From positions 1-64,000 of the forward strand of contig JAUYRZ010000125.1 in NCBI GenBank assembly GCA_030695565.1: DNA of 64,000 nucleotides, read 5' to 3'. Below, in pieces: positions 1-64,000 of the stretch. How positions within the stretch are numbered: the first letter of the stretch is position 1; every line of letters begins with the position of its first letter. Origin of the DNA: Archangium sp. (GTDB taxonomy: Bacteria > Myxococcota > Myxococcia > Myxococcales > Myxococcaceae). Both the position numbers and the translations under genes were made by a program. The notes beneath the pieces are model-generated. The model ran no database searches, had not been told where the DNA came from, and saw only the letters and a program-made list of their open reading frames with translations.

Positions 1-164
1 CGGCGAGGGCGAAGACGGGCTGCGACTCGAACCGACGCCGTTCGGTCAGTCAGGTCAAGACCTCTCGGCTTGGCGGCTGCGAGCACTCGTCCTGTCGCAT
101 CAGCACTGGACTCCGTCACCGACGACGCCACTCGGCCTAAGATGTCGATCATGTCGCGCATCAC
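1..164 (-). CDS. Possible partial reading frame running off the left edge
   Basis: A reading frame on the minus strand stays open from adjacent GTG and ATG codons (GTG at 164-162, ATG at 161-159) to the window edge, after an in-frame stop just upstream. The peptide begins MRDMIDILGRVASS and matches no family I know. There is no clear Shine-Dalgarno sequence. It follows the small gene at 265-834 on the same strand, so it could be a downstream operon partner, but in DNA this GC-rich an open frame of 54 codons is weak evidence. No other feature was seen in bases 1-264. Confidence 0.25.
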   Translation of the reverse strand, partial: MMRDMIDILGRVASSVTESSADATGRVLAAAKPRGLDLTDRTASVRVAARLRPR

Positions 165-264
165 GGAGTTGCAGATTCATGACTTCCGCGATTCTTTCGA
201 AGGCGGCTGCGCCCAGCCTCATTGTCAGCACCTTGCTGGAGTTCAGGCCTTTAGGCTCTGGTGG

Positions 265-834
265 CTACGAGCCACGCCGCTCCATCGCCTCGAGCATCAA
301 CCCGCACTCCGCCAGCGCGAGCTTGAGCCGCTTGACGAGGTGAGCGTCATGCTGGATGGCCGACGGGAGGTGGTGCTGGTGGCAGACCGCCTTGAGGACG
401 CTCGCGGCTGCTTCGACCATCTCAATCTGCCCGAGCGGGAAGGGCGCCCATTGTCGTTGCGGCTCTTCCCGCGGGGGCGGTCCGACGGTCGTGTGATTGG
501 TGGTGGTGCGGCGCGGGCCAGACGTCGTGGCGACGAAGTCGACCGCTTGAATCTCCGAAGTGCGCGCAGTGCCGACAGAGAGCGTGCGGCCGATCCACTC
601 CAGCGGCGACGAGTCGTACAGGGGGGCGCCGCCGATCAGCGGCATGGAGTCTTCGAAGGCCGCTCCCGCACGGGCCTTCGGCTCGACGCACGTCAGCACC
701 GCACAGCGACGTGACTGCGTGGCCGCTTCACCCTGAACCTCGAGCTCGTAGGTGCTGTTGGCCGTGCGAATTCGGTACACCCGCCACTTTTCGGATCGCC
801 TCGAAACGGATCCAAACACCATCGTGCTCGTCAT
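265..834 (-). CDS. Hypothetical protein, 189 aa, function unknown
   Basis: This reads as a short soluble protein with no signal peptide, no membrane segment and no family I recognise. Residues 17-35 look like a small beta-strand region (WRVYRIRTANSTYELEV) and the C-terminal half, from about residue 135, is helical and ends in a basic patch. The ATG at 834 is preceded by GGGAGA about nine bases upstream, which supports the start. The overlapping plus-strand frame at 70-714 has an Arg- and His-rich composition typical of antisense frames in GC-rich DNA. The leader region contains a short inverted repeat (859-875). No link with neighbours is evident. The function is unknown, and I infer only that it is a real gene. 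Confidence 0.55.
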   Translation of the reverse strand: MTSTMVFGSVSRRSEKWRVYRIRTANSTYELEVQGEAATQSRRCAVLTCVEPKARAGAAFEDSMPLIGGAPLYDSSPLEWIGRTLSVGTARTSEIQAVDFVATTSGPRRTTTNHTTVGPPPREEPQRQWAPFPLGQIEMVEAAASVLKAVCHQHHLPSAIQHDAHLVKRLKLALAECGLMLEAMERRGS

Positions 835-858
835 GACCGTGTTCTCCCGGGTGGTTAT

Positions 859-875
859 GCGGCGTTGATCGCCGC
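859..875. repeat. Small inverted repeat in a 5' leader
   Basis: GCGGCG and CGCCGC are separated by five bases, 25 bases upstream of the ATG of the minus-strand gene at 265-834. It could fold in the leader RNA or be a repressor site. Nothing else supports a function. Confidence 0.25.
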
Positions 876-948
876 CCGAGTCGAGACTGCAACTGAGCGG
901 CCACGCTCGAGCGACACGTAGGTCGTGGCTTCAGGGTGAACACGTGAG

Positions 949-990
949 CCCCTCACCCCGACCCTCTCCCCGCTTCGCAGGGAGAGGGAG
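949..990. repeat. Dispersed hairpin repeat, copy 1 (terminator-like)
   Basis: This 42-base copy consists of a CCCCTCACCCCGA flank followed by a stem CCCTCTCCC/GGGAGAGGG around CGCTTCGCA. It ends three bases beyond the stop codon of the large membrane protein gene at 994-5130. It differs at only one base from the copy at 12837-12878. The position right after a stop codon suggests a role as terminator or mRNA 3'-end stabiliser. Confidence 0.7.
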
Positions 991-993
991 TTC

Positions 994-3900
994 CTATTTG
1001 GCCGGCATGACGGGCGGCGGCCTCGGCGGCGTGCGCCAGAGCCCGCCGGTCGAGAACGACTTCCATCCCCAGCGCAGCCACGACATCAGCGACAACGCCA
1101 TCCACAAGCTCCACGCCAGCATCGCGCCCCGGTATACCAGCATCGGCACCGAGAGCACCCACGCGGTCGGATACTGCGTCGCCGTGCGGTCCATGAACCA
1201 GCGCAGCATCGACGCGCTCGAGCCGTTGCCGCGCACCTGCATCTCCGGCTGACCGAGCAGGCCCTCGTAGACCGACGTGCCCAGGATGATCAGCGCGATG
1301 AACGTCACGCCCACCAGCGCCAGCTGCCGCAGGTTGAACCACCCCGAGGTCAGCTCAGGCGTCTTCTCGCGCCAGCCCATGAACAGCAGCCACCCGAACA
1401 CGAAGACGATCGCCGGAATCGGAACCTGGCTGAGCCCCAGCGCCAGCAGCACCCACTTCAGCGTGGAGAGCGGCGTGAGCTTCGTGCGCGACAGCCCCAC
1501 GCTCACCACCAGCAGCACCAGCAAGAAGCTCCAGAACAACACCGCCGGCCCCAGCCCCGGGCCGCGCACCAGCAGCACCCAGCGATCCTGCGGCACGTTC
1601 ACTTCGATGTCTGCGTTCACCGTGGGTGTACCGACGTCGATGGCCGGCGTGCTCCAGGTGGTGCCCATGCTGCTGCCTTCACGCCACGTCAGCACCACCG
1701 ACTGTGAGCCGGGCACGAGCGGAATGTTCACCACCTGGCCCTCTTGCCGGATCGGCTGCTGCGCACCGTTGATGGTCACGTTCTGCATCGTCGCGCCCGA
1801 AGGCAGCGTGAACGCGTGCAGCCCGCCGCGTGACGAGCGGAAGTTCGCGGTGAACTTCACGTCCGTCGCGCGCGCACCCGCGCTGATGGTGAGCGACGAT
1901 TGATCGATGGTGAGCGTCTGACCCTGCTGCGCCTCGGGGCGGACCACCTCGACGGTCACCTTCTCACCCGGCCACGGCCGCCACTCCGGCATGCGCACAC
2001 CGCTCGCGTCTTGCTGATGCACCACGGGGATGCCGTTGAGCGAGACGTGCCACACCGGGCTCACGTCGAGCCGCCACACCTCGACCCACGGCAGGCCTTG
2101 GGGCGCGGTCAGCTCGAGCGGCGCTTTCGCCTCCAACACCGACGACCACGAGACCTCCGTCGCGTTCGCGCCCATGTTCACCAGCGCCTTGCCGCCCTGC
2201 ACGCGCACGTCACTCGAGGTCACCGACTCTCCCGCGAGCAGCGGCACCTCCAGCACCACCGCGTTGCCCACCGGCGTCACGCGAGACACGCGCGTCTCCA
2301 CCGTCCACTGCAGGCCCAGCACCAGCGTGCGCTCCACCCGAACGAACGGAGGCAAGGTGCCCATCTGCAACGCCGCGCCCTGGCCCTTGTCGTTGGTCGC
2401 CTTGCGGGTCAGCTGCAGGTTCTCGTCGGCCACGCCGTCTTCGTGCAGGCCATCGAGCGTCCAGCCATCCAACTTCGCTTCGACCCGGTAGGCGCGCAGA
2501 GGCAACGCGATCTGCACGGTGTCACGCGGAGGCAGCGCGCCTTCGATCTGCACCTGATGCGCTCCCGGCGGCACCTGCAGCCAGAGCGTTCCATCCTTCT
2601 CGCGGCGCAGGCCACTGGCCGCCTTGCCATCGAGCATCACCGACTCAGGCGACCACTGCGCCGCGCTGCCAGGCAACGGAACGGCGGTCTCCGCACCCGA
2701 GAGCACCTCGAGGCGCAGCCGCAGCACCTTCGCGGTGGCCTCCAACTGCAGCCGGGGAATCGACGCGCATGACGGCGCGCAGTCGGGCTTCTCCAACAGG
2801 CGCTGGCGCAACTGCTCCAGCATCGCGGTGTCGGGCGCGTCGACCTCTTCGGCGCGCGCGGTGAGACCGCCGAGCAGGATGAGCATCACCGCCATGCCAG
2901 CCGCAGCGCTGCCGCGCGGATCGGGCCGCGGCTCGTCATCATCGGGCGGTGCGGTCTTCACCAGGCTCTTGAGCGCCGTCGGCCAGAAGCCGCCGGGGAA
3001 ACCGAGCACGCACAAGGTGAGCAGCCCCAGCAGGATGACGCGCAAGAAGGCGAGCACCAGGTTCGCCGTCGGCCCGAGGAACATGAAGGAGAGCTGCTGA
3101 TCACGCTGCACCGGCCCGGAGAACTTGATCTGCATCGGGCGCCAGTCCCATCGCGGCAAGCCCGGGCCCGTCTGCACCGTCGCGTTCTTGTCGTAGTCGC
3201 GCACGTTGAAGCTGCGCTGCTTCTTGCCGGACATTTCCTTCTGCTGCTTGTTGACGCCGAGGATCACGGAGTTCTGGAGCTGAGGCGCGCCGTCGTAGTC
3301 GTTGCCGCCGTACGCGTTCTGGCTTTGACCGAACGCCTCGAGGCTCGAGCTGCGCGCGTATTGCTGCTCGTTGTCGAGGTTGTATTCGCTCCAGGTCTTC
3401 ACGCCGCCCAGTGAGCGGTTGTTCTGAGACAGCGCGGGGTACATGCCTTCACGCACGTGCTGCACCGCGAACATCAGCGTGATGACCACCAGCCCTGCCC
3501 ACGCGACGAAGCGGCCCGCCTTGAAGAGCGACTTGAGGCCGCCCTTCGGCAACACCCGGTAGAGCCCCTCGAGCACCAGCACCACCAGCCACGAGTACTG
3601 CGGCACGTCTGACTCGAGCCAGCCCAGCCCCAGGGTCACCAGCGCCAGCCCACCCCACGGCAAGCCGAACAGCCGGCCGGTGGCCACCGCGATGATCAAC
3701 ACCAGGAAGAGATCGAACAGGGTCCACTGATCCACCCAGGTGCCCGGCACGCCGTCGGCCCCGCTCGCGCTGATCAACCGCCAGCCCGGAGGGAGCTGCA
3801 GCGTGGTCTGCACCGAGTTGAAATCTGCGTCCCATGAGACGGCAGAGAGATGGCTGATGTCGCCCACCAGCCGCGAGTCGGCCTCCAACGCGAGCCCCCC

Positions 3901-5130
3901 CTGGCGCAGCTCCACGCCCGACTTCGCTTTCGCGTCGAGGCGGGTGATCGACTGATCAGCCCCCGAGGTGACCACGCGGCCCAGCTCCGTGCCGGGGAGG
4001 ACATCGAGGCGCCACGATCGGTGCAGCTGGCCGCTCATCTTGTCGCTCGCGGTGTAACCGGTGCCGTCGAAGTCGAGCCACAACGTGCGCGACAGGTTGA
4101 GCACGTCAGGCGCCGGCTCACTGTCACCCCGGCGGCGCTCGGTCAGCTTGAGCACGTCCTTCGCGCCCATCGCGTACGCCGGGAAACCCTTCCACTCGTT
4201 CGGGAGCGTCGTCTGCGTGGGGTCGACCGCGTTCACGCCCTCCACCAGCACCTGGCGCAGTGAAGGCCGCGCGTCGAACACCCAGACCTCTTCTCCATCG
4301 ACCCAGGTGCCTTGCGGATCAGGCCGCGTCAGTGAAGCCACCGGCCCTTCACCGCGCGCGGTGAGCCGCAGCACCCACGTGCCCGGCCGCACCTGCACGC
4401 GCAGGTGGCCATCGGGCTCCACGCGCACGGGCAAGCCGCTGGTGAGCTCCATCGGTACGAAACCTTCGGGCAGCGCGCGGCCGAAGAGCACTTCGCGGCT
4501 GTGACCCGAGACCTTCAAGGTGAGCTGGGTGATCAACGTGAGGGGAATCTCGTCGGTCACCAGCCGGTGCACGTCGAGCTCCACCCGGTCGGTCTCCTCC
4601 TGCGTCGACTCGCGCTGCAGAAAGACCCGCCCTTCACCGTCGCGGTTGGGGATCGCCACGGTCTGGCCCTTCACGGAGAGCGTGAGCAGGCCGGTGTCGG
4701 GTGGAATCTCCAGCGCCTCGGGTAACGCATCCCACTCGAAGTCACCGGTGACCGCGTGTTCGCCCGCGCTCAACAGCACTGACGGGTTCTGAGCTCCGTC
4801 GGCCACCACCACCGCCGGCCGGCCATCGACCTGCACGTGCTGCGGCCAGCGTTTCGTCTCGCCCGGCAACGACAACCACGCGTCTGTGCCGAAGACCTTG
4901 AACGATTGGGTGAAGCGGCCTCCTGTGTCGTCGAGCGTCAACGCCAACCGGCCCGGCCACGCGCAGGCCTTGCCTTCTGCGCCTTGCAGGAACGGACACA
5001 ACGCGTCCTTCTCGTGGTGCAGCACCCAGGGCGCCCACTCCCACAGGCCGGGCGGAATGGCTTCGGGCCGGGGCCCCGCGGCCGAGACAACGCTGGAGAC
5101 GAGAGCGACGGCGAGCAGCACGTGACGCAT
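994..5130 (-). CDS. Very large multi-pass membrane protein with signal peptide, function unknown
   Basis: The product is 1378 residues. The chosen ATG at 5130 opens directly on a signal peptide (MRHVLLAVALVSSVVSAAG); an in-frame ATG at 5151 would add seven residues. A periplasmic beta-rich half (to about residue 465) is followed by a membrane block near residues 468-560 (LFDLFLVLIIAVATGRLFG and further helices), one or two helices near 690-740, a second periplasmic region, and at least four C-terminal helices (FWSFLLVLLVVSVGL; IVFVFGWLLFMGW; LALVGVTFIALIILG; AWSLWMALSLMSWL). The alternation suggests two related halves, each an exported beta domain plus a helical bundle. Conserved proteins of this size and layout exist in Gram-negative bacteria without known function. 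The gene is divergent from the histidine kinase at 5280, with 149 bases between the start codons. No enzymatic motif was seen. Confidence 0.8.
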   Translation of the reverse strand: MRHVLLAVALVSSVVSAAGPRPEAIPPGLWEWAPWVLHHEKDALCPFLQGAEGKACAWPGRLALTLDDTGGRFTQSFKVFGTDAWLSLPGETKRWPQHVQVDGRPAVVVADGAQNPSVLLSAGEHAVTGDFEWDALPEALEIPPDTGLLTLSVKGQTVAIPNRDGEGRVFLQRESTQEETDRVELDVHRLVTDEIPLTLITQLTLKVSGHSREVLFGRALPEGFVPMELTSGLPVRVEPDGHLRVQVRPGTWVLRLTARGEGPVASLTRPDPQGTWVDGEEVWVFDARPSLRQVLVEGVNAVDPTQTTLPNEWKGFPAYAMGAKDVLKLTERRRGDSEPAPDVLNLSRTLWLDFDGTGYTASDKMSGQLHRSWRLDVLPGTELGRVVTSGADQSITRLDAKAKSGVELRQGGLALEADSRLVGDISHLSAVSWDADFNSVQTTLQLPPGWRLISASGADGVPGTWVDQWTLFDLFLVLIIAVATGRLFGLPWGGLALVTLGLGWLESDVPQYSWLVVLVLEGLYRVLPKGGLKSLFKAGRFVAWAGLVVITLMFAVQHVREGMYPALSQNNRSLGGVKTWSEYNLDNEQQYARSSSLEAFGQSQNAYGGNDYDGAPQLQNSVILGVNKQQKEMSGKKQRSFNVRDYDKNATVQTGPGLPRWDWRPMQIKFSGPVQRDQQLSFMFLGPTANLVLAFLRVILLGLLTLCVLGFPGGFWPTALKSLVKTAPPDDDEPRPDPRGSAAAGMAVMLILLGGLTARAEEVDAPDTAMLEQLRQRLLEKPDCAPSCASIPRLQLEATAKVLRLRLEVLSGAETAVPLPGSAAQWSPESVMLDGKAASGLRREKDGTLWLQVPPGAHQVQIEGALPPRDTVQIALPLRAYRVEAKLDGWTLDGLHEDGVADENLQLTRKATNDKGQGAALQMGTLPPFVRVERTLVLGLQWTVETRVSRVTPVGNAVVLEVPLLAGESVTSSDVRVQGGKALVNMGANATEVSWSSVLEAKAPLELTAPQGLPWVEVWRLDVSPVWHVSLNGIPVVHQQDASGVRMPEWRPWPGEKVTVEVVRPEAQQGQTLTIDQSSLTISAGARATDVKFTANFRSSRGGLHAFTLPSGATMQNVTINGAQQPIRQEGQVVNIPLVPGSQSVVLTWREGSSMGTTWSTPAIDVGTPTVNADIEVNVPQDRWVLLVRGPGLGPAVLFWSFLLVLLVVSVGLSRTKLTPLSTLKWVLLALGLSQVPIPAIVFVFGWLLFMGWREKTPELTSGWFNLRQLALVGVTFIALIILGTSVYEGLLGQPEMQVRGNGSSASMLRWFMDRTATQYPTAWVLSVPMLVYRGAMLAWSLWMALSLMSWLRWGWKSFSTGGLWRTPPRPPPVMPAK

Positions 5131-5279
5131 GGTGGAAATCCCCGAGGGCAATGGAACCGGGCCGGAACGTGGCGTGTTTCTGACCCGCGCGCATCAACGC
5201 TGGGAATCGCAAAACTGTTCCGACCTCCCTTGCGCCCGTGACGTAGGCTGCACGTTCGAGTCAACGCGGGGGAAGCGTC
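5131..5279. promoter_or_regulatory. Divergent intergenic region between membrane protein and hybrid kinase
   Basis: The two start codons (5130 leftward, 5280 rightward) are 149 bases apart, so both promoters must lie here or overlap the coding ends. Bases around 5176-5230 (GTTTCTGACC, CAAAACTGTTCC) are locally less GC-rich than the surroundings. I see no confident -35/-10 or sigma-54 element. Confidence 0.4.
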
Positions 5280-7187
5280 GTGACCAGCGGAATCGGTGCA
5301 GTCGTCATCTACGCGCTGTTGACGCTGCTGTGGGGCAGCATCCTGGTCCTCTACGTGCGGCAGCGACGGGCCGCGAAGGCCGACGCGTTGATCAGGCTGC
5401 TGCTGGCCGTGTTGATCCTCGACGCCTTCAAGACCGCCGTGGAGAGCGCGTACTTCGGCCTCCTCTGGGGCGCCAACTATGGGCTGCTGCACCCGGTGTT
5501 CAAGGCGCTGGGTGATCCGCCCCTGTTGACCCTGGTGAAGCTGCTCAACGTGGTGGTCGCGGTGGTGGTGCTCTTCTGGCTGGTGCGCCGCTGGGTGCCC
5601 ACCGAACTCAAAGAACGCGCCGCGCAGCGAGAGGAACTCGAGGCCAGTCTGCGGGCCGCGCGCGAGAGTGAAGAACGTTTTCGCCTCGCCGCGTCAGCCA
5701 GCCGCGACTACGTGTGGGACTACGACCTGACCACCAAGCTGATCTACACGTCGCCCCGATTCGCCGAGCTGCTCGGCCTGTCGCAAGAGACGGGGCCGGC
5801 GAGCACCTTGCCCTGGATCGACGCCCTTCATCCCGATGATCGCCCGGTGGTGCTGGCGACCGTTCGGGCGCTGATCGAGAGCGGCGGCTCGCAGTACGAG
5901 CAGCGGCATCGCGCCGTGACCAAGGCAGGGCAGGTGGTGAACCTGCACGCCTCGGGCATGGTCGTGCGTGACGCGAACGGCAAGCCGACGCGGTTTCTGG
6001 GCTTCATCCGCGACGTCACCCAGGAGGTCGCCGCCGAAGCCAGCCGCGTGCAATCGCAGAAGCTGGAGAGCCTCGGGCTGCTGGCCGGCGGCATCGCGCA
6101 CGACTTCAACAACCTGCTCACCGTGCTCTCCGGCAGCCTCTCCCTCGCGGAGATTCAGCTGGCCGCGGGTGAGCCCGTGCAGGAGACGCTGAGCATGGCG
6201 TCGATGGCGGTGACCCGCGCGGCCACCCTCACCCGGCAGCTGCTGGCGTACGCGGGGCGCAGCAAGTTGGCGCATGCGCCCATCGACTTGAACCGGCTGG
6301 TCGACACCATGGGCGAGCTGCTCAACGTGTCCGTCTCGCGCAAGGTGAAGCTCGAGCGCCAGCTCGCTCCGGGGCTGCCGGCGGTGATGGCGGATGACGG
6401 GCAGCTGCAGCAGGTGGTGATGAACCTGATCACCAACGCGTCGGAGGCCATCGGTGAAGGCGAAGGCACCGTGACGCTGCGCACGGAGTTGATCGAACTC
6501 ACTGCGCCTCCGGCCGACGTGGTGGGCGCCTGCCCCCTCGGGCGCGTGGTGCGGCTGATGGTGAGCGACACCGGCAAGGGCATGAGTGCCGAGGTGCGGG
6601 CGCGGCTGTTCGATCCGTTCTTCAGCACCAAGGGTTCAGGGCGTGGGCTCGGCCTGGCGGCGCTCGCGGGCATCATGCGCACGCACGGCGGAGCGATCGG
6701 GTTGACCAGCGAGCTGGGCCGTGGGTCGACCTTCAGCGTCTATCTGCCGGCGCTCGAGGCGATGGCGCCTGCTCCGGTGCCGGTGGTGAAGCTCGATTCG
6801 AGCGTGCCGTTGCGAGCGCGGGTGTTGCTGGTCGATGACGAGGCGATGCTCAGGCGTTCTGCGCGCAGGCTGCTCCAGGCGATCGGCTGCACGGTGGAAG
6901 AGGCCAGCACCGGTCTGGAAGCGGTGGAAGCGGTGAGCAAGGACGCGTCGCGGTTCGATGTGGTGCTGATGGATCTCACCATGCCGGAGATGGATGGCTA
7001 CGAGGCGGCGCGGCGGTTGGCGGTGCTGGCTCCCGCGTTGCCGGTGGTGCTGTCGAGTGGGTACTCGGCGGCGGATGATGCGGGGCCGTTGCCGCCGGGT
7101 GTGCGGGCGTTGGCCAAGCCCTACAGCCGCGCGATGCTCGAGAAACTCCTGCGCGAACTGACTCCCTCGCCTCGCGAAGCGGGGTGA
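5280..7187 (+). CDS. Membrane-bound hybrid histidine kinase (PAS, HisKA, HATPase, receiver)
   Basis: This 635-residue sensor kinase has an N-terminal membrane region with about three hydrophobic stretches (residues 6-26, 37-50, 84-102), a short coiled coil, then a PAS fold (about 132-250). The dimerisation box contains His274 in GIAHDFNNLL. The ATP-binding domain shows the N box (NLITNASEAIG, 382-392), G1 (DTGKGM, 430-435) and G2 (GRGLGLA, 454-460). A receiver domain occupies about 513-627, with acidic pair Asp519/Asp520, phosphoacceptor Asp565 (VVLMDLTMPEMDG) and Lys613. It should autophosphorylate on His274 and pass phosphate to Asp565. No output domain is present, so a further phosphotransfer partner is expected elsewhere. 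The start is GTG at 5280. The last codons and the stop are part of the dispersed repeat at 7162-7191. Confidence 0.9.
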   Translation: MTSGIGAVVIYALLTLLWGSILVLYVRQRRAAKADALIRLLLAVLILDAFKTAVESAYFGLLWGANYGLLHPVFKALGDPPLLTLVKLLNVVVAVVVLFWLVRRWVPTELKERAAQREELEASLRAARESEERFRLAASASRDYVWDYDLTTKLIYTSPRFAELLGLSQETGPASTLPWIDALHPDDRPVVLATVRALIESGGSQYEQRHRAVTKAGQVVNLHASGMVVRDANGKPTRFLGFIRDVTQEVAAEASRVQSQKLESLGLLAGGIAHDFNNLLTVLSGSLSLAEIQLAAGEPVQETLSMASMAVTRAATLTRQLLAYAGRSKLAHAPIDLNRLVDTMGELLNVSVSRKVKLERQLAPGLPAVMADDGQLQQVVMNLITNASEAIGEGEGTVTLRTELIELTAPPADVVGACPLGRVVRLMVSDTGKGMSAEVRARLFDPFFSTKGSGRGLGLAALAGIMRTHGGAIGLTSELGRGSTFSVYLPALEAMAPAPVPVVKLDSSVPLRARVLLVDDEAMLRRSARRLLQAIGCTVEEASTGLEAVEAVSKDASRFDVVLMDLTMPEMDGYEAARRLAVLAPALPVVLSSGYSAADDAGPLPPGVRALAKPYSRAMLEKLLRELTPSPREAG

Positions 7188-7191
7188 GGGG
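7162..7191. repeat. Dispersed repeat, short variant forming the end of the kinase gene
   Basis: Read on the minus strand this is CCCCTCACCCC followed directly by GCTTCGCGAGGCGAGGGAG, a compact form of the repeat at 949-990. It encodes the last residues (TPSPREAG) and the TGA of the hybrid kinase, so the element has been absorbed into the coding end. Confidence 0.55.
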
Positions 7192-7194
7192 CTG

Positions 7195-7290
7195 TCAGCG
7201 AGGCTGAATCGAATACCAGGGAACACCCGACTGCGGCCCATCGGGAGCACATTGCAGCCCGGCGCTCCTCACGCCGTACCGGGTCAAGTG
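7195..7290 (-). pseudogene. Relic: 3' end of a paralog of the lipoprotein gene at 10847-12796
   Basis: In one minus-strand frame this segment encodes LTRYGVRSAGLQCAPDGPQ and then SGVPWYSIQPR before a TGA at 7197-7195. The last 30 residues of the intact lipoprotein ending at 10847 read VTRYGVRGGGLQCAPDGLQ then SGVPWYSAQPR, so about 25 of 30 positions match, and the DNA matches at roughly four bases in five. The frame is closed by a stop about 30 bases further upstream (near 7312), so only the tail survives. It is best read as the remnant of a duplicated gene. The alternative, a functional small peptide, lacks a start codon. Confidence 0.7.
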
Positions 7291-7324
7291 CCGCGACAAA
7301 CCGAGTACGGATCAGCATGGGCCT

Positions 7325-9226
7325 GTGTGTCGTCTACACGATTCCGCTGCCGCGGCTTCGATGAGCGCAAGTGAAGCCAGGTCGACGCGTGCTCCATTGG
7401 GTATTGTGATGCGCATGTCGGGTGACGCACGAAGCTCCGAAAAGGCAAACCAATGCGAAGAATACGCGACGGCTCCGGGGCGCCCTGTTTCCCCCATCCG
7501 ACGAGTTGCGAGCACTCGAAAGGTTCGCGCGCCGAACGACCGCTTCACTTACGCCGCGGCAGGCAAGGTCACGCTTCCTTTCATCCAAGACATCGTCTTG
7601 AACGGCTGGGGTCCGTTCCCGTTCGGCCCCTCGAAGGTTCGCCGCGCGCACTACAAAGAGTCTGACCTCTTCGCGCGCATTCTGCTCCTGGAAGGCCCCG
7701 ATCGCAGTCGGGTCTGCCTGATCGGAACGGACCTGCACGGAGGCTCACGGTTCGTCACGGAGCGGCTCGCAACGCTCCTTGCTCCGCTCGGGCTCCATAC
7801 CGGCAACATTTTCGTGAGCGCGACGCACAACCACTCCGGGCCCGGGGGCCTCTACGGCTCGCGGTACTACGACGCGTTTGGAGCCACCACCGGGATGACG
7901 GGGGGCGAGCCGACCAAGCTGGCCTTCAACGACATCCTCGCTGAAGAGGTCGCCCGGCTGATCTCCGAGACGGTTCGCCAGATCGAACCGGCGATGCAGC
8001 CCGCGCGGCTCGGCCTGGGCCTCGGCACGATGCCGCTGTGGTCGGTCAATCGCAGCGTCAACGCGTTCCGCAGGAACTTCAGAGACGACGAGGCTGCACG
8101 CGCCGCGCTCGCCGCGGCGGGCCTCGCGTGTCCTGATGGAACTCCCCTCGAGCGCCACGCCGTCGACCCCCGCGTCACGGCCCTGGTCGCTCTGACCACC
8201 GAGGCTCGGCCGAGCGTCATCGGTGCGTTCGCCACCTACGGCGCCCACAACGCCCTGCTGGCGAGAGAGAACCAGACCCAGTCGTCCGACTACTTCGGCA
8301 AAGCGATGGAACACGCCGAGGCCGCCCTGTTGGGGGCCACGAAGCCCGTCGTCGCGCTGGTCGCGGGAGCGATCGGGGATTCTGATCCGCTCAAGCCGGG
8401 GCCGGGCGACCTCGCGCAGCAGCTCACGGCGCGGATGACGAGCCGGTGCTTCACAGGGGCGAACCTGAAGTTGATCGCCCAGCACGGCGTCGCGCTGGGT
8501 GACGCGCTGATCACCGCGGTGGGGCAGGCGTGCGCCTCTCCGCATTCGGTGAGAAAGCTCGCGACGTTCTTCCTCGAAGATCGAATCGCGGGTGCAAGCG
8601 TCGGCGACCATCACGTCGCCGGCTCTCCTCTGGTGGGCATGGCGACACTGGTGGGGTCCGAGCTCGGACGCGGAAACCCCTTCCTCGGCGAAGGAATGCT
8701 GGCGGTGCGCGATGAGCGCCAGATTCCCAGTCAGTGGCCCAAGAGGAGCGGAGGCATCAAGCTGTTTTCGGGCGACCTCCAACCAGAGCAGTACATCGCC
8801 AAACAGGTCGACACGCTGCCGATGCGATTGCTGCGAGTCGACTTCGAAGGAGAGGCGCCTCCGCTTCGCATTTTGGGCCTTCCCGGCGAGCCAACGCTGT
8901 GGACCTGCGAGTCTTTGCGTCGCGCAATCGCCGCGGCGTCCGAGCCGGTCATGGTGACCGCCGTCACGGGTGAGTATTCGGGCTATCTCACGACGGAGCA
9001 GGAGTACCTCGCGCAGCACTACGAAGGTGGCAGTACCATCTGGGGTCGCTTCACTTACCGATGGCTCGAACAGCAGGCCAGAAGGCTCGCCGATGGGTGT
9101 GGTTCAGAAGAGCCTGTGGGGCAGGCCCGATTCAGCACCGAGTACGAAAATTATCAGACGATTCTCCCGAAGGATGGCGCGCACGGTTTGTTCAAACCGC
9201 CGCCGGTACCGTTGAAGTGTTCCTGA
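7325..9226 (+). CDS. Neutral/alkaline ceramidase-like hydrolase
   Basis: The body of this 633-residue protein matches the neutral/alkaline non-lysosomal ceramidase N-terminal domain: an FTYAAAGKV opening near residue 74, VCLIGTDLHGGSRF (130-143), the metal-binding signature ATHNHSGPGG (166-175), and a GAIGDSDP segment resembling the family's nucleophile-Ser region. Ceramidases cleave the N-acyl bond of ceramide and normally act outside the cytoplasm on zinc. The first 70 residues are low-complexity and show no signal peptide, so the true start is uncertain; ATG codons at 7325, 7361 and 7412-7415 are all possible and none has a good Shine-Dalgarno sequence. The zinc His and Ser positions are assigned by resemblance only. 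It is followed 26 bases later by a phospholipase C/P1-nuclease-like gene, so the pair may attack membrane lipids of prey or host cells. Confidence 0.75.
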   Translation: MCRLHDSAAAASMSASEARSTRAPLGIVMRMSGDARSSEKANQCEEYATAPGRPVSPIRRVASTRKVRAPNDRFTYAAAGKVTLPFIQDIVLNGWGPFPFGPSKVRRAHYKESDLFARILLLEGPDRSRVCLIGTDLHGGSRFVTERLATLLAPLGLHTGNIFVSATHNHSGPGGLYGSRYYDAFGATTGMTGGEPTKLAFNDILAEEVARLISETVRQIEPAMQPARLGLGLGTMPLWSVNRSVNAFRRNFRDDEAARAALAAAGLACPDGTPLERHAVDPRVTALVALTTEARPSVIGAFATYGAHNALLARENQTQSSDYFGKAMEHAEAALLGATKPVVALVAGAIGDSDPLKPGPGDLAQQLTARMTSRCFTGANLKLIAQHGVALGDALITAVGQACASPHSVRKLATFFLEDRIAGASVGDHHVAGSPLVGMATLVGSELGRGNPFLGEGMLAVRDERQIPSQWPKRSGGIKLFSGDLQPEQYIAKQVDTLPMRLLRVDFEGEAPPLRILGLPGEPTLWTCESLRRAIAAASEPVMVTAVTGEYSGYLTTEQEYLAQHYEGGSTIWGRFTYRWLEQQARRLADGCGSEEPVGQARFSTEYENYQTILPKDGAHGLFKPPPVPLKCS

Positions 9227-9252
9227 ACGTAACTTGAGACGGAGGGGCGTGG

Positions 9253-10674
9253 ATGCGTTTGTCGAGGACTGGTGTTTGGGTACGAGTGGCGACGGTGCTG
9301 GTGGCGCTGGGCGCGGGCCAGGCCTCGGGCTTCAACTATGCGGAGCACAAGCGCATTTACAAGAACGCCAAGCTCTCCTTGCTCCCTGCGGAACGGGCCG
9401 CGCTCGCAGATCTCGAGGCGCTCGAGTTCTCGGTGTTGATGGCGGACCTCGCGACCCCGAGGAACGGCTTCCAGATCGACGACGTCCCCGCGCTGGTGGG
9501 GGACTACACGACTGATGCTGCCAATATGCTCAATCGCCTGTTTCTCAGTCGCTCCACGGGGAAGGCGCGCCGCCAGTGCACTGGCGAACCAGGGGCTGAG
9601 CTGAGGTCCGCCGAGCGATGCGAGCAGCGGCCGGAGAGCGACGTGAGCACCGCGCCCCTCGGCCAGAACGATTGGGACAAATTCATCGCCCAACAGCGGA
9701 TCTGGGAGGGGTCGATCGGCCTGGCCATCGTGGAGGACTTCGGACTCGGCTCGGCCGCCGCGCTGAACCTCTTCCCGCTCGCCCTCAAGAACCTGTCCCA
9801 CTTCTCGGTGAAGGGCTGCGACGCAACGATCGACACGCCGGCCGACCGTCTCGAGCGCTTCTTCCGCGTCTCGACGCCGACCTACAACTACGGCGCCGGC
9901 AGCGCGAAGGTGTCCAACAGGGTTCACGTCAGCGTGCCCTTCGAGTCTGCCCCTGCCTACTACTTGCTCAATCACCTCGGGGCGATGGCCTTCTCGGCGC
10001 TGTCGAAGGAGAAGAGCGTCGACGAGGTAACGGCAAAGCGGGCGCGTGCGCTCGCTGCCTTGCTGGAACAGACCGCCTTACATCATCTGTCGGACCTGGT
10101 TGCGCCGGGTCACCAACAGTGCACGAAGACAAACGCCAAGAGCAACCTGGTGGACAGCGGCGGCAGGAAGCTCAGTCACAGCGCGCGCAATCATGGGCAA
10201 CTGACGGCGCTGCCCTGTGCGCTGTGTGCGGACCCCTTGCTTCCGCTGCGCGTTCAACAGGCCTGTGCGAGCCGGGGAGCGATCGAGCTGCGAGGAGACG
10301 AAGAGGCCTACTATCTCAAAGCCGAAGGCCAGGCGGATTCCCTGAGCGGTGACGTCGCGTCGGCGCTGTCACGAATCTCACTCCAGGAGATGCTGGCCGC
10401 GACTTGGCCGGCAGGCGTCGACGTCGATTCGTTCATCGACACGCTGAAGCGCCTCGACGCCAACAGCGACCGGATGTGTCACTTGGGCGACCTGCTCACG
10501 CAGTCCGACGAGAACAAGGTGGCGCTCGCCCTGTGGTCGGAAGGCTGGGGCATCGGGTACTCCTCGGCGACCTCGAACTTCGATGAGCAACTTCACTTCC
10601 GGATCATGAAGGCGTTCATCGCCACTGGTGCAGGCAAGGCGTACGGCTGGCTCCCGGTCTACCGTTGCCCCTGA
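9253..10674 (+). CDS. Secreted protein with phospholipase C/P1 nuclease-like zinc motif
   Basis: The 473-residue product begins with a signal peptide (VWVRVATVLVALGAGQASG, cleavage near residue 26) and is preceded by GGAGGGG at good spacing. Residues 277-287 (HHLSDLVAPGH) match the H-x3-D-x5-H zinc signature of bacterial phospholipase C and P1/S1 nucleases (His277, Asp281, His287), and His309 with Asn313 lies where the next H-x3-E pair would be expected. The rest of the sequence is not close enough for me to name a substrate, and Asn in place of Glu is unusual. Several Cys pairs (residues 111 and 121; CALCADP near 320) suggest disulfides in an exported protein. It is probably cotranscribed with the ceramidase-like gene 26 bases upstream. 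A catalytically inactive relative is possible. Confidence 0.6.
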   Translation: MRLSRTGVWVRVATVLVALGAGQASGFNYAEHKRIYKNAKLSLLPAERAALADLEALEFSVLMADLATPRNGFQIDDVPALVGDYTTDAANMLNRLFLSRSTGKARRQCTGEPGAELRSAERCEQRPESDVSTAPLGQNDWDKFIAQQRIWEGSIGLAIVEDFGLGSAAALNLFPLALKNLSHFSVKGCDATIDTPADRLERFFRVSTPTYNYGAGSAKVSNRVHVSVPFESAPAYYLLNHLGAMAFSALSKEKSVDEVTAKRARALAALLEQTALHHLSDLVAPGHQQCTKTNAKSNLVDSGGRKLSHSARNHGQLTALPCALCADPLLPLRVQQACASRGAIELRGDEEAYYLKAEGQADSLSGDVASALSRISLQEMLAATWPAGVDVDSFIDTLKRLDANSDRMCHLGDLLTQSDENKVALALWSEGWGIGYSSATSNFDEQLHFRIMKAFIATGAGKAYGWLPVYRCP

Positions 10675-10743
10675 GTTCAGTGCGACGGGCGGCCTGCGCG
10701 AAGTTCTCCCGAGCGAGCGAGACTCCCGAGGTCGGTGCGATGG

Positions 10744-10763
10744 GCGGTGGGACGGCCCACCGC
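10744..10763. terminator. Hairpin between convergent genes
   Basis: GCGGTGGG and CCCACCGC form a perfect eight-base stem around a four-base loop (ACGG). It lies 70 bases after the phospholipase-like gene and 84 bases beyond the stop of the convergent lipoprotein gene, the expected place for a shared terminator. No strong T-run follows on either strand, so Rho-independent action is doubtful. Confidence 0.4.
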
Positions 10764-10846
10764 AACCCGCTCTTCTGAGTCGCTTCGCCTCGGCGCTTCT
10801 TCCGCTTCGCTTCAGCAGCGCACGCCCAGCGTTCCGGGAGCACGGC

Positions 10847-12796
10847 TCATCGAGGTTGAGCCGAGTACCAGGGCACGCCCGACTGCAGCCCATCAGGCGC
10901 ACATTGAAGCCCACCACCGCGCACGCCGTACCGGGTCACCCCTGAAGCCGCGGTGACCTGAACCCCCGCATCACTCCCGCGCATCGGCCACACCACATCG
11001 GCCGCGTGAATCATCTGGCAGGGAGCGCCCAACATCAGCGGCACCGACACCGCCGCCGTCGCACTGCCGCGCAAGAACACCCGCACTACCGGAGCCACCG
11101 GCGCAAGACACCGGCCCGCGCCCAGCGCTGCCGCCCCCAGTGGCGCGTTCAGCGCGACGCACACCGTGCCGTTCGCGCAGCCACACGACTCACCATCCAG
11201 ACACCCGGCGCCGCCATCGACCACGCAGCTCACCACCCCGGCATCCGTGCGCGCGTCGCGAAACCCATGCACGAACACGCCGTAGGTACACGGCCCACTC
11301 GCGCACGCCTCGTCGCCTTCCGGGCCATTCAACGAGATGTTCTCCAGCAACGAGCCGCCGCCGGTGTCATCGAAGTTGAGCCGCGGATCGTCGAACACGC
11401 CCGCGAAGCCCCAGTCGAACGCGCCTCCATCAGGCCGGCTGGTCGCGGAGTACCCGTTCAAGTCACCCGAGGTGAGCCCCCCATCGGGCTGCGTGAACGG
11501 CGAGAACGGGCTCGCCCCCGGTCGCACCAGGTGGAGGTCGACGTCCACGCCGTTGCTGCCAGTCCAATCGAGCTGCACCACCAGATCGTTCTTCACCGCG
11601 ACCTCGAAGGTCACCGTGGTCACGCCCGCGTTGTTCTGGCTGTCGGTCACCGAGAGCTCAGCGGTGTAGAGGCCGGTCGCCGCGGGCCGCAACGTCGCGC
11701 GCGGCGTGGTGGCGTTGTTGAGCACCGGCGCCGTCGAGCCGCTCGGGGTGGAGATCAACCGCCACGACCAGGTCAGCCCCAGCCGCCCATCTTCGGGATC
11801 CGTGGTGCAGAACGTCTCGCTGGGTTCGGAGAGCGCCGAGAGCACCACCTCTGCGCGCGGTGGCACGTCGCGGGTCGCGCTCAAGTTGACGCCGCCATCC
11901 ACGTTCATCACCTCGGCCCACGCGGAGGCTGTGTCGTAGTCACGCGGCTGCGCACCGACCGGGCTCACCCGCGCCACGTTCGCGCAGACCCGCGGCGGGA
12001 AGTTCGGGCGCAGGTTGCCGGAGAGCGGAATCACGGTGAGCGACGCCGCCGGATCATCCGTGGCCAGCTTCACCTCGCCCACGTACGCCTGCTGCGCGTC
12101 GCTGGTGGGGCGGAACTGCACCGGCACCGAGGCCTCCTGCATCGGCGCGAGCACCAGGCCGCCATCGGGCAACGCGGCGTTGCCCACGAAGCTGAACGCG
12201 CTGCGATCGGTGCCTCCCAGAGAGAGGCCGGTCACCACCGCCGGCACTTCACCCGTCGAGCGCAACCGCAGCACCGGCAGGGTCGAAGGGTCGATGGCGC
12301 GCAACCGCACGAACGGCTCGGGTGCGAAGGTGATGCGCGGGGGCGTGCTGCTCACGGTTGCTTCACATGACGCGCTCGTCTCGCAGCCCACCACCAGCTC
12401 GAGCCGGGGGAAGGCGCCGCGCCCAGTCAGCTCGATGCGCACTTCGGGCTTGAGCTCGTCGTCGCTGCGGATGATCAACGTGGTGCTCACGTCGCCCGCG
12501 GCCACCGGGCTGAAGTGCAGCTGCAGGTTCTCTTTGCCCAGGCCTCGCAAGGAGGTGGGCGGGGTCTCGAGGGTGAAGGCGCCGTCGCCTTCGAGGGTAA
12601 TGCTGGTGAGCTGAATGTCGGCGCCGTTCACCGCGCTCACTTCGATGGTCTTGTTTGCGGTGGTGCCGACTCGCACCGGGCCGAAATCGAGCGTGAGCAC
12701 GTCGGTCGCGAGCGTCGGGGCGATCGGCTGGACCTTGTTCTCTTTGCAGCTGGTCACCGCGAGGGCGAGGACCGCGAAGGAGAGAAGACGTTTCAT
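10847..12796 (-). CDS. Lipoprotein with ASH/Ig-like beta-sandwich domains
   Basis: The product is 649 residues starting at the ATG at 12796, which opens on a lipobox signal (MKRLLSFAVLALAVTSC, lipidated Cys17). Upstream in-frame residues are only a translation of the dispersed repeat and were excluded. Residues 30-125 (TLDFGPVRVGTTANKTIEV) fit the choice-of-anchor/ASH beta-sandwich fold found in bacterial surface proteins, and a second similar unit follows (about 150-260). A PKD-like module appears near 370-440 and a segment with VQLDWTGSNGVDVDLHL near 450. Near the end is a Cys-rich patch (DGGAGCLDGESCGCANG). This looks like a surface adhesin or scaffold rather than an enzyme. A fragment of a paralog's 3' end lies at 7195-7290. 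No obvious regulator is seen. Confidence 0.8.
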   Translation of the reverse strand: MKRLLSFAVLALAVTSCKENKVQPIAPTLATDVLTLDFGPVRVGTTANKTIEVSAVNGADIQLTSITLEGDGAFTLETPPTSLRGLGKENLQLHFSPVAAGDVSTTLIIRSDDELKPEVRIELTGRGAFPRLELVVGCETSASCEATVSSTPPRITFAPEPFVRLRAIDPSTLPVLRLRSTGEVPAVVTGLSLGGTDRSAFSFVGNAALPDGGLVLAPMQEASVPVQFRPTSDAQQAYVGEVKLATDDPAASLTVIPLSGNLRPNFPPRVCANVARVSPVGAQPRDYDTASAWAEVMNVDGGVNLSATRDVPPRAEVVLSALSEPSETFCTTDPEDGRLGLTWSWRLISTPSGSTAPVLNNATTPRATLRPAATGLYTAELSVTDSQNNAGVTTVTFEVAVKNDLVVQLDWTGSNGVDVDLHLVRPGASPFSPFTQPDGGLTSGDLNGYSATSRPDGGAFDWGFAGVFDDPRLNFDDTGGGSLLENISLNGPEGDEACASGPCTYGVFVHGFRDARTDAGVVSCVVDGGAGCLDGESCGCANGTVCVALNAPLGAAALGAGRCLAPVAPVVRVFLRGSATAAVSVPLMLGAPCQMIHAADVVWPMRGSDAGVQVTAASGVTRYGVRGGGLQCAPDGLQSGVPWYSAQPR

Positions 12797-12836
12797 GGGG
12801 GTGAGTGTCTCATGGGTGGGAAGGTGAGTGCGTTGG

Positions 12837-12878
12837 CCCCTCACCCCGACCCTCTCCCCGCTTCGCAAGGAGAGGGAG
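12837..12878. repeat. Dispersed hairpin repeat, copy 2 (terminator-like)
   Basis: It is nearly identical to the copy at 949-990 (GCAAGG in place of GCAGGG). It lies three bases beyond the stop codon of the MopE-like lipoprotein gene and 40 bases before the ATG of the next minus-strand gene, so it would separate the two transcripts. Confidence 0.7.
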
Positions 12879-12881
12879 TCA

Positions 12882-15800
12882 CTATTTCTGCTCGAGCAAG
12901 GTGGGCACCGGCGCGAACACGCAGCCGCGCATGGTGGTCAGCTCGCCCGTGTTCAGCTTGAGCGAGACCGGCTCGCAGGTGGTGCCGTTGGGGCAGCTCG
13001 CGTCGCTGCAGCACACGTCGACGCAGATGTTCCGCGTCTTCTCGCACAACCCGCTGCGGCACTCGGAGTTGGCCGTACACGCCGCGCCCGACACGCGCAC
13101 CGCCGCCGACGGCACGCAGGCCGGCAGCACCGAGACGATCGACGACGTGCCGCTGGTGTAGCCGGTGGCCGACTTCGGGCCCGCGATGGTGCACGACGAG
13201 CCGCCCGCGCAGTCGCTGTTCGCGCAACACGGCTCGATGCAGCGGCCGTTGAAGCAGGCGTCAGGTCCCGCCCGGCACTCCGCGCCCGTGCAGGTCTGCC
13301 CGGTGGTCTTCACCGCGGTGATCAACGAGTCGAGCCGGCAGGCCGACCAGAAGTAGTTGCCGATGGTGAAAGGCCCGCTGGTGAGCGGATCCTTGCGCAC
13401 CGTGCAGGTGGTGGGGCCGCTGCAGCCACTCTCATGCGTGCACTTGTCGGTGCAGTAGCGCGCCGCGCCGTCGAGCACGCAGTCACCGCTCCGGCACTCG
13501 GAGGGCGCGGTGCACGCCTGTCCGGTGGTCTTGGTGCCGATGGTGAGCACCGAACACAGGTGCAGGTTCGCCGAGTCGATCAGGTTGCGGAAGCAGCCTT
13601 CGTTCGCCTGGCAGCTGTCGTTCAAGCCGCCACCCGTCGTCTGGTTGCAGAACGAGCCGCAGGTCAGCTCGCCCGTCGAGACGTTCGAGGTGCAGATGAG
13701 ATCGGGCCGGCATTGATCCGTGCCCGCTGCCCACCGGGTCCAGCTGTTGCCCTGCTTGACGCCGCAGCGCTCCGACACGCCGCAGTTGTCCACCGTGTTC
13801 CGGTTGCAGTCGTTGTCCTTGCCGTCACACACCTCGGCGCGGTTCGGAGAGATCGTCGCGTCGTTGTCGTTGCAGTCACCGGCACACTGCGTGACCCCAT
13901 CTCCGTCGCGGTCGTTCGTGGTGCACGAGCAGGTCTCGTCGGGGTAGCCGTTGCAGTTGTCATCCACCCCGTTGGCCGTGTTGGGCGTGGCCATGTTTCC
14001 GCAGTCCGCCGTCTTGAGCGGGAAGATGAAGGCGTTGGCGTCGTTGCAATCACGCCGGAGCGGGTCGACCCCGCCGGTGGCCACCGTGCCGCAGGTGGTG
14101 AAGCCGTCGGAGTCGAGATCGAACCCCTCGTCGCGCAACATGTCGCAGTCGTCGTCCTTGCCGTTGCAGGTCTCCATCGCACCGGGGCGGATGGTGCCGT
14201 CGCCGTCGTTGCAGTCCACGCACTCGTTGGCACCGTCGAAGTCGCGATCGATCGCCGCGTTGCAGCCGCAGGCCATCGGATCGTCCACCGTGCCGTTGCA
14301 GTTCTCGTCGAGCCCGTTGTTGCAGACCTCGGCGGCAGGCATCACCGTCTGCTGGCAGCTCACGGCGCCGCTGACGCACTGAGAGGCGCCCGTCGCGCAG
14401 AGCCCCGGCCGGCCCGTGGCGCAGCTGGTGCCCTGCTGCGGAAAGGTCTCGTCGGTCTGCCCATCACAGTCGTCGTCGATCGCGTTGCACACCTCGGTGG
14501 AGGTGGGCCCTGGCGAGCAGGTCTGCGTCGCGCCGTTCGCGCACGCCGCGATCGAGTTGACGCACGCACCCACGCCGCAGGTCAGCGTGCCCAGGCCATC
14601 GTCGACCACGCCGTCACAGTCGTCGTCGAGGCCGTTGCAGCTCTCGGTGCCCGGCGTTCCAGCGGTGCAGCTCTGCGCTGCGCCGCCCTGGCAGTTCTGC
14701 ACCGTGCGCACGCACGCGCCCACGCCGCACATGGTCTGGCCCAGGCTCTCGTCGGCCTGGCCATCGCAGTCATCGTCGAGGCCGTTGCAGGTCTCGGTGG
14801 CGCCCACCACCTGGCCGGTGCACGCCGCCCACTGGCCGGCCACGCACGACTGTGAACCCGCGCGGCAGGTGCCCACGCCCTGGGTGCCCGGGGCGCCGGT
14901 GTAACAACCCTGGGTCTGGCCGGTGGTGCACGCGCAGGTCTCGTCGATCAACCCGTCGCAGTCGTCGTCGACCATGTTGCACGCTTCGGCCTGCGGCTGA
15001 CCCGGCACACAAGCGGTGGCCATGCCGTTGGTGCACGCGTCGACGGTGCGGCTGCACTGGCCCAGGCCGCAGCTGGTCTGGCCCAGCCCTTCGTCGGGGG
15101 TGCCGTCACAGTCGTCGTCCGCGCCGTTGCACAGCTCGGCCGTCGGCATGCCCGGCGTGCAGCTCTGCGGCATGCCGTTGAAGCAGGCCACCACCGAACG
15201 CGCGCACGCGCCCACGCCGCACACCAGGTTGGCCAGGCCATCGTCCGTCTGGCCGTTGCAGTCGTTGTCGCGGCCATCACACACCTCCGTCGAGGCCGTG
15301 CCGGGCGTACAGGTCAACGACACGCCGCCCACGCAGGTATCAATCGTGCGTGCGCACTCGCCCACGCCGCACGACTGGGTGGTGAAGCCGTCGTCGACCT
15401 GCCCATCACAATCGTCATCGAGGCCGTTGCAGAGCTCGCTCACCGCGTCGACCGCGCCCACGCAGGCGCCGAACCGCGGCACGCCGTCGATCACCACGCA
15501 GGTCTGCACGCCCAGGCGGCACTCACCCAGCTTCGAGCTGCCGCACGACTGCGTCTCCCCTTCGAGGCAATCGCCCACCACGCCGCTGTCGATCGGCTCG
15601 GTGCCCGCGTCGGTCTGATCAGGAACGCAGAGCCCCGCGCTGCGCAGGCACCGTTCGCCCATCGGGCATTGTTCATCCGTGGTGCAACCGGTCGCGCCAT
15701 CGAGCCCGCCGTTCACCGGCAGCTGACAACGCCCGTCGCTGCACACCTCGCCCAGCGCGCAGTCGGCTTCGACCGAACACTCGGGCACCAGCAACATGCC

Positions 15801-15905
15801 TCCGTCTTCCAGCTGCACCGGTGGCGGGCGGCAGCTGCAGCCAGCCCCTGCCACTCCTACCGACGAAAGGAGGAGCAGCAGGGTGAAGCGGAGGCGTGAC
15901 TGCAT
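12882..15905 (-). CDS. Cys-rich lipoprotein with MopE-like metal-binding repeats
   Basis: This 1007-residue protein has a lipobox signal (VGVAGAGC, lipidated Cys near residue 23). From about residue 155 it carries roughly eleven copies of a C-N-G-x-D-D-D-C-D-G-x-x-D-[DE] motif, about 55 residues apart in the first half, each followed by a CGVGAC segment. This motif belongs to the 'putative metal-binding' family named after MopE of Methylococcus, and the Asp-rich loops are Ca-binding-like. Later parts hold DRDGDGVTQC/DCNDNDATI loops typical of thrombospondin type 3 repeats and a C-terminal third with many Cys pairs but no repeats. Such proteins are common on myxobacterial surfaces and their role is unknown. 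The ATG at 15905 has CGGAG upstream. It follows the Cys-rich gene at 15924-17558 after 18 bases, so the two are probably cotranscribed. Confidence 0.8.
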   Translation of the reverse strand: MQSRLRFTLLLLLSSVGVAGAGCSCRPPPVQLEDGGMLLVPECSVEADCALGEVCSDGRCQLPVNGGLDGATGCTTDEQCPMGERCLRSAGLCVPDQTDAGTEPIDSGVVGDCLEGETQSCGSSKLGECRLGVQTCVVIDGVPRFGACVGAVDAVSELCNGLDDDCDGQVDDGFTTQSCGVGECARTIDTCVGGVSLTCTPGTASTEVCDGRDNDCNGQTDDGLANLVCGVGACARSVVACFNGMPQSCTPGMPTAELCNGADDDCDGTPDEGLGQTSCGLGQCSRTVDACTNGMATACVPGQPQAEACNMVDDDCDGLIDETCACTTGQTQGCYTGAPGTQGVGTCRAGSQSCVAGQWAACTGQVVGATETCNGLDDDCDGQADESLGQTMCGVGACVRTVQNCQGGAAQSCTAGTPGTESCNGLDDDCDGVVDDGLGTLTCGVGACVNSIAACANGATQTCSPGPTSTEVCNAIDDDCDGQTDETFPQQGTSCATGRPGLCATGASQCVSGAVSCQQTVMPAAEVCNNGLDENCNGTVDDPMACGCNAAIDRDFDGANECVDCNDGDGTIRPGAMETCNGKDDDCDMLRDEGFDLDSDGFTTCGTVATGGVDPLRRDCNDANAFIFPLKTADCGNMATPNTANGVDDNCNGYPDETCSCTTNDRDGDGVTQCAGDCNDNDATISPNRAEVCDGKDNDCNRNTVDNCGVSERCGVKQGNSWTRWAAGTDQCRPDLICTSNVSTGELTCGSFCNQTTGGGLNDSCQANEGCFRNLIDSANLHLCSVLTIGTKTTGQACTAPSECRSGDCVLDGAARYCTDKCTHESGCSGPTTCTVRKDPLTSGPFTIGNYFWSACRLDSLITAVKTTGQTCTGAECRAGPDACFNGRCIEPCCANSDCAGGSSCTIAGPKSATGYTSGTSSIVSVLPACVPSAAVRVSGAACTANSECRSGLCEKTRNICVDVCCSDASCPNGTTCEPVSLKLNTGELTTMRGCVFAPVPTLLEQK

Positions 15906-15923
15906 GGTGAAACTCCGGGTCAG

Positions 15924-17558
15924 TTAGTTGATCGGCACGGTGCAGGTGCAGGCGCCCGTCGCGCCGCAGGTGGTCAGCTGCGAGGTGAGGCAGGAGAGAC
16001 CCGAGCAGCACGAGGTGCCACCCGCCGAGCAGGTCTGACCCGAACCGACGCACGCCGCGCCCTGGCAGGTGCCGAACTCGGCGCCCGCGGGGATGTTGCA
16101 GGTCGAGCCGCTGCAGCAGTCGGACGACGCCGTGCAGATGGCGCCGATGCCCTGGCAGATGACCGGCGTGCCGCAGGTGCCGTTGGTGCAGATCTGCGAG
16201 CAGCAGTCGTTCGAGAAGGCGCAGCTCAGGCCGTTCGCGCGGCACAGCGGCCCGGCGTCGACCACGCCCGCGTCGATGACGCCGCCGTCCACCGGAACCT
16301 CTTCGAAGGGCCGGCACACCCCGCTCACGCAGAAGGCGCCGCCGCAGCAGTTCGCGTCGGTGGTGCAGGTGTTACCCAGCGGCGCGCAGCTGGGGGTCTG
16401 GCAGCGCAGCACACCACCGTCACCGGGCAGACAGAGCGCGTCGTTGCAGCACTGGTCGCGGAACTGGCAGATGTCGCCCAGCGGAATGCAGCAGCCCGCC
16501 TCACCCGTGTAGCCCGTGGGGCAGTTGCCCGACGCGCCGCCGTAGCAGCGCGGAATGCCCGACGAGTCGAGCTTGCAGACGTTCTTCATGCCGTTGCAGC
16601 AGTTCTGCGAGGCGTTGATCATCACCTCGCCACCGTCGGGCAGGGGCGCCGCGCCGCAGATGTTGCCCACGCCGTTACACGACTGGCCGTTGTCGCAGCG
16701 GCCGCCCGAGCAGGTCACCGAGCCGTTGGGGTTCACCCCGCCGCCGCAGCACGCGTCGTCACCCGAGCACGAGGTGCCGGTGAGCCGGCAGCCGCCCGCG
16801 GGCAGACACACCGTGGCACCTGAGCCGGGGTCGAAGCAGGTGCGCGAGCAGCAACCGCTGCCGCCGCTGCAGGGGTTGCCTTCCTGCGTGCAGCCGCCGC
16901 CGCCACCGCCGGTGATGGTGAGGCAGTAGCCCACGCCGCCGTCGTTCACGCTGCACGCGCGGCCGCAGCAGTCGGCGTTGGCGCTGCACCGGTCGCCGTT
17001 GGGCTGGCAGTAGTAGGCCTTCGCGCAGTGGCCCGAGTTGCACAACGTGGAGCAGCACTCGCCGTTGCCGGCACAGGCGTCACCCAGCACCTTGCACGCC
17101 CCGCCGCCCGGAATCGGCGCGCAGGTGTTGGCGTTGCACACGCCGGTGCAGCACTCGCCGGGGTTCTGACAGGCCTGGCCGGTGGCCACGCAGGCCGCGG
17201 TCGCGCACTGGCCCGAGACGCAGTTGGCGTTGCAGCAGTCGGTGTCGATGGTGCACGCAGCGCCGGGATCTCGGCAGAAGGTCGACGAGGTGCAGACCGA
17301 ACCGCTGCACGTGCCCGCGCAGCACGGCTCGGTGGTGCTGCAGGGATCGCCCGCGGCCACGCACATTCCGGCGTCAGGGAGCACGCCTCCGCCACCACCC
17401 GTTCCCGTGCCACCGCCCGTCGCCGTGCCCCCACCTGTCGCGGTGCCACCACCCGTGTCGCCACCACCCGTTCCCGAGTCTCCATTGCCGTTGGTGGGAC
17501 ACTGACAGCCGCCGATGATCAGCACGGCAAAGGACGCGAGCAGGACTTGTTTGAACAT
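15924..17558 (-). CDS. Lipoprotein with tandem knottin-like CC repeats
   Basis: The 544-residue product starts at the ATG at 17558, giving a lipobox (VLIIGGC, lipidated Cys18) and GAGGCT upstream. A Gly/Thr linker with GGGTAT repeats follows (about residues 27-55). The remainder consists of about a dozen Cys-rich units of 28-40 residues with the spacing C-x5/6-C-x5-C-C-x3/4-C-x4-C (for example GDACAGNGECCSTLCNSGHC), which resembles inhibitor-cystine-knot or Dickkopf-like disulfide frameworks. The protein must be oxidised outside the cytoplasm. I see no catalytic site. It may be a rigid surface spacer, a protease-resistant coat, or a toxin-like array. It heads a two-gene unit with the MopE-like lipoprotein 18 bases downstream. 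Confidence 0.8.
   Translation of the reverse strand: MFKQVLLASFAVLIIGGCQCPTNGNGDSGTGGGDTGGGTATGGGTATGGGTGTGGGGGVLPDAGMCVAAGDPCSTTEPCCAGTCSGSVCTSSTFCRDPGAACTIDTDCCNANCVSGQCATAACVATGQACQNPGECCTGVCNANTCAPIPGGGACKVLGDACAGNGECCSTLCNSGHCAKAYYCQPNGDRCSANADCCGRACSVNDGGVGYCLTITGGGGGGCTQEGNPCSGGSGCCSRTCFDPGSGATVCLPAGGCRLTGTSCSGDDACCGGGVNPNGSVTCSGGRCDNGQSCNGVGNICGAAPLPDGGEVMINASQNCCNGMKNVCKLDSSGIPRCYGGASGNCPTGYTGEAGCCIPLGDICQFRDQCCNDALCLPGDGGVLRCQTPSCAPLGNTCTTDANCCGGAFCVSGVCRPFEEVPVDGGVIDAGVVDAGPLCRANGLSCAFSNDCCSQICTNGTCGTPVICQGIGAICTASSDCCSGSTCNIPAGAEFGTCQGAACVGSGQTCSAGGTSCCSGLSCLTSQLTTCGATGACTCTVPIN
17391..17478. repeat. Coding minisatellite for the Gly/Thr linker
   Basis: Imperfect units of 18-21 bases built on CCACCCGTCGCCGTGCC encode the GGGTATGGGTGT linker of the knottin-like lipoprotein. 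Such tracts vary in copy number by slippage. Confidence 0.55.
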
Positions 17559-17933
17559 GGAGCCTCGTTCAGTTCGATACATCGGGGTGCTGGGCTGGGG
17601 TCGACAGAATGAAGCTCGCGGGGAATTGATCAAGTTGCCGTCGCGCCTTCATCAGGGTGCAGAGAGGGAAAATGACGCCACGGTGGGCGGGGGCTGGGCC
17701 ACCCCAATGGCAGTGGCCACGCCCACCGTGACATCGGAAAAAACAGGGTCATGCGCGCGCGCGGAGTGAGCAGTTTACGTGCCGGTTCCCGCTCACAGCA
17801 GGGCGACGCCGCTGGCGGATGTGGGCCTGTACCGGGCGGTACACTCGGGTGCCCCGCTGGGTTCAGTACTCCTCGCGAACCGTGAGTCGACTGGCCTTTG
17901 GGTGCGGCATGCGATGTGCTCTGTCGACTTCGC
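17559..17933. other. Divergent intergenic region, no gene seen
   Basis: These 375 bases separate the leftward Cys-rich lipoprotein operon from the rightward envelope/kinase operon. No convincing reading frame was found. The only notable structure is the bipartite inverted repeat at 17679-17730. Promoters for both directions must be here, but I could not assign -35/-10 boxes. Confidence 0.5.
17679..17730. repeat. Bipartite inverted repeat in a divergent promoter region
   Basis: CACGGTGGGCG (17679-17689) pairs perfectly with CGCCCACCGTG (17720-17730), and an inner GGCCAC (17697-17702) pairs with GTGGCC (17713-17718). It is 121 bases from the leftward start codon and 204 from the rightward one. 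It may be an operator or a cruciform. No T-run argues for a terminator. Confidence 0.5.
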
Positions 17934-18311
17934 ATGCGCCGGTTCTGGCTCCTCACGTTGCTGTTGCTCCCGGAGGTTGGTCGCACCGAAGAGGCGGCCA
18001 TCAGCCCCGAGCTCCGGGAGGCGCGCCGGCTGATGTTCGAAGGCCTCGAGCGCGACCTGACCGCCCCCACGATGCGCGGCCCGCCGCAGTGGCCCACCGC
18101 GGATGAAGCGGCCCGCGCGGTGCCTCGGGGTGAACCCGGGGCAAAGCGGGTCGAGGCCCTGGGCGAGCGCGTGCGCAATGAAGCGAGCACCCGTGCACGG
18201 GCGTTGGCGGAAGAGCGCCGCACCGTGCCTGACAATCAACCCGGCGCTGCCCAGTCGCGCACCCGCGCGGCCAAGGCGATGGGCCCCAAGCCGAAACCTC
18301 CGAAGCCTTGA
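17934..18311 (+). CDS. Small exported protein, function unknown
   Basis: This 125-residue protein starts at the ATG at 17934, which gives a signal peptide (RRFWLLTLLLLPEVG); the in-frame ATG at 17898 would add a non-hydrophobic dozen residues. The mature part is helical and charged (ELREARRLMFEGLERDL, then RVEALGERVRNEA) and ends in a Lys/Pro tail. I recognise no family. Its stop overlaps the next start by four bases (TTGA), so it is the first gene of a four-gene operon with a TPR protein, a barrel-like protein and a histidine kinase. A role in the same envelope process is likely. Confidence 0.65.
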   Translation: MRRFWLLTLLLLPEVGRTEEAAISPELREARRLMFEGLERDLTAPTMRGPPQWPTADEAARAVPRGEPGAKRVEALGERVRNEASTRARALAEERRTVPDNQPGAAQSRTRAAKAMGPKPKPPKP

Positions 18312-18913
18312 TCAGTCCGGGGTGGCGGTGCGCAGTGCTGGCCCTTGTCGTGACGAGCGCCTCGGCGTTCGCGGCCGACGGAGACGCGCATGTGCTCGCC
18401 GGTGCGCGCGCGTTTCGAGCAGGGCAGTGGGCCGAGGCGTTGGTGGAGTTCCGGGTGGCGCTCAAGCTGGGCGCCCCCGCCTCGGTGCGTTGGTACGAAG
18501 GGGCAGCGCTCGCACGCGCGGGCCGTTTCGAAGAGGCGGTGGGCAGCTTCGAGCTCGCCTGGGAGTCCGCGCCCGCCGGCCGCGATCCGCTGCTCGACTA
18601 TTACCGCGCGTTGTCGTGTTTCGAGCTGCGCTTGTGGGGCTGCGTGGTCGAGGTGACCTCCGAGCTCGAGCGCTCTGGCGGGCCGCGCATTCAGCAGCAG
18701 GTCAAGGTGATGGCCGACGAAGCCCGGCAATTGTTGAGCAGCGAGCCTCCGCGCGACGCCATCGATGCCTGTTTCACCCGCGCGCGCGCCACCCTTTCAC
18801 CTTCGTTGGCACGCGCGTGGTTCCGGGAAGCGGCGCGCCTGGGGTCGCTGCGCTCCGATGCGTTCCGGGTGGAAGAGGCGGAGCGCGCGGCCTCGGCGGC
18901 GAAGTTGAACTGA
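18308..18913 (+). CDS. Periplasmic tetratricopeptide-like protein
   Basis: The 201-residue product is translated from a TTG that overlaps the previous stop (TTGA). A signal peptide (CAVLALVVTSASAFAADG) precedes helical pairs of TPR type: AGARAFRAGQWAEALVEFR and GAALARAGRFEEAVGSFELA (about residues 30-85). A basic, Arg-rich C-terminal helix follows (ACFTRARATL). TPR proteins act as scaffolds for complexes; here the partner may be the TPR/barrel protein encoded next. The rare TTG start fits low, coupled expression. Confidence 0.7.
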   Translation: MISPGWRCAVLALVVTSASAFAADGDAHVLAGARAFRAGQWAEALVEFRVALKLGAPASVRWYEGAALARAGRFEEAVGSFELAWESAPAGRDPLLDYYRALSCFELRLWGCVVEVTSELERSGGPRIQQQVKVMADEARQLLSSEPPRDAIDACFTRARATLSPSLARAWFREAARLGSLRSDAFRVEEAERAASAAKLN

Positions 18914-18945
18914 TTGCGGGGCCGGGCGAGTAAAAGCCCGGCTTC

Positions 18946-20331
18946 GTGCCTTTCGTTCTCCTCGCCGCGTTGCTCGCCGCCTCTCCGTGCGGGCCGGTGA
19001 GTGCGGCCGAGCGCGACCCGGCGTTGGCGGCGATCTACCTCGAGGTGGGTGAAGCCGAGCTGGCCGCGCAGTCCTGGGAGTCGGCCGCCACCGCTCTCCA
19101 GAAATCGCTGGCGCACGACGGCACGCAAGTGAAGGCGGCGGCCTTGCGCGAACAGGCGTGTCTGTTCCTGGGGGAAGGGTCGCTGGCTGCCATCGAGTCG
19201 TTGATGGATGCGCGTCAGTGGAAAGCAGCGTTGGCCGCGCTCCAGTCGTTGCAGCGGGCGCCAGAGGGTCCGCGCGCGCTGCTCGAGGGCGTGTGTCACT
19301 TCGAGCTGGGTGATGACGGCGCGGCGCGTGCGGCGCTGGAGCGGGCGTCGAAGGATCCGCTCCATGAGGCCGACGCGCGGGTGTTGTTGTCGTTGCTCGC
19401 GTTGCGCCGGGGTTCGGCCCGCGCCGCCGAGCAGGAGCTGCGCGCGTTGGAGCAGGGGGGCCGGTCGCTCGGTGCACCGCTCTCGGCGCTGCTGAGGCAG
19501 GCCAGCCGGGGCGGCACCGTGACCGCGCGTGCGTCGGTGTTCGGAGGGGTGGACTCGAACCCCGCGCTCGCCCCGATGGAGCTGGAAGTACCGCACGGCC
19601 TGGTGGGCTTCACCGCGCTTGGGCAATGGACGCCGCTGGGTCCGGTCAGTCCGTACCTGCGCCTGGCCGCCGGTGGCCGCGAGTACCCGGGCTTGAGTGC
19701 CCAGCGCACGCTCACCGGCGTGGGCACGCTGGGCTTTCAAGCGGGGAGGGGTGGTGATCGGGTCGCGCTCGACTATTCGCTCGACGGCATGGTGTTCGGC
19801 GCCGCTCCCTACGCGGTGACCCATGGGCCCCGGGTGGAGGGCTCGTTGCAACTCGGCCAGGCGCTGCTCTTCGCGGAGTGGATGCTGCGCTTCGAGACGT
19901 TCTTGCCGGAAGACGCTGCGGTCTTCTCCGGGCTGCGGCAAGACGCGGCGCTGGGCGTCGCTTCGGTGTTGCCCGCGGGATTCTCGTTCGAGGTGGCCTG
20001 GGGCTTCACTCGCGATGATGCGCGGCAACGCGAGCTGGCGTTGATCGAGCAGGGCCCGCGCCTGGCACTGGGGTGGTCGCGGGGGCGCACCCGGGCGATG
20101 GCTTCGGCCGAGCTGGAGTGGCGCCTCTACGACCTGTTCGACGCCGACCTCGGCGTGCAACGCGAAGACGTGCGGTTCAGGCCGTCGGTGCGGGTGGAGT
20201 TCGACGTGATGGATTGGCTCAGCGTGTTCGTCGCGGGGGACGCGGCCGTGGTCTCGTCGAACGTGGAGGCGGTCAGATCGCTGCGATTTGCGGCCACCGG
20301 TGGCGTGCAGCTGTGGGCGGGCCTGTGGTGA
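18946..20331 (+). CDS. Exported protein: N-terminal TPRs and C-terminal outer-membrane barrel-like domain
   Basis: This 461-residue protein begins with GTG and a signal peptide (PFVLLAALLAASPCG). Residues 20-185 are helical repeats of TPR type (YLEVGEAELAAQSWESAATALQKSL and later units). From about residue 190 the sequence switches to alternating short strands with aromatic ends (ARASVFGGVDSNPALAP; FEVAWGFTRDDARQRE; AMASAELEWRLYDLFD), as in outer membrane beta-barrels. The final residue is Trp (AGLW), whereas most barrels end in Phe. A TPR plus barrel layout resembles secretion porins for polysaccharides such as AlgK/AlgE or PgaA, though nothing here proves a substrate. Its stop overlaps the kinase start by four bases (GTGA). 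Confidence 0.7.
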   Translation: MPFVLLAALLAASPCGPVSAAERDPALAAIYLEVGEAELAAQSWESAATALQKSLAHDGTQVKAAALREQACLFLGEGSLAAIESLMDARQWKAALAALQSLQRAPEGPRALLEGVCHFELGDDGAARAALERASKDPLHEADARVLLSLLALRRGSARAAEQELRALEQGGRSLGAPLSALLRQASRGGTVTARASVFGGVDSNPALAPMELEVPHGLVGFTALGQWTPLGPVSPYLRLAAGGREYPGLSAQRTLTGVGTLGFQAGRGGDRVALDYSLDGMVFGAAPYAVTHGPRVEGSLQLGQALLFAEWMLRFETFLPEDAAVFSGLRQDAALGVASVLPAGFSFEVAWGFTRDDARQRELALIEQGPRLALGWSRGRTRAMASAELEWRLYDLFDADLGVQREDVRFRPSVRVEFDVMDWLSVFVAGDAAVVSSNVEAVRSLRFAATGGVQLWAGLW

Positions 20332-21584
20332 GCGGAGAAACGGGGGTGAGGCGCGCGGCTCCTTTGCTGCTGGCGGTGCTCTCGCTCGCCTTCGGGTTCG
20401 GCGCGGCCGCGTGGCTGTCCTCCGAAGCGCGCGCCGCGGTGGATCAGCTCCTGCTCGAGCAGGTCCGCGGCGCGGGCGCCGTGGTGCAGGCGCTCGAGCC
20501 CACGGGCCTGAGTGAGGATGCGCTTCGACGGCTGCGTGCCCGTGGTGACTTCGATGAAGTCTCGCTGATCGAAGGCAAGCAGGTGCTCGCCGACGGCACC
20601 GGCCGCGCTCTGCACGACATCGACCTGCTGCGGTTCGACCCGGCGCGGTTGGACGCCGCTGCGGCCGGCACCTCCGCCGTCTCGCTCGACTACGAGGTCG
20701 GTGGGCTGCCCTTCGCGGTCGGCTACTTCCCGTTGCCCAATCATCGGGTGCTGGTGGTCGAGGCCGGCAGCCGCTTCGCCGAGCCCGCCCGCCGCGTCGA
20801 ACGGGCGCGCACCACCGCGCTCGTCTCCAGCGTCCTGGCCGCGCTCGCCTTGTTCTTCGTGGCCCTCGGGTGGTTGCGCCTGGAGACCCGCTGGACAGCC
20901 GCTGCCGCGCAAGCCGCCTTCGCCCAGGCGTTGCAACGTTTCGCGGCGATGACCGCGCATGAGATTCGAAATCCACTCGCCACCATCAGCGGCCTGCTCG
21001 AGCTCTACCGCGAGCGCCAGGGCGCGGCGCTCGGTGAGGACGGCCAGAAGACCGTGAAGGAGGCGCTCGGAGAAGTCGGCCGCCTGCATCAGGTGACCGG
21101 TGATCTGCTCGACCTCTCCTCCGAGCGCGCGCTCAGCACCTCCACTCATTCCCTCGAGGCGTTGGTGACGAGCGCGGTCAGTGCGGTGCAGGGCAGTCAT
21201 CCCTCGCTGGTGGTGAGGTGTCCTTCGTCGAGCACGGAGGTGGAGGTCGATGCGTTGCGGTTGGGGCAGGTGCTCCACAACCTGCTCAAGAATGCAGCGC
21301 AGGCTCGGGCGAATGCCACCGTCACCGTCGAGGTGATTGGTGAGGGGCGGATGATCTGCTTGCGGCTGCACGACGATGGCCCAGGCATCAGCGGCGAGCA
21401 GCAGGCGCGGCTGTTTGAGCCGTTTGCCTCACAGAAGGTCGATGGGCACGGGCTGGGACTGGCGTTGTCTCAGCGCTGGGTCGAGCGCATGGGTGGCTCG
21501 TTGCGATTCGTGCCGACTTCGCGCGGGGCTTGTTTTGAGGTGGTGCTGGTGGCCTCCCCCGCTCGCGCAGGGAGCGGACGTTGA
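20328..21584 (+). CDS. Membrane sensor histidine kinase
   Basis: The 418-residue product is taken from the GTG that overlaps the upstream stop (GTGA). Hydrophobic segments at residues 10-30 and 164-184 enclose an extracytoplasmic sensor of about 130 residues. The phosphoacceptor is His211 in TAHEIRNPLATISG. The catalytic domain has the N box (LLKNAAQA), G1 (DDGPGIS) and G2 (GHGLGLALS). It lacks a receiver domain. It is last in a four-gene unit with an exported TPR protein and a TPR/barrel protein, so it probably senses the state of that envelope system. No response regulator is adjacent; the NtrC-type regulator at 26188-27528 is the nearest candidate partner but is separated by two genes. Confidence 0.88.
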   Translation: MSGETGVRRAAPLLLAVLSLAFGFGAAAWLSSEARAAVDQLLLEQVRGAGAVVQALEPTGLSEDALRRLRARGDFDEVSLIEGKQVLADGTGRALHDIDLLRFDPARLDAAAAGTSAVSLDYEVGGLPFAVGYFPLPNHRVLVVEAGSRFAEPARRVERARTTALVSSVLAALALFFVALGWLRLETRWTAAAAQAAFAQALQRFAAMTAHEIRNPLATISGLLELYRERQGAALGEDGQKTVKEALGEVGRLHQVTGDLLDLSSERALSTSTHSLEALVTSAVSAVQGSHPSLVVRCPSSSTEVEVDALRLGQVLHNLLKNAAQARANATVTVEVIGEGRMICLRLHDDGPGISGEQQARLFEPFASQKVDGHGLGLALSQRWVERMGGSLRFVPTSRGACFEVVLVASPARAGSGR

Positions 21585-21659
21585 GGGCTCTCGATGGCTT
21601 CGATCCTCTTGGCGGGCGGGCACCGCCCTGGCTCCTGGTGATCGTCACGGGCGGCTACT

Positions 21660-23213
21660 TCAGCTGCGTGCGTAGCGATCAGCCAGCCAGCCTGTGGTCA
21701 TCAAGTACGTCTGGCGCTGAAGATCTGCCCAACGAGACAGCATTCGCTTCGCATCAGGTCGACCCGTCCAGATGATCTTGGCTCGATTTCCGCGGTGCTT
21801 GACGAATGAGCCACTGCGCCCGCCGAAGTACAGACCCAGGTTCACGCCGCGATAGACCGACTCGGTCAAGGGCGACCAGCTCGACTGCTCGAAGAAGACC
21901 TCGCGCAGCGCTTCGCCTTGGGGCGATTCCTGGTCATGTGCGACCGCCTTCTTCCCCCAACCGAACGCCTCACGCCGCACGCCTGCCTCTTCGAGAATGC
22001 GACGGCAAATCGGCCGGTCGTAGCCATTCTTCAGCTGCCAATGCGACATCTCAGGCAAACCCGACACCCGGTGAATCGCGCCGACGCTGCGGCTGAAGAG
22101 ATAGGGAGCGCTGCACTCGACGACTCCGTAGCGGGCGCGCGCTTCGATGAGCGCATAGCCACTTTGCGCACCCCGAATGATCTGCCCCGTCTGCATGATC
22201 TCCGAGAGCCCCAGCTCCCACACGCCGTCACCCGCGTGGCCGGCGAAGAAGATGGTGGGCACGTCGTGCGAGTCGGCTTCGGTCAGCAGCGCGTGAAAAG
22301 CCAGCTCAGGCGAAATTTGCGCCGTGGCCCAGCACCACGCTTCCATCTCGGCAGAGATCTTCGAGAAGTCGAGGTTGAGATAACGAGGGGTCGCACCCAG
22401 CCTGGCCGCGACCTCCGAGCCGTCGTCGTCAGACAAATTGGTCTTCATCACCTTTTGCACCAGCTCGGGAACGCGCGTGTTCGACTTCTGCGCCGTCCAG
22501 CTGATCATCGGGGTCGCCACGATGGGCTGCACCATCGCGAGCACGGTGCCTGAGTCGTAGCCGCGACTGGCGCTGCCCACGGCTCGCATCGGTCGCGCCC
22601 GGCGCGAATCGGTTGCGTTCTTCCACAGGCTGGTGAGCGCGCCGTTGAGCTGCCCGCGGTAGTCGGTGAAGTCGCGGAACTCGTGCGGCTTGTCGTGAAA
22701 ACGAAACGACGCGGTCCCATCGGGGCCGATGTGCAGGGCCTCGAAGATGAGCTGGTGCATCACCGACAGCCGCGGGTGCACCACGCTGAACTGGCGCAGA
22801 TAGTTGAAGACGCCCAGGCACATGCTCTCGCCCCAGCGGCGGTGATCGACCTCTTCGTCAAGCCGCGCGCCCATGCGGCCCAACAGCACCACCAACGAGT
22901 TCGACACGTGCCACACGTGGCCATCACGCGCGTAGACGCATCGATCGACCGTCGAGTGCGCGGGCACCACCACCACGTCGTCTCCATCGACGCGCAGCCC
23001 ACTGCCATACACATGTTCAGACTTGTGGAAGTCGCCCTTGGCAAAATCGCCGTCCCACATGCCTGCCGCGACCCACTGCGGAGTGGCCGAAGGGTCGATC
23101 TCGACGAAGCGACCACACTCGACCTCACAGGTGCCAGCCCGGCGATCGACGACGGCGTACCAGGCCAGCTTGGGCAGAGACTCATCACGGCGAACGGAAA
23201 CACGAGGCGTCAT
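21660..23213 (-). CDS. Asparagine-synthetase-like (AsnB fold) protein, atypical
   Basis: This 517-residue protein keeps the two-part layout of class B asparagine synthetases. Residues 1-165 resemble a degenerate glutaminase half, but there is no Cys at position 2, so glutamine hydrolysis is unlikely. Residues 205-340 match the ATP-pyrophosphatase half: AVGSASRGYDSGTVLA (211-226) stands where SGGxDS normally is, and FFAGHAGDGVWELG (322-335) matches the family's S-G-x-G-G-D-E segment. GWGKKA follows near 430. Stand-alone relatives act in amidation or in peptide and beta-lactam ring closure (lasso peptide cyclases, beta-lactam synthetases). The changed loop makes even adenylation uncertain. No precursor peptide or tailoring gene was recognised nearby. 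Expression probably starts in the AT-richer stretch at 23214-23240. Confidence 0.65.
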   Translation of the reverse strand: MTPRVSVRRDESLPKLAWYAVVDRRAGTCEVECGRFVEIDPSATPQWVAAGMWDGDFAKGDFHKSEHVYGSGLRVDGDDVVVVPAHSTVDRCVYARDGHVWHVSNSLVVLLGRMGARLDEEVDHRRWGESMCLGVFNYLRQFSVVHPRLSVMHQLIFEALHIGPDGTASFRFHDKPHEFRDFTDYRGQLNGALTSLWKNATDSRRARPMRAVGSASRGYDSGTVLAMVQPIVATPMISWTAQKSNTRVPELVQKVMKTNLSDDDGSEVAARLGATPRYLNLDFSKISAEMEAWCWATAQISPELAFHALLTEADSHDVPTIFFAGHAGDGVWELGLSEIMQTGQIIRGAQSGYALIEARARYGVVECSAPYLFSRSVGAIHRVSGLPEMSHWQLKNGYDRPICRRILEEAGVRREAFGWGKKAVAHDQESPQGEALREVFFEQSSWSPLTESVYRGVNLGLYFGGRSGSFVKHRGNRAKIIWTGRPDAKRMLSRWADLQRQTYLMTTGWLADRYARS

Positions 23214-23232
23214 TTGCGGAGACCTATATGTC

Positions 23233-23340
23233 TACCTGGCGAAGTCGCAGGCCTTCTTGTGGCCCAAATCGCACGACTGCTGAAGGATGGCCTTGTTCTT
23301 CGGCGTGCCTTCGCAGCTGGCGCCCTGTTCCGAAGCACGT
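23233..23340 (-). pseudogene. Possible relic of a Cys-pair (Sel1-like) protein
   Basis: One minus-strand frame reads GASCEGTPKNKAILQQSC followed by DLGHKKACDFAR and a stop at 23235-23233. The pattern C-x(n)-L-x2-S-C-x-L-G-x-x-x-A-C-x-F resembles the terminal repeats of small Cys-paired, Sel1-like myxobacterial proteins. There is no start codon and a stop lies about 15 codons upstream. It may be the surviving tail of a lost gene or chance. Confidence 0.3.
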
Positions 23341-23484
23341 GATGCTCAAGAACTGGCAAGACGAGGACGACAGCTCGTTCAAGTTCGGCGCTCAACGTAA
23401 AGTACCTGCGCCTACACAGGCCCCTTCTTCTCCAGCTGCTTTGGTCGCTAGGCTTTTGCGCTGCTCCCTCGGAAGGCTCCAATC

Positions 23485-25845
23485 ATGCGTCAACAGGTCG
23501 TCGTCGGATTCATCGTTGCGTGTCTCATGGCCCAGGGCGCACGCGCAGACACCTTCGCCCCGGGGTCGCTCATCATCCCCATGGACAACACCTACCAGGA
23601 CAACGGCGCGCTGCGCGCCTATGGCCTCGTGTACTCGCTGCTGCGGCAGGGTGTCCCCGTGCGGTGGTGCATCGCGCCGGGCAAAACGTTTCAGGGCGTC
23701 GACTTCATGGCCAGCGCGATGGATCGCCAGACCGACGCCGGCATCACCAACTACGGCTACCGGGCGGGGCCCTTCGTCATCGACGCGACGAACGCCGCGG
23801 CGGCGACCCCCATCGTCGCCGCCTGGCAGAGCGCCAACCCCAACGTGAAGGTGCACGTCGCCACAGCGACCTTCACCTCGACCGTCGCGCGCTACCTCGT
23901 CGCCGCACCCAAGATCGCGATGCACGCTGACGGGAACGAGCCCATCGCCCGGGCCTACCTGCAGGCCGCGGGCATTCCCGACTCGACGCTCGACCCCACC
24001 TGGCCCAACAGCTCACCTGACATGCTCACGCCACTGCAGGTTGTCGGCCCGACGACGTCGAGCAGCCGCGACGGGCGCCTGTTCGATTCGAGCGGTAACC
24101 CCGCCTACTGCCAGTTCATGTCGATGCACTACAACGTCACGTCTGCTCTCGCGAACCCCGGGGTGGTGGCGGAGGTCAGGCAGTTCCTCACGCACCCCAC
24201 GCATTTCTTCGCCGAGTGTCAGGCGGTCAACGCGTTCGAGAACACGCCTGGGGGCTTCTTCCTGACGACGACTGGCTTCGAGGTGAAGGCCAAGCCCACC
24301 CTCATCGACAATCACAACTTTGATTCGACCTTCGCCCAGTACGACGGGACCTTTGGAACCGTAGGGGGCAGTGAGCCTGCCTACGCGCTGCCCGACGGAG
24401 GCGCGTACAAGAGCGGCGGCGTCACGATGATCACCAACCGCGGCTTCGCTCCCGGAACCTGGGACCTGTGGATGACGGGTTACCTCGACGGCGCCTGCCC
24501 TCCTGATGCCGAGGTCTGCGGAACCTTCGGCAAGGTGAGCTACCTCGGCGGGCATCAGTACTCCACCAACCTGCCGATGTCGGCCAACCCGACCTCGCAG
24601 GGGGTTCGGCTCTTCCTCAACTCCATCTTCGATTCGACCTGCGCGCTCGCGAGCGGACAACCCATCATCGACGTCACCAAGAGCGGCCCCGCCACCAGCA
24701 CCTCGTCGACCGTGACCTTCACCCTGGCCTACAGCAACACAGGAATGAGCGTCGCCATGGGGGCCTCCCTTACAGATCCCCTTCCCGCCGGGGCCTCGTT
24801 CGTCTCGGCGACTGCGGGCGGCACGTTCGCGAACGGTACGGTGACCTGGAACCTCGGCAGCATCGGCATGGCGCAGTCTGGGAGTGTCTCGGTGACGGTG
24901 ATGCTGGCCAGCCCGGGGAGCTACGCCAACACCGCCACGCTCGCCTATCGAGTCGGGCTCAGCGGCCGCACCCAGCAATCGAACACAGCGACGGTGTTGT
25001 ACGGCCCCGATACCGACGGGGACGGCGTGCTCGATTCGGTCGACAACTGCCCTGCGGTGGCCAACCCGATGCAGAGCCTGACCTCCGATGCGCTGACTTG
25101 CGGGAGCTGCACGACGGCTTGTTCGACTCCTCAAGCCACCCCCAGCTGCCAGGCGGGCATGTGTGGGATCGCCACGTGCGGTAACGGGTTCAGCAACTGT
25201 GACGGGCTGGCCAACAACGGCTGCGAATATGCCAACGCAGGGTTCGCGACGGATCTGAACAACTGTGGCGGGTGCAGGATCGCGTGCGCCCCAGTCAACG
25301 CGACCGGCCAGTGCAGCGCCTCGACGTGCAGCATCAGCGCGTGCAGCACAGGTTTTCTCGATGCAGACAGGGTGGCCGCGAACGGGTGCGAGCGGGCGTG
25401 CAGCGCGAGGGAAGATGCTGCTCAGTGTTCTGATGGCATCGACAACGACTGCGACGGCCTGACCGACGCGCTCGACCCTGATTGCCAGAGTCCTGATGGC
25501 GGCGCTGGCGGCGCTGGCGGCGGCTCAGGCGCTGGCGGTGGAGGCGGCTCGGGTACCGGCACCGGCGGAAGCACGGGCACCGGCGGAAGCATGGGCACTG
25601 GTGGAAGCACGGGCACTGGTGGAAGCACGGGCACTGGTGGTGGGGCGGGTACCGGCGGCGCTCTCGGAAGCGAGGCGGGGGATTCTCCGGACGCCGGCGG
25701 TCCCGAGGGCCAACGAGCCAAGGGCTGTGGGTGCGGGTCGGGCGCAGAAGGTTCCTCGCTCCTGACGCTGGCGCTCCTGTTGGGGGGCGCAGCACGGCGC
25801 CGGCGCGCAACGCGGGTCTCGAACGTCGAGGGGCACCCTGAGTGA
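23485..25845 (+). CDS. MYXO-CTERM surface protein with DUF11, TSP3 and MopE-like modules
   Basis: The 786-residue product has GGAAGG seven bases before ATG and a signal peptide (VGFIVACLMAQGARA). Residues 25-390 form a large unidentified N-terminal domain (MDNTYQDNGALRAYGLVYSL). A DUF11-type beta module follows (VTKSGPATSTSSTVTFTLAY, about 395-505). Next come a thrombospondin-3-like DTDGDGVLDSVDNCP, Cys-rich stretches, and a MopE-like CSDGIDNDCDGLTD. A Gly/Thr/Ser linker of GSTGTG repeats (about 675-735) leads to the C-terminal sorting signal: KGCGCGSG, the hydrophobic LLTLALLLGG, then RRRR. This is the MYXO-CTERM signal, known to be recognised by the myxosortase system and tied to lipidation or cell-surface anchoring. 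The N-terminal domain could be an enzyme but I see no catalytic motif. Confidence 0.85.
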   Translation: MRQQVVVGFIVACLMAQGARADTFAPGSLIIPMDNTYQDNGALRAYGLVYSLLRQGVPVRWCIAPGKTFQGVDFMASAMDRQTDAGITNYGYRAGPFVIDATNAAAATPIVAAWQSANPNVKVHVATATFTSTVARYLVAAPKIAMHADGNEPIARAYLQAAGIPDSTLDPTWPNSSPDMLTPLQVVGPTTSSSRDGRLFDSSGNPAYCQFMSMHYNVTSALANPGVVAEVRQFLTHPTHFFAECQAVNAFENTPGGFFLTTTGFEVKAKPTLIDNHNFDSTFAQYDGTFGTVGGSEPAYALPDGGAYKSGGVTMITNRGFAPGTWDLWMTGYLDGACPPDAEVCGTFGKVSYLGGHQYSTNLPMSANPTSQGVRLFLNSIFDSTCALASGQPIIDVTKSGPATSTSSTVTFTLAYSNTGMSVAMGASLTDPLPAGASFVSATAGGTFANGTVTWNLGSIGMAQSGSVSVTVMLASPGSYANTATLAYRVGLSGRTQQSNTATVLYGPDTDGDGVLDSVDNCPAVANPMQSLTSDALTCGSCTTACSTPQATPSCQAGMCGIATCGNGFSNCDGLANNGCEYANAGFATDLNNCGGCRIACAPVNATGQCSASTCSISACSTGFLDADRVAANGCERACSAREDAAQCSDGIDNDCDGLTDALDPDCQSPDGGAGGAGGGSGAGGGGGSGTGTGGSTGTGGSMGTGGSTGTGGSTGTGGGAGTGGALGSEAGDSPDAGGPEGQRAKGCGCGSGAEGSSLLTLALLLGGAARRRRATRVSNVEGHPE
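25561..25650 (+). repeat. Coding minisatellite, 18-base unit
   Basis: Four full units of the form ACYGGYGGAAGCAYGGGC (25561, 25579, 25597, 25615) and a divergent fifth encode GSTGTG in the linker of the MYXO-CTERM protein. Units three and four are identical, indicating recent expansion. Confidence 0.75.
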
Positions 25846-26187
25846 CTCCCTGGTGAAGTGCGGTCGAAGACGCGGGCGGCCTGTGTCGACGGGGCGGAGC
25901 GGTGACTGGCTGTTCGCCCGCACGTTCGCCCCTAAGGAGCGGCTTTTGGCCTTCTCCACCAGTCGAGGACGGACCTCTCGATGCTTTTTGTGCCAGGCGC
26001 TCTCCAGCCCTGGCCTGTGTGTTCAACGAAGATCTGAGCGTCAGTCGGGTCGACGTTGCGAGCCACCGCATCGACGGCACCCTCTTGCCAGCACTCCCCT
26101 GGACAGCCTGACAGGCGGCACTTCCTGAAGGTGCTGCGGCTCGAACCCGACCCCAGCCGCTGCTCAGGGAGGCGTTAAGGTCTGTCG
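25846..26187. other. Intergenic region, nothing recognised
   Basis: These 342 bases between the MYXO-CTERM gene and the NtrC-type regulator contain open frames on both strands, but all have the Arg/Ser/Pro-rich composition of non-coding GC-rich DNA. No repeat, hairpin or promoter was identified with confidence. Confidence 0.4.
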
Positions 26188-27528
26188 ATGCCTTCGATTC
26201 TCCTGGCAGACGATGAAGTGAAGCTCGGCGCCGTGCTCACCGAGGCGCTCACGCTCTCTGGCCACACCGTCACCCGCGTCACCGGCGGCCGCGCTGCGCT
26301 CGTCGAGCTGGGCATCCGCGCCTTCGACGTGGTGGTGACCGACCTGCGCATGCCCGAGGTCGATGGGCTGGCCGTGTTGGCCGAAGCGAGGAAGCAACCG
26401 GCGCCTCCCGCGGTGGTGTTGATGACCGCGTTCGGCAGCACCGAGTCGGCCGTCGAGGCGATGAAGGCCGGCGCCGCCGACTACCTGGTCAAACCCTTCG
26501 CCCTCGACGAGTTCAGACTCCGGGTGAGTCGGGCCGCCGAAGCGCAGGCCTCGGCGCAACGGGAACGCCGGCTGCTGGGTGAGCTCACCCCGGCGCTCAT
26601 CGCTCACAGCCCGAAGATGCGCGCGGTGCTCGATGCGGTCTTGAAGGTCGCCCCCACCGACGCCAGCGTGCTGCTGCGCGGGGAGAGCGGCACCGGCAAG
26701 AGCCAGCTCGCCCGCTGGCTGCACTTCAAGAGCCGCCAGGCGCGCGCGGCGTTCGTCGAGGTGCACTGCGCCGCGTTGTCTGCCGGCGTGCTGGAGAGCG
26801 AGCTCTTCGGCCACGCCCGCGGCGCCTTCACCGGGGCCACCACCGCGCACGAAGGCCACCTCATCGCGGCCGACGGAGGCACGCTCTTCCTCGACGAGAT
26901 CGGCGAGGTGCCTGAGAGCGTGCAGGTGAAGCTGCTGCGTTTCCTCCAGCAGCGTGAAGTGGTGCCGGTGGGTGAGACCCGCGCGCGCACCGTGAACGCC
27001 CGCGTCATCTCGGCCACCAACCGCGATCTCGAGAAGGCGGTCAAAGCCGGCAGCTTCCGCGAAGATTTCTTCTACCGCCTCGACGTGTTCTCCATCGCCG
27101 TGCCCCCGTTGAGGGAGCGCCGCGAAGACGTGTTGCCGCTGGCCGAAGCGTGGCTCACCCGGCGCGGCTTGCCCCCTGAAAAGCTGAGCACCGGGGCCCG
27201 GCAGGCGCTGCTCGCCCGCGACTGGCCGGGCAACGTGCGTGAGCTGGAGAACGCGCTGGAGCGCGCCGTCATCCTCTCCGGTGAAGGGGAGCTCACCGAA
27301 GCGTGGTTCGCCCAGCCGGCCCGTTCCCCTGCGCGCGACGACGTGGGCGGTTTGCTGGGTGAAGGGTTCAACCTCGACGAGTTCGAGCTGCGGCTGCTGC
27401 GCGCGGCGCTCGAGCGCACCGGCGACAACAAGGCCGCGGCGGCCCGGCTGCTGGGCATCACCCGGCGGCGGCTCTACTCGCGGCTGGAGACCCTCTCCCG
27501 CAGCGCGCCCGACGAGTCGCCGGGGTGA
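26188..27528 (+). CDS. NtrC-family sigma-54-dependent response regulator
   Basis: The 446-residue protein has three standard domains. The receiver (1-115) shows Asp8/Asp9, phosphoacceptor Asp52 (DVVVTDLRMP), Thr80 and Lys102. The AAA+ domain (about 135-365) has Walker A GESGTGKS (165-172), the sigma-54 contact loop GAFTGA (212-217) and Walker B LFLDEIGE (233-240). The C-terminal Fis-type helix-turn-helix is near 405-440 (GDNKAAAARLLGITRRRLY). It therefore should activate sigma-54 promoters when phosphorylated. It stands alone; cognate kinase and targets are unknown, with the kinase at 20328-21584 the nearest sensor. It might act on the pilA promoter, but pilA normally has its own regulator PilR, and no PilS/PilR pair is present in this window. 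Confidence 0.92.
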   Translation: MPSILLADDEVKLGAVLTEALTLSGHTVTRVTGGRAALVELGIRAFDVVVTDLRMPEVDGLAVLAEARKQPAPPAVVLMTAFGSTESAVEAMKAGAADYLVKPFALDEFRLRVSRAAEAQASAQRERRLLGELTPALIAHSPKMRAVLDAVLKVAPTDASVLLRGESGTGKSQLARWLHFKSRQARAAFVEVHCAALSAGVLESELFGHARGAFTGATTAHEGHLIAADGGTLFLDEIGEVPESVQVKLLRFLQQREVVPVGETRARTVNARVISATNRDLEKAVKAGSFREDFFYRLDVFSIAVPPLRERREDVLPLAEAWLTRRGLPPEKLSTGARQALLARDWPGNVRELENALERAVILSGEGELTEAWFAQPARSPARDDVGGLLGEGFNLDEFELRLLRAALERTGDNKAAAARLLGITRRRLYSRLETLSRSAPDESPG

Positions 27529-27653
27529 CGTTCGCAAAAAGCAGGGGTCGAAGCCGTGGGCGCGGTCGGCCGCAGCCGGGGCAGCGTCTCCAACCGGTAA
27601 CGGCGAAGCCGTCGGCTCCCAGCCCCGCGAGGCCCACGCTACGCTGAGTGCTG

Positions 27654-28166
27654 ATGTCGACTCCGCACACCGCCTCCGCCTTCATGCTCTCGCTCCTCGG
27701 TCGCCAGCATCAGCTGCTGGGGGCGCGGTTCTTCGAACGGTACGCCTCTGATTGGTTGGTCTGGGAGCCGGGACCCTGGCGTCCGGCCCGGTCGATTCTC
27801 ACCAGCAACACCGAAGCGACGCAGCTCCCCAACGCGGCGCAGCCGGCCCGGCCCGTGGGCGAAGACGCGCTGTGTTTCGAGCTCAAGCAGGTCGAGAACG
27901 CGGTGATGGCCGTCGGCCGCGGCAGTGAGAATCACATCGTCATCAACGATCTCACCGTCTCGCGTGAGCAGTTCGCCCTCGAGTTCAGCAACAAGGCGTG
28001 GAAGGTGCGCAGCCGGGGCACGCCGCTGTCCGTCGATGGCGCGCCGGTGAATGAAGAAGGGGTGGCGCTGAAGAACGCCTCGGTGATTCTGGTGGGCGAC
28101 GTGCGCTTGACCTTCTACACGCCCGAAGGTTTTCCCCGCCGGCTCGAGCAAGAAGGCACGAAGTAG
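27654..28166 (+). CDS. FHA-domain protein
   Basis: This 170-residue protein contains one forkhead-associated domain at about residues 75-155, with the signature VGRGSENHIVIND, then LTVSREQFALE, in which Arg, Ser and the Asn-rich turn would bind phosphothreonine. The usual His of SxxH is Gln here. Residues 1-70 hold no known domain. FHA proteins read the output of Ser/Thr kinases; the PEGA-type kinase at 30740-32089 is 2.6 kb away and is a plausible partner by proximity only. The ATG at 27654 was chosen over GTG at 27648. The gene converges on the Cys-rich lipoprotein gene with a repeat hairpin between. Confidence 0.85.
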   Translation: MSTPHTASAFMLSLLGRQHQLLGARFFERYASDWLVWEPGPWRPARSILTSNTEATQLPNAAQPARPVGEDALCFELKQVENAVMAVGRGSENHIVINDLTVSREQFALEFSNKAWKVRSRGTPLSVDGAPVNEEGVALKNASVILVGDVRLTFYTPEGFPRRLEQEGTK

Positions 28167-28172
28167 AGTTCC

Positions 28173-28213
28173 CCTCTCCCTCTGGGCCCTCTGGGAGAGG
28201 GTCAGGGTGAGGG
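28173..28213. repeat. Dispersed hairpin repeat, copy between convergent genes
   Basis: CCTCTCCC and GGGAGAGG flank CTCTGGGCCCT, followed by GTCAGGGTGAGGG, the reverse complement of the repeat's CCCTCACCC flank. It lies seven bases after the FHA gene stop and 15 bases before the stop of the convergent Cys-rich gene, so it would terminate transcripts from both sides. Confidence 0.65.
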
Positions 28214-28228
28214 CCTCGAGTCGAGTCC

Positions 28229-30100
28229 CTACTGACAGGCCCCGCTCGAACACTGCATCGAGCCGCTGCAGTTCACACACGCGCCGCCATCACGCCCGCA
28301 GGCATTCTTCATCGCGCCGCCCATGCACTGATTGGCGACGGTGCAGCACCCCGCGCAGGTCGCGCCGTCGCACACGCAGGTGCCACCCATGCAGCGCAGC
28401 CCCGCGCCGCAGGCATTTCCGGTCCCGCATCCGCAGGTGCCGCCGGCCTTGCAGGTGTCGGCCTTGAGCGGATCACACACGGTGCACATGCCGCCCGCCG
28501 GGCCGCACGCGGTCGCGCTGCGCGGCTGACACACGCCCGCTTCACAACAACCGCCAGGGCAGGTGGCCGCCGTACACGCAGAAGGCCCACAGGTGCCGGC
28601 ATCACAGGTGCCGCTGCTGCACTGCACGCAGGTGGCGCCGCCCGTGCCGCAGCTCGTCGGGCTGGTGCCGACCTCGCAGAGGCCATTGCTGCAGCAGCCG
28701 CCAGGGCAGGTGGTGCCGTCGCAGGTCGCGGTGACGCAGCCGCCGTCCTGACAGCTGAGCGAAGTGCAGGTGGCGCAGCTCGCCCCTCCGCCGCCGCAGC
28801 TGCTGGGCGAGGTGCCCGGCTGGCAGGTGCCGCTCGAGTCGCAGCAGCCGGTGGGGCAGGTGGCGCTGCTGCAGGGGGGCGCGGTGCAGGTCTTCTGCCG
28901 GCAGCTGCCCGCGCCACAGCTCGCGCAGATGACACCGCCGGTACCGCACGTGGTGTCGGTGTTGCCGCTGCGGCACACCCCGCCCTGGCAGCAGCCGGTG
29001 GGGCAGGTGGTGGCGTCGCACTTGTTGTCGCAGCGCTGATTGGTGCAGCTGGCCGCGCACTGGGAGCACGCCACGCCGCCGGTGCCGCAGGCGCCCGCAT
29101 CCGTGCCCGCCACACAGGTGCCTTCGAAGCAGCAACCGGTGGGGCACGTCTGGGGGTTGCAGGTGTTCACGCACGCGCCCGCATCACAGGAACCCAGGCC
29201 GCATGAGAGGCAGCCCATCGCGCTCACACCACACGCGGAGTCATCGGTGCCCGTGAGGCAGCGCGAGCCCGAGCAGCACCCCGGACAGTTGGTCGCGTTG
29301 CAAGCTGAGGTGGCGCAGGTGCCGGCGGTGCACGCACTGCCCAGGCAATCCAGACACGCCCGGCCGCCGGAACCGCAGGACTGCGAGCTGGCGCCCATCA
29401 AACAACGTCCGCCCATGCAGCAGCCCGAAGGACACGAGGCGGCGGTGCACTGGCAAAGCCCGCGCAGACATTCTACGCTTGGTTCGCACGCGGGGCCGGT
29501 GCCGCACAGGCACTCACCGGTGGCGGGGTCACACTTGTCTGCGCCGATGGCGGCGGTGCAGGGCGGGCCCACGCCGCAGGCACAGCGGCCGTCGGCTCCG
29601 CAGGTGTCGGTGGTCAAGACGTCGCAGCTGCTGCAGGCGGCGCCGCCGATGCCGCACGCCGAGGCGTTGGGCGAGGTGATGCAGGTGCCGTTCGAGCAGC
29701 ACCCCTGGCAGGTGTCGCAACCTGACATCGGCGCCGCCAACAGCACGGTGACGGGACGCTCGACGCCGAGCACCACGTCCACCCGCGCGCGGCCCTCGCC
29801 CACCACCGCGCCCCTCAGCAGACCCTCGACGACAACCTCCATCGCCTGATTGGCGAGAGAATCGGCGAGCAGCACGCGCACCGAGGTGGTGCTCGCCAGC
29901 GGGCCTGCAGCGGGCTCCGGGCGCGTCTCCGGGCCGAACACCGCGGCTTGCGCCTCCGTGCCGGAGTAGCGGAGCTGATCGATCTCCAGCCCACCCGCTT
30001 CCACGGTGACCACCAACGCCGTGCCGTGCAGGCGGGTGACGTCGCGGCACGCGAGCGCGGGCAATACCAGGCACATCATCCACACCGAAAGGCGCGTCAT
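28229..30100 (-). CDS. Lipoprotein with tandem CPTGCC repeats
   Basis: The 623-residue product begins at the ATG overlapping the TPR gene's stop (ATGA). The lipobox is LVLPALAC, with lipidated Cys18. Residues 20-130 form a beta-rich domain (TALVVTVEAGGLEIDQLRYS). From about residue 135 to the end there are about nine units of 43-50 residues of the form C-x3-T-C-P-x-G-C-C-x-x-G-x-C, followed by a CGTGG..C..C segment. Roughly one residue in five or six is Cys, so it must be heavily disulfide-bonded outside the cytoplasm. No enzymatic motif is visible. It is the last gene of an operon with thioredoxin, Ser/Thr kinase and a TPR protein. It could be a surface coat protein or an array of small binding domains. 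Another repeat family from that of 15924-17558 is used, so the two are not simple duplicates. Confidence 0.8.
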   Translation of the reverse strand: MTRLSVWMMCLVLPALACRDVTRLHGTALVVTVEAGGLEIDQLRYSGTEAQAAVFGPETRPEPAAGPLASTTSVRVLLADSLANQAMEVVVEGLLRGAVVGEGRARVDVVLGVERPVTVLLAAPMSGCDTCQGCCSNGTCITSPNASACGIGGAACSSCDVLTTDTCGADGRCACGVGPPCTAAIGADKCDPATGECLCGTGPACEPSVECLRGLCQCTAASCPSGCCMGGRCLMGASSQSCGSGGRACLDCLGSACTAGTCATSACNATNCPGCCSGSRCLTGTDDSACGVSAMGCLSCGLGSCDAGACVNTCNPQTCPTGCCFEGTCVAGTDAGACGTGGVACSQCAASCTNQRCDNKCDATTCPTGCCQGGVCRSGNTDTTCGTGGVICASCGAGSCRQKTCTAPPCSSATCPTGCCDSSGTCQPGTSPSSCGGGGASCATCTSLSCQDGGCVTATCDGTTCPGGCCSNGLCEVGTSPTSCGTGGATCVQCSSGTCDAGTCGPSACTAATCPGGCCEAGVCQPRSATACGPAGGMCTVCDPLKADTCKAGGTCGCGTGNACGAGLRCMGGTCVCDGATCAGCCTVANQCMGGAMKNACGRDGGACVNCSGSMQCSSGACQ

Positions 30101-30762
30101 CGGGCGTTGATGTCTGGGAAGGTGGTCTGCACGGGCTGCGGGGCGGTGGCGACGGCGGTGACCGTCACGGCAGCACCCACGGCGACCACGCCGATGGCCG
30201 TCCAGAACCACCAGCGTTGGTAGACGGGGGGAGGCGGCGCCTCTTTCTTCAGGGCCGCTTCCAGCGAGAGCCGCCGGCCCTGCGCGTTGGCCACCTCGAG
30301 GCGCGTCTTCTCCAATTCGAGCAGGCGCTGCTGTTCGGCAGCCGCGTGCGTGCGCTCGTCTTCCAGTCGAAGGCGCTCTTCTTCTTTGCGCTGCTGCTCG
30401 GTGGTGTCGGTCTTCTGACTGGCCCGCTGCGCGTCGACCTCGGCCAGCACGTCTTCGGTGGCCTTCGCCTGGGCGGTGGGCGGGTTCGTCTCGAGGTAGC
30501 GGCGGAAGTAGAAGCTCGCTTTGTCGAGGTGGCCTGCGCGGCGGTGGCTCTGACCCAGGTTGAACAGCAGGCCGGGCGCGGCTTTCAGCTTGTAGGCCGC
30601 TTCGTACTGCTCGATGGCTTTGGCGTAGTCGCCCAGGTCGAAGGCCTTCTTGGCCTCCAGGGCCGCGGCGCGGGCGGCGGTCTCCGAAGCAGGTGCTGCC
30701 GACGCGACGCCCGACAGCAACAGCACGAGGCAGAGAACTTCAGAACGGATCAAGCACGCCAT
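30097..30762 (-). CDS. TPR protein with C-terminal membrane anchor
   Basis: The 221-residue protein starts at the ATG at 30762, giving a signal-peptide-like N-terminus (EVLCLVLLLSGVASAAP). Two TPR units follow (AKKAFDLGDYAKAIEQYEAA and GLLFNLGQSHRRAGHLDKA, about residues 35-95), then a long Glu/Arg/Gln coiled coil (about 110-165), and a membrane segment near 190-210 (WWFWTAIGVVAVGAAVTV). This layout is common next to PEGA-type kinases in myxobacteria. The gene overlaps the kinase gene by 23 bases and the lipoprotein gene by four, so the three are translated as a unit. It may assemble with the kinase's periplasmic PEGA domain. Confidence 0.8.
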   Translation of the reverse strand: MACLIRSEVLCLVLLLSGVASAAPASETAARAAALEAKKAFDLGDYAKAIEQYEAAYKLKAAPGLLFNLGQSHRRAGHLDKASFYFRRYLETNPPTAQAKATEDVLAEVDAQRASQKTDTTEQQRKEEERLRLEDERTHAAAEQQRLLELEKTRLEVANAQGRRLSLEAALKKEAPPPPVYQRWWFWTAIGVVAVGAAVTVTAVATAPQPVQTTFPDINAR

Positions 30763-32089
30763 CTTTGACGACCCTCGGCTTCTGTTTCGGAGCGACCGGC
30801 TGTAGCAGGAGCTCGAGCGATTGATCAGTCTGGAGCGACATCTCCCGCTCCACGGGCTGATACCCACCCAACTCCAGCCGCAGGCGGAGGGGCTGCTCAG
30901 CCTTCGGTTGGCGCAGCGTGAGCGGGGTGATGCCCACCACCGCGCCCGTATCGAGGCGAATGACGTTCACCTTCGCGGGCGTGGTGACGATGGAGAGGGT
31001 CACCTCGGCCGGGGCGAGGGGGGCCGGAGGCGTGATCACCACGGGCGGCGTGGGCGCCTGCACCACCGGCGCGACCATCGGAACAGGCGCGGGCCGGAAG
31101 GCGAAATAGCCGGCGATCGAAAGCAGCAGCACGCCCGCGGCCGCGGCGGCCCGCACGGCCTTCGAGGGCGAAGCGCTCTTCTCCGGGGCCTGCAGGGCGC
31201 GTTCGAGCCACGCGGAGACGGCCGCCATCGAAGGCGGGCGGCCTTCGGCGCGTTTGCTCAAGCAGCTGGAGATCAGCTCCTGAATCGACTTCGGGACGGG
31301 CTCGCCGGCCTGGGTGTGGCGGGGCAACGGCGGGGGCGGCTGGGTGATGATGTCGGCCGCCAGCTGGCCGAAGACCATCGACTCGAAGGGCGGATTGCCC
31401 GCCAGCATCTCGTAGAGGATGGTGCCCAGCGCGTAGATATCGGTGCGCGCGTCGACCTCGAGACCGGCGGCCTGCTCGGGGGCCATGTAGCGGGGCGTGC
31501 CCACCATGGTACCGGACTGGGTGTCGGCCACCCGCAAGTCGCCGCTGGTCTGGAGCAGCTTGGCCACGCCGAAGTCGAGCACCTTCACCGAGTCTTCCCG
31601 GCCCTCGCGTGAGAGGAGGAAGATGTTGTCGGGCTTGAGATCGCGGTGCACCACGTCGACCCGGTGAGCGGCGTGCAGCGCTTCGGCGATCTGCTTCCCG
31701 ATGGAGCACACCTCGGCGATGGTCAACGCCCGTTCGGCCAGCTGGGCGGCCAGGGTCTTGCCCCGCAGCAGCTCCATCACGCCGTAGACGCGCTCGGGGA
31801 AGAGCTCCTCGACGAAGTCGTGCACCTCGACGATGTGCGCGTGGTTGATCTGATTGACCAGCCGCGCCTCTTGAAGAAAGCGGGCCACCAGCGACTTGTC
31901 CTGGATGAGGTGGCCGTGCAGCACCTTGAGCGCCACCTGCCGGCCCAGCCGCTGGTGACGGCCCTGGTACACCCGCCCCATGGTGCCTTCGCCGAGCAGC
32001 TGCTCGAGCACGTAAGGCCCCAACGAGTCGCCCACCTGGAGCACAGGCGCGGCGTCTGGATCAGGTGCGGGCGGCACGACGGTCAGCAC
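30740..32089 (-). CDS. Transmembrane Ser/Thr protein kinase with PEGA domain
   Basis: The 449-residue product has the Hanks-type kinase motifs in order: glycine loop LGEGTMGRV (about residue 33), ATP-binding Lys in VALKVL, catalytic VVHRDLKPDN, metal-binding LDFGVAKL, and YMAPEQ. A short juxtamembrane region leads to a membrane helix (AAGVLLLSIAGYFAF, about 312-330) and a Pro-rich linker. A periplasmic PEGA-type beta domain ends the protein (VTLSIVTTPAKVNVIRLD ... ELGGYQPVEREM, about 355-430). I chose GTG at 32089 because GGGGGA sits six bases upstream; a TTG at 32107 would add six residues. It begins 22 bases after the thioredoxin stop and overlaps the TPR gene. Substrates are unknown. Confidence 0.88.
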   Translation of the reverse strand: MLTVVPPAPDPDAAPVLQVGDSLGPYVLEQLLGEGTMGRVYQGRHQRLGRQVALKVLHGHLIQDKSLVARFLQEARLVNQINHAHIVEVHDFVEELFPERVYGVMELLRGKTLAAQLAERALTIAEVCSIGKQIAEALHAAHRVDVVHRDLKPDNIFLLSREGREDSVKVLDFGVAKLLQTSGDLRVADTQSGTMVGTPRYMAPEQAAGLEVDARTDIYALGTILYEMLAGNPPFESMVFGQLAADIITQPPPPLPRHTQAGEPVPKSIQELISSCLSKRAEGRPPSMAAVSAWLERALQAPEKSASPSKAVRAAAAAGVLLLSIAGYFAFRPAPVPMVAPVVQAPTPPVVITPPAPLAPAEVTLSIVTTPAKVNVIRLDTGAVVGITPLTLRQPKAEQPLRLRLELGGYQPVEREMSLQTDQSLELLLQPVAPKQKPRVVKDGVLDPF

Positions 32090-32111
32090 ATCAATCCCCC
32101 GAGGCAATACC

Positions 32112-32435
32112 TTAGAGGACTTTTTGAACGGCCTCGCCCAGCTTCTGTTTGGAGACCGCGCCGGCGATCTGACCGACCACCTTGCCGCCGTTGAAGATCA
32201 GGAAATTGGGCAACGAACGCACGCCGTAGGCCTGGGCGCTGACCTGGTTCTCCTCGATGTTCACCTTGACCACCTTGAGCTTGCCCTGGTGGGTGGTGGC
32301 GAGCTCCTCGAGGGTGGGCTCCATGGCGATACACGGTGCGCACCAGGTGGCCCAGAAGTCGACCAGCACGGGAATCCTGGAGTCGAGCACTTCCGCTTTG
32401 AACTGCGCGTCGGACAGGGCGAGGGTGTTGGCCAT
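32112..32435 (-). CDS. trxA: Thioredoxin
   Basis: This is a 107-residue single-domain cytoplasmic thioredoxin of normal family length. The redox centre is WATWCAPC (Cys31 and Cys34), i.e. CAPC in place of the common CGPC, a change seen in many thioredoxins that shifts the redox potential only modestly. The cis-Pro is in VRSLPNFLIF and the Lys/Asp core residues are present (LVDFWATW). It reduces protein disulfides using thioredoxin reductase. It is the first gene of an operon with a Ser/Thr kinase, TPR protein and a Cys-rich lipoprotein, which may reflect shared redox needs or simple proximity. It is divergent from the DUF2378 gene with only 33 bases between. Confidence 0.93.
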   Translation of the reverse strand: MANTLALSDAQFKAEVLDSRIPVLVDFWATWCAPCIAMEPTLEELATTHQGKLKVVKVNIEENQVSAQAYGVRSLPNFLIFNGGKVVGQIAGAVSKQKLGEAVQKVL

Positions 32436-32468
32436 GATTCTCGTTTAGCATGCGTATGCTGCGCTCAC
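32436..32468. promoter_or_regulatory. 33-base divergent spacer with inverted repeat
   Basis: Only 33 bases separate the ATGs of trxA and the DUF2378 gene. They contain AGCAT-GCGT-ATGCT, a perfect five-base inverted repeat. The space is too short for two separate promoters, so at least one must overlap the opposite coding region or one message is leaderless. The palindrome may be a shared operator. Confidence 0.4.
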
Positions 32469-33011
32469 ATGGCCGGCGTCATCTACCGTCACACCGTCGA
32501 GGCGTTCGTGCAGCGGGTGCTGTTGCGACGCGGTTTGTTGAGCCTGGAGTTCGATCGGGAGCTCAGGGCGCTGGGGGTCGACGCGAGCCGGCCCACGGAA
32601 CTGCCCGTCGCCGTGTGGGACGCGCTGCTTCGGACCACGGCGAAGCGCTTGAGCCCGGGAAAGAGTGACGCCGATGCGCTGGACGACCTGGGCCGGGAGC
32701 AACTGCGTGGCTACACGGAAGGGCTGGTGGGCCGGGCGCTCTTGACGGTGCTGCGGTTGATCGGCCCGCGGCGCACCATGTTGCGCATGATGGAGAACTT
32801 CCGCACGGCCGACAACGTGACCGAGGTGAGGGCCAGGGAGCTCGGCCCCACGGCGATCGATCTGGAGTTCAACTCTGACTTCGACGTGCCCACCTACATC
32901 CGCGGGCTGCTCGAGGAATCGTTGGTGGTGCTGCGAGCGAAGGAGCCGAAGGTGGTGTTCAAGAAGCAGGCTTCAGGCTCGACGGTGTTCTCCGTGAGCT
33001 GGTCACCGTAG
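32469..33011 (+). CDS. DUF2378 (TIGR02265) family protein
   Basis: The 180-residue soluble protein shows the layout of the DUF2378 family, which is greatly expanded in Myxococcus and Stigmatella: an N-terminal VIYRHTVEAFVQRVLLRRG, central LGREQLRGYTEGLVGRALL, the conserved LIGPRRTMLRMMENFRTADN, and a C-terminal FNSDFDVPTYIRGLLE. Its function is unknown; the absence of signal or membrane segments indicates a cytoplasmic location. The ATG at 32469 is 33 bases from the trxA start. The family's limited taxonomic range is the strongest single marker that this DNA is from a Cystobacterineae-type myxobacterium. Confidence 0.8.
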   Translation: MAGVIYRHTVEAFVQRVLLRRGLLSLEFDRELRALGVDASRPTELPVAVWDALLRTTAKRLSPGKSDADALDDLGREQLRGYTEGLVGRALLTVLRLIGPRRTMLRMMENFRTADNVTEVRARELGPTAIDLEFNSDFDVPTYIRGLLEESLVVLRAKEPKVVFKKQASGSTVFSVSWSP

Positions 33012-33050
33012 TTCTCCCTCGCCCTGAGAAGAAGCGGGGAGAGAGGCCCA
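33012..33050. repeat. Degenerate dispersed repeat between convergent genes
   Basis: TTCTCCCTCGCCC and GCGGGGAGAGAGG form an imperfect version of the dispersed hairpin between the stops of the DUF2378 gene and the chemoreceptor gene. Confidence 0.45.
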
Positions 33051-33057
33051 CGGCGCG

Positions 33058-34671
33058 TCAACTCCGGTCGGAGACCTTGAACCGGCTGGTGACCGCGGTG
33101 AGCGCATCGACCGACGACTGGAGATCCTGCGCAATCCTCGTGGTGCGCCCCGTGGCATCCACCCCCTGCTTCACCAGGTCAGCCACGTTGCGCGCGCCCT
33201 GCACCGCCTGCTCCGACGACTGCCGCTGCTGCCGGGTGGCCACGGCGATCTGCTGAGCGGCCTCCTTCGTGCCCCGCGACAGCGACAGAATCTGGGTGAA
33301 CGCGGTCTGCGCACGTTCGGCCACGGCCATGCCGCGATCCGACGACTCCACGCCTTCTTTCGCGCGCACCACCGCCACGTCACCCGAGGCCTGCACGCTC
33401 TCCACGATGCGCCCGATGTCGCGCGCCGACTGGGCCACGTTCTCGGCGAGCTTGCGCATCTCGGCGGCCACCACCGAGAACCCGCGGCCCACTTCACCGG
33501 CCTTGGTGCCTTCGAGCGCCGCGTTGAGCGCGAGCAGATCCGACCTGTCGGCCACCTGCTTGATCACCTGCGCGATGCGGCTGACCTGCTGCACGTCGGC
33601 GTTGAGGCGGGTGATGGCGTCGGCCACTTCTTTGGCCTCGTGGCGGATCTCCGTCATGCCGCCCACCATCTCGGCCACCACCGCGCGCGCTTCGTCGACG
33701 GCCTGGTTGGTGCGCACGGCCGCCTGCTCCACCACCTCGGTGGAGCGGGTGATGCTCTCGGCGGTGCGGGACAATTCTTCGAAGGTGGCGGCGATCTGCT
33801 GCGCGTAGGCCGACTGCTGGCTGGTGACGTGGGTCTGATCGCTCGAGGCCACGTTGAGGCCCTTGGCTGCGTCACCCAGGCGGCGCGTCAAGCCGACCAT
33901 CTCGGTGACCAGGCTGCGCAGCGACTTGAGCATGTCGTTGACGGAGGCGGCCATCGACTGCACCTCGTTGGCCCCGCCCACGTCGACCTGCTGCACCGTG
34001 ATGTCGCCCGCGGCCACCTCGCGCGCCACCCGGCTGACCACCCCGAGCGGACCTGCGATGGCTCCGGAGAACACCAGCGCCAGCGTGAGCCCCAGCCCGA
34101 GCGCGGCCAGCAGCACCCAGAGGCCCACCACCTGGTTCTCCTTTTCCTGGCGGGCGAACTGCTCGAGCGAGAAGCGCACCACCATGGTGGCCTCGTAGTC
34201 TTGATCCTTCGCGGTGCAGCGCACGTCGAGCACCGCGCCGCGTTCGATCTGGCACTGGCCCTCTTCAGGCACTTCGTAGCGGCCGGGAGGCAGGTCGCCC
34301 TGCAGCTGCACGGTGCTGTCGTTCGGCTTCACCTCGAGGAACCGTTTGCCGTTCTCCCGGGTGACGCGCTCCTTGATCACCGCCAGCGAACCGAGCTGGG
34401 TGACGTTGCCGCCGGCGCGCACGCCTTCGAAGATGCCGTTGAGCTCGCTGGGCGTGGCCAGCCCGTCGCGGATGAGCCGCATGATGGGCGCGGCGTTGTT
34501 GGTGGCGAGCTGGCCGACGGAGATGGCCTGGCGCTCGAGCGCGTCACCGGCTTGCTCGTTCAAGCGGCTGGGAAAATAGATCGAGGCGAACAGCGCGACG
34601 GCGACGCAGGGCACCACCACCGCAAAGGCCGCCTGCACGCGCAGCGAAAGTCCAGACCAGAGGCTCCCCAT
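33058..34671 (-). CDS. Methyl-accepting chemotaxis protein
   Basis: This 537-residue receptor has two membrane helices (about residues 14-34 and 180-205) around a periplasmic sensor of about 145 residues. The sensor has a Cys pair (GQCQIERGAVLDVRC) that may form a disulfide. A HAMP segment (about 206-260) and a long helical signalling domain follow. The hairpin tip reads SDLLALNAALEGTKAGEVGR then GFSVVAAEMRKLAE, matching the family's highly conserved tip except that EGTKAGE replaces EAARAGE. It should signal to a CheA/CheW complex. No che genes are adjacent, so it feeds into a remote chemosensory system. There is no C-terminal CheR-binding pentapeptide. Confidence 0.92.
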   Translation of the reverse strand: MGSLWSGLSLRVQAAFAVVVPCVAVALFASIYFPSRLNEQAGDALERQAISVGQLATNNAAPIMRLIRDGLATPSELNGIFEGVRAGGNVTQLGSLAVIKERVTRENGKRFLEVKPNDSTVQLQGDLPPGRYEVPEEGQCQIERGAVLDVRCTAKDQDYEATMVVRFSLEQFARQEKENQVVGLWVLLAALGLGLTLALVFSGAIAGPLGVVSRVAREVAAGDITVQQVDVGGANEVQSMAASVNDMLKSLRSLVTEMVGLTRRLGDAAKGLNVASSDQTHVTSQQSAYAQQIAATFEELSRTAESITRSTEVVEQAAVRTNQAVDEARAVVAEMVGGMTEIRHEAKEVADAITRLNADVQQVSRIAQVIKQVADRSDLLALNAALEGTKAGEVGRGFSVVAAEMRKLAENVAQSARDIGRIVESVQASGDVAVVRAKEGVESSDRGMAVAERAQTAFTQILSLSRGTKEAAQQIAVATRQQRQSSEQAVQGARNVADLVKQGVDATGRTTRIAQDLQSSVDALTAVTSRFKVSDRS

Positions 34672-34727
34672 GGGTGCGCAGCGTCGCAGCTTCCAGACGA
34701 AAGGGTTGATCGAATTGGAGACGAGGT

Positions 34728-34751
34728 CCCCTCTCCCTCTGGCAGAGGGAA
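34728..34751. repeat. Dispersed repeat core hairpin (partial copy)
   Basis: CCCTCTCCCTCTGGCAGAGGG is the stem portion of the dispersed repeat without the CCCTCACCCC flank. It lies five bases past the stop codon of the monooxygenase gene and upstream of the chemoreceptor start. Confidence 0.5.
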
Positions 34752-34755
34752 AGAA

Positions 34756-36231
34756 TTACTTCAGCTTCACGTGGTCGAGCTCGACCGCGCTCGTGAGCTT
34801 CCGAAACGAAAACGTCGCCCCCGGCCAGAGCATCGCGTTGCGTCCGTGCACGTCGAGGTACCAGCTGTTGCAGCCCGACGCCCACACGGTCCCCGGCAGC
34901 CGTGCCTCAATGCCCGCGTTGAACGCGTGCTCGGCTTCTTCCGTGACCTCCACGCTCTTCGCGCCCGCTGCATCGAGCGCCTTCAGGTGCGCCATCGCAA
35001 ATCGGATCTGCGACTCGATCATGTAGACCATCGAGTTGTGCCCGAGCCCGGTGTTTGGCCCCATCAGCACGTACATGTTCGGAAAGCCCGGCACCGTGGT
35101 GCCCCGGTACGCGTGCAGACCTTCACTCCAGGTGGCGCCGAGGTCCCGGCCTCCGCGGCCGAGCACCTTCAAGCGCGACAGCGGCGCTGCCACGTCGAAG
35201 CCGGTGCACCAGGCGATCGCGTCACACTCCACGTGCCGCCCGTCGGGCGTCACCACGCCGGTCTCCGTGACCTCCTTCACCGCGCTGCTCTCGAGCGCGA
35301 CGTTGGGCCGGTTGAACGACGGGTAGTAGTCGTCGGAGAGCAGGATGCGTTTGCAGCCCGCGGCGTACTTCGGCGTGAGGCGCTCCTGCAGCACCGGGTC
35401 TTTCACCTGCTTGCGGATGTGCCGTTTGCCCAACCACTCGGCGGCGCGCAGCACGCGGGGCCAGCGGGTGAAGCCCAGCGCCCGGCTCTCCAGCTTCCAA
35501 TAGATGCCAGCGCGGGTGAGCTTCATCAACCACGGCGCCACGCGGTACAGCCACCGGGCCAGCCGCGAAATCGGAGCATCCGCCCGCGGCACCACCCACG
35601 CCGGCGTCCGCTGAAACAAGGTGAGCTGCTTCACGTGCGGCGCGAGGGCCGGCACCAGCTGAATCGCCGAAGCACCCGTGCCCACCACCACGATGCGTTT
35701 GCCTTCGAGCGAGACCGACTCGTCCCACGCGGCCGAGTGGAGCTGCGGCCCCTCGAACTTCTCGCGCCCCGGCACCTCGGGAAACTTCGGGTGATGCAGG
35801 GCGCCCACGCCGAGCACCAGCTGCGGCGCGCGGAAGACTTCTCCGGTCTTCGTGGTGACCTGCCACGAGCTGGTCGCTTCGTCGTACTCGCAGGTCTGCG
35901 CTTCCACGCCGAAGCGGCAATGGGCGCGCACACCGTATTGATCAGCCGTGCGCTCCAGGTAGCCGAGGATTTCTTTCTGCGGGGCGAAGTGACGTGTCCA
36001 CCCGGCGTTCTGCGCGAAGGAGAAGGAATAGAGGTGCGAAGGCACGTCGCACGCGCAGCCGGGGTAGCGGTTCTCTCGCCATGTTCCGCCGACGCCTGCG
36101 CCCTTCTCGAGCACGACGTAGCTGCGTTTGCCTTCCTGCTGGAGCGCGATGGCCATACCCAGGCCTGAGAAGCCCGAGCCCAGAATGATCACATCGGTCA
36201 ACACACCGCTCGGGATGACCGGTGAGGTCAT
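34756..36231 (-). CDS. Flavin monooxygenase of Baeyer-Villiger type
   Basis: The 491-residue enzyme has an FAD-binding GSGFSGLG (18-25), the Baeyer-Villiger fingerprint F-x-G-x3-H-x3-W-D at residues 159-170 (FEGPQLHSAAWD), and an NADP-binding GTGASAIQ (184-191). These enzymes insert oxygen next to a ketone using NADPH and O2; related members act on long-chain or cyclic ketones, and some hydroxylate other substrates. The ATG at 36231 overlaps the stop of the di-metal hydrolase-like gene by four bases (ATGA), so they are cotranscribed. A divergent AraC-type regulator at 37140 probably controls them. The substrate cannot be read from sequence. Confidence 0.85.
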   Translation of the reverse strand: MTSPVIPSGVLTDVIILGSGFSGLGMAIALQQEGKRSYVVLEKGAGVGGTWRENRYPGCACDVPSHLYSFSFAQNAGWTRHFAPQKEILGYLERTADQYGVRAHCRFGVEAQTCEYDEATSSWQVTTKTGEVFRAPQLVLGVGALHHPKFPEVPGREKFEGPQLHSAAWDESVSLEGKRIVVVGTGASAIQLVPALAPHVKQLTLFQRTPAWVVPRADAPISRLARWLYRVAPWLMKLTRAGIYWKLESRALGFTRWPRVLRAAEWLGKRHIRKQVKDPVLQERLTPKYAAGCKRILLSDDYYPSFNRPNVALESSAVKEVTETGVVTPDGRHVECDAIAWCTGFDVAAPLSRLKVLGRGGRDLGATWSEGLHAYRGTTVPGFPNMYVLMGPNTGLGHNSMVYMIESQIRFAMAHLKALDAAGAKSVEVTEEAEHAFNAGIEARLPGTVWASGCNSWYLDVHGRNAMLWPGATFSFRKLTSAVELDHVKLK

Positions 36232-37022
36232 GTCGCGAGCGAGCGCTTCCACGCTTCGACGAGCTCGAAGCCACCGCGGGCGGCCGGATGAAAGTCGCGC
36301 CGGAAGTACGAGAGATACGGGCGCACCAACGAGCTGAGCACGCCGGGATTGACGAAGAGAAACTTGAAGAGCCGCGCGTGTTCACGCACAGAGAACACGA
36401 CGCCGCGCTGGGCCATGAACACGAGCTGCTGCAGCACCACCAGGCTCCAGAAGAAGAACGAGACCACCAACATCACCCGGCAGCGCTCGAAGAACGTGCC
36501 ACCCACGGCCTGGTAGACGTCGAAGGCCACGCTGCGATGTTCGTTCTCTTCGGCGGAGTGCCAGCGCCAGAGCGAGCGCATGGTGGGATCGCTGCCGTCG
36601 AGCACCTCGGGCTTCGAGAGGACCAACTCGCCCATCAGCGAGGTGAAGTGTTCGAGCGCGCAGGTGACCGCGAGCTGGCGGCGCGGTGAAAAGAAGCGCA
36701 TCGAGATGCCGAGCAGGAACCGCACGATGCGCTCGAGCCCGGCGATGGGGAGGCCCTGCGCGGTGAGGCGCTCGTTGTAGGCCACGTGTTCGCGGCCGTG
36801 GTGACCCTCCTGGGCGCAGAAGGCGGCGACCTCTTCTTGCAAACGCGGGTCGGTCAGCTGCGACTGGTAGTGCTTCACGCTGCGCACGAAGAACCGTTCA
36901 CCCAGCGGGAAGAAGACCGAGAGCTGGTCGAAGTACGCGCTGACCGCGGGGCCTTTCCCGTGCCAGTCGCGCGGCGAGCTGGAGAGTGGAAACCGGAAGT
37001 CGCGCACTTCGATGGAGGTCAT
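36228..37022 (-). CDS. Predicted metal-dependent hydrolase (PF10118-type, ferritin-like)
   Basis: This 264-residue protein carries the paired Glu/His motifs of the 'predicted metal-dependent hydrolase' family: FCAQEGHHGREH (about 70-81) and WRWHSAEENEHRSVAFD (about 154-170), with a further Glu in ALEHFTSLMGE. The spacing suggests a ferritin-like di-iron site. A hydrophobic stretch (MLVVSFFFWSLVVLQQLVF, about 185-203) indicates membrane association. Family members often sit next to Baeyer-Villiger monooxygenases and AraC regulators, as here, in lipid or ketone catabolism. The start is ATG at 37022. The reaction is not established. Confidence 0.8.
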   Translation of the reverse strand: MTSIEVRDFRFPLSSSPRDWHGKGPAVSAYFDQLSVFFPLGERFFVRSVKHYQSQLTDPRLQEEVAAFCAQEGHHGREHVAYNERLTAQGLPIAGLERIVRFLLGISMRFFSPRRQLAVTCALEHFTSLMGELVLSKPEVLDGSDPTMRSLWRWHSAEENEHRSVAFDVYQAVGGTFFERCRVMLVVSFFFWSLVVLQQLVFMAQRGVVFSVREHARLFKFLFVNPGVLSSLVRPYLSYFRRDFHPAARGGFELVEAWKRSLAT

Positions 37023-37139
37023 GACCGGAACTTGCACCCGATGGAGGAAGAGAAGCTGTACCCGCTGCTGTGCTGGGGTGCCACGGTGTTGTTAATCCGG
37101 GCCAGCCGCAAGTGCGCGACGCGGTGGTAAGTCGGGTGG
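37023..37139. promoter_or_regulatory. Divergent promoter region for hydrolase operon and AraC regulator
   Basis: These 117 bases separate the divergent starts at 37022 and 37140. Binding sites for the AraC-type regulator are expected here. GTTGTTAATCC near 37089-37099 is the only AT-richer spot and could belong to a -10 region. No confident operator was found. Confidence 0.4.
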
Positions 37140-38132
37140 GTGAGTCGAACCGCAGGTCTGCCCAGCTCCTACCTCGTGCATCTGGTGGAGCTCACCCGGC
37201 GCTTCGGTGTCGAAGATGACGAGCTGCTGGGCCCGCTCGAGCTCGAGCTGGAGGACCTCGCCGAGAGCTCCGGCCGCCTCGACGTCTCTCAGGTGATCGA
37301 CCTCATCGAACGCGCGCGCACGCTCACCGGTGAGCCGGGCCTGGGCATCTACCTCGGCCTCGCCATGCGCGCGTCGTGGCATGGGTACCTGGGCTTCGCG
37401 GTGCTCACGGCCAAAGACGTCGGCGACGCGCTCAAGCTGGGGGAGCGGTTCATCTCCACCCGCACCACCGCGCTCGCCTTCAGGTTAACGGTGGAGGACG
37501 GCAAGGCGTCGTTCTGGCTGGAGGAGCGCGCGGACTTCGGGCCTGCACGCGATGCGCTGGTGCTGGCGCTGTTGATCGGGCTCTCCACCATCGGGCAAGC
37601 GTTGTCGGGGCGGGAACTCGAGGGGCGCATCGAGGTGGCGTTGCCGCGGCCTCCGTGGCTCGAGCGGTTCGCCGACAATGCGCGGTTGGATCGCGTGGCG
37701 TTCGACAAGCCCGCGCACCGCATCGTGTTCGACGCGCGGTTGCTCACCACGCCGTTTCAGTTGGCCGACGCGGGGGCGCGTGAGCTGGCCGCGGCGCAAT
37801 GTGAGAAGGAGCTCGCTGCCCTCGGGTTCGCGGGGCGCTTGTCGGCGCGCGTGCGGGAGCTGGTGCTCAGTGGGGCCGCGGTGGTCGATGTGGAAGGTGT
37901 GGCGAAGGTGTTGTCGATGAGCTCGCGCACGCTCAAGCGCCGGCTGGCGGGGGAGGGCACGAGCTATTCGGAGCTGCTCGAGGCCGAGCGGAGGTCGCGC
38001 GCGGAGCACCTGCTCGCGCACACGATGATGTCGGTGAAGGAGATTTCCGCCGCGCTCGGCTACGCGGACACCGCGGCGTTCTCGCATGCGTTCCAGCGGT
38101 GGACCGGTAAGTCGCCCAGTGACGTGCGCTAA
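37140..38132 (+). CDS. AraC-family transcriptional regulator
   Basis: The 330-residue protein starts at GTG (37140). Residues 15-195 match the arabinose-binding-like ligand domain of the OruR/ArgR-type AraC subgroup (DVSQVIDLIERARTLTGEPG; GYLGFAVLTAKDVGDAL). The C-terminal 100 residues hold two helix-turn-helix units (DVEGVAKVLSMSSRTLKRRL and SVKEISAALGYADTAAFSHA) and the family's final FQRWTGKSPSDVR. Members usually activate an adjacent catabolic operon upon binding its substrate. The divergent monooxygenase/hydrolase operon is the obvious target. Confidence 0.9.
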   Translation: MSRTAGLPSSYLVHLVELTRRFGVEDDELLGPLELELEDLAESSGRLDVSQVIDLIERARTLTGEPGLGIYLGLAMRASWHGYLGFAVLTAKDVGDALKLGERFISTRTTALAFRLTVEDGKASFWLEERADFGPARDALVLALLIGLSTIGQALSGRELEGRIEVALPRPPWLERFADNARLDRVAFDKPAHRIVFDARLLTTPFQLADAGARELAAAQCEKELAALGFAGRLSARVRELVLSGAAVVDVEGVAKVLSMSSRTLKRRLAGEGTSYSELLEAERRSRAEHLLAHTMMSVKEISAALGYADTAAFSHAFQRWTGKSPSDVR

Positions 38133-38137
38133 AGTGT

Positions 38138-38173
38138 CTCCCTCTCCCTTCGGGAGAGAGTCGGGGTGAGGGG
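38138..38173. repeat. Dispersed hairpin repeat between convergent genes
   Basis: CTCCCTCTCCC-TTC-GGGAGAGAG followed by TCGGGGTGAGGGG, the reverse orientation of the copy at 949-990. It lies between the stop codons of the AraC regulator (38132) and the response regulator (38183). Confidence 0.7.
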
Positions 38174-38182
38174 CAAGCGAGG

Positions 38183-38638
38183 TTACTTTCTGGCCAGCTG
38201 CGCCATCACCGACTGAATGTTCGCCTGGGCGAGCGCCAGGTTGAGCCGCATGAAGTCGATGGGCTTGGTCAGAAAATGATTGGCCCCCACCGTCTTCACC
38301 TCTGCCTCCGAGTACCGCGTGACGTACGCGGTCATCACGATGATCGGCAGGTGCGGCAACGGTGGCAACGACTGCGCCCACGACGGCAGCGAGCTCTTCG
38401 GCGTCATGCCGCGAATCACCTTCACCAACGCCAGCCCATCCATCTGGCTGCCTTGCAGCTCGATGTCCATCAGCACCGCGAACAACTCCGTGCCTTTTGT
38501 GCTGAGCACCTCACAGGCCTGGCGATCGCTCGTCGCGCTGATCAACTCGTAGCGCGCCTGCAATCGCAGCTGCGCGAGCTTGAACGTGTCCGCGTCATCC
38601 TCGACGTACAAGACGATCGGTTTGGCGTTCGGAGTCAC
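38183..38638 (-). CDS. Single-domain response regulator
   Basis: This 151-residue protein is a receiver domain only: acidic residues Glu13/Asp14 (YVEDDADT), phosphoacceptor Asp58 (AVLMDIEL), Thr in VMTAYVT and Lys in FLTKPIDF. An insertion before the fourth strand (KSSLPSWAQSLPPLPHLP) is longer than usual. It has no output domain, so it probably works by protein contact. The GTG start at 38638 overlaps the membrane protein's stop by four bases (GTGA), indicating coupled translation; the membrane protein may be the functional partner. Confidence 0.85.
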   Translation of the reverse strand: MTPNAKPIVLYVEDDADTFKLAQLRLQARYELISATSDRQACEVLSTKGTELFAVLMDIELQGSQMDGLALVKVIRGMTPKSSLPSWAQSLPPLPHLPIIVMTAYVTRYSEAEVKTVGANHFLTKPIDFMRLNLALAQANIQSVMAQLARK

Positions 38639-39723
38639 GGCGTGTTCACTGTAGCGGCATGGGGTGCACTGCGCACGATGGGGCCCCACCCCAGTCGTGG
38701 AGTCAGCCGCGGATCTGCCTTCGTCTTCCAGATGAAACCATCGAGCAGATAGTGCGTGGTCTGCGGCAACGAGAGCAGCGGCACCAGCAAGGCCAGCAGC
38801 GCCCCTTCCACCTCGAAGCCGCCCGCGCCGAAGAGCATGGGGTGCTCGTGCCAGACCAGCTTGTCCCAGGCCAGCTCTTCGAAGAACGCGAGCACCCAGA
38901 GCAGCAGCAGGAAGCCCGGCCCCCCCGCACGCAGCACCCACGACAGCCGACCGTACCCGCCCTCTTCATTGCGGTGCTTCGCGTAGCGATGCAGCAGCAC
39001 CAGGTACGGCACGCCGTGCAGCGCCACGTTCATCACCGTGAACGCGAGGTCGCTCTGCGCCCACACGATGCCGCCAAACCAGCTCAGCCAGGTGGCGAAG
39101 AGCAGCAACGATTTGCCCAGGTGCAGCCGACGAAAGACCAGCGCCTGGACGAGCCAGCCGAGCAGCACCACCGCGTGAACGGCCAGCGCTGCCGTGCCCA
39201 CCCACGCCGGCAGCCCGCCGATGAAGTCGCCTTCGCGAAACCACCAGAACGCGCGCGGCAAATGCGCGTGCCACCACACCACCGGGCCCAGCGTGGCCGC
39301 GAAGATGGCCGCGCGATCGAAGTTCAGCTCGCGCTCGCCGCTGCCTGCGCGCCGGCCGTAGAGCACCATCCACCCCACCTGCTGGCGGATGAAGTGCCAC
39401 GCAGCGACGTAGGCCAGCACGCGCCAGAACAACTCGGGCGAGAGGGCGTGGGCTGCGACGCCCAGGCCGTACGCGAGCAGGGGCGCGGCGGTGTAGAGCA
39501 GCGGGCGGCGGCGCAGCTCTTCGGGGTCGAGATAGACGCGAAAGAGCGTCGACCAGACGTGGGCCACGTCGATGAACACCACGAAGAGCAAGAAGACCCA
39601 CGGCGGTGTCTCCGTGCTCACGCCCAGGAAGGGCAGGCTCAGCGCGAGCGCGAACGAGAGCAACGCGGTGCCCGCGAAGGCCAGGCCATCCACGACTGGG
39701 GAAAACAGCCAGCGCTGCGACAC
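38635..39723 (-). CDS. Polytopic membrane protein, function unknown
   Basis: The 362-residue product has about eight or nine membrane segments starting at residue 12 (LAFAGTALLSFALALSLPFLG). Several His/Asp pairs lie at membrane edges (FIDVAHVWSTLFRVYLD, AAWHFIRQQVGW, VALHGVPYLVLLHRYAKHR, THYLLDGFIW), which recalls metal-dependent membrane enzymes such as the Brp/Blh carotene dioxygenases, but the match is too loose to name. It is cotranscribed with the receiver protein at 38183-38638 (GTGA overlap). No signal peptide is cleaved. Confidence 0.7.
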   Translation of the reverse strand: MSQRWLFSPVVDGLAFAGTALLSFALALSLPFLGVSTETPPWVFLLFVVFIDVAHVWSTLFRVYLDPEELRRRPLLYTAAPLLAYGLGVAAHALSPELFWRVLAYVAAWHFIRQQVGWMVLYGRRAGSGERELNFDRAAIFAATLGPVVWWHAHLPRAFWWFREGDFIGGLPAWVGTAALAVHAVVLLGWLVQALVFRRLHLGKSLLLFATWLSWFGGIVWAQSDLAFTVMNVALHGVPYLVLLHRYAKHRNEEGGYGRLSWVLRAGGPGFLLLLWVLAFFEELAWDKLVWHEHPMLFGAGGFEVEGALLALLVPLLSLPQTTHYLLDGFIWKTKADPRLTPRLGWGPIVRSAPHAATVNTP

Positions 39724-39850
39724 GGCGCGTTCCTACACCGAACCGGTCCTCCCGAGCGGGGTCGAGGGCGTGGTTCGCCCCGAGCGCGCCTGGACCTCTT
39801 CCAGTAGTTTTCCCTCGCCAGCGTGCGGCGGGTACCGGCAACATCGGTCG
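39724..39850. promoter_or_regulatory. Divergent region before the HtrA gene
   Basis: 127 bases separate the divergent starts at 39723 and 39851. The segment GTAGTTTTCCC near 39804-39814 is the least GC-rich part. No specific promoter element could be assigned. Confidence 0.35.
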
Positions 39851-40879
39851 ATGCTCAGCCTCGCGCTCTTCGCTCTCGTCAGCTCGGCGGTTCCCCTGGA
39901 GGAGCTCTTCGCGAAGGTCGATCCCTCCGTGGTCACCGTGCGGGTGGGCACCAAGACGCTCACCGAGAACGATCGCGGCGCGGTGATGGTGGTGGCCGTG
40001 GTCACCGGCTCGGGCGTGCTGGTGCACGGCGAAGGCTTCGTGGTCACTGCCGCGCACGTGGTGGAGTCGGCCGAGATGATCGAGGTGCATTGGGCCGATG
40101 GTTTCAAGGCCAGCGCGAAGGTGGTCTCGCTCTCGCGCACCGAAGACATCGCGTTGCTCAAGGTCGACTCCACGCCGCCCAAAGCGGTGGTGGCCACGCT
40201 GGGTGATTCGAACGCGCTCAAGCCCGGCCAGCGGTTGTTCGCCATCGGTGCGCCTTACGGTCTCGAGCACAGCTTGACCGCCGGCGTGGTGAGCGCGCTG
40301 CGCACCAATGATCGACCGGGCCTGATGCCCAAACACCTGGTGCAGACCGACGTGCCGTTGAACCAGGGGAACTCAGGCGGGCCGCTCTTCAACGAGAAGG
40401 GCGAGGTGGTGGGCATCGCCAGCTTCATGCTCTCCCAGAGCGGCGGGAGCGTGGGGCTCAACTTCGCCGTGCCCAGCGCCACCGTGCGCACGCGGTTGTT
40501 CGACGAGGCCCTGCCGTACATCGGCGTCGGCCTCCGGTTCATTCCCCGCGACATCGCGGAGCTCTTCAACTGGCCCGTCGAGGCGGGTTTCCTGGTGGAG
40601 ACCGTTCGGCCCGCCAGCCCCGCTGAAGTGGCCGGCCTGCGCGCAGGCGCGGTCAGCTCGGAGGTGGGTGGCAACCACGTTCAGCTCGGCGGCGATCTGA
40701 TCATCTCGGTCAACGGCATCGCGGCCGCCGAGACGGCGAAGGTGGCCCAGTCACTGCGCGCGCTCAAGCCGGGCGACGTCATCCGCTACGACCTGCTGCG
40801 CGGTGGCAAGCCGGGCCACGTCGACGTGCCCATCCCCGCGGGGCTGAGCGTGCCGTTGCTCGTGAAGCTCAAGAAGTGA
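39851..40879 (+). CDS. HtrA/DegP-like periplasmic serine protease with PDZ domain
   Basis: The 342-residue product starts at the ATG at 39851, giving a short signal peptide (LSLALFALVSSAVP). The trypsin-like domain has His69 (VTAAHVV), Asp99 (TEDIALLK) and Ser175 (NQGNSGGPLF), the full catalytic triad. One C-terminal PDZ domain (about 235-340) contains VETVRPASPAEVAGLRAGA and GGDLIISVNG. Such proteases degrade or regulate misfolded envelope proteins. The stop overlaps the start of the TMTC-like gene by four bases (GTGA), an unusual pairing of a protease with a putative glycosyltransferase. No in-frame upstream extension is likely since it would precede the signal peptide. Confidence 0.9.
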   Translation: MLSLALFALVSSAVPLEELFAKVDPSVVTVRVGTKTLTENDRGAVMVVAVVTGSGVLVHGEGFVVTAAHVVESAEMIEVHWADGFKASAKVVSLSRTEDIALLKVDSTPPKAVVATLGDSNALKPGQRLFAIGAPYGLEHSLTAGVVSALRTNDRPGLMPKHLVQTDVPLNQGNSGGPLFNEKGEVVGIASFMLSQSGGSVGLNFAVPSATVRTRLFDEALPYIGVGLRFIPRDIAELFNWPVEAGFLVETVRPASPAEVAGLRAGAVSSEVGGNHVQLGGDLIISVNGIAAAETAKVAQSLRALKPGDVIRYDLLRGGKPGHVDVPIPAGLSVPLLVKLKK

Positions 40880-42582
40880 AGTCGCCGGCTGCTCCGCGTC
40901 AGTGGTGGTTCGACGCGCTCCTCGTGTTGGCGTGCGTGGTGGCGTTCGGCCCGGGCATGCCGGGTGGCCTCATCCGCTACGACGACTCGCTCTACATCTT
41001 CCGCAACACCGAGCTGCTGGGGCGGCCGGGCTGGGCCGGGCTCGCCGCCGTGTGGGACAGCAGCCGCGCCTGGAACGGCCAGTTCGTCGAGTTCTTCCCG
41101 CTGCGCGACACGGTGTACTGGCTCGTCTTTCAGCGCTGGGAGACGTGGGGCCTGCCCTATCACCTCGCGTCGTTGGCCTTTCACGTTGTGGCCAGCGTTC
41201 TGGCCTTGCGGCTCGCGTCGGCGTTGGGGCTCTCGCGCTTCGCCGCGCTGGTGGCCGCGCTGCTCTTCGCGGCCCACCCGATCCACGTCGAGTCGGTCGT
41301 GTGGGCGTCGGGCCTGAAGGACCCGATGTACACGGCGTTTCTCTTCGGCAGTCTGCTGGTGTTCGCCCGGCTCCGTGAACACCCGAGGCCGTGGTTGCTG
41401 CCGCTCTCGATGCTCTTGTTCATCGGGGCGCTGTTGGTGAAGTCGATGGCGTTGAGCTTGCCGCTGCTGCTCCTGGCGATGGAGCGGTGGGTCGGCCCGC
41501 CCACGCCCTGGCGGCTCATCGCGCAGCGGCTCAGTGGGTTCGTGGTGGTGAGTGGTCTGTTCCTCGTGCAGTTCGTGTTGATCGGAAAAGCGAACGCCGC
41601 GGTGGTGGAGCCCCACGGTGGCAGCTGGAGCGCTCACCTGGTGCTCGCCGCGTGGGCGCAGGTCAAATACCTGAAGCAGGCGCTGGTGCCGTCGACGTTC
41701 AGGTTGATCTACTGCTTCGAGCCGCCCACGGGCCTGACCGATGCGCGGCTGTGGCTGGCGGTGCTGGTGCTGTCGGGGGTGGGCGGTCTGCTCTGGTGGT
41801 GGCGAAAGCAGCCGCTGCTCAAGTTCGGAGTCGCCTGGTACTTCGCCTGCCTGCTGCCCGCCTCGAACCTGGTGCCTTTCCCGGCGGTGATGGCGGATCG
41901 CTACCTCTACGCGGCGGTGTTCGGCGTGTGCGTGGTGCTCGCGCTGTTGGTGGATCGCATGTCCGAACGCCCGCGGATGATCATCGTGGTGGGGTCCGTG
42001 CTCGGCTTGACCCTGACCAGCGCCGCGCGCAGTGCGCTGTGGCTCGACGAAGAGAACCTGTGGGCGGAGACCGATGAAGATCCGGCGTGCCTGGTCGATC
42101 GCAGCCGCCCCGCTGTCGACGCGCACCTGCTCCGTTTTCGGGCGGCGACGGATCGCCGGGTGGCGCTGCAGGCCCTCGAGCGGGCGCTCATCACGCCGGG
42201 GCTGGCGCAGAGTTCTCACCTCTGTGAGGCGCTGCAGAATGGAGCGCTGCTCACCGTCGAGCTGGGCGAACCGGAGCGGGGTGAGGCGTGGGCCCGGTCG
42301 GCGAGCGAACGGTGTCCGTCAGAGGCGATGAGCTGGTCTGCGTTGGCTCAGACGACGCTGCGCCGCAACCCGCCGCTCGCGCTCGACGCGGCCCAACGGG
42401 CGTGGAGACTGGAGCCCAGCGTCGCTGCGCAGACCCTGGTGGGGGTGTTGCAACTCGAGGCAGGGGCGGAGGATGGAGAGCGTTTGTTGCTCGATGCGGT
42501 GCGGCAACAAGGGGACGAAGCGTGTCCGGTTTTGAGGCGGGTTGCTTCGCCGCAGGTCGTCGCTCGCTTCTGCCCGGGGTGA
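40876..42582 (+). CDS. TMTC-like GT-C membrane protein with C-terminal helical repeats
   Basis: The 568-residue protein starts at GTG overlapping the HtrA stop. It has around ten membrane segments and a soluble C-terminal part (about 390-568) of TPR-like helices. An acidic pair in the first loop (LIRYDDSLY, Asp36/Asp37) is where GT-C glycosyltransferases keep their catalytic acid. The stretch HPIHVESVVWASGLKDPMYT resembles the H-P-x-H-x-E-A-V motif of TMTC proteins, which in animals O-mannosylate cadherins. It is clearly paralogous to the protein at 50938-52710 (for example FVEFFPLRDTVYW versus FVEFFPLRDAVYW). I infer a lipid-linked-sugar-dependent transferase acting outside the membrane; no activity is proven. 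Confidence 0.7.
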   Translation: MKSPAAPRQWWFDALLVLACVVAFGPGMPGGLIRYDDSLYIFRNTELLGRPGWAGLAAVWDSSRAWNGQFVEFFPLRDTVYWLVFQRWETWGLPYHLASLAFHVVASVLALRLASALGLSRFAALVAALLFAAHPIHVESVVWASGLKDPMYTAFLFGSLLVFARLREHPRPWLLPLSMLLFIGALLVKSMALSLPLLLLAMERWVGPPTPWRLIAQRLSGFVVVSGLFLVQFVLIGKANAAVVEPHGGSWSAHLVLAAWAQVKYLKQALVPSTFRLIYCFEPPTGLTDARLWLAVLVLSGVGGLLWWWRKQPLLKFGVAWYFACLLPASNLVPFPAVMADRYLYAAVFGVCVVLALLVDRMSERPRMIIVVGSVLGLTLTSAARSALWLDEENLWAETDEDPACLVDRSRPAVDAHLLRFRAATDRRVALQALERALITPGLAQSSHLCEALQNGALLTVELGEPERGEAWARSASERCPSEAMSWSALAQTTLRRNPPLALDAAQRAWRLEPSVAAQTLVGVLQLEAGAEDGERLLLDAVRQQGDEACPVLRRVASPQVVARFCPG

Positions 42583-42594
42583 AGAGCTGCTCGG

Positions 42595-42636
42595 CCCCTC
42601 ACACCAACCCTCTCCCCGCTTCGCAGGGCGAGGGAG
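42595..42636. repeat. Dispersed hairpin repeat between convergent operons
   Basis: CCCCTCACACCAACCCTCTCCCC-GCTTCGCAGGGCGAGGGAG is the same family as 949-990. It sits between the stop of the TMTC-like gene (42582) and the last codon of the STT3-like gene (42638), at the end of the long pil/glycosylation operon. Confidence 0.7.
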
Positions 42637-42637
42637 C

Positions 42638-44746
42638 TCAGGGGTGGAGGTGAGTGCCAGCTCGCACCTCCACTTCACTCACCGCCAGCGAAGAGGCCAC
42701 GCCGTCGGCGGTGAGCGTCCAGTGCGCGCTCGTGCTGAGCCCGGGGCCGGTGACGCCGGAAGGAATCGGCAGACGCAGCTCGTAGTGACCCTGCGCGTCG
42801 GCCTGAGTCCACGCGGTGTAGGGGAGCCGTTCTCCCAGCATGAGCGCCGCGCTCACCACGCTCTGCGGCGCGGCGGTGCCTTCCACCACCGCCCCTTCCA
42901 CGCGCTCGAACAACCAGAGGTCGGGCAGCTTGATGCCGATGTCCACGGTCGCGCTCGTGCTCGCGGCCCGGGGCCAGAAGTGCGCCAGGTGCGGCACGCG
43001 CCGGCGTGAATCTCCCGAGCCCCCGAACAGGCTCGCGGCCAACGGCCACTCGCGCACGGTCTTGCCCTCGAGCACCGGCTTGCCCTCGCGTTCGACGAAG
43101 AGCGCCCGCTCACCGAGCTTTCGCCCGAGGAAGTTCTGCGCGCCGTCGATCCACCAGCCGAGCTGACGGGTGGTGAAGAGCGCGTCCATCGCATTCACGC
43201 TGCCGCTCCAATAGGTGCGGCTCAGCTCGTAGCCCTCCGCCGAAGAGTACGAGCCGAAGCCATTGACCAGCACCGGGTGGTGACCCAGCGCCTCGATGAA
43301 GTGGCCGTGTTCCCAGTTCGCCAACACGCCTTTGCCCGCGTGCACCGGCTCCAACCGGCGCAGCGCCAGGGACAGCTCGACGATGGGGTTCGAGCCTTCG
43401 GGCTCACGCGGCACCAGGAACGCGCGCGCGCGCACATCGAACACCACCGCCGCCAGGCAGAGCACGGGCACCAGCAGGCCCGCCCGGGGCGACTTCCACG
43501 AGCGGGTCGTTTCCACGAGCGCGGCGACGCAGGTCAACGCCACGAACGGAATCGCCACGCGCCCGAAGCGCATCTGCAGCAGGGTCAACGCGGCGGTGCC
43601 GAAGGCGAGCACGGCCCACTGCAACCCCTTCGCACCCCGCGCGCGCACCAGCAGCACGAGCCCGAGCGGAAACAGCACCGGCGCTGCCCAGACCCACAGC
43701 CCGAAGGACTGGTGCAGCCGGGAGAACCCGTGCGGGGCCGCGAGCATGGGCTCGAACTCCGCGACGGAGGCGAGCCACGGATCGCTCTTCGCGAGCCACT
43801 CTTCGAGGCCCGCGAGCACCTGGTGTCGCAGCGGGGGCAACGCGGCGATCACCAGCACGAGCGTCGCGCCGACCGCGAGGAGCGCGAGCACCCGCCGCCG
43901 AAGTTCAGCGCCGACGCGTTGGCAGGCCAGCACCACCAATACGAGGCCCAGCGCCGCGAACGCCACCAGCGCGGGCTGGAGCAACGAGGGCCGCTTGAAG
44001 GTCCACCACGCGTGGTGCTGCAGCAGCGTCGGCAGGTACGAGAGCGCGCTCAGCACGCTGCCCAACGCGAGCGCGAGCGCCCCTGAGCCCCGCAGCCGCG
44101 GTGCAGGGTTCACCAGCGCGCCGATGGCCAGCGCCACGGTGATCAACGCCACGTAGATCGGCGCTCCGTCAAAACCCCACATCGCCAGGAACACGAGCGC
44201 CGCGCCCGCGAGCTCGGAGCGTTGGGGCGAGAGCATCCACACCGTCAGGCCCAGCAGCGTGCAGGCCTCCCACACGTGATGATCCGTGCGGCCGAAGAAC
44301 GAAGAGACCACCAGCTGCGGCGCGAGGGCCACCACCAGCGCCGCGCTCCATGCGGGCACCGGCCCGAGCTCGAGGCGTTGAGCCGCCTTCGCGGTGAGCG
44401 CCACCACGCCCAGACCCAGCATCACCGGGAGCAGACAGGCCGCCAGCTTGCCCGCGGTGCTGTCGGCGCCGAACGGCACCATCAGCAGCGCCCCCACCAC
44501 GTCGAAGCCCGGCGCCCACGGCTCGAAAGCGCCGTACGGCCAGTTCACCCAGGGATCGAACGACGGCACCGACAGCCCGTCACGTGCCGCGGCCTGCATG
44601 CGGAAGAGGTGGCGCACCGAGTCGCCGTCGAGCGGGACGATCTCGTCCTCTTGAAAGACGGCGAACGCGCGTGAGACCCGCGCCGCCAGCGCGAGCAGCA
44701 TCACCACCACGGCGGTGAGCCCGATGGTTCGTCTCGAGGGCGTCAT
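42638..44746 (-). CDS. STT3/PglB-family oligosaccharyltransferase-like protein
   Basis: The 702-residue protein has about eleven to thirteen membrane helices and a periplasmic C-terminal region. It shows the STT3 landmarks in order: an acidic first-loop motif VPLDGDSVRHLFRM (Asp40/Asp42), FDPWVNWPYGAFEPWAPGFD (63-82), GRTDHHVWE (152-160; the DHH motif), and SVAEFEP (327-333, matching the SVSE/TIxE loop with Glu330). After the membrane part comes ANWEHGHF (476-483), in the place of the WWDYG motif. Such enzymes transfer a lipid-linked glycan to Asn of exported proteins. WEHGH instead of WWDYG is a notable change and may alter acceptor choice. It is the last gene of the pilin operon and overlaps the preceding gene by four bases (ATGA). 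Confidence 0.75.
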   Translation of the reverse strand: MTPSRRTIGLTAVVVMLLALAARVSRAFAVFQEDEIVPLDGDSVRHLFRMQAAARDGLSVPSFDPWVNWPYGAFEPWAPGFDVVGALLMVPFGADSTAGKLAACLLPVMLGLGVVALTAKAAQRLELGPVPAWSAALVVALAPQLVVSSFFGRTDHHVWEACTLLGLTVWMLSPQRSELAGAALVFLAMWGFDGAPIYVALITVALAIGALVNPAPRLRGSGALALALGSVLSALSYLPTLLQHHAWWTFKRPSLLQPALVAFAALGLVLVVLACQRVGAELRRRVLALLAVGATLVLVIAALPPLRHQVLAGLEEWLAKSDPWLASVAEFEPMLAAPHGFSRLHQSFGLWVWAAPVLFPLGLVLLVRARGAKGLQWAVLAFGTAALTLLQMRFGRVAIPFVALTCVAALVETTRSWKSPRAGLLVPVLCLAAVVFDVRARAFLVPREPEGSNPIVELSLALRRLEPVHAGKGVLANWEHGHFIEALGHHPVLVNGFGSYSSAEGYELSRTYWSGSVNAMDALFTTRQLGWWIDGAQNFLGRKLGERALFVEREGKPVLEGKTVREWPLAASLFGGSGDSRRRVPHLAHFWPRAASTSATVDIGIKLPDLWLFERVEGAVVEGTAAPQSVVSAALMLGERLPYTAWTQADAQGHYELRLPIPSGVTGPGLSTSAHWTLTADGVASSLAVSEVEVRAGTHLHP

Positions 44747-46494
44747 GGCGTCACCTGCGTTCGGAGTGTGAGCAAATCCCAGGTGTGGCCGGTGACAGAG
44801 AGCGGCCCCGGTGGACCGGAAGCGACCTTCACGTAGTTCGCTTTCACCCACGCGGCGATGGCCCGGCCGCTCGCGTCGTTCGCACCGAAGAAGGGCGTGC
44901 CGTGCGAGCGCAGATCGTAGCTGCACAGCAACACCACGTCGGGCGGGTGGGCCTGCAGCTTCAGCAACACCGGGTCGACTCCGGAGAAACCCAGCGAGAC
45001 CGGGTTGAACTCGAACTCGGGGATCGGGCTCGGCCGCCGGGCCAGATAGCTGACCGCCGCGCTGTCGGGGAACACCACCAGGGTCTTCGCGCTGGGGGTG
45101 TGTTGCTCCACCGCAGCGAGCATGTCGTTGACGAGGCCGGGGTGGCGCTGGTGCTCCGGCGCGAAGGCGGTGAAGGCATCGCGGCCCGTGCCCACCGTCA
45201 CGGTCTTGGCGCGGTGCTGCTCGAGGCTGTGCAGGGTGAGCCGCGCGCTGCCGGCCAGCACCAGCGCGCTCACCGCGAAGGGCAGACCCAGCGGCGGCGT
45301 CAGGCGCAGCCGCGGCGCTTCGAAGACCAACAGGTGCACCACCAGCATCGAAGCGAGCACTGCCATGGTGAAGCCGTAGTGAAACACCCGCACGTTGAGC
45401 GCCATGCGCGCCAGCATCGCCAGCGCGGCCAGCGAGAGGAGCCACAGCGGCGCCCACTTCTTCTCTCCTCGGAGCAGCGCTGCGCTGGCACCCGCGCAGG
45501 TCAGCAACGCAGGTACCAGCAGCGCGCGTCCCACCCGCAGCCAATCGGTCAGCCCGACCAGCGCGACGGCGAGCAAGAACCCCATCACCACCGTCACGCG
45601 CGGTGCGCGTTTGAATGCCCAGGGGGCGAAGGCGATCAAGGTCATCACGCCGAGCAACACCGCGCCCCGGCTCGCGTGAGCGACGAGATTGATCCACGGC
45701 GCGTCGGTGCCGAGATCGGTGGCGAAAATAGGCACCGCGGCGAGGGTCGCGCGCACGTCGGGCGAGAGCGTGAAGATGATCACCTGATTGAAGGCGCGCA
45801 GGCCGTAGAGCACGCCTCCTTCCGCGGTGAGCAGCAACCACACCGGCACGCTCACCAGCGCAAAGCCCAGAAAGAAACGGAGCGGGGGCAGGCGGCGCCG
45901 CAACGCGGTGAGCGCGAACACCACCACGGCCGCGGCGAGCAGCGTCTCGGCCTTGGAGAGCCAGGCGATGGCGAGGCCTGCTCCGGCGAGCCACCACGCG
46001 CGGGGTGATTCTTCCTTCGTGTTGGCCAGCGCGCCTTCGAGCGTGAGCAACACTCCGAAGAAACCCCACGTCGCTTGCGACACGTAGGGGGTGATGAAGT
46101 TGTAGTTGCCCAGCAGGGTGTACTGGCCGAAGCAGAAGACGAGCACGAACACCGCGCTGCCGACCCAGGCCGAGAGGCGATCGCCCACGTGGAGCAGCAC
46201 CGCGTGCATGGTGAACAGACAACCGAGCGCGACGGCCACGTTGAGCGCGACCAGCACGTCGAGCCCCGGGCCGAAGAGCGAGAAGGCGGCCGCAGTCACC
46301 AACGACGCCAACGGGCCGTACCAGTCGGCCACGTCGACGTAGAGCAGCGCGCCTTCGCTCAACCGCCAGGGGATGTAGAGGTTGCGCCAGAAGTCGACCA
46401 GCGCGTCGGGCCAGCGCATCCACGTGGCGGCCAGCAACGAGGCGAACAACGCCCCGAGCGAGAGCGCGTCGAGCCACTTTCGCTGAAGGTTCAT
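44743..46494 (-). CDS. GT-C type membrane glycosyltransferase-like protein
   Basis: The 583-residue product, from the ATG at 46494, has about ten to twelve membrane helices. Its opening (LYVDVADWYGPLASLVTAAA, about 45-65) matches the 'D-x-G-P' first-loop pattern of dolichyl-phosphate-mannose-type (GT39/GT83) transferases, with Asp47 and Asp50 as candidate catalytic acids. A periplasmic C-terminal third contains NPVSLGFSGVDPVLLK and ANYVKVASG. It probably moves a sugar from a polyprenyl carrier to a glycan or lipid. It overlaps both neighbours by four bases (ATGA each), so it belongs to the pilin operon. The substrate is unknown. Confidence 0.7.
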   Translation of the reverse strand: MNLQRKWLDALSLGALFASLLAATWMRWPDALVDFWRNLYIPWRLSEGALLYVDVADWYGPLASLVTAAAFSLFGPGLDVLVALNVAVALGCLFTMHAVLLHVGDRLSAWVGSAVFVLVFCFGQYTLLGNYNFITPYVSQATWGFFGVLLTLEGALANTKEESPRAWWLAGAGLAIAWLSKAETLLAAAVVVFALTALRRRLPPLRFFLGFALVSVPVWLLLTAEGGVLYGLRAFNQVIIFTLSPDVRATLAAVPIFATDLGTDAPWINLVAHASRGAVLLGVMTLIAFAPWAFKRAPRVTVVMGFLLAVALVGLTDWLRVGRALLVPALLTCAGASAALLRGEKKWAPLWLLSLAALAMLARMALNVRVFHYGFTMAVLASMLVVHLLVFEAPRLRLTPPLGLPFAVSALVLAGSARLTLHSLEQHRAKTVTVGTGRDAFTAFAPEHQRHPGLVNDMLAAVEQHTPSAKTLVVFPDSAAVSYLARRPSPIPEFEFNPVSLGFSGVDPVLLKLQAHPPDVVLLCSYDLRSHGTPFFGANDASGRAIAAWVKANYVKVASGPPGPLSVTGHTWDLLTLRTQVTP

Positions 46495-48767
46495 CGCGTC
46501 CACCTCGTGCGCCCGGCCACCCCTGCGCAGCCCAGCGCGGCCAGGGCGAAGATCAACCAGACCCACGGCCAGCCGGGAGGCGAGTAGCGCAGCTGCACCC
46601 CGTGCGTGCCCGCAGCCACCTTGACCCCGCACAGCCCGCCGTCGACCCGAACGGTGGGCGCCGGCCGGCCATCGATGGTCGCGGTCCATCCGCGCGCACA
46701 CTGCTCTGCGACCACCAGCAGGTTCTCTTGCTCGAGGGTCAGCTGAATCTCCGCGAGGCCGGGGCGGGGCCGCTGCCAGCTGGTCACCGCGTTCGGGGCC
46801 GCTTCGTATTCGCGCTCAGCGCCGAGGAGCAGCGCGGGTAAGGCGCTCTCTTCGCGCATGAACTCTTCGCGCAGCAGCTCGGGGCGGTCCAATCGCCTCA
46901 CACCCGGCACCGAGGCCCACGGCCGTGCGAGCGGATCTCGCAGGAGCACCAGCTGCGGCTGCTCCATCTGCGCCAGCACCACGGCGCCCCGGCCGACCGC
47001 CGCCTGAACGGTGGACGGCGAGACGATGCACAAGCCCGCGCCCAGTCTGCGCGCGCACGCGCTGGTGCACTGAGGACGCAGCGAACACGCTCGATCGATC
47101 TCTCCCGAGGCACCGGGCAGGTACGCGTAGATGTTCCCCACACCGAACCGCATGTTGTGGTCGGGTGAGATGGCCTCGAAGTCACCCCGGCGGGCGGCCG
47201 CGGTCGCCGCAAAACGCTCTCCCCGGTACGTGTAGCGCTCGGGCCAGGCGGCCAGGCGGGTGCGCGCGCCACCTGCGGCGAGCACCGTTTCCAGCAGCGA
47301 GGGGCGCAAGGCGAGGTCTTCCGCGGGGCGGGTCTCCATCAGGCCGTGCGCGCACCAGGCGGCTTGAAGAGCGAGCACCCCGGCCGCGGCCCAGCCCAGC
47401 GCCCCCGGCCGGCGCCAGCTGATCAGCCCGAGCACCACGCACGCCACCAGGCCTGCTGAGGCGCTCGCACGCAGTCCGTCCGCGATGCGCTCCGCCACTT
47501 CAGGCGAGAGCAGCGCTGCGCTCGCGTCGAGCCGGGTGAAGACCCACGTCACCACCTCGGCGTCGATGGCCACCGCAAAAGGCAGCACCAGCAGGCCCAC
47601 GATGCCGGCGGACCAGCGATGCCCTTTCCCTGCTGCGAGCCCCGCACCTCTCGCCGCGAGCAGGGCCAGCCCCAGCACGGCCAGCGGCATCATCTTTTCC
47701 GGGTAGCGAAACGCGCTCCAGCCCGGCACCACCTTCATCAGCAGCACGTAGAGCCCGCCCGCGCTGCCGAGCGAAAGCAGCAGGCCGACGCCAGCGAGCA
47801 CGGCGTAGCGGCGTGCGCTGGCCAGAGGGCCGCGCATCAAGCCCAGCGGCGCCAACACCAACACGGTGATGCCCACGAACTCGGAGGCGACCCACAACGC
47901 GCCGGTGTGCCCACCCAGCGGCTGCGCCAGCAGGGGCCCGTGAAAGTCGAGCAGGTCGATCGGCACCAGCGGGCCGAAAGGCAGCTCGAGCAGGCGGATG
48001 GGGCTGAGGCTCCAGCGCAGCACCTCTTCGGGCGAGAGGCCCGCGGCCCGCCCTGAATCGATGGCCGTCGCTGCGATGGCTGGCAACAGGGGCGCGCTCA
48101 ACGCCAGCATCACGGCACCCGCGAGCACCACGTACAGCGCGGCCCGAACACGCTGCGCGCTCACCGCGACGGCCCACACCAGGCTCAACACCGATGCGAG
48201 CAGCGCGCCTTGTACGTCGCCCCCGTGCAGGCCCAACGAGAGCACCGCGCCCAGGCTCACCGACCCCACCAACGAAGGCCGCGCGCCCACCTTCTCGGCG
48301 CAGAGCACCACCCACGGCAACAACGCCGCGCCGTGCAGATAGGTGAAGTTGTCGGTGCTGGAGATGAGGTAGCCGCTGCCGCCGTAAGCGATGCCCGCCA
48401 ACCACCAGGTCGCTTCCGGCCCGCCGAGCCGTCGCGCCAGCAGCGCCGAGCCCAGGCCCGCGAGCATCAGGCACAGGAGGATCTGCCACTTGAGCGCCGT
48501 GCCGGGCGTGAACACTGCCAGCAGCAGCTGCAGCGGGTGCGTGACCGCCGCCACCGCCGTGCCCGGCACCGAAGCGCCCAGGCCATCGAGCTCGTTCCAG
48601 GTGGGGAAACGCCCCGCCTGCACCTCACGCACGAAGAACTCCCGCAGCGGGAGGTGAAGGCGAAAGGTGTCGCGACGGGAGAGGTAATTTCCCGGGAGCG
48701 CGGCCTCCCCGCCCAGCAAAGCCAGCAACGCCACCAGGCCCAGCAGGCGAAAACCCCAGCGCTTCAC
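46491..48767 (-). CDS. YfhO-like GT-C membrane protein
   Basis: The 758-residue product starts at the GTG overlapping the previous stop (GTGA). About a dozen membrane helices follow. The first loop has YLSRRDTFRLHLPLREFFV (Arg/Asp pair then P-L-R), a YfhO family hallmark, with FRYPEKMMPLAVLG near 365-378. The C-terminal periplasmic beta domain ends with ENLLVVAEQCARGWTATIDG and VKVAAGTHGVQLRYSPPG, as in YfhO. YfhO proteins of Gram-positives decorate teichoic acids with sugars; role in myxobacteria is unknown. Six or more Cys residues lie in the C-terminal domain (RACSLRPQCTSACARRLG), unusual for the family. It belongs to the pilin operon and is one of three YfhO-like genes in the window. Confidence 0.75.
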   Translation of the reverse strand: MKRWGFRLLGLVALLALLGGEAALPGNYLSRRDTFRLHLPLREFFVREVQAGRFPTWNELDGLGASVPGTAVAAVTHPLQLLLAVFTPGTALKWQILLCLMLAGLGSALLARRLGGPEATWWLAGIAYGGSGYLISSTDNFTYLHGAALLPWVVLCAEKVGARPSLVGSVSLGAVLSLGLHGGDVQGALLASVLSLVWAVAVSAQRVRAALYVVLAGAVMLALSAPLLPAIAATAIDSGRAAGLSPEEVLRWSLSPIRLLELPFGPLVPIDLLDFHGPLLAQPLGGHTGALWVASEFVGITVLVLAPLGLMRGPLASARRYAVLAGVGLLLSLGSAGGLYVLLMKVVPGWSAFRYPEKMMPLAVLGLALLAARGAGLAAGKGHRWSAGIVGLLVLPFAVAIDAEVVTWVFTRLDASAALLSPEVAERIADGLRASASAGLVACVVLGLISWRRPGALGWAAAGVLALQAAWCAHGLMETRPAEDLALRPSLLETVLAAGGARTRLAAWPERYTYRGERFAATAAARRGDFEAISPDHNMRFGVGNIYAYLPGASGEIDRACSLRPQCTSACARRLGAGLCIVSPSTVQAAVGRGAVVLAQMEQPQLVLLRDPLARPWASVPGVRRLDRPELLREEFMREESALPALLLGAEREYEAAPNAVTSWQRPRPGLAEIQLTLEQENLLVVAEQCARGWTATIDGRPAPTVRVDGGLCGVKVAAGTHGVQLRYSPPGWPWVWLIFALAALGCAGVAGRTRWTR

Positions 48768-50941
48768 GTGCGCACGCCCCGCCGCCGCAACCAGAGCAGG
48801 GCCAGCAGGAGAACGGATGAAGACGAGAGCGCGGCCCCGGTGGTGAGCAGCGGCTCGCCATAGTCGAAGCGGAGCGCGCGGCCGCCCGGTGGCACCGCCA
48901 CGCCCAGCAACGTTCCATCGAGCAGCTCCACCGGCCGCTCCACTCCGTCGACCCAGACCCGCCACCCCGGCGCCCACGTCTCGCTCACCACCACGAGCGC
49001 CCACTGCGCGCTGGGGCTGACCACGAGCTCCAGCTGACCTGCGCCCTTCCGCACGATGGATTCGACGGTGGTCGGCGCCAGTGGCGGCAAGGGCTCTCCA
49101 CTGTCTTCGCGCGTGGCCATCGTGGAAGGCGTGAAACCGCCGCTCACCAGGTGCTGCACCGCGGCTTCGGTGTCTGCCACCTCGACGACCGAGCTGACGG
49201 CCCAGGCCCGGCCCAGGCAGGCCTTCGTCTCGTACAGAAAGGTCTCGTCGGCCAGCTGCGCGACGGGAGCCCAGTCAGGCTGGCGCTGCCCTCGTTCGCG
49301 CGTCGAGACGAACGAACACACGTCGAAGAGCTGCGAGAGCAGCACCGGCCGGCCCGCGGTCGCCTGAATCACCCGCTGCCAACGACGCAACGCCACCGGG
49401 CTGAAGCCGCCCAGCTCATCGACGCCATGCAACCCCGGCGTCGCGCTCGCCCAGGTCGCGTGCAGCAGGCGCCGTTCGCGCGCGAAGTCGTCTGCGCCTC
49501 GCACCGGCCGCTCCAGCTTTCGCAACGCGGCGTTCTCCCGCCACAGCCGATGGCCGGGCGCCAGCGCGCGCGTCTCCAGCGTCTCAGCGGGCAGGGTGAG
49601 CACCGAGGCCGGCACCGCGTGCGCAGCTTCGACCGCGCCCATCGCCAGCACCGAGAGCAGCCACGCCCAGCGCACCCGCGCGAGCAGCAGCCCCAGCAGG
49701 CCCGCGACGGCCAGCAGCGACGCGGTCGAGAGCATCGCCTGTCGCACGGGTTCAGCGGCCCCCATCAGGGCGGCCCCGGCCAACAACGCCCCCATCACCA
49801 ACCATCCGGCGGCCCAGCGCCTGCGCAGCGTGAAGGCGTCGAGCAACACGCCCGCGCCGTGGGCGCTCAAGAGCGCGCTGCCCAGGGCGACCAACGCGCC
49901 GTACCGCTCGGGAAAACGGAACACCGACAGCGGCGGGAGGGTGAAGAGCTGCTGCAGCGGGCCCAGGTGGCGGCCGAGGCTCAAGAAGAAGCCCAGGGCC
50001 ACCAGGGCCACGCCGAGCCGGCGCAACGGGCCGCGCGTGAAGAGCCCTGCGCCCAGCATCAGCAGGGCGAGCAGGCCCCAGCCGTGCTCGAGGAGAAAGG
50101 GCTGCGCATCGGGGCCGGCGGCGAGATCCCAGCGGGTGAAGTACGGCGGCTCGAGCAGCTCTCCGTACGGAAGCCGCACCAGCCACTCCAGCGTGCGGGC
50201 GGGGTGAAACGACCAGGCCAGGCGCGAGTCGAGTGAAGAAGCCGAACGCGCGCTCTCTTCATAGAGCGTCCACGCGGGCAGCAGCTGCACCGCGCTGAGC
50301 CCCAGCGCGAGTAAGCCCGCGGCCAGCGCGCTCGAGACGCCGCGGCCCCGACCCTCCAGGAGCGCCGCCACCACGCATACCAGCCCGCCCATCAGCGCCG
50401 TCGAAGGGTCTCCGGTGAGCACCTGCAGGGTGAAGAGCACCGCCAGCCAGCTCACGCCGGTGAGGCGATCGGCTCGCCGCAACGCCACCAGCTGCCAGGG
50501 AATGCAGGCGAGCCCCGCGAGGAAAGGAAGGTAGCTGGTGGCCCCCAACACCACCCCGGTGAAGCCGAAGCTCAACGCGCCCAGCACACTGGCCATCACC
50601 GGCAGCCGGCCCCGCAGAAAAACGAACGCCCCCGCCATCAGCGCGGCCCAGGCGAGGGTCACCAGCAACCCGTAGGCGAGGTGAAACGGCAGCATGCGGA
50701 AGACCGGAAACCACGGCGCGAGGGCGCCCGCGTGGACGTTCGCGAGCAGCGGCACGCCCCCCTGGGTGCTCGCGTTCCACAAGGGCAGCGACTGATCAGC
50801 CCAGGCGCGATCGAGCTGGGCCTGCAGCGGTTGGTACTGCCGCGTCACGTCCCGGTAGAAGAACTGCCGCTCCCCGCTGAGCACGGGGAACAACAGCAGC
50901 GCCGGCAGCACCAGGAACGCCGCGATGGCCCACGCCTTCAT
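48764..50941 (-). CDS. YfhO-like GT-C membrane protein
   Basis: This 725-residue protein has an N-terminal membrane helix (AIAAFLVLPALLLFPVL), then RQFFYRDVTRQYQPLQAQL, the YfhO first-loop motif, and a helix bundle with SVFRFPERYGALVALG (about 350-365). The C-terminal domain has WALVVVSETWAPGWRVWVDG and GVAVPPGGRALRFDYGEP, the family's closing motif, then a final membrane helix and RRRG. It likely transfers sugars from polyprenyl phosphate to an extracytoplasmic acceptor. It is adjacent to a second YfhO gene by GTGA overlap, and to the TMTC-like gene by ATGA overlap. The two YfhO proteins are diverged in sequence, so they probably do different steps. Confidence 0.78.
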   Translation of the reverse strand: MKAWAIAAFLVLPALLLFPVLSGERQFFYRDVTRQYQPLQAQLDRAWADQSLPLWNASTQGGVPLLANVHAGALAPWFPVFRMLPFHLAYGLLVTLAWAALMAGAFVFLRGRLPVMASVLGALSFGFTGVVLGATSYLPFLAGLACIPWQLVALRRADRLTGVSWLAVLFTLQVLTGDPSTALMGGLVCVVAALLEGRGRGVSSALAAGLLALGLSAVQLLPAWTLYEESARSASSLDSRLAWSFHPARTLEWLVRLPYGELLEPPYFTRWDLAAGPDAQPFLLEHGWGLLALLMLGAGLFTRGPLRRLGVALVALGFFLSLGRHLGPLQQLFTLPPLSVFRFPERYGALVALGSALLSAHGAGVLLDAFTLRRRWAAGWLVMGALLAGAALMGAAEPVRQAMLSTASLLAVAGLLGLLLARVRWAWLLSVLAMGAVEAAHAVPASVLTLPAETLETRALAPGHRLWRENAALRKLERPVRGADDFARERRLLHATWASATPGLHGVDELGGFSPVALRRWQRVIQATAGRPVLLSQLFDVCSFVSTRERGQRQPDWAPVAQLADETFLYETKACLGRAWAVSSVVEVADTEAAVQHLVSGGFTPSTMATREDSGEPLPPLAPTTVESIVRKGAGQLELVVSPSAQWALVVVSETWAPGWRVWVDGVERPVELLDGTLLGVAVPPGGRALRFDYGEPLLTTGAALSSSSVLLLALLWLRRRGVRT

Positions 50942-52710
50942 TTCGGCGCAGGACCTGGAGGCGCTGGAGGACCGCTCGGCAGATACGGCGCGCAGTTGAA
51001 GTTCGCTTCACCCAGGCCGGGCGCGAGCTGCGGCGCGTCGGTCGCGAACTGGGCGATCTTCATGCACACCAGCTCGTCCTTCAGCTGCGAGAGCCGCAGG
51101 ATTTGGGGCAGCGCGGTGGCGTCGTCGATCTCCAGCCGGGTGAGCCACATCAACACCTCGGTCTCGGGCGTCTTCTGCAGGCGCCAGGCCTTGGTGGCAG
51201 CGCCTGCCGCGAGCACGGGGCGCTTGTGCAGGCTGACCACCATCGCTGCGTTCCACGCCTGGGCGTAGGCGGGGCACTGGGTGGTGGCCAGCCTCGCGAA
51301 CGAGAGAGCGCGCGCGTCGGCGCCCAGCTCGTGGGCCTCCTGGGCTGCCGCGATGATGGTGGTGCAGACCATCTGGGTGCTCACCCCCCGCAGGCCCGGC
51401 GTCACCAGCGCGCGCTCCAAAGCGAGCAAGCCCTGGGTGCGATCCTTCGTCGTGAAGAAACGAAGAATGTGCGACTGCGCCGCGGGGAACGACGTGTCGG
51501 TGACGCACGCCGGGTCGAGATCAGGCTCTTCCCACAACGACTCTTCATCTTGCCAGAGCGCGGCGCGGGTGGCCGTCGCGGTGGTGAGCAACAGCGCGAC
51601 CGCCACGGTCACCACCCGGAAGAGCCGCGGTTGCAGGCCGGCCGCGAAGATCGCCAGCAGCCCGCAGGTGCCCACGGTGGGCACGTAGAGGTACCGATCG
51701 GCCATGATCGCCGGGAAGGGCACCAGGTTCGAGACCGGCAGAATCGCCAGCACGTAGAACGACATCAGGAAGAGCCGGAGCGGTTCGCGCCGCCAGCGCC
51801 AGGCGAGCGCCAGCACGGCGAGCAGCAACGCCACGCCCACCCACAGCCGCCAGTCGAGCAAGCCGGTGGGCGGCTCGAAGCAGTAGATCAACCGGTACGA
51901 GGTGGGCAGCAGCGCCTGCTTCAAGTATTTCACCTGCGCCCACGCCACGATGACCGCGTGCGTGGCCCAGGTGCCGCCGTGAGGGCCCACCAGCACGTGA
52001 TTGGCCCGGCCGATGCCGAGGATCATCATGAAGAAGATGCCGGCCACCACGAAGAAGCCCCAGAGGCGCAGCGCGATGAGCGACCACTTCGCCCGCGTGC
52101 CGATCCACAGCTCCATCGCCAGCATGATCACCGGCATGGCGACCGCGATCGACTTCACCATGAACGCGCAGCACAACCCGAACATGGTCAGCGCGTACTT
52201 CCACGGCGCGGGGCGCTCCCGGTAGCTCGCGTACGCACACAGGCCCATCAAGATGAACATCAGGGCCATCGGGTCTTTCATGCCCGCGATCCACACCACC
52301 GACTCGATGTGCACCGGGTGCAGCGCGAACAGCAGCGCGCCCAGCCAGGTGACCTGGCGGGGCAGACCGATCAGCGTGAAGAAACGCCAGAGCAGCAGCG
52401 AGCTGATGATGTGAAAGACCAGGCTCGCCAGGTGGAAGGGAAACGGGTCGAGCTGGAAGGCCTGGTAGAGGCCCCAGTACACCGCGTCGCGCAGCGGGAA
52501 GAACTCGACGAACTCGCCCGACCAGCTGCGGGTCGAATCGAACTGCAACGCGAGGCCCTTCCAACCGGGCACCGCCATGCGGGTGAGGTTGTCCCAGATG
52601 TAGAGCGGGTCGTCGTAGTGCGTGAACGGGCTGGTGAGGCTGGTGGAGTAGGCCAACGCCGTCAGCCCCGCCAGCACCGCAGCGGCGGCCCACCGTCTGC
52701 CGTGAGTCAT
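50938..52710 (-). CDS. TMTC-like GT-C membrane protein in the pil operon
   Basis: The 590-residue product starts at the ATG at 52710, which overlaps the permease stop. About ten membrane helices are followed by a TPR-like soluble domain (about 420-590). Landmarks are FTHYDDPLYIWDN (Asp33/Asp34 in loop 1), HPVHIESVVWIAGMKDPMA (about 120-138), MVKSIAVAMPVIMLAMELW and NLVPFPAIMADRYLY. The H-P-x-H-x-E motif and the TM-plus-TPR layout resemble TMTC O-mannosyltransferases. A Pro-rich tail (PSGPPAPPGPAPK) ends the protein. The paralog at 40876-42582 shares most landmarks. Its place directly after PilI suggests a function in modifying the pilin or another surface protein. Confidence 0.72.
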   Translation of the reverse strand: MTHGRRWAAAAVLAGLTALAYSTSLTSPFTHYDDPLYIWDNLTRMAVPGWKGLALQFDSTRSWSGEFVEFFPLRDAVYWGLYQAFQLDPFPFHLASLVFHIISSLLLWRFFTLIGLPRQVTWLGALLFALHPVHIESVVWIAGMKDPMALMFILMGLCAYASYRERPAPWKYALTMFGLCCAFMVKSIAVAMPVIMLAMELWIGTRAKWSLIALRLWGFFVVAGIFFMMILGIGRANHVLVGPHGGTWATHAVIVAWAQVKYLKQALLPTSYRLIYCFEPPTGLLDWRLWVGVALLLAVLALAWRWRREPLRLFLMSFYVLAILPVSNLVPFPAIMADRYLYVPTVGTCGLLAIFAAGLQPRLFRVVTVAVALLLTTATATRAALWQDEESLWEEPDLDPACVTDTSFPAAQSHILRFFTTKDRTQGLLALERALVTPGLRGVSTQMVCTTIIAAAQEAHELGADARALSFARLATTQCPAYAQAWNAAMVVSLHKRPVLAAGAATKAWRLQKTPETEVLMWLTRLEIDDATALPQILRLSQLKDELVCMKIAQFATDAPQLAPGLGEANFNCAPYLPSGPPAPPGPAPK

Positions 52711-53471
52711 TTGAAGTCCCGGCGGCGCAGCATCAGCGTCGCCCCCACCAGGAACAGCAGGCTCCAACCCACCGACGCGCCCAGCCCGTTGAGGAACTCG
52801 AGCCCGCTGACGTCCTGGCCCGCGGCGGCCTGGGGCTTGAAGTCCATCCGGGCGAAGTTGGGCAGCACGTAGTAGCCGGCGCGCGCGATGGCCCCCGTGA
52901 TGGGCCCGAGCTTGAGGGCGATCACGTGGAGGTCGGCCGTCCACTGGCCTGCCAGGTACAGGCCCACCACCGCGACCGCCGAGGTGAGCTGGCCGCTCAT
53001 CGACGAGAAGAACACCCCCATCGAACAGACCAGCAGCAGCTGGCACCAGATGCCGCCGATCGCCGCGGGCACGCTGTTCGGCGTGGGCACGTCGAAGAGG
53101 ATCATCTGCAGCGCGTAGACGGCCGACATCGCCGCGAGCAGCACGGTGAGGGTGACCATGATGCCCAGGAAGCGGGCCAGGATGAACGACGAGCGGGAGA
53201 TGGGCCGGGAGACGATCAGGAAGACGGTGCGGCGCTCCATCTCGCGGTTGAGCATGGCCACCGACATGAAGATGGCCAGGCTGATCAGCAGCAGGCTCAT
53301 CACCCCCAGGCCGAAGTCGGTCACCACCCGGTCGAGTGAGAGCACCGTCAGATCCATCACCACCGAGGTCAAGGCGATCGACACCGCGGCGAAGACGGCC
53401 ACCACCACCGTCACCCGGTTGCGGAGCGCTTCACGGAAGCCGGCGAGGGCGAGCATCGCGAGCTGCCTCAT
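52707..53471 (-). CDS. pilI: ABC-2 type permease, PilI-like
   Basis: The 254-residue integral membrane protein has about six helices (VTVVVAVFAAVSIALTS; VMSLLLISLAIFMSVAML; LGIMVTLTVLLAAMSAV; and others) and ends in RRRDFK, a typical ABC-2 permease layout. It overlaps the ATPase gene by four bases and the TMTC-like gene by four. In M. xanthus the genes after pilA are pilG, pilH and pilI, where PilH is an ABC ATPase and PilI the membrane component needed for pilus assembly; order and type match here. Assignment therefore rests on gene order plus family. Confidence 0.78.
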   Translation of the reverse strand: MRQLAMLALAGFREALRNRVTVVVAVFAAVSIALTSVVMDLTVLSLDRVVTDFGLGVMSLLLISLAIFMSVAMLNREMERRTVFLIVSRPISRSSFILARFLGIMVTLTVLLAAMSAVYALQMILFDVPTPNSVPAAIGGIWCQLLLVCSMGVFFSSMSGQLTSAVAVVGLYLAGQWTADLHVIALKLGPITGAIARAGYYVLPNFARMDFKPQAAAGQDVSGLEFLNGLGASVGWSLLFLVGATLMLRRRDFK

Positions 53472-54421
53472 TCGAGGTCTCCCCCGTGCTGATTCGAGGT
53501 GCGCAGGGCGGCCATGAAGGTCTCCTCGAGCGGAATGCGCTCGGGTTGAATGCGCGAGACCGTCAGCCCACCGTTGAGCAGTTGGCGCAACACGTCTTGC
53601 AGCCGGGTCTCACCCACGTGCAGCATCACCCGCTGCGCCACCACTTCGATGCGGAGCGCGTCATCGACCTGCACCAGGGCGAGCACCTGCTCCCGGGTGG
53701 CGTTGTCGACCACCACCTCGTGAGTGCGGGTGTCGGACACCAGCTCCGAGACCTTGCCGCACTTGTGAATGGCCCCGCCGATGAGCAACGCCACCCGGTC
53801 GCACAACATCTCCACGTCCGACATGATGTGCGTGCAGAACAACACCGCCGTGCCTTCGTGGCGCAGCTCGAGAATGAGATCGCGCACCAGCCGCCGGCCC
53901 AGCGGGTCGAGGCCCGAGGTCGGCTCGTCGAGCACCACCAGCTTCGGGTGGCCGATCAACGCGCCGGCCAACATCACCCGCTGCGTCATGCCCTTGGAGT
54001 ACTGCCGAATGCGCAGCGCGGCGTGCCGCTTCATCTCGACGCGCTCCAGCACCCGGGCCACCTCCTGCTTCGAGGCCGCGCCTCCCAGCCCGGCGAGGCT
54101 CGCCTGGAGGAACAGGTACTCCTCGCCCGAGAGGTGTTCGTAGGGCACCGGCGCTTCGGGCACGTAGCCCAGCGACTCGCGCGAGCTCGGCTCGTTCACG
54201 TCGCGCCCGAACAGGCGCGCTTTGCCGCTGGTGGGCAGCACGAGGTTGAGCAGCAGCTTGATGGTGGTCGACTTGCCCGCGCCGTTGGGCCCGATGAGCC
54301 CGAAGACCTCGCCCGGGTGCACCACGAAGTCGATCGGCTTGAGCGCCTGCACCTTGCGCCCGAGAAAACCGACCCGGTACGTCTTCGACAGACCTTCACA
54401 CTCGACTGCACTCGACGACAT
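53468..54421 (-). CDS. pilH: ABC transporter ATPase, PilH-like
   Basis: The 317-residue ATPase has Walker A GPNGAGKST (44-52), the Q loop in YVPEAP, signature YSKGMTQRV (about 141-149), Walker B KLVVLDEPTSGLD, and the switch His in CTHIMSD. A C-terminal 90-residue extension, as in ABC-2 drug/lipid exporters, follows. It should pair with the permease encoded next (ATGA overlap). The position pilA-pilG-pilH-pilI matches the M. xanthus pil cluster. What it exports or extracts from the membrane is unsettled even there. Confidence 0.82.
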   Translation of the reverse strand: MSSSAVECEGLSKTYRVGFLGRKVQALKPIDFVVHPGEVFGLIGPNGAGKSTTIKLLLNLVLPTSGKARLFGRDVNEPSSRESLGYVPEAPVPYEHLSGEEYLFLQASLAGLGGAASKQEVARVLERVEMKRHAALRIRQYSKGMTQRVMLAGALIGHPKLVVLDEPTSGLDPLGRRLVRDLILELRHEGTAVLFCTHIMSDVEMLCDRVALLIGGAIHKCGKVSELVSDTRTHEVVVDNATREQVLALVQVDDALRIEVVAQRVMLHVGETRLQDVLRQLLNGGLTVSRIQPERIPLEETFMAALRTSNQHGGDLE

Positions 54422-55273
54422 TCAGCGGACCTCGTCTTGCGAGAATGCCTTGAGCCGGGCGCCTGACGAAGCGGTCACCGCGCCGTCCGGGCCGAGCTCG
54501 AACGCGCCTCCGTCGACCGGGTCGGGGGGCAGCTCGGTGAGGAAACCTTCTGACAGAAGTTGCATCAGGCTCTGGGGCGGCTGGCCGCGAGAGGCCCGGT
54601 AGGTGTCGACCGCGCCCTGCAGCGTGGTCAGCAGGCGATCCCGTTCGATCTCCAGACGCCGACGGGCGAACACCTCTCGAAGCTCGGGGTCAGAGGAGCG
54701 CTCCTCCAGCTCACCGACGATGGCCTGGGCACCTTCGAAGTCATCGCTCTGGGCGAGCAACCGGCTGGCCAGCTGACCCATGAAGGCCGGGGCCCCGCGG
54801 ATGCGAGCGCCCTGCCGGAGCGTCTCGGCGGCGCCGTGCACGTCGTGGTCGAGGTGCAGCTGATTGAACGACAGGTAGAGGGGGAGCCGGTAGTCGGTGG
54901 GGATGTTGGCCATGCCGCGCCTGAACAGCGCGCTCGATTCGGCCACGTTGTGGTTGCCGAGGCTGGAGGACATGGGGGCCAGCAGCCCTCCGAAGATGTA
55001 CGGATAGATGAACTTCGGATCGAGGTCGGTCACCAGCCCGCACCACATCAGCAGCATGGCGCCATCGGCGGGGACCTTGAGGTTGACCGCCACCCCGATC
55101 GCTCGGATCCACACGAGGTCGGTGATCAGCGAGAGATGAGACTTTCCCAGAAGACGAATCGGTTCGGGGTTGGGCGGAGCCGGGTGGAGGAAGAAACGGA
55201 CACCCTGCGGCGGTTGGGTGGTCAGGGCGATCAGGCCCACGGCCACCAGGGAGATCACCAGCCGCTTGATCAT
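54422..55273 (-). CDS. pilG: Membrane-anchored TPR-like protein at the pilG position
   Basis: The 283-residue protein has one N-terminal membrane segment (LVISLVAVGLIALTTQ, about 5-20). Most of the rest is helical and TPR-like (LYLSFNQLHLDHDVHGAAETL; LLAQSDDFEGAQAIVGEL). The C-terminal part resembles the end of pseudopilins or pilin-associated proteins: TYRASRGQPPQSLMQLLSEG then LPPDPVDGGAFELGPDG. Its stop directly abuts the PilH-like ATPase start. PilG of M. xanthus sits at the same place and is needed for pilus formation; the name is given by position and gene type, not by alignment. Confidence 0.7.
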   Translation of the reverse strand: MIKRLVISLVAVGLIALTTQPPQGVRFFLHPAPPNPEPIRLLGKSHLSLITDLVWIRAIGVAVNLKVPADGAMLLMWCGLVTDLDPKFIYPYIFGGLLAPMSSSLGNHNVAESSALFRRGMANIPTDYRLPLYLSFNQLHLDHDVHGAAETLRQGARIRGAPAFMGQLASRLLAQSDDFEGAQAIVGELEERSSDPELREVFARRRLEIERDRLLTTLQGAVDTYRASRGQPPQSLMQLLSEGFLTELPPDPVDGGAFELGPDGAVTASSGARLKAFSQDEVR

Positions 55274-55400
55274 GGCGCGGCACCGGTAGCAGCGGAACGC
55301 TGCGCGAGACAGACGGGAGCGCAGCGGACGGCTGGCCGAGGTGAAGCGACCGGGAACATGAACCGCTTCATTTCAGAAATCACAGCCCAGAAACAGCAAC

Positions 55401-55430
55401 GCGGGCGCCCGGAATGAACCGGACGCCCGC
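55401..55430 (-). terminator. Hairpin between pilA and pilG (attenuator candidate)
   Basis: GCGGGCGTCCGG and CCGGGCGCCCGC (read on the minus strand) form a 12-base stem with one G-T pair and a six-base loop, 23 bases after the pilA stop. A partly T-rich tract (GTTGCTGTTTCTG) follows. It would let pilA be expressed far above the downstream genes through partial termination or mRNA protection. Confidence 0.6.
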
Positions 55431-55452
55431 TCGCCGAAAAGACAGGACGTAA

Positions 55453-56082
55453 TTACGGGCAGGAGACGTCGTTGTACGTGTTGACCGCGATACCGCCGGG
55501 GCCGTTCTGCGAGTCGGAGCACGCCGAGGCCGCGACCGTGAGGGTCACGCCGCCGCCGAGCGCCCACTGGTCATCCGGGCTGTCGTTGTCGATGGTGCCC
55601 GAAGCCATGGCGACGAAGGCGCCGTTGGAGCCGGTGACGACCGCGGGAGCGCCGGGCGCCGTGGTGACGCCGGGCTCGGTGGAGATCGCGGGGGTGCTGG
55701 AGACGACGCCCGTGGTGAGCGTGCCGCCGAGCTTGTACGAGTCGATGTTGATGATGTTGAAGCCGTTCGAGTCGGCAGGCGACGCGAGGGTGGCCGCAGC
55801 GCGGGTCTGGTTGTTGGCGGCGCCGAGGTGGTACGAGTAGCGGTTACCACGCTCGGGCATGTACCCGATCTGGTTGAACGCCGACGAGTACGAGTCGCGC
55901 TCGGCGAAGTACGACTTCTGAGCCTGGAAGATGCCCTTGAGGCCCGTCTTGGCCTCGGACTGCTTCGACTTCGCCTGGAACTTGATGAAGTTCGGGATGG
56001 CGATGGCGGCCAGAATTCCGATGATGGCAACGACGATCATCAGTTCAACGAGGGTAAAGCCCTTCTTGAGCAACTTCTTCAT
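55453..56082 (-). CDS. pilA: Type IV pilin (major pilin candidate)
   Basis: The 209-residue prepilin starts at the ATG at 56082 with GAAAGGA upstream. The leader MKKLLKKG is followed by [20 protein letters not shown], so prepilin peptidase should cut after Gly8 and methylate Phe1; Glu5 of the mature chain is present. The helical stalk continues to about residue 60 (FIKFQAKSKQSEAKTGLKG). A large globular head follows, ending with a Cys pair (AACSDSQNG ... YNDVSC) that probably closes the D-region disulfide. The head is rich in Ser, Thr and Asn (ASPADSNGFNIINIDS), possible glycosylation sites. The next genes are pilG, pilH and pilI. A second pilin gene lies at 56714-57346. Confidence 0.93.
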   Translation of the reverse strand: MKKLLKKGFTLVELMIVVAIIGILAAIAIPNFIKFQAKSKQSEAKTGLKGIFQAQKSYFAERDSYSSAFNQIGYMPERGNRYSYHLGAANNQTRAAATLASPADSNGFNIINIDSYKLGGTLTTGVVSSTPAISTEPGVTTAPGAPAVVTGSNGAFVAMASGTIDNDSPDDQWALGGGVTLTVAASACSDSQNGPGGIAVNTYNDVSCP

Positions 56083-56303
56083 GTGAATCCTTTCGGTGTG
56101 GGGAAAGCGCTGCGTCAACTTCGTCTCCGGGGCACTTAGCAAGCGCCAGACCGGCGGCATGGTCAGTGTACTTCCAAGAGGTTGCCTCACAAGTTCTCGG
56201 CAGATCGACCGGGATTGTCACTTCGCACCGCCGATCTTTGTCACCTGCCGGGGCTTGCAGGACCCTGTTGCCGACGATACAGCCCACCTCGGAGCGCGCC
56301 CCT
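56083..56303. other. Divergent region between pilA and the PTS EIIA gene
   Basis: 221 bases separate the starts at 56082 (leftward) and 56304 (rightward). It holds the sigma-54-like element at 56139-56152. No further reading frame is convincing. Regulatory upstream sites for an NtrC-type activator are expected in 56153-56303 but none is clear. Confidence 0.4.
56139..56152 (-). promoter_or_regulatory. Sigma-54-like promoter for pilA
   Basis: Read on the minus strand, GGTCTGGCGCTTGC gives the GG-N10-GC spacing of sigma-54 promoters, with a good -12 box (CTTGCT) and a weak -24 box. The start would be near 56127, about 45 bases before the ATG. pilA of M. xanthus is known to depend on sigma-54 and PilR, which favours this reading. 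Confidence 0.45.
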
Positions 56304-56738
56304 ATGGTCGGCATCGTCATCGCAGCACACGGTCAGCTCGCCAGCGAACTCCTCGCCACCGCCCAGTTGATCATCGGCGAGTTCGCCTCCGTAACCAGCT
56401 GCAACCTGAGCCATTCGCTCTCGCCTCAGGCCATCGAAGAGGAGCTGCAGCAGGCGATCGCCTTGGTCGATCAAGGCGAGGGCGTGCTGGTGTTGGCCGA
56501 TCTCATCGGGGGCACCCCCTGCACGCGCAGCATGGCGTTGTGCCGCAAGGCCCAGCTCGAGGTGGTCACCGGCGTCAACCTGCCCATGGTGCTCAAGGCC
56601 CACTCGTTGCGGCAGAACCGCACCTTGCGCGAGCTGGCTCAGCAGCTGGTCGAAGCGGTGCGCGGCTCGATTCGCTGGGTGACGGAGTCAGAAGCCCCGC
56701 GCGTCTCGGTCGCTCACGGGCACGCGACGTCGTCGTAG
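56304..56738 (+). CDS. PTS EIIA-Man-family domain protein
   Basis: The 144-residue cytoplasmic protein starts at the ATG at 56304. It is a single mannose-type EIIA domain: [17 protein letters not shown] places the phosphorylated His at residue 9, and [13 protein letters not shown] (about 68-80) and [13 protein letters not shown] (about 88-100) match the family core. No EIIB or EIIC gene is present, so it is an orphan of the regulatory type common in myxobacteria and other proteobacteria, taking phosphate from HPr/EI for signalling rather than sugar import. The gene overlaps the convergent second pilin gene by 25 bases. Confidence 0.85.
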
Positions 56739-57346
56739 GTCGTCACCGACACGCCGGGCACGCCTTGCTGTTGGTCGGTGCACGCGCCCGCGGGGACGTC
56801 GATGGTCCCGCTGCTCACCATCCACACGTCGTTGTCGCTGTCGTTGTCGATGGTGCCGATCGCCTCGAAGGTGAACGAGCCGTTGGGCCCGGGGGTCACC
56901 CCGGTATCAACCGTTCCACCGACCGTCCCTGATTCGTAGGTGATGGTGAAGGGCGCGAGGGTGGGGCGAACCGGCTGGCCCGCGCACGCCCCCAGACCGA
57001 TGCGGAAACAATCCACCTCGAGGCCCTGGTACGCGGAGAGTGTCGGCAGCACCGCGGCCGAACGCGACTGGTACACGGTGGGGGTGACCATCGACTTGTA
57101 GGCGTACCGGTTGCCGCGTTCGGGCGCGAAGCCGACCGCGCCCATGTCAGCCGTGAACTGGTCGGACTCGGAGAAGTAGTGGCGCTGCGCCATGAAGTAC
57201 GCGCGCAGCGACTGTTTGGCCTCCGACTGCTTGCTGCGCGCCTGGTACTTGATGAAGTTCGGAATGGCGAGAGCCGCGAGGATCCCGATGATGGCCACCA
57301 CGATCATCAACTCGACGAGCGTAAATCCCCCGTGTCTGTTCGACAT
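56714..57346 (-). CDS. Second type IV pilin-like protein
   Basis: This 210-residue prepilin has leader MSNRHGG followed by [20 protein letters not shown], with cleavage after Gly7 and Glu5 conserved. It is a clear paralog of pil[22 protein letters not shown] after the helix, [12 protein letters not shown] against MPERGNRYSYHL, and ending YDDVACP against YNDVSCP. The middle of the head is different ([18 protein letters not shown]) and gains an extra Cys pair. It may be a minor pilin, an alternative major pilin, or antigenic variant stock. It converges with the EIIA gene (25-base overlap) and does not belong to the pilA transcript. Confidence 0.9.
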
Positions 57347-57385
57347 TCGATGACCCTAACATCGGTGAAACGTCGGTTGTGCGAA

Positions 57386-57402
57386 CTGACAAACTCTGTC
57401 AG
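57386..57402. promoter_or_regulatory. Palindrome upstream of the second pilin gene
   Basis: CTGACA-AACTC-TGTCAG is a perfect six-base inverted repeat, 40 bases upstream of the ATG of the second pilin gene. Its position suits an operator; a hairpin role is also possible. Confidence 0.45.
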
Positions 57403-57411
57403 CCGCCCCAC

Positions 57412-57487
57412 GTCACCCTCAATCGAGTGAGCCGGTTGGCGCGAGCCCGCCCAAAGCGTCACCCCGCACTGACCCTTTTTGTCACCC
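57412..57487. promoter_or_regulatory. Three GTCACCC direct repeats
   Basis: GTCACCC occurs at 57412, 57458 and 57481, so the spacings are 46 and 23 bases, multiples of a two-turn interval. They lie 66-140 bases upstream of the second pilin gene, where enhancer sites for an NtrC-type activator would be. This is pattern evidence only. Confidence 0.4.
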
Positions 57488-57498
57488 TCCGAAGTGCG

Positions 57499-59757
57499 TC
57501 AGCGAGGCTTCACCGCGAGGTACGGGGCGGCCCAGGGGATCGACGTGACGCCCTCCGCCTGAGCGTGGCGATGGGTCAGATACGGATCAGACAGGTGTTC
57601 CCGCGCCAGCGCGCAGAGATCAGCCCGGCCCGCCGCGAGAATGGTGTTCGCGTGATCCGCCCCCGCAATCGCGCCCACCGCCATCACCTTGAGGCCGGTG
57701 GCCACCTTCACCGCCTCGGCGAAAGGCACCTGGTACATCCGGCCGTACTCCGGCTTCGACTCCGGCACGTTGCCCGCGGTCGACACGTCGATGACGTCGC
57801 AGCCCAGCTGCTCCAGCCGCTTCGCGAACTCCACGGTGTCTTCGATGGTCTGGCCGGTGGGCCCCAGCCAATCGGTGGCCGACACGCGCACGCCCAGGGG
57901 CTTCTCCTGCGGCCACGCGTCGCGCACCGCCTCGAAGATCTCCAGCGGGTAGCGCATGCGCTTCTCCAACGAGCCGCCGTACGCATCGGTGCGGTGATTG
58001 CTCAGCGGCGAGAGGAACGTGGAGAGCAGGTACCCATGCGCCATGTGCAGCTCGAGGAAATCGAAGCCGCAGCGATCCGCTCGAAGCGCCGCGTCGACGA
58101 AACACTGTTTGACCCGCGCGAGGTCGCCCGCGTCCATCTCCTTGGGCACCGGCGCGCCCGGCTTGTACGCCAGCGCCGACGGGGCGATGGCCTTCCACGG
58201 CGATTGATCAGGCTTGAGCGGCGCGTCGCCTTCCCACGGCTTGCCCCAGCTCGCCTTGCGCCCCGCGTGCGCCAGCTGCATGCCGATGCGCGCGGTGGAG
58301 TGCGTCCTCACGAAGTCGACCACCCGCTTCCACGCGGCGGCCTGCACGTCGTTCCACAAGCCCGCGCAGCCGTACGTGATGCGGCCCTCTTCGGACACGT
58401 CGGTCATCTCGGTGATGATCAGCCCCGCGCCGCCCATCGCCCGGCTGCCCAGGTGCACCAGGTGCCAATCGTTCGGCACGCCGTCGGTGGCGGAGTACTG
58501 GCACATGGGCGAGACCACCACCCGGTTGGGCAAGTTCACCGAGCGCAGCTTCAAGGGCGCGAAGAGCGGGGGCGGTGCGCTCCCGTCTTGATTACGCGGC
58601 GTGCCGTACGTCTTCGCGAGCTGCTCATCGAGGGCGTGCACCAGCCCCGGGTCGCGGGTGCGCAGGTTGTCCCAGGTGATGCGCTTGCTGCGCGTCATCA
58701 GGTTGAAGGTGAACTGCTCCGCTGACTGGCTCACGTAGCGGGCGGCGTTCTCGAACCACTCCAGGCTGGTCTGCGCGGCGCGTTGCACCCGGAGGGTCTC
58801 GGGTTTGCGAGCGCTCTCGTAGGCCTCGAGCGACTTCTCCACGTTGAGCTCGTGGGCCTTCAGCGCGGCGTGCAGCGCGATGGCGTCTTCCATCGCCAGC
58901 TTGGTGCCCGAGCCGATGGAGAAATGCGCCGTGTGCACCGCGTCGCCCATCAACACCAGGTTGCCCCGGCGCCACCGCTCGCAGCTGACGGTGGGGAAGG
59001 TGCGCCAGATGGACTTGTTGGCGCACAGCGGGTGGCCGTCGAGCTCGCCCTTGAACAGCGTCTCCAGGAAGACCACCGACTGCGCCTCGCTCATGGTGTC
59101 GAGGCCGGCTCGCTTCCAGACCTCTTCCCGGCACTCGACGATGAAGGTCGAGCGCGCGCCCGAGGGCTGCATGGGCTCTTTGGTGAACGGATACGCGTGC
59201 ACCTGGAAGAGCCCGTACGGCGTCTCCTTGAAGAGGAAGGTGAAGGCGGTGAGCGGTTTGCTGGTGCCCAGCCAGGTGAACTTGCACTTGCGCCAGTCGA
59301 CGTGCGGCTTGAAGTCGGCGGCGTACCGTTCGCGCAGCGGGCTGTGCACGCCGTCGCAGCCGATGATGAGATCCGCCTCGGGCAGCGGCTCGACCGGCAG
59401 CTCCTTCGAGAAGGTGAGCTTCACGCCGAGCTGCTCGCAGCGCTCCTGCAGCAGCTGCAGCAGGTCCTTGCGCGCCAGGCCGCAGAACCCGTGGCCGGTG
59501 GAGACCGTGGTCTTTCCGCGCACCGTGGTCTCGATGTCGTCCCAATAGGCGAAGCGCGACTCGATGGCGGAGAGGCTCTCGGGGTCGGCCTCGCGGAAGT
59601 TGCCCAGCGTCTCTTTCGAGAAGACGACGCCCCAGCCGAACGCGTCATCGGGTTTGTTCTTCTCGAACACCTCGATGTCCACGTGCGGGAACGACTTCTT
59701 CATCAACAAGGAAAAATAGAGCCCTGCCGGGCCGCCGCCGATGCTGACGATGCGCAT
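57499..59757 (-). CDS. Fused FAD monooxygenase and old-yellow-enzyme (aminobenzoyl/salicyloyl-CoA type)
   Basis: The 752-residue protein is a two-enzyme fusion. Residues 1-380 form an aromatic hydroxylase: FAD-binding GGGPAGLYFS (7-16), IIGCDGVHSPLRERY (about 130-145) and LVLMGDAVHTAHFSIGSG (about 270-287, the second FAD motif). Residues 395-752 form an old-yellow-enzyme reductase: LPNRVVVSPMCQYSATDG, LAHAGRKASWG, and HMAHGYLLSTFLSPLSNHR. The fusion and length match bifunctional salicyloyl-CoA 5-hydroxylase / 2-aminobenzoyl-CoA monooxygenase-reductase, which dearomatise CoA-linked aromatic acids. I start it at the ATG at 59757, where the FAD motif begins. It lies 19 bases after a YfhO gene. 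No CoA ligase for aromatics was seen nearby. Confidence 0.88.
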   Translation of the reverse strand: MRIVSIGGGPAGLYFSLLMKKSFPHVDIEVFEKNKPDDAFGWGVVFSKETLGNFREADPESLSAIESRFAYWDDIETTVRGKTTVSTGHGFCGLARKDLLQLLQERCEQLGVKLTFSKELPVEPLPEADLIIGCDGVHSPLRERYAADFKPHVDWRKCKFTWLGTSKPLTAFTFLFKETPYGLFQVHAYPFTKEPMQPSGARSTFIVECREEVWKRAGLDTMSEAQSVVFLETLFKGELDGHPLCANKSIWRTFPTVSCERWRRGNLVLMGDAVHTAHFSIGSGTKLAMEDAIALHAALKAHELNVEKSLEAYESARKPETLRVQRAAQTSLEWFENAARYVSQSAEQFTFNLMTRSKRITWDNLRTRDPGLVHALDEQLAKTYGTPRNQDGSAPPPLFAPLKLRSVNLPNRVVVSPMCQYSATDGVPNDWHLVHLGSRAMGGAGLIITEMTDVSEEGRITYGCAGLWNDVQAAAWKRVVDFVRTHSTARIGMQLAHAGRKASWGKPWEGDAPLKPDQSPWKAIAPSALAYKPGAPVPKEMDAGDLARVKQCFVDAALRADRCGFDFLELHMAHGYLLSTFLSPLSNHRTDAYGGSLEKRMRYPLEIFEAVRDAWPQEKPLGVRVSATDWLGPTGQTIEDTVEFAKRLEQLGCDVIDVSTAGNVPESKPEYGRMYQVPFAEAVKVATGLKVMAVGAIAGADHANTILAAGRADLCALAREHLSDPYLTHRHAQAEGVTSIPWAAPYLAVKPR

Positions 59758-59776
59758 GGCGCAGGGGTCTACTCCG

Positions 59777-61867
59777 TCAGCGAGGCGCGCGCCTGCTGGC
59801 CGCGAGCAGAAACAGCACACCGCACAGGCCCAGCCCCGCGAGCAGCAGGCCCCCCTTCAACCGCGGCACTTCATAGGTGAAGACCACCTGATGGGTGCCC
59901 GGCGTCAACAGCACGCCCCGCACCAGCGCGTTGGTGATGAGAATGTCGGCCGGCCGCCCATCGACGGTGGCGCTCCAGCCGTCGGCGGCGAGGTCATTGA
60001 GCACCAGCAGGCCGGGGCCGCTCAGGCGCGCCTCCAGCGCCAGCAGGTCGACTTCATCCCGCAGCCACGCCACCTCACCCACCGGGCCCGCGGAGGGTGC
60101 GGGCAGCGTGCCGAGCACGAGCGGGTGCAGGCGGGCCGCGGCAGGGTCGGCCTTCAAGCGGGCGATGAGCTCCGGCGTCTGGGCGATGCCCAGCGGGCTG
60201 GCCACGAAAGCGCGGGGCGCAGCGGGTAAGGCGAGGTTGCTCCCATCAGCCAGCAGGGCGAGGTCGAAGCCGTAGAGCGGGGCGAGGGGCCGCGTATCGG
60301 AGAGCGTCCAGCCGAAGAGCAGGCGCTCCCGCTTCGGGGCGAGGGGCAGGTTGGCGGACAGCCCGAACGCCGCGCGGTGTTGCAGCGCGCCCAGGTCGCC
60401 CGCGAGCTCCGTCAACTCTTCCTGGGCCCAGCGCTGCAGGCTGGGTTGATCGACCGGCACGCTGCGGCTGGCGCGTTCGATCCACACCCGGCCCGTGCCC
60501 GGCAGCGCAGGCGGCGCCTCGAGCGTGACGCTCAACAAGCCCAGCGGTACGCGCCACAACGTGACCACCAGCAACAGGGGCACCAACCAGACCGCGCGCG
60601 CCGACCTGGGCACGAGCCACAACACCGCCAACCCCGCGGCCGAAAGCAGCAGCAGGGGCTTGGCTTCCGACACGAGCCACGAAGCGAGCAGCGCCACCAG
60701 GGCCACGCCGAGCCCAGGCAGCACCGCGCGCGGCGACTTCGCCACCCGCTCCAGGCCGAAGGCGACGGAGGTGGCGAGCCCGAAGCCCAGCAGCGCCAGG
60801 TGTTTCTCGGGGTAGCGCACCGCGTTCAGGGGCGGCAGCAGGTGACGCAGCCCCAGCTCGAGCCCGCCGTGCACGCCCAGCGCGAGCCACAGCCCCAGCG
60901 CGCCCAACCCCAGGAACGTCAGCGGCAGCCGTTGCCGGGGCACGCTCAGGGCCAGCGCGATGGCGGGGATGCCGAGCAGCACCGACTCCGCCCAGCGCCC
61001 GGGTTCGTGCAGAGACTGCACCGCCGGTGAGGTGCTCGCCGCAACGCCGCCGAGCAGCTCAGGCAACCGCTCCGGGTGGAGCGCCCAGTACGAGGCGAGA
61101 AACGAAGGGTCGCGAAAGTTCGCCACGATGCTCTGCGCATGTTGCGCCGAAGCGGGGAGCAGCTCAGGCGCTGCGAGCAGGCCGGCCAGCACCCCGGCGA
61201 GCAGCACCCAGGGAATGCGACGGACGCCGCCGTGGCCGACCGCGAGCGCCAGCACCACCCCGGCCGCGAGCAGGGTGGTGGCTGCATCGCCTCCGAGGGG
61301 AATGAGCGCCCAGCAAAGGGCGAGGGCGGCCACCGCAGAGAAAGGCCGCGGGGCGGTGAGCACCTGCGAGGCGAAGAGGGCGATCCACGGGAGCATGGTC
61401 AGCCCGCGGAGGTAGGCGATGTTGGAGGTCAGCGAGAGCGCGTACCCGTTGAGCACCAGCACCATCGCGCCAGCGACCGCCGCGGCGGCGCAGAGCTTCA
61501 GGTGCCGCGCGAAGAGCACCTGGCCGACGAGGCCCACCAACACCGCGCCCGCGATCTCCAGGCGCAGCGCGAGGGCCTCGTCGAGCACGAGGTAGAGCAG
61601 GTTCATCGGGTGAAAGGTGCCGGTGACGCCCTGGCCGATGAAGGCGCGGCCGAGGCCCTCCCAGGGGAACCAGCCGGGGAGGTGGCCTGCGCTCATTCGC
61701 TCCGCCCAGAAGTGACGCAAGGGCAGGTAGGTGATGAGCAGGTCGCGGTAGACCGGTACGCCCGGGGTGAGCAGGAACGGACCGAACAAGACGCCCCACA
61801 ACCCGAGCGCGACGGAGATGGCGACGCGCGTCTCGCGGCGTTCGTTCGACGGGTCGGCGGCCTCCAT
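59777..61867 (-). CDS. YfhO-like GT-C membrane protein
   Basis: The 696-residue product is started at the ATG at 61867, preceded by AGGGG at good spacing; an ATG at 61906 in the same frame would overlap the divergent gene's start. It has about a dozen membrane helices and the YfhO first-loop motif GVPVYRDLLITYLPLRHFW. Further landmarks are LNAVRYPEKHLALLGFG and a C-terminal LSGPGLLVLNDLAADGWSATVDG with GVLLTPGTHQVVFTYEVP. It is the third YfhO-like gene in the window and seems outside the pil operon, paired instead with the fused monooxygenase gene 19 bases downstream. The acceptor is unknown. Confidence 0.8.
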   Translation of the reverse strand: MEAADPSNERRETRVAISVALGLWGVLFGPFLLTPGVPVYRDLLITYLPLRHFWAERMSAGHLPGWFPWEGLGRAFIGQGVTGTFHPMNLLYLVLDEALALRLEIAGAVLVGLVGQVLFARHLKLCAAAAVAGAMVLVLNGYALSLTSNIAYLRGLTMLPWIALFASQVLTAPRPFSAVAALALCWALIPLGGDAATTLLAAGVVLALAVGHGGVRRIPWVLLAGVLAGLLAAPELLPASAQHAQSIVANFRDPSFLASYWALHPERLPELLGGVAASTSPAVQSLHEPGRWAESVLLGIPAIALALSVPRQRLPLTFLGLGALGLWLALGVHGGLELGLRHLLPPLNAVRYPEKHLALLGFGLATSVAFGLERVAKSPRAVLPGLGVALVALLASWLVSEAKPLLLLSAAGLAVLWLVPRSARAVWLVPLLLVVTLWRVPLGLLSVTLEAPPALPGTGRVWIERASRSVPVDQPSLQRWAQEELTELAGDLGALQHRAAFGLSANLPLAPKRERLLFGWTLSDTRPLAPLYGFDLALLADGSNLALPAAPRAFVASPLGIAQTPELIARLKADPAAARLHPLVLGTLPAPSAGPVGEVAWLRDEVDLLALEARLSGPGLLVLNDLAADGWSATVDGRPADILITNALVRGVLLTPGTHQVVFTYEVPRLKGGLLLAGLGLCGVLFLLAASRRAPR

Positions 61868-61904
61868 GCCGCCCCTGTACTCCACGGCGTGGTCTGATGG
61901 CGTC

Positions 61905-62489
61905 ATGCACTCGTTGCTCCTCGTGTTGATTCTCGCCGCCGAGCCCGCGCCGGCGCTCAGCTCGCTCTCTGGACTCAACGTGAAGGCGCTCAAGCCCTGG
62001 TTGCTCGAGCAGCTGCCGTCGCTCGCTCAGTGTGTGCTGCCGAAGGTCAGTGAAGGCGACGACCTGGTGACGGTGCAGGCGCAGTTCGCGAAAGCGCCGG
62101 AGGTCTCGGTGCTGAAGGTCGAGTCGGCCGTCAGTGACGTGGCCTGCGTGCGCGGGGTGGTGGAGCGCTGGAGGCGCGATTCGAAGCAGCCTTCGGCGGG
62201 CTCGTTCAGCTTCAAGTATCGCTTCAGGCCGAACGAGGCGCAGCGGGCGGCCGTCGCCGCGCAGGCTCAGCGCGCTTTCGCCACGATGTGTGAAGCCCTG
62301 CCCAGGGTGCTCACCAGAGACAGCGTGCGCGCGGCCGTGAAAGACTTGCCGGTGGGCGCGCAGGTGGTGCTGGAAGACGCGGTGCTGGACACCGAATCAC
62401 TCGCCGCCGACAAAGTGTCCGTCGCCTTGTCGCGCGCGCTGCGTGACGTCGCCGCCACCTTCAAGGCGGCTCAGTGCATCAGGCCCTGA
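61905..62489 (+). CDS. Small exported protein, function unknown
   Basis: The 194-residue product starts at the ATG at 61905 with a signal peptide (HSLLLVLILAAEPAPALSS). The mature part contains three Cys (AQCVLPKV; VACVRGVV; TMCEALP) and a final AQCIRP. The central section (GDDLVTVQAQFAKAPEVSVLKV) and WRRDSKQPSAGSFSFKYRF recall the AgmX/TonB-like C-terminal fold used by myxobacterial secreted proteins, which pairs a conserved Cys near the start and a hydrophobic strand near the end, but I cannot name it. The gene is divergent from the YfhO gene with 37 bases between starts. Confidence 0.6.
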   Translation: MHSLLLVLILAAEPAPALSSLSGLNVKALKPWLLEQLPSLAQCVLPKVSEGDDLVTVQAQFAKAPEVSVLKVESAVSDVACVRGVVERWRRDSKQPSAGSFSFKYRFRPNEAQRAAVAAQAQRAFATMCEALPRVLTRDSVRAAVKDLPVGAQVVLEDAVLDTESLAADKVSVALSRALRDVAATFKAAQCIRP

Positions 62490-62490
62490 T

Positions 62491-62528
62491 CTCCCTCTCC
62501 CCTCCGGGGAGAGGGTCGGGGTGAGGGG
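62491..62528. repeat. Dispersed hairpin repeat between convergent genes
   Basis: CTCCCTCTCCCCTCCGGGGA-GAGGGTCGGGGTGAGGGG is the inverted form of the 949-990 repeat. It follows the stop of the small exported gene at 62489 by one base. Confidence 0.65.
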
Positions 62529-62550
62529 CCAATCAAGCAACCCAGGTGAG

Positions 62551-62605
62551 CCCCTCACCCGGCCGCTGGCCGACCTCTCCCCGCGCGCCGCGCGCAGGGA
62601 GAGGT
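62551..62605. repeat. Dispersed repeat, longer variant
   Basis: CCCCTCACCC, then GGCCGCTGGCC, CTCTCCCC, GCGCGCCGCGCGC and GGGAGAG give two nested stems. It ends nine bases before the M20 peptidase stop. Together with the copy at 62491 it forms opposed copies between convergent genes. Confidence 0.6.
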
Positions 62606-62613
62606 GTCAAAGC

Positions 62614-63969
62614 TCAAGGGACCGCGGCCACGTCGACGACCGCGCGGTACAGAATCTCCAGCCCGCGGTGCACGTTCTTCACGCTGACCCGCTCATCGCG
62701 GCCGTGAAAGGTAGCCAGCTCTTCGGGCGTGATGTCGAACGGAACGAAGCCATACGCTCGCGCTCCTTTCGCCCGGGCCAGAATCGAGTCCGTATAGCCC
62801 GGTGAAATCACCGGCCCGGCCACCGCGTCATCGCGCCCCTCGACCGCGTGCCGCGCGAGCGCATCGAAGAACGCATCGTCGGTCTCCGACACCGCGGCCT
62901 CGAACGCCTGCAGCACCTCGAACTTGATGCCGGGCAGATCCTTCACCAGCGCCTCCAGCTCCTCCTGCATCGCCTTGGGCGTGGTGCCCGGGAGCAGTCG
63001 GCAATCCATGATCGCCGCGGTCTGCGAAGGAATGACGTTCGGCGCGCTGCCTTTGCCCTCGAAGCCGGTGATCTGGCAGGTATCGGTCACCCCGGCGCGG
63101 GTGGTGGGCTTTCCGAGCAGCTTCTTCATCGCGAAGGTGTCGACCAGTGACGGGTGCTGCATCACGAAGCCGGTGAAGCCGCCGTTCTTCTCGCCCACCC
63201 GGCGCATCAGCTCGTACATCGCCGGCTGAATGCGCGGCTTGGCCTGACGCGCGGCGAGCTTCTCCATCGCGGCGACCAGGCGCATCGGGGCGCGGTTGTC
63301 GGTCGGCGTGCTGCCGTGCCCTGCTTCGCCTTCAGCGGTGACGCGCAGCCAGAGAATGCCCTTCTCCCCGACCGAGATGGCGAACGCGGTCTGGTTCTCG
63401 GTGAAGAGGCCGCGAATGCCCATGCCGCCTTCGTTGATGACGTGGCTGCACTGCAGCTCGTCCCACAACGGGCCGGTGACGAGCTTCATGCCGCCTTCAC
63501 CGACCTCTTCATCGGCGACCGCCAGCAGGATCACGTCGCGGTGCAGCGGCACGTTCTTGCGGGACAACCAGCGGAACACCTGCAGCTCGAGCGTGCCCAT
63601 GCCCTTCATGTCGAGCGCACCGCGGCCCCAGATCATTCCATCGACGAGCGCACCGGAGAGCGGCCCTTGCTCCTTCGGCCACAGCTCGGTCTCCGCGGGC
63701 ACCGTGTCGATGTGGGAGAGCAGGCACAGCGGCTTCTCACCTGACGGCTTGCTGGCCTTGAGCCGGGCGATGAGCGAGCCCCGGCCGGGGGCGAACTCGT
63801 GCACCTGAGACTCGATGCCGTCCTTGGCGAGCTCGGCCTTCAAGTACTCGGCGCCGATGGTCTCGTTGCCGGGTGGGTTGATGGTGTCGAGGCGCAGGTA
63901 GCCGCGCAGCACTTCGACCGCTTCGTCGCCGGCCTTGGTGAAGTCGAGCCCTTCGACGTGCTTCTCCAC
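62614..63969 (-). CDS. M20-family metallopeptidase (ArgE/DapE/carboxypeptidase type)
   Basis: This 451-residue enzyme has the M20 zinc-site motifs in order: LLSHIDTVP (His near residue 87), GRGALDMKGMG (bridging Asp near 119), ADEEVGEGG (Glu pair near 152), INEGGMG, and a late FHGRDERV (His). An inserted dimerisation domain occupies about 200-320. Family members remove N-terminal acyl groups or C-terminal residues from amino acids and small peptides. The frame has no stop between GTG 63969 and the window end, so translation may begin further right and the gene could be partial at its 5' end. It is not linked to a pathway by its neighbours. The copy of the dispersed repeat at 62551-62605 follows its stop. 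Confidence 0.85.
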   Translation of the reverse strand: MEKHVEGLDFTKAGDEAVEVLRGYLRLDTINPPGNETIGAEYLKAELAKDGIESQVHEFAPGRGSLIARLKASKPSGEKPLCLLSHIDTVPAETELWPKEQGPLSGALVDGMIWGRGALDMKGMGTLELQVFRWLSRKNVPLHRDVILLAVADEEVGEGGMKLVTGPLWDELQCSHVINEGGMGIRGLFTENQTAFAISVGEKGILWLRVTAEGEAGHGSTPTDNRAPMRLVAAMEKLAARQAKPRIQPAMYELMRRVGEKNGGFTGFVMQHPSLVDTFAMKKLLGKPTTRAGVTDTCQITGFEGKGSAPNVIPSQTAAIMDCRLLPGTTPKAMQEELEALVKDLPGIKFEVLQAFEAAVSETDDAFFDALARHAVEGRDDAVAGPVISPGYTDSILARAKGARAYGFVPFDITPEELATFHGRDERVSVKNVHRGLEILYRAVVDVAAVP

Positions 63970-64000
63970 GCCGGGAGGCGCGGTGTGGAGCGCGCGCGGT

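Follow-up and report, generated by a model that had tools for sequence, protein, structure and literature searches.

Eukaryotic-like kinases and secreted Cys-rich proteins are both encoded in very large numbers by myxobacteria, mostly with no stimulus or role known for them, and a locus that encodes both raises the question of whether they work together and, if so, in which direction a signal would pass between them. Such a locus is found in the window, the stretch of 64,000 nucleotides of an Archangium sp. genome (contig JAUYRZ010000125.1) that was analysed here. An earlier note, made from its letters, had read a thioredoxin, a Ser/Thr kinase, a TPR protein and a Cys-rich lipoprotein as one cotranscribed operon and as a possible redox- or envelope-responsive surface system. 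We propose, with roughly even confidence, a phylum-wide myxobacterial module for envelope signalling, in which lipoprotein and TPR protein would act on a PEGA kinase and the kinase on an FHA protein.

Gene layout and conserved gene order

The host genome comprises 8.5 Mb in 134 contigs, and its nearest relatives in the genome collection are metagenome genomes named Archangium sp. The features of the locus are as follows.

32112–32435, minus strand: thioredoxin (WCAPC, 107 aa), cytoplasmic (Pfam); judged a neighbour outside the module
30740–32089, minus strand: Hanks-type Ser/Thr kinase, 449 aa, GTG start (Pfam, motifs, hydropathy, relatives)
30097–30762, minus strand: TPR protein, 221 aa, ATG at 30762 (Pfam, hydropathy, alignment)
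28229–30100, minus strand: Cys-rich lipoprotein, 623 aa, ATG at 30100, the start overlapping the TPR stop (ATGA)
29720–30049, minus strand: N-terminal domain of the mature lipoprotein, about 110 aa (alignments, model; no accepted Pfam family)
28232–29728, minus strand: nine Cys-rich GCC-type units with 102 Cys (even Cys number per unit; model)
27648–28166, plus strand: FHA-domain protein, convergent with the operon (Pfam, conserved family, linkage)
27819–27821, plus strand: codon of Thr56 of the FHA protein (counted from ATG 27654), within its N-terminal linker; candidate phospho-acceptor, invariant in 45/45 linked copies
12882–15905 (minus), 15924–17633 (minus) and 23485–25845 (plus): further Cys-rich secreted proteins

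The layout is exactly as the earlier note had described it: thioredoxin and kinase genes are separated by 22 bases, kinase and TPR genes overlap by 23 bases, TPR and lipoprotein genes overlap in ATGA, a CAPC thioredoxin stands at the head, and an FHA gene lies nearby. This FHA gene is indeed part of the neighbourhood. The Pfam matches in the operon are Pkinase (E 3e-51), TPR_2 and Thioredoxin. A scan of positions 28000–34800 for promoters and terminators gave no promoter-like site, and terminator-like sites at chance level, which speaks neither for nor against a separate promoter.

The N-terminal domain of the lipoprotein, used on its own as query against 138 genomes from the class and 174 from the phylum, was present in 63 and 78 of them, respectively, mostly in one copy per genome. 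Since this domain was the only query, the resulting sample of loci was not selected by the kinase. Kinase and TPR genes lie directly upstream at 34 of the 64 distinct loci, the TPR gene only at seven (three at contig ends) and a different Ser/Thr kinase at eight; 15 loci, two at a contig edge and the Corallococcus copies seen among them, have neither a kinase nor a TPR gene beside them. The order kinase, TPR protein, lipoprotein was found in six families outside the class, and in most same-class loci with the lipoprotein gene behind the TPR gene the two are spaced by −4 bases (ATGA). Seen from the kinase, for which the counts over 70 distinct loci take in many related species whose genomes are not independent observations, the TPR gene adjoins at 59 loci and the convergent FHA gene at 45, the latter in Myxococcus, Corallococcus, Pyxidicoccus, Archangium and Hyalangium, which are among the cultured genera of the family.

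The genes for the kinase, the TPR protein and the Cys-rich lipoprotein thus form a real and conserved unit that is probably translationally coupled. Of the four genes that the earlier note had read as cotranscribed, these three keep their order in other genomes; the thioredoxin gene, treated below, does so in only two congeners and is no more than a candidate for cotranscription with the kinase gene.

The kinase loci of Archangium, Myxococcus and Pyxidicoccus have a Cys-rich protein upstream instead. At the M. xanthus locus there is neither an N-domain lipoprotein nor a TPR gene, and the different Cys-rich protein upstream matches NF033662. In Archangium-like genomes, a soluble kinase containing PilZ directly precedes a lipoprotein with the N-terminal domain and GCC units. 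That the lipoprotein has been relocated to this second kinase is an argument for a true association of kinase and lipoprotein. Loci with the lipoprotein behind a soluble Ser/Thr kinase were seen in Archangium-like and related genomes (L152, L154, L155, L156, L158, L159, L171, L188), with PilZ detected by Pfam in two of the three scanned.

Kinase, TPR protein and FHA protein

The cytosolic part of the kinase has the VALK, HRD, DFG and APE motifs intact, and the combination of a Pkinase domain containing Lys, HRD, DFG and APE with a membrane helix places it among the Hanks-type transmembrane Ser/Thr kinases. Hydropathy predicts a single helix (residues about 311–332), followed by a Pro-rich linker and a periplasmic PEGA-like domain. 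The PEGA domain, already named in the earlier note, was borne out: it scored 19.5 bits in the Pfam scan, just below the cut-off of 20.8, and 23.4 bits in the genome search, and four of five related kinases score above the cut-off. Stk1/PknB kinases are likewise membrane Ser/Thr kinases with an outer sensing domain, but the kinase described here has a PEGA-like domain in place of PASTA (none in the Pfam scan), has separate lipoprotein and TPR partners, and reaches 250 bits against the cut-off of 450 for that class (NF033483). The TPR protein is predicted to have a signal peptide, periplasmic TPRs, a coiled coil and a C-terminal membrane helix (residues 185–208). A second kinase-TPR pair, without a lipoprotein and with several Cys-rich proteins within about 15 kb, is present in the window's own genome (L045:16722-18594), and in another family a module kinase matches Pkinase in two stretches, which looks like the fusion of an additional kinase domain in front (L056:6823-9087).

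The family of the FHA protein is conserved in an N-terminal stretch and has a linker with one notable Thr. This linker Thr is found in 45/45 linked FHA proteins and in 17/23 unlinked copies; as a mark specific to linked proteins it was rejected, holding only in part. In OdhI and GarA, the kinase target is a Thr ahead of the FHA domain. The protein encoded in the window falls far short of the OdhI family (24.5 bits against the NF041660 cut-off of 200) and is, by analogy, comparable to OdhI and GarA in its presumed working, not in family. One congener has two tandem FHA gene copies at a contig end (L058:9438-10519), with up to 74% identity to the FHA protein of the window.

Lipoprotein domain and Cys-rich outer parts

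Besides the lipobox ALAC, the lipoprotein contains 102 further Cys, which fall into nine units of 18, 10, 10, 10, 10, 10, 10, 14 and 10 Cys, in agreement with the "about nine disulfide-rich units" first noticed. The even count in every unit fits stable disulfides closed within units. Over all lipoproteins, 39 have an even and 14 an odd number of Cys, a parity muddied by uncertain lipobox assignment. Comparison of the units with Pfam, NCBIfam and PDB sequences gave no match to a known repeat family, and the TIGR02232 and DUF4215 repeat models, which match the module members L172 and L177, do not match the lipoprotein of the window. In the structure model, the Cys region consists of short hairpins whose overall arrangement is not fixed (pTM 0.31), which would fit a string of small modules.

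The N-terminal domain, for which Pfam has no accepted family, was modelled as a seven-stranded beta-sandwich (pLDDT 93.1). The nearest solved folds are the pilotins ExsB (2yjl, Z 10.6, rmsd 2.2 over 93) and AspS (5wec, Z 8.5), which are small beta-sandwich lipoproteins as well, and a Foldseek search with the full lipoprotein model returned only the matches of this domain again. However, identity to the pilotins is 15%, the sequence matches no family and a secretin gene is absent from the surroundings. The likeness between model and pilotins may go no further than a common fold.

Two alignments showed that the domain can be aligned across all module lipoproteins, meaning those in which the lipoprotein follows the TPR gene. 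What stands behind it differs: GCC-type units in the window, CGDGxCC-type units in L129, L175, L176, L179 and L181, TIGR02232/DUF4215 repeats in L172 and L177, acidic double-disulfide repeats in L174, and Ig-like or short tails in L137 and L151. One conserved N-terminal domain thus carries Cys-rich repeats of unrelated types, and such conservation of the domain with exchange of the outer part fits a partner-binding anchor. We tentatively go one step further, with somewhat less confidence than in the module as such, to a phylum-wide receptor-kinase system: one lipoprotein domain would dock the TPR protein and the PEGA kinase, its disulfide-rich outer part would be swapped between unrelated repeat families as in receptor diversification, and the FHA protein would be the phospho-switched output.

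Proposed signal path and competing readings

In the envelope or on the surface of the cell, the lipoprotein would provide a stalk or binding surface made rigid by disulfide bonds, and in the periplasm its N-terminal domain would touch the TPR protein and the PEGA domain of the kinase. The activity of the kinase would be set by this contact or by the ligand state, and the kinase would phosphorylate the FHA protein, with the invariant Thr of the linker as the probable site; the phospho-Thr would then be bound by an FHA domain, its own or that of a partner, and the output would be switched. The signal would most likely flow from lipoprotein and TPR protein through the kinase to the FHA protein.

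The circuit as a whole would work like GlnH-GlnX-PknG-OdhI. In Corynebacterium and Mycobacterium, GlnH and GlnX control PknG, and OdhI is phosphorylated (PMC9769921, PMC8546545). Both systems, the known one taken with its GarA variant and the module as proposed here, combine an outer sensor, a membrane protein, a TPR-dependent Ser/Thr kinase and a small FHA target. However, GlnH is a solute-binding protein and not Cys-rich, and PknG is soluble with the TPRs in the same chain, whereas the module kinase spans the membrane and the TPRs are on a secreted protein of their own. Another point of comparison is TraA of Myxococcus xanthus, a surface receptor whose tandem Cys-rich repeats have been proposed to be a rigid stalk (PMC3325183). 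TraA combines a PA14 domain with TIGR04201 repeats and a MYXO-CTERM end, and has TraB as its partner and no kinase; the module lipoprotein has a lipobox anchor and another repeat type, and with no match to any Pfam or NCBIfam family it does not classify as a TraA-type receptor.

A search of the open-access literature on Myxococcus PEGA kinases, on Cys-rich lipoproteins with kinases and on kinase-TPR-lipoprotein operons of Myxococcota found nothing relevant, so the earlier suggestion of an undescribed system holds for the three-gene module within that literature. All types of part are known; no description was found there of their combination, of how deep in the phylum it reaches or of a single conserved domain on which Cys-rich outer parts are exchanged. 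The operon sets a kinase beside candidates for its outer sensor, its membrane partner and its substrate, in the last case down to a named residue, and the module has relatives in laboratory species (Myxococcus, Corallococcus, Archangium), which makes the proposal testable.

Gene linkage, domain make-up, predicted topology and Thr conservation are observed; the direction of information flow is what we infer from them, and the lipoprotein could be the output. This is the main rival: kinase and TPR protein would govern how a Cys-rich coat of the surface is made, exported or assembled, with the FHA protein as a regulatory partner. The lipoprotein gene is indeed the last in an operon with probable translational coupling, its repeats vary widely in number and type, as they do in structural surface proteins, and some genomes have the lipoprotein without the kinase. 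However, a constant domain below an exchanged outer part suits an anchor for partners better than a coat, and the kinase has an outer domain of its own that needs an input, so we consider this reading possible but rather unlikely.

Signalling from the lipoprotein to the kinase might also concern metals, with the lipoprotein as a metal-binding surface protein and the kinase reporting metal load. Copper binding is assumed for Cys-rich proteins of the MopE type, and the acidic Cys repeats (NF033662) of some module lipoproteins and of the upstream proteins in Myxococcus would suit such a role. This is improbable, however, given that the GCC-type units in the window are poor in acidic and His residues and that no metal transporter was found in the neighbourhood.

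Still less probable is a redox-responsive system headed by the thioredoxin, as the earlier note had considered. It is favoured by the gap of only 22 bases to the kinase and by the module at L151, which has a peroxiredoxin upstream and a different thioredoxin downstream. However, when the thioredoxin was searched in 26 genomes, its closest copies adjoined the kinase in only two congeners besides the window genome, across gaps of about 81 and about 50 bases, and two other congeners carry the ortholog (82–85% identical) elsewhere, without the kinase. In genome G002, a related methyl-accepting chemotaxis gene still lies near the ortholog with no kinase operon there, and the kinase operon is located on another contig behind a divergent gene. 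Any such thioredoxin is near the kinase at only 4/70 loci, L151 among them. Moreover, a sequence scan of the thioredoxin found no signal peptide and no membrane helix, which leaves it in the cytoplasm, whereas the lipoprotein is exported with Cys paired in number in each unit. As a member of the module, the thioredoxin was rejected by this distribution; it is judged to be a local neighbour outside the circuit, and once it is set aside, little remains of the redox reading.

A chance neighbourhood without function, which could be argued from the abundance of both protein classes in myxobacteria (the host genome has 54 PEGA matches), is hardly credible, since one gene order recurs across the phylum and 44/70 kinase loci have a Cys-rich neighbour, compared with 8/542 Cys-rich genes and 12/542 kinases among the background genes away from the module at the same loci.

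Two minor observations concern the surroundings of the module. At L151 (1395-4356), in another genus, peroxiredoxin, kinase, TPR protein, a lipoprotein consisting of the N-terminal domain only and a CPPC thioredoxin are encoded in one codirectional run. In the window, the three further Cys-rich secreted proteins listed above are encoded no more than 17 kb from the operon and contain 112, 85 and 29 Cys in repeats of other types.
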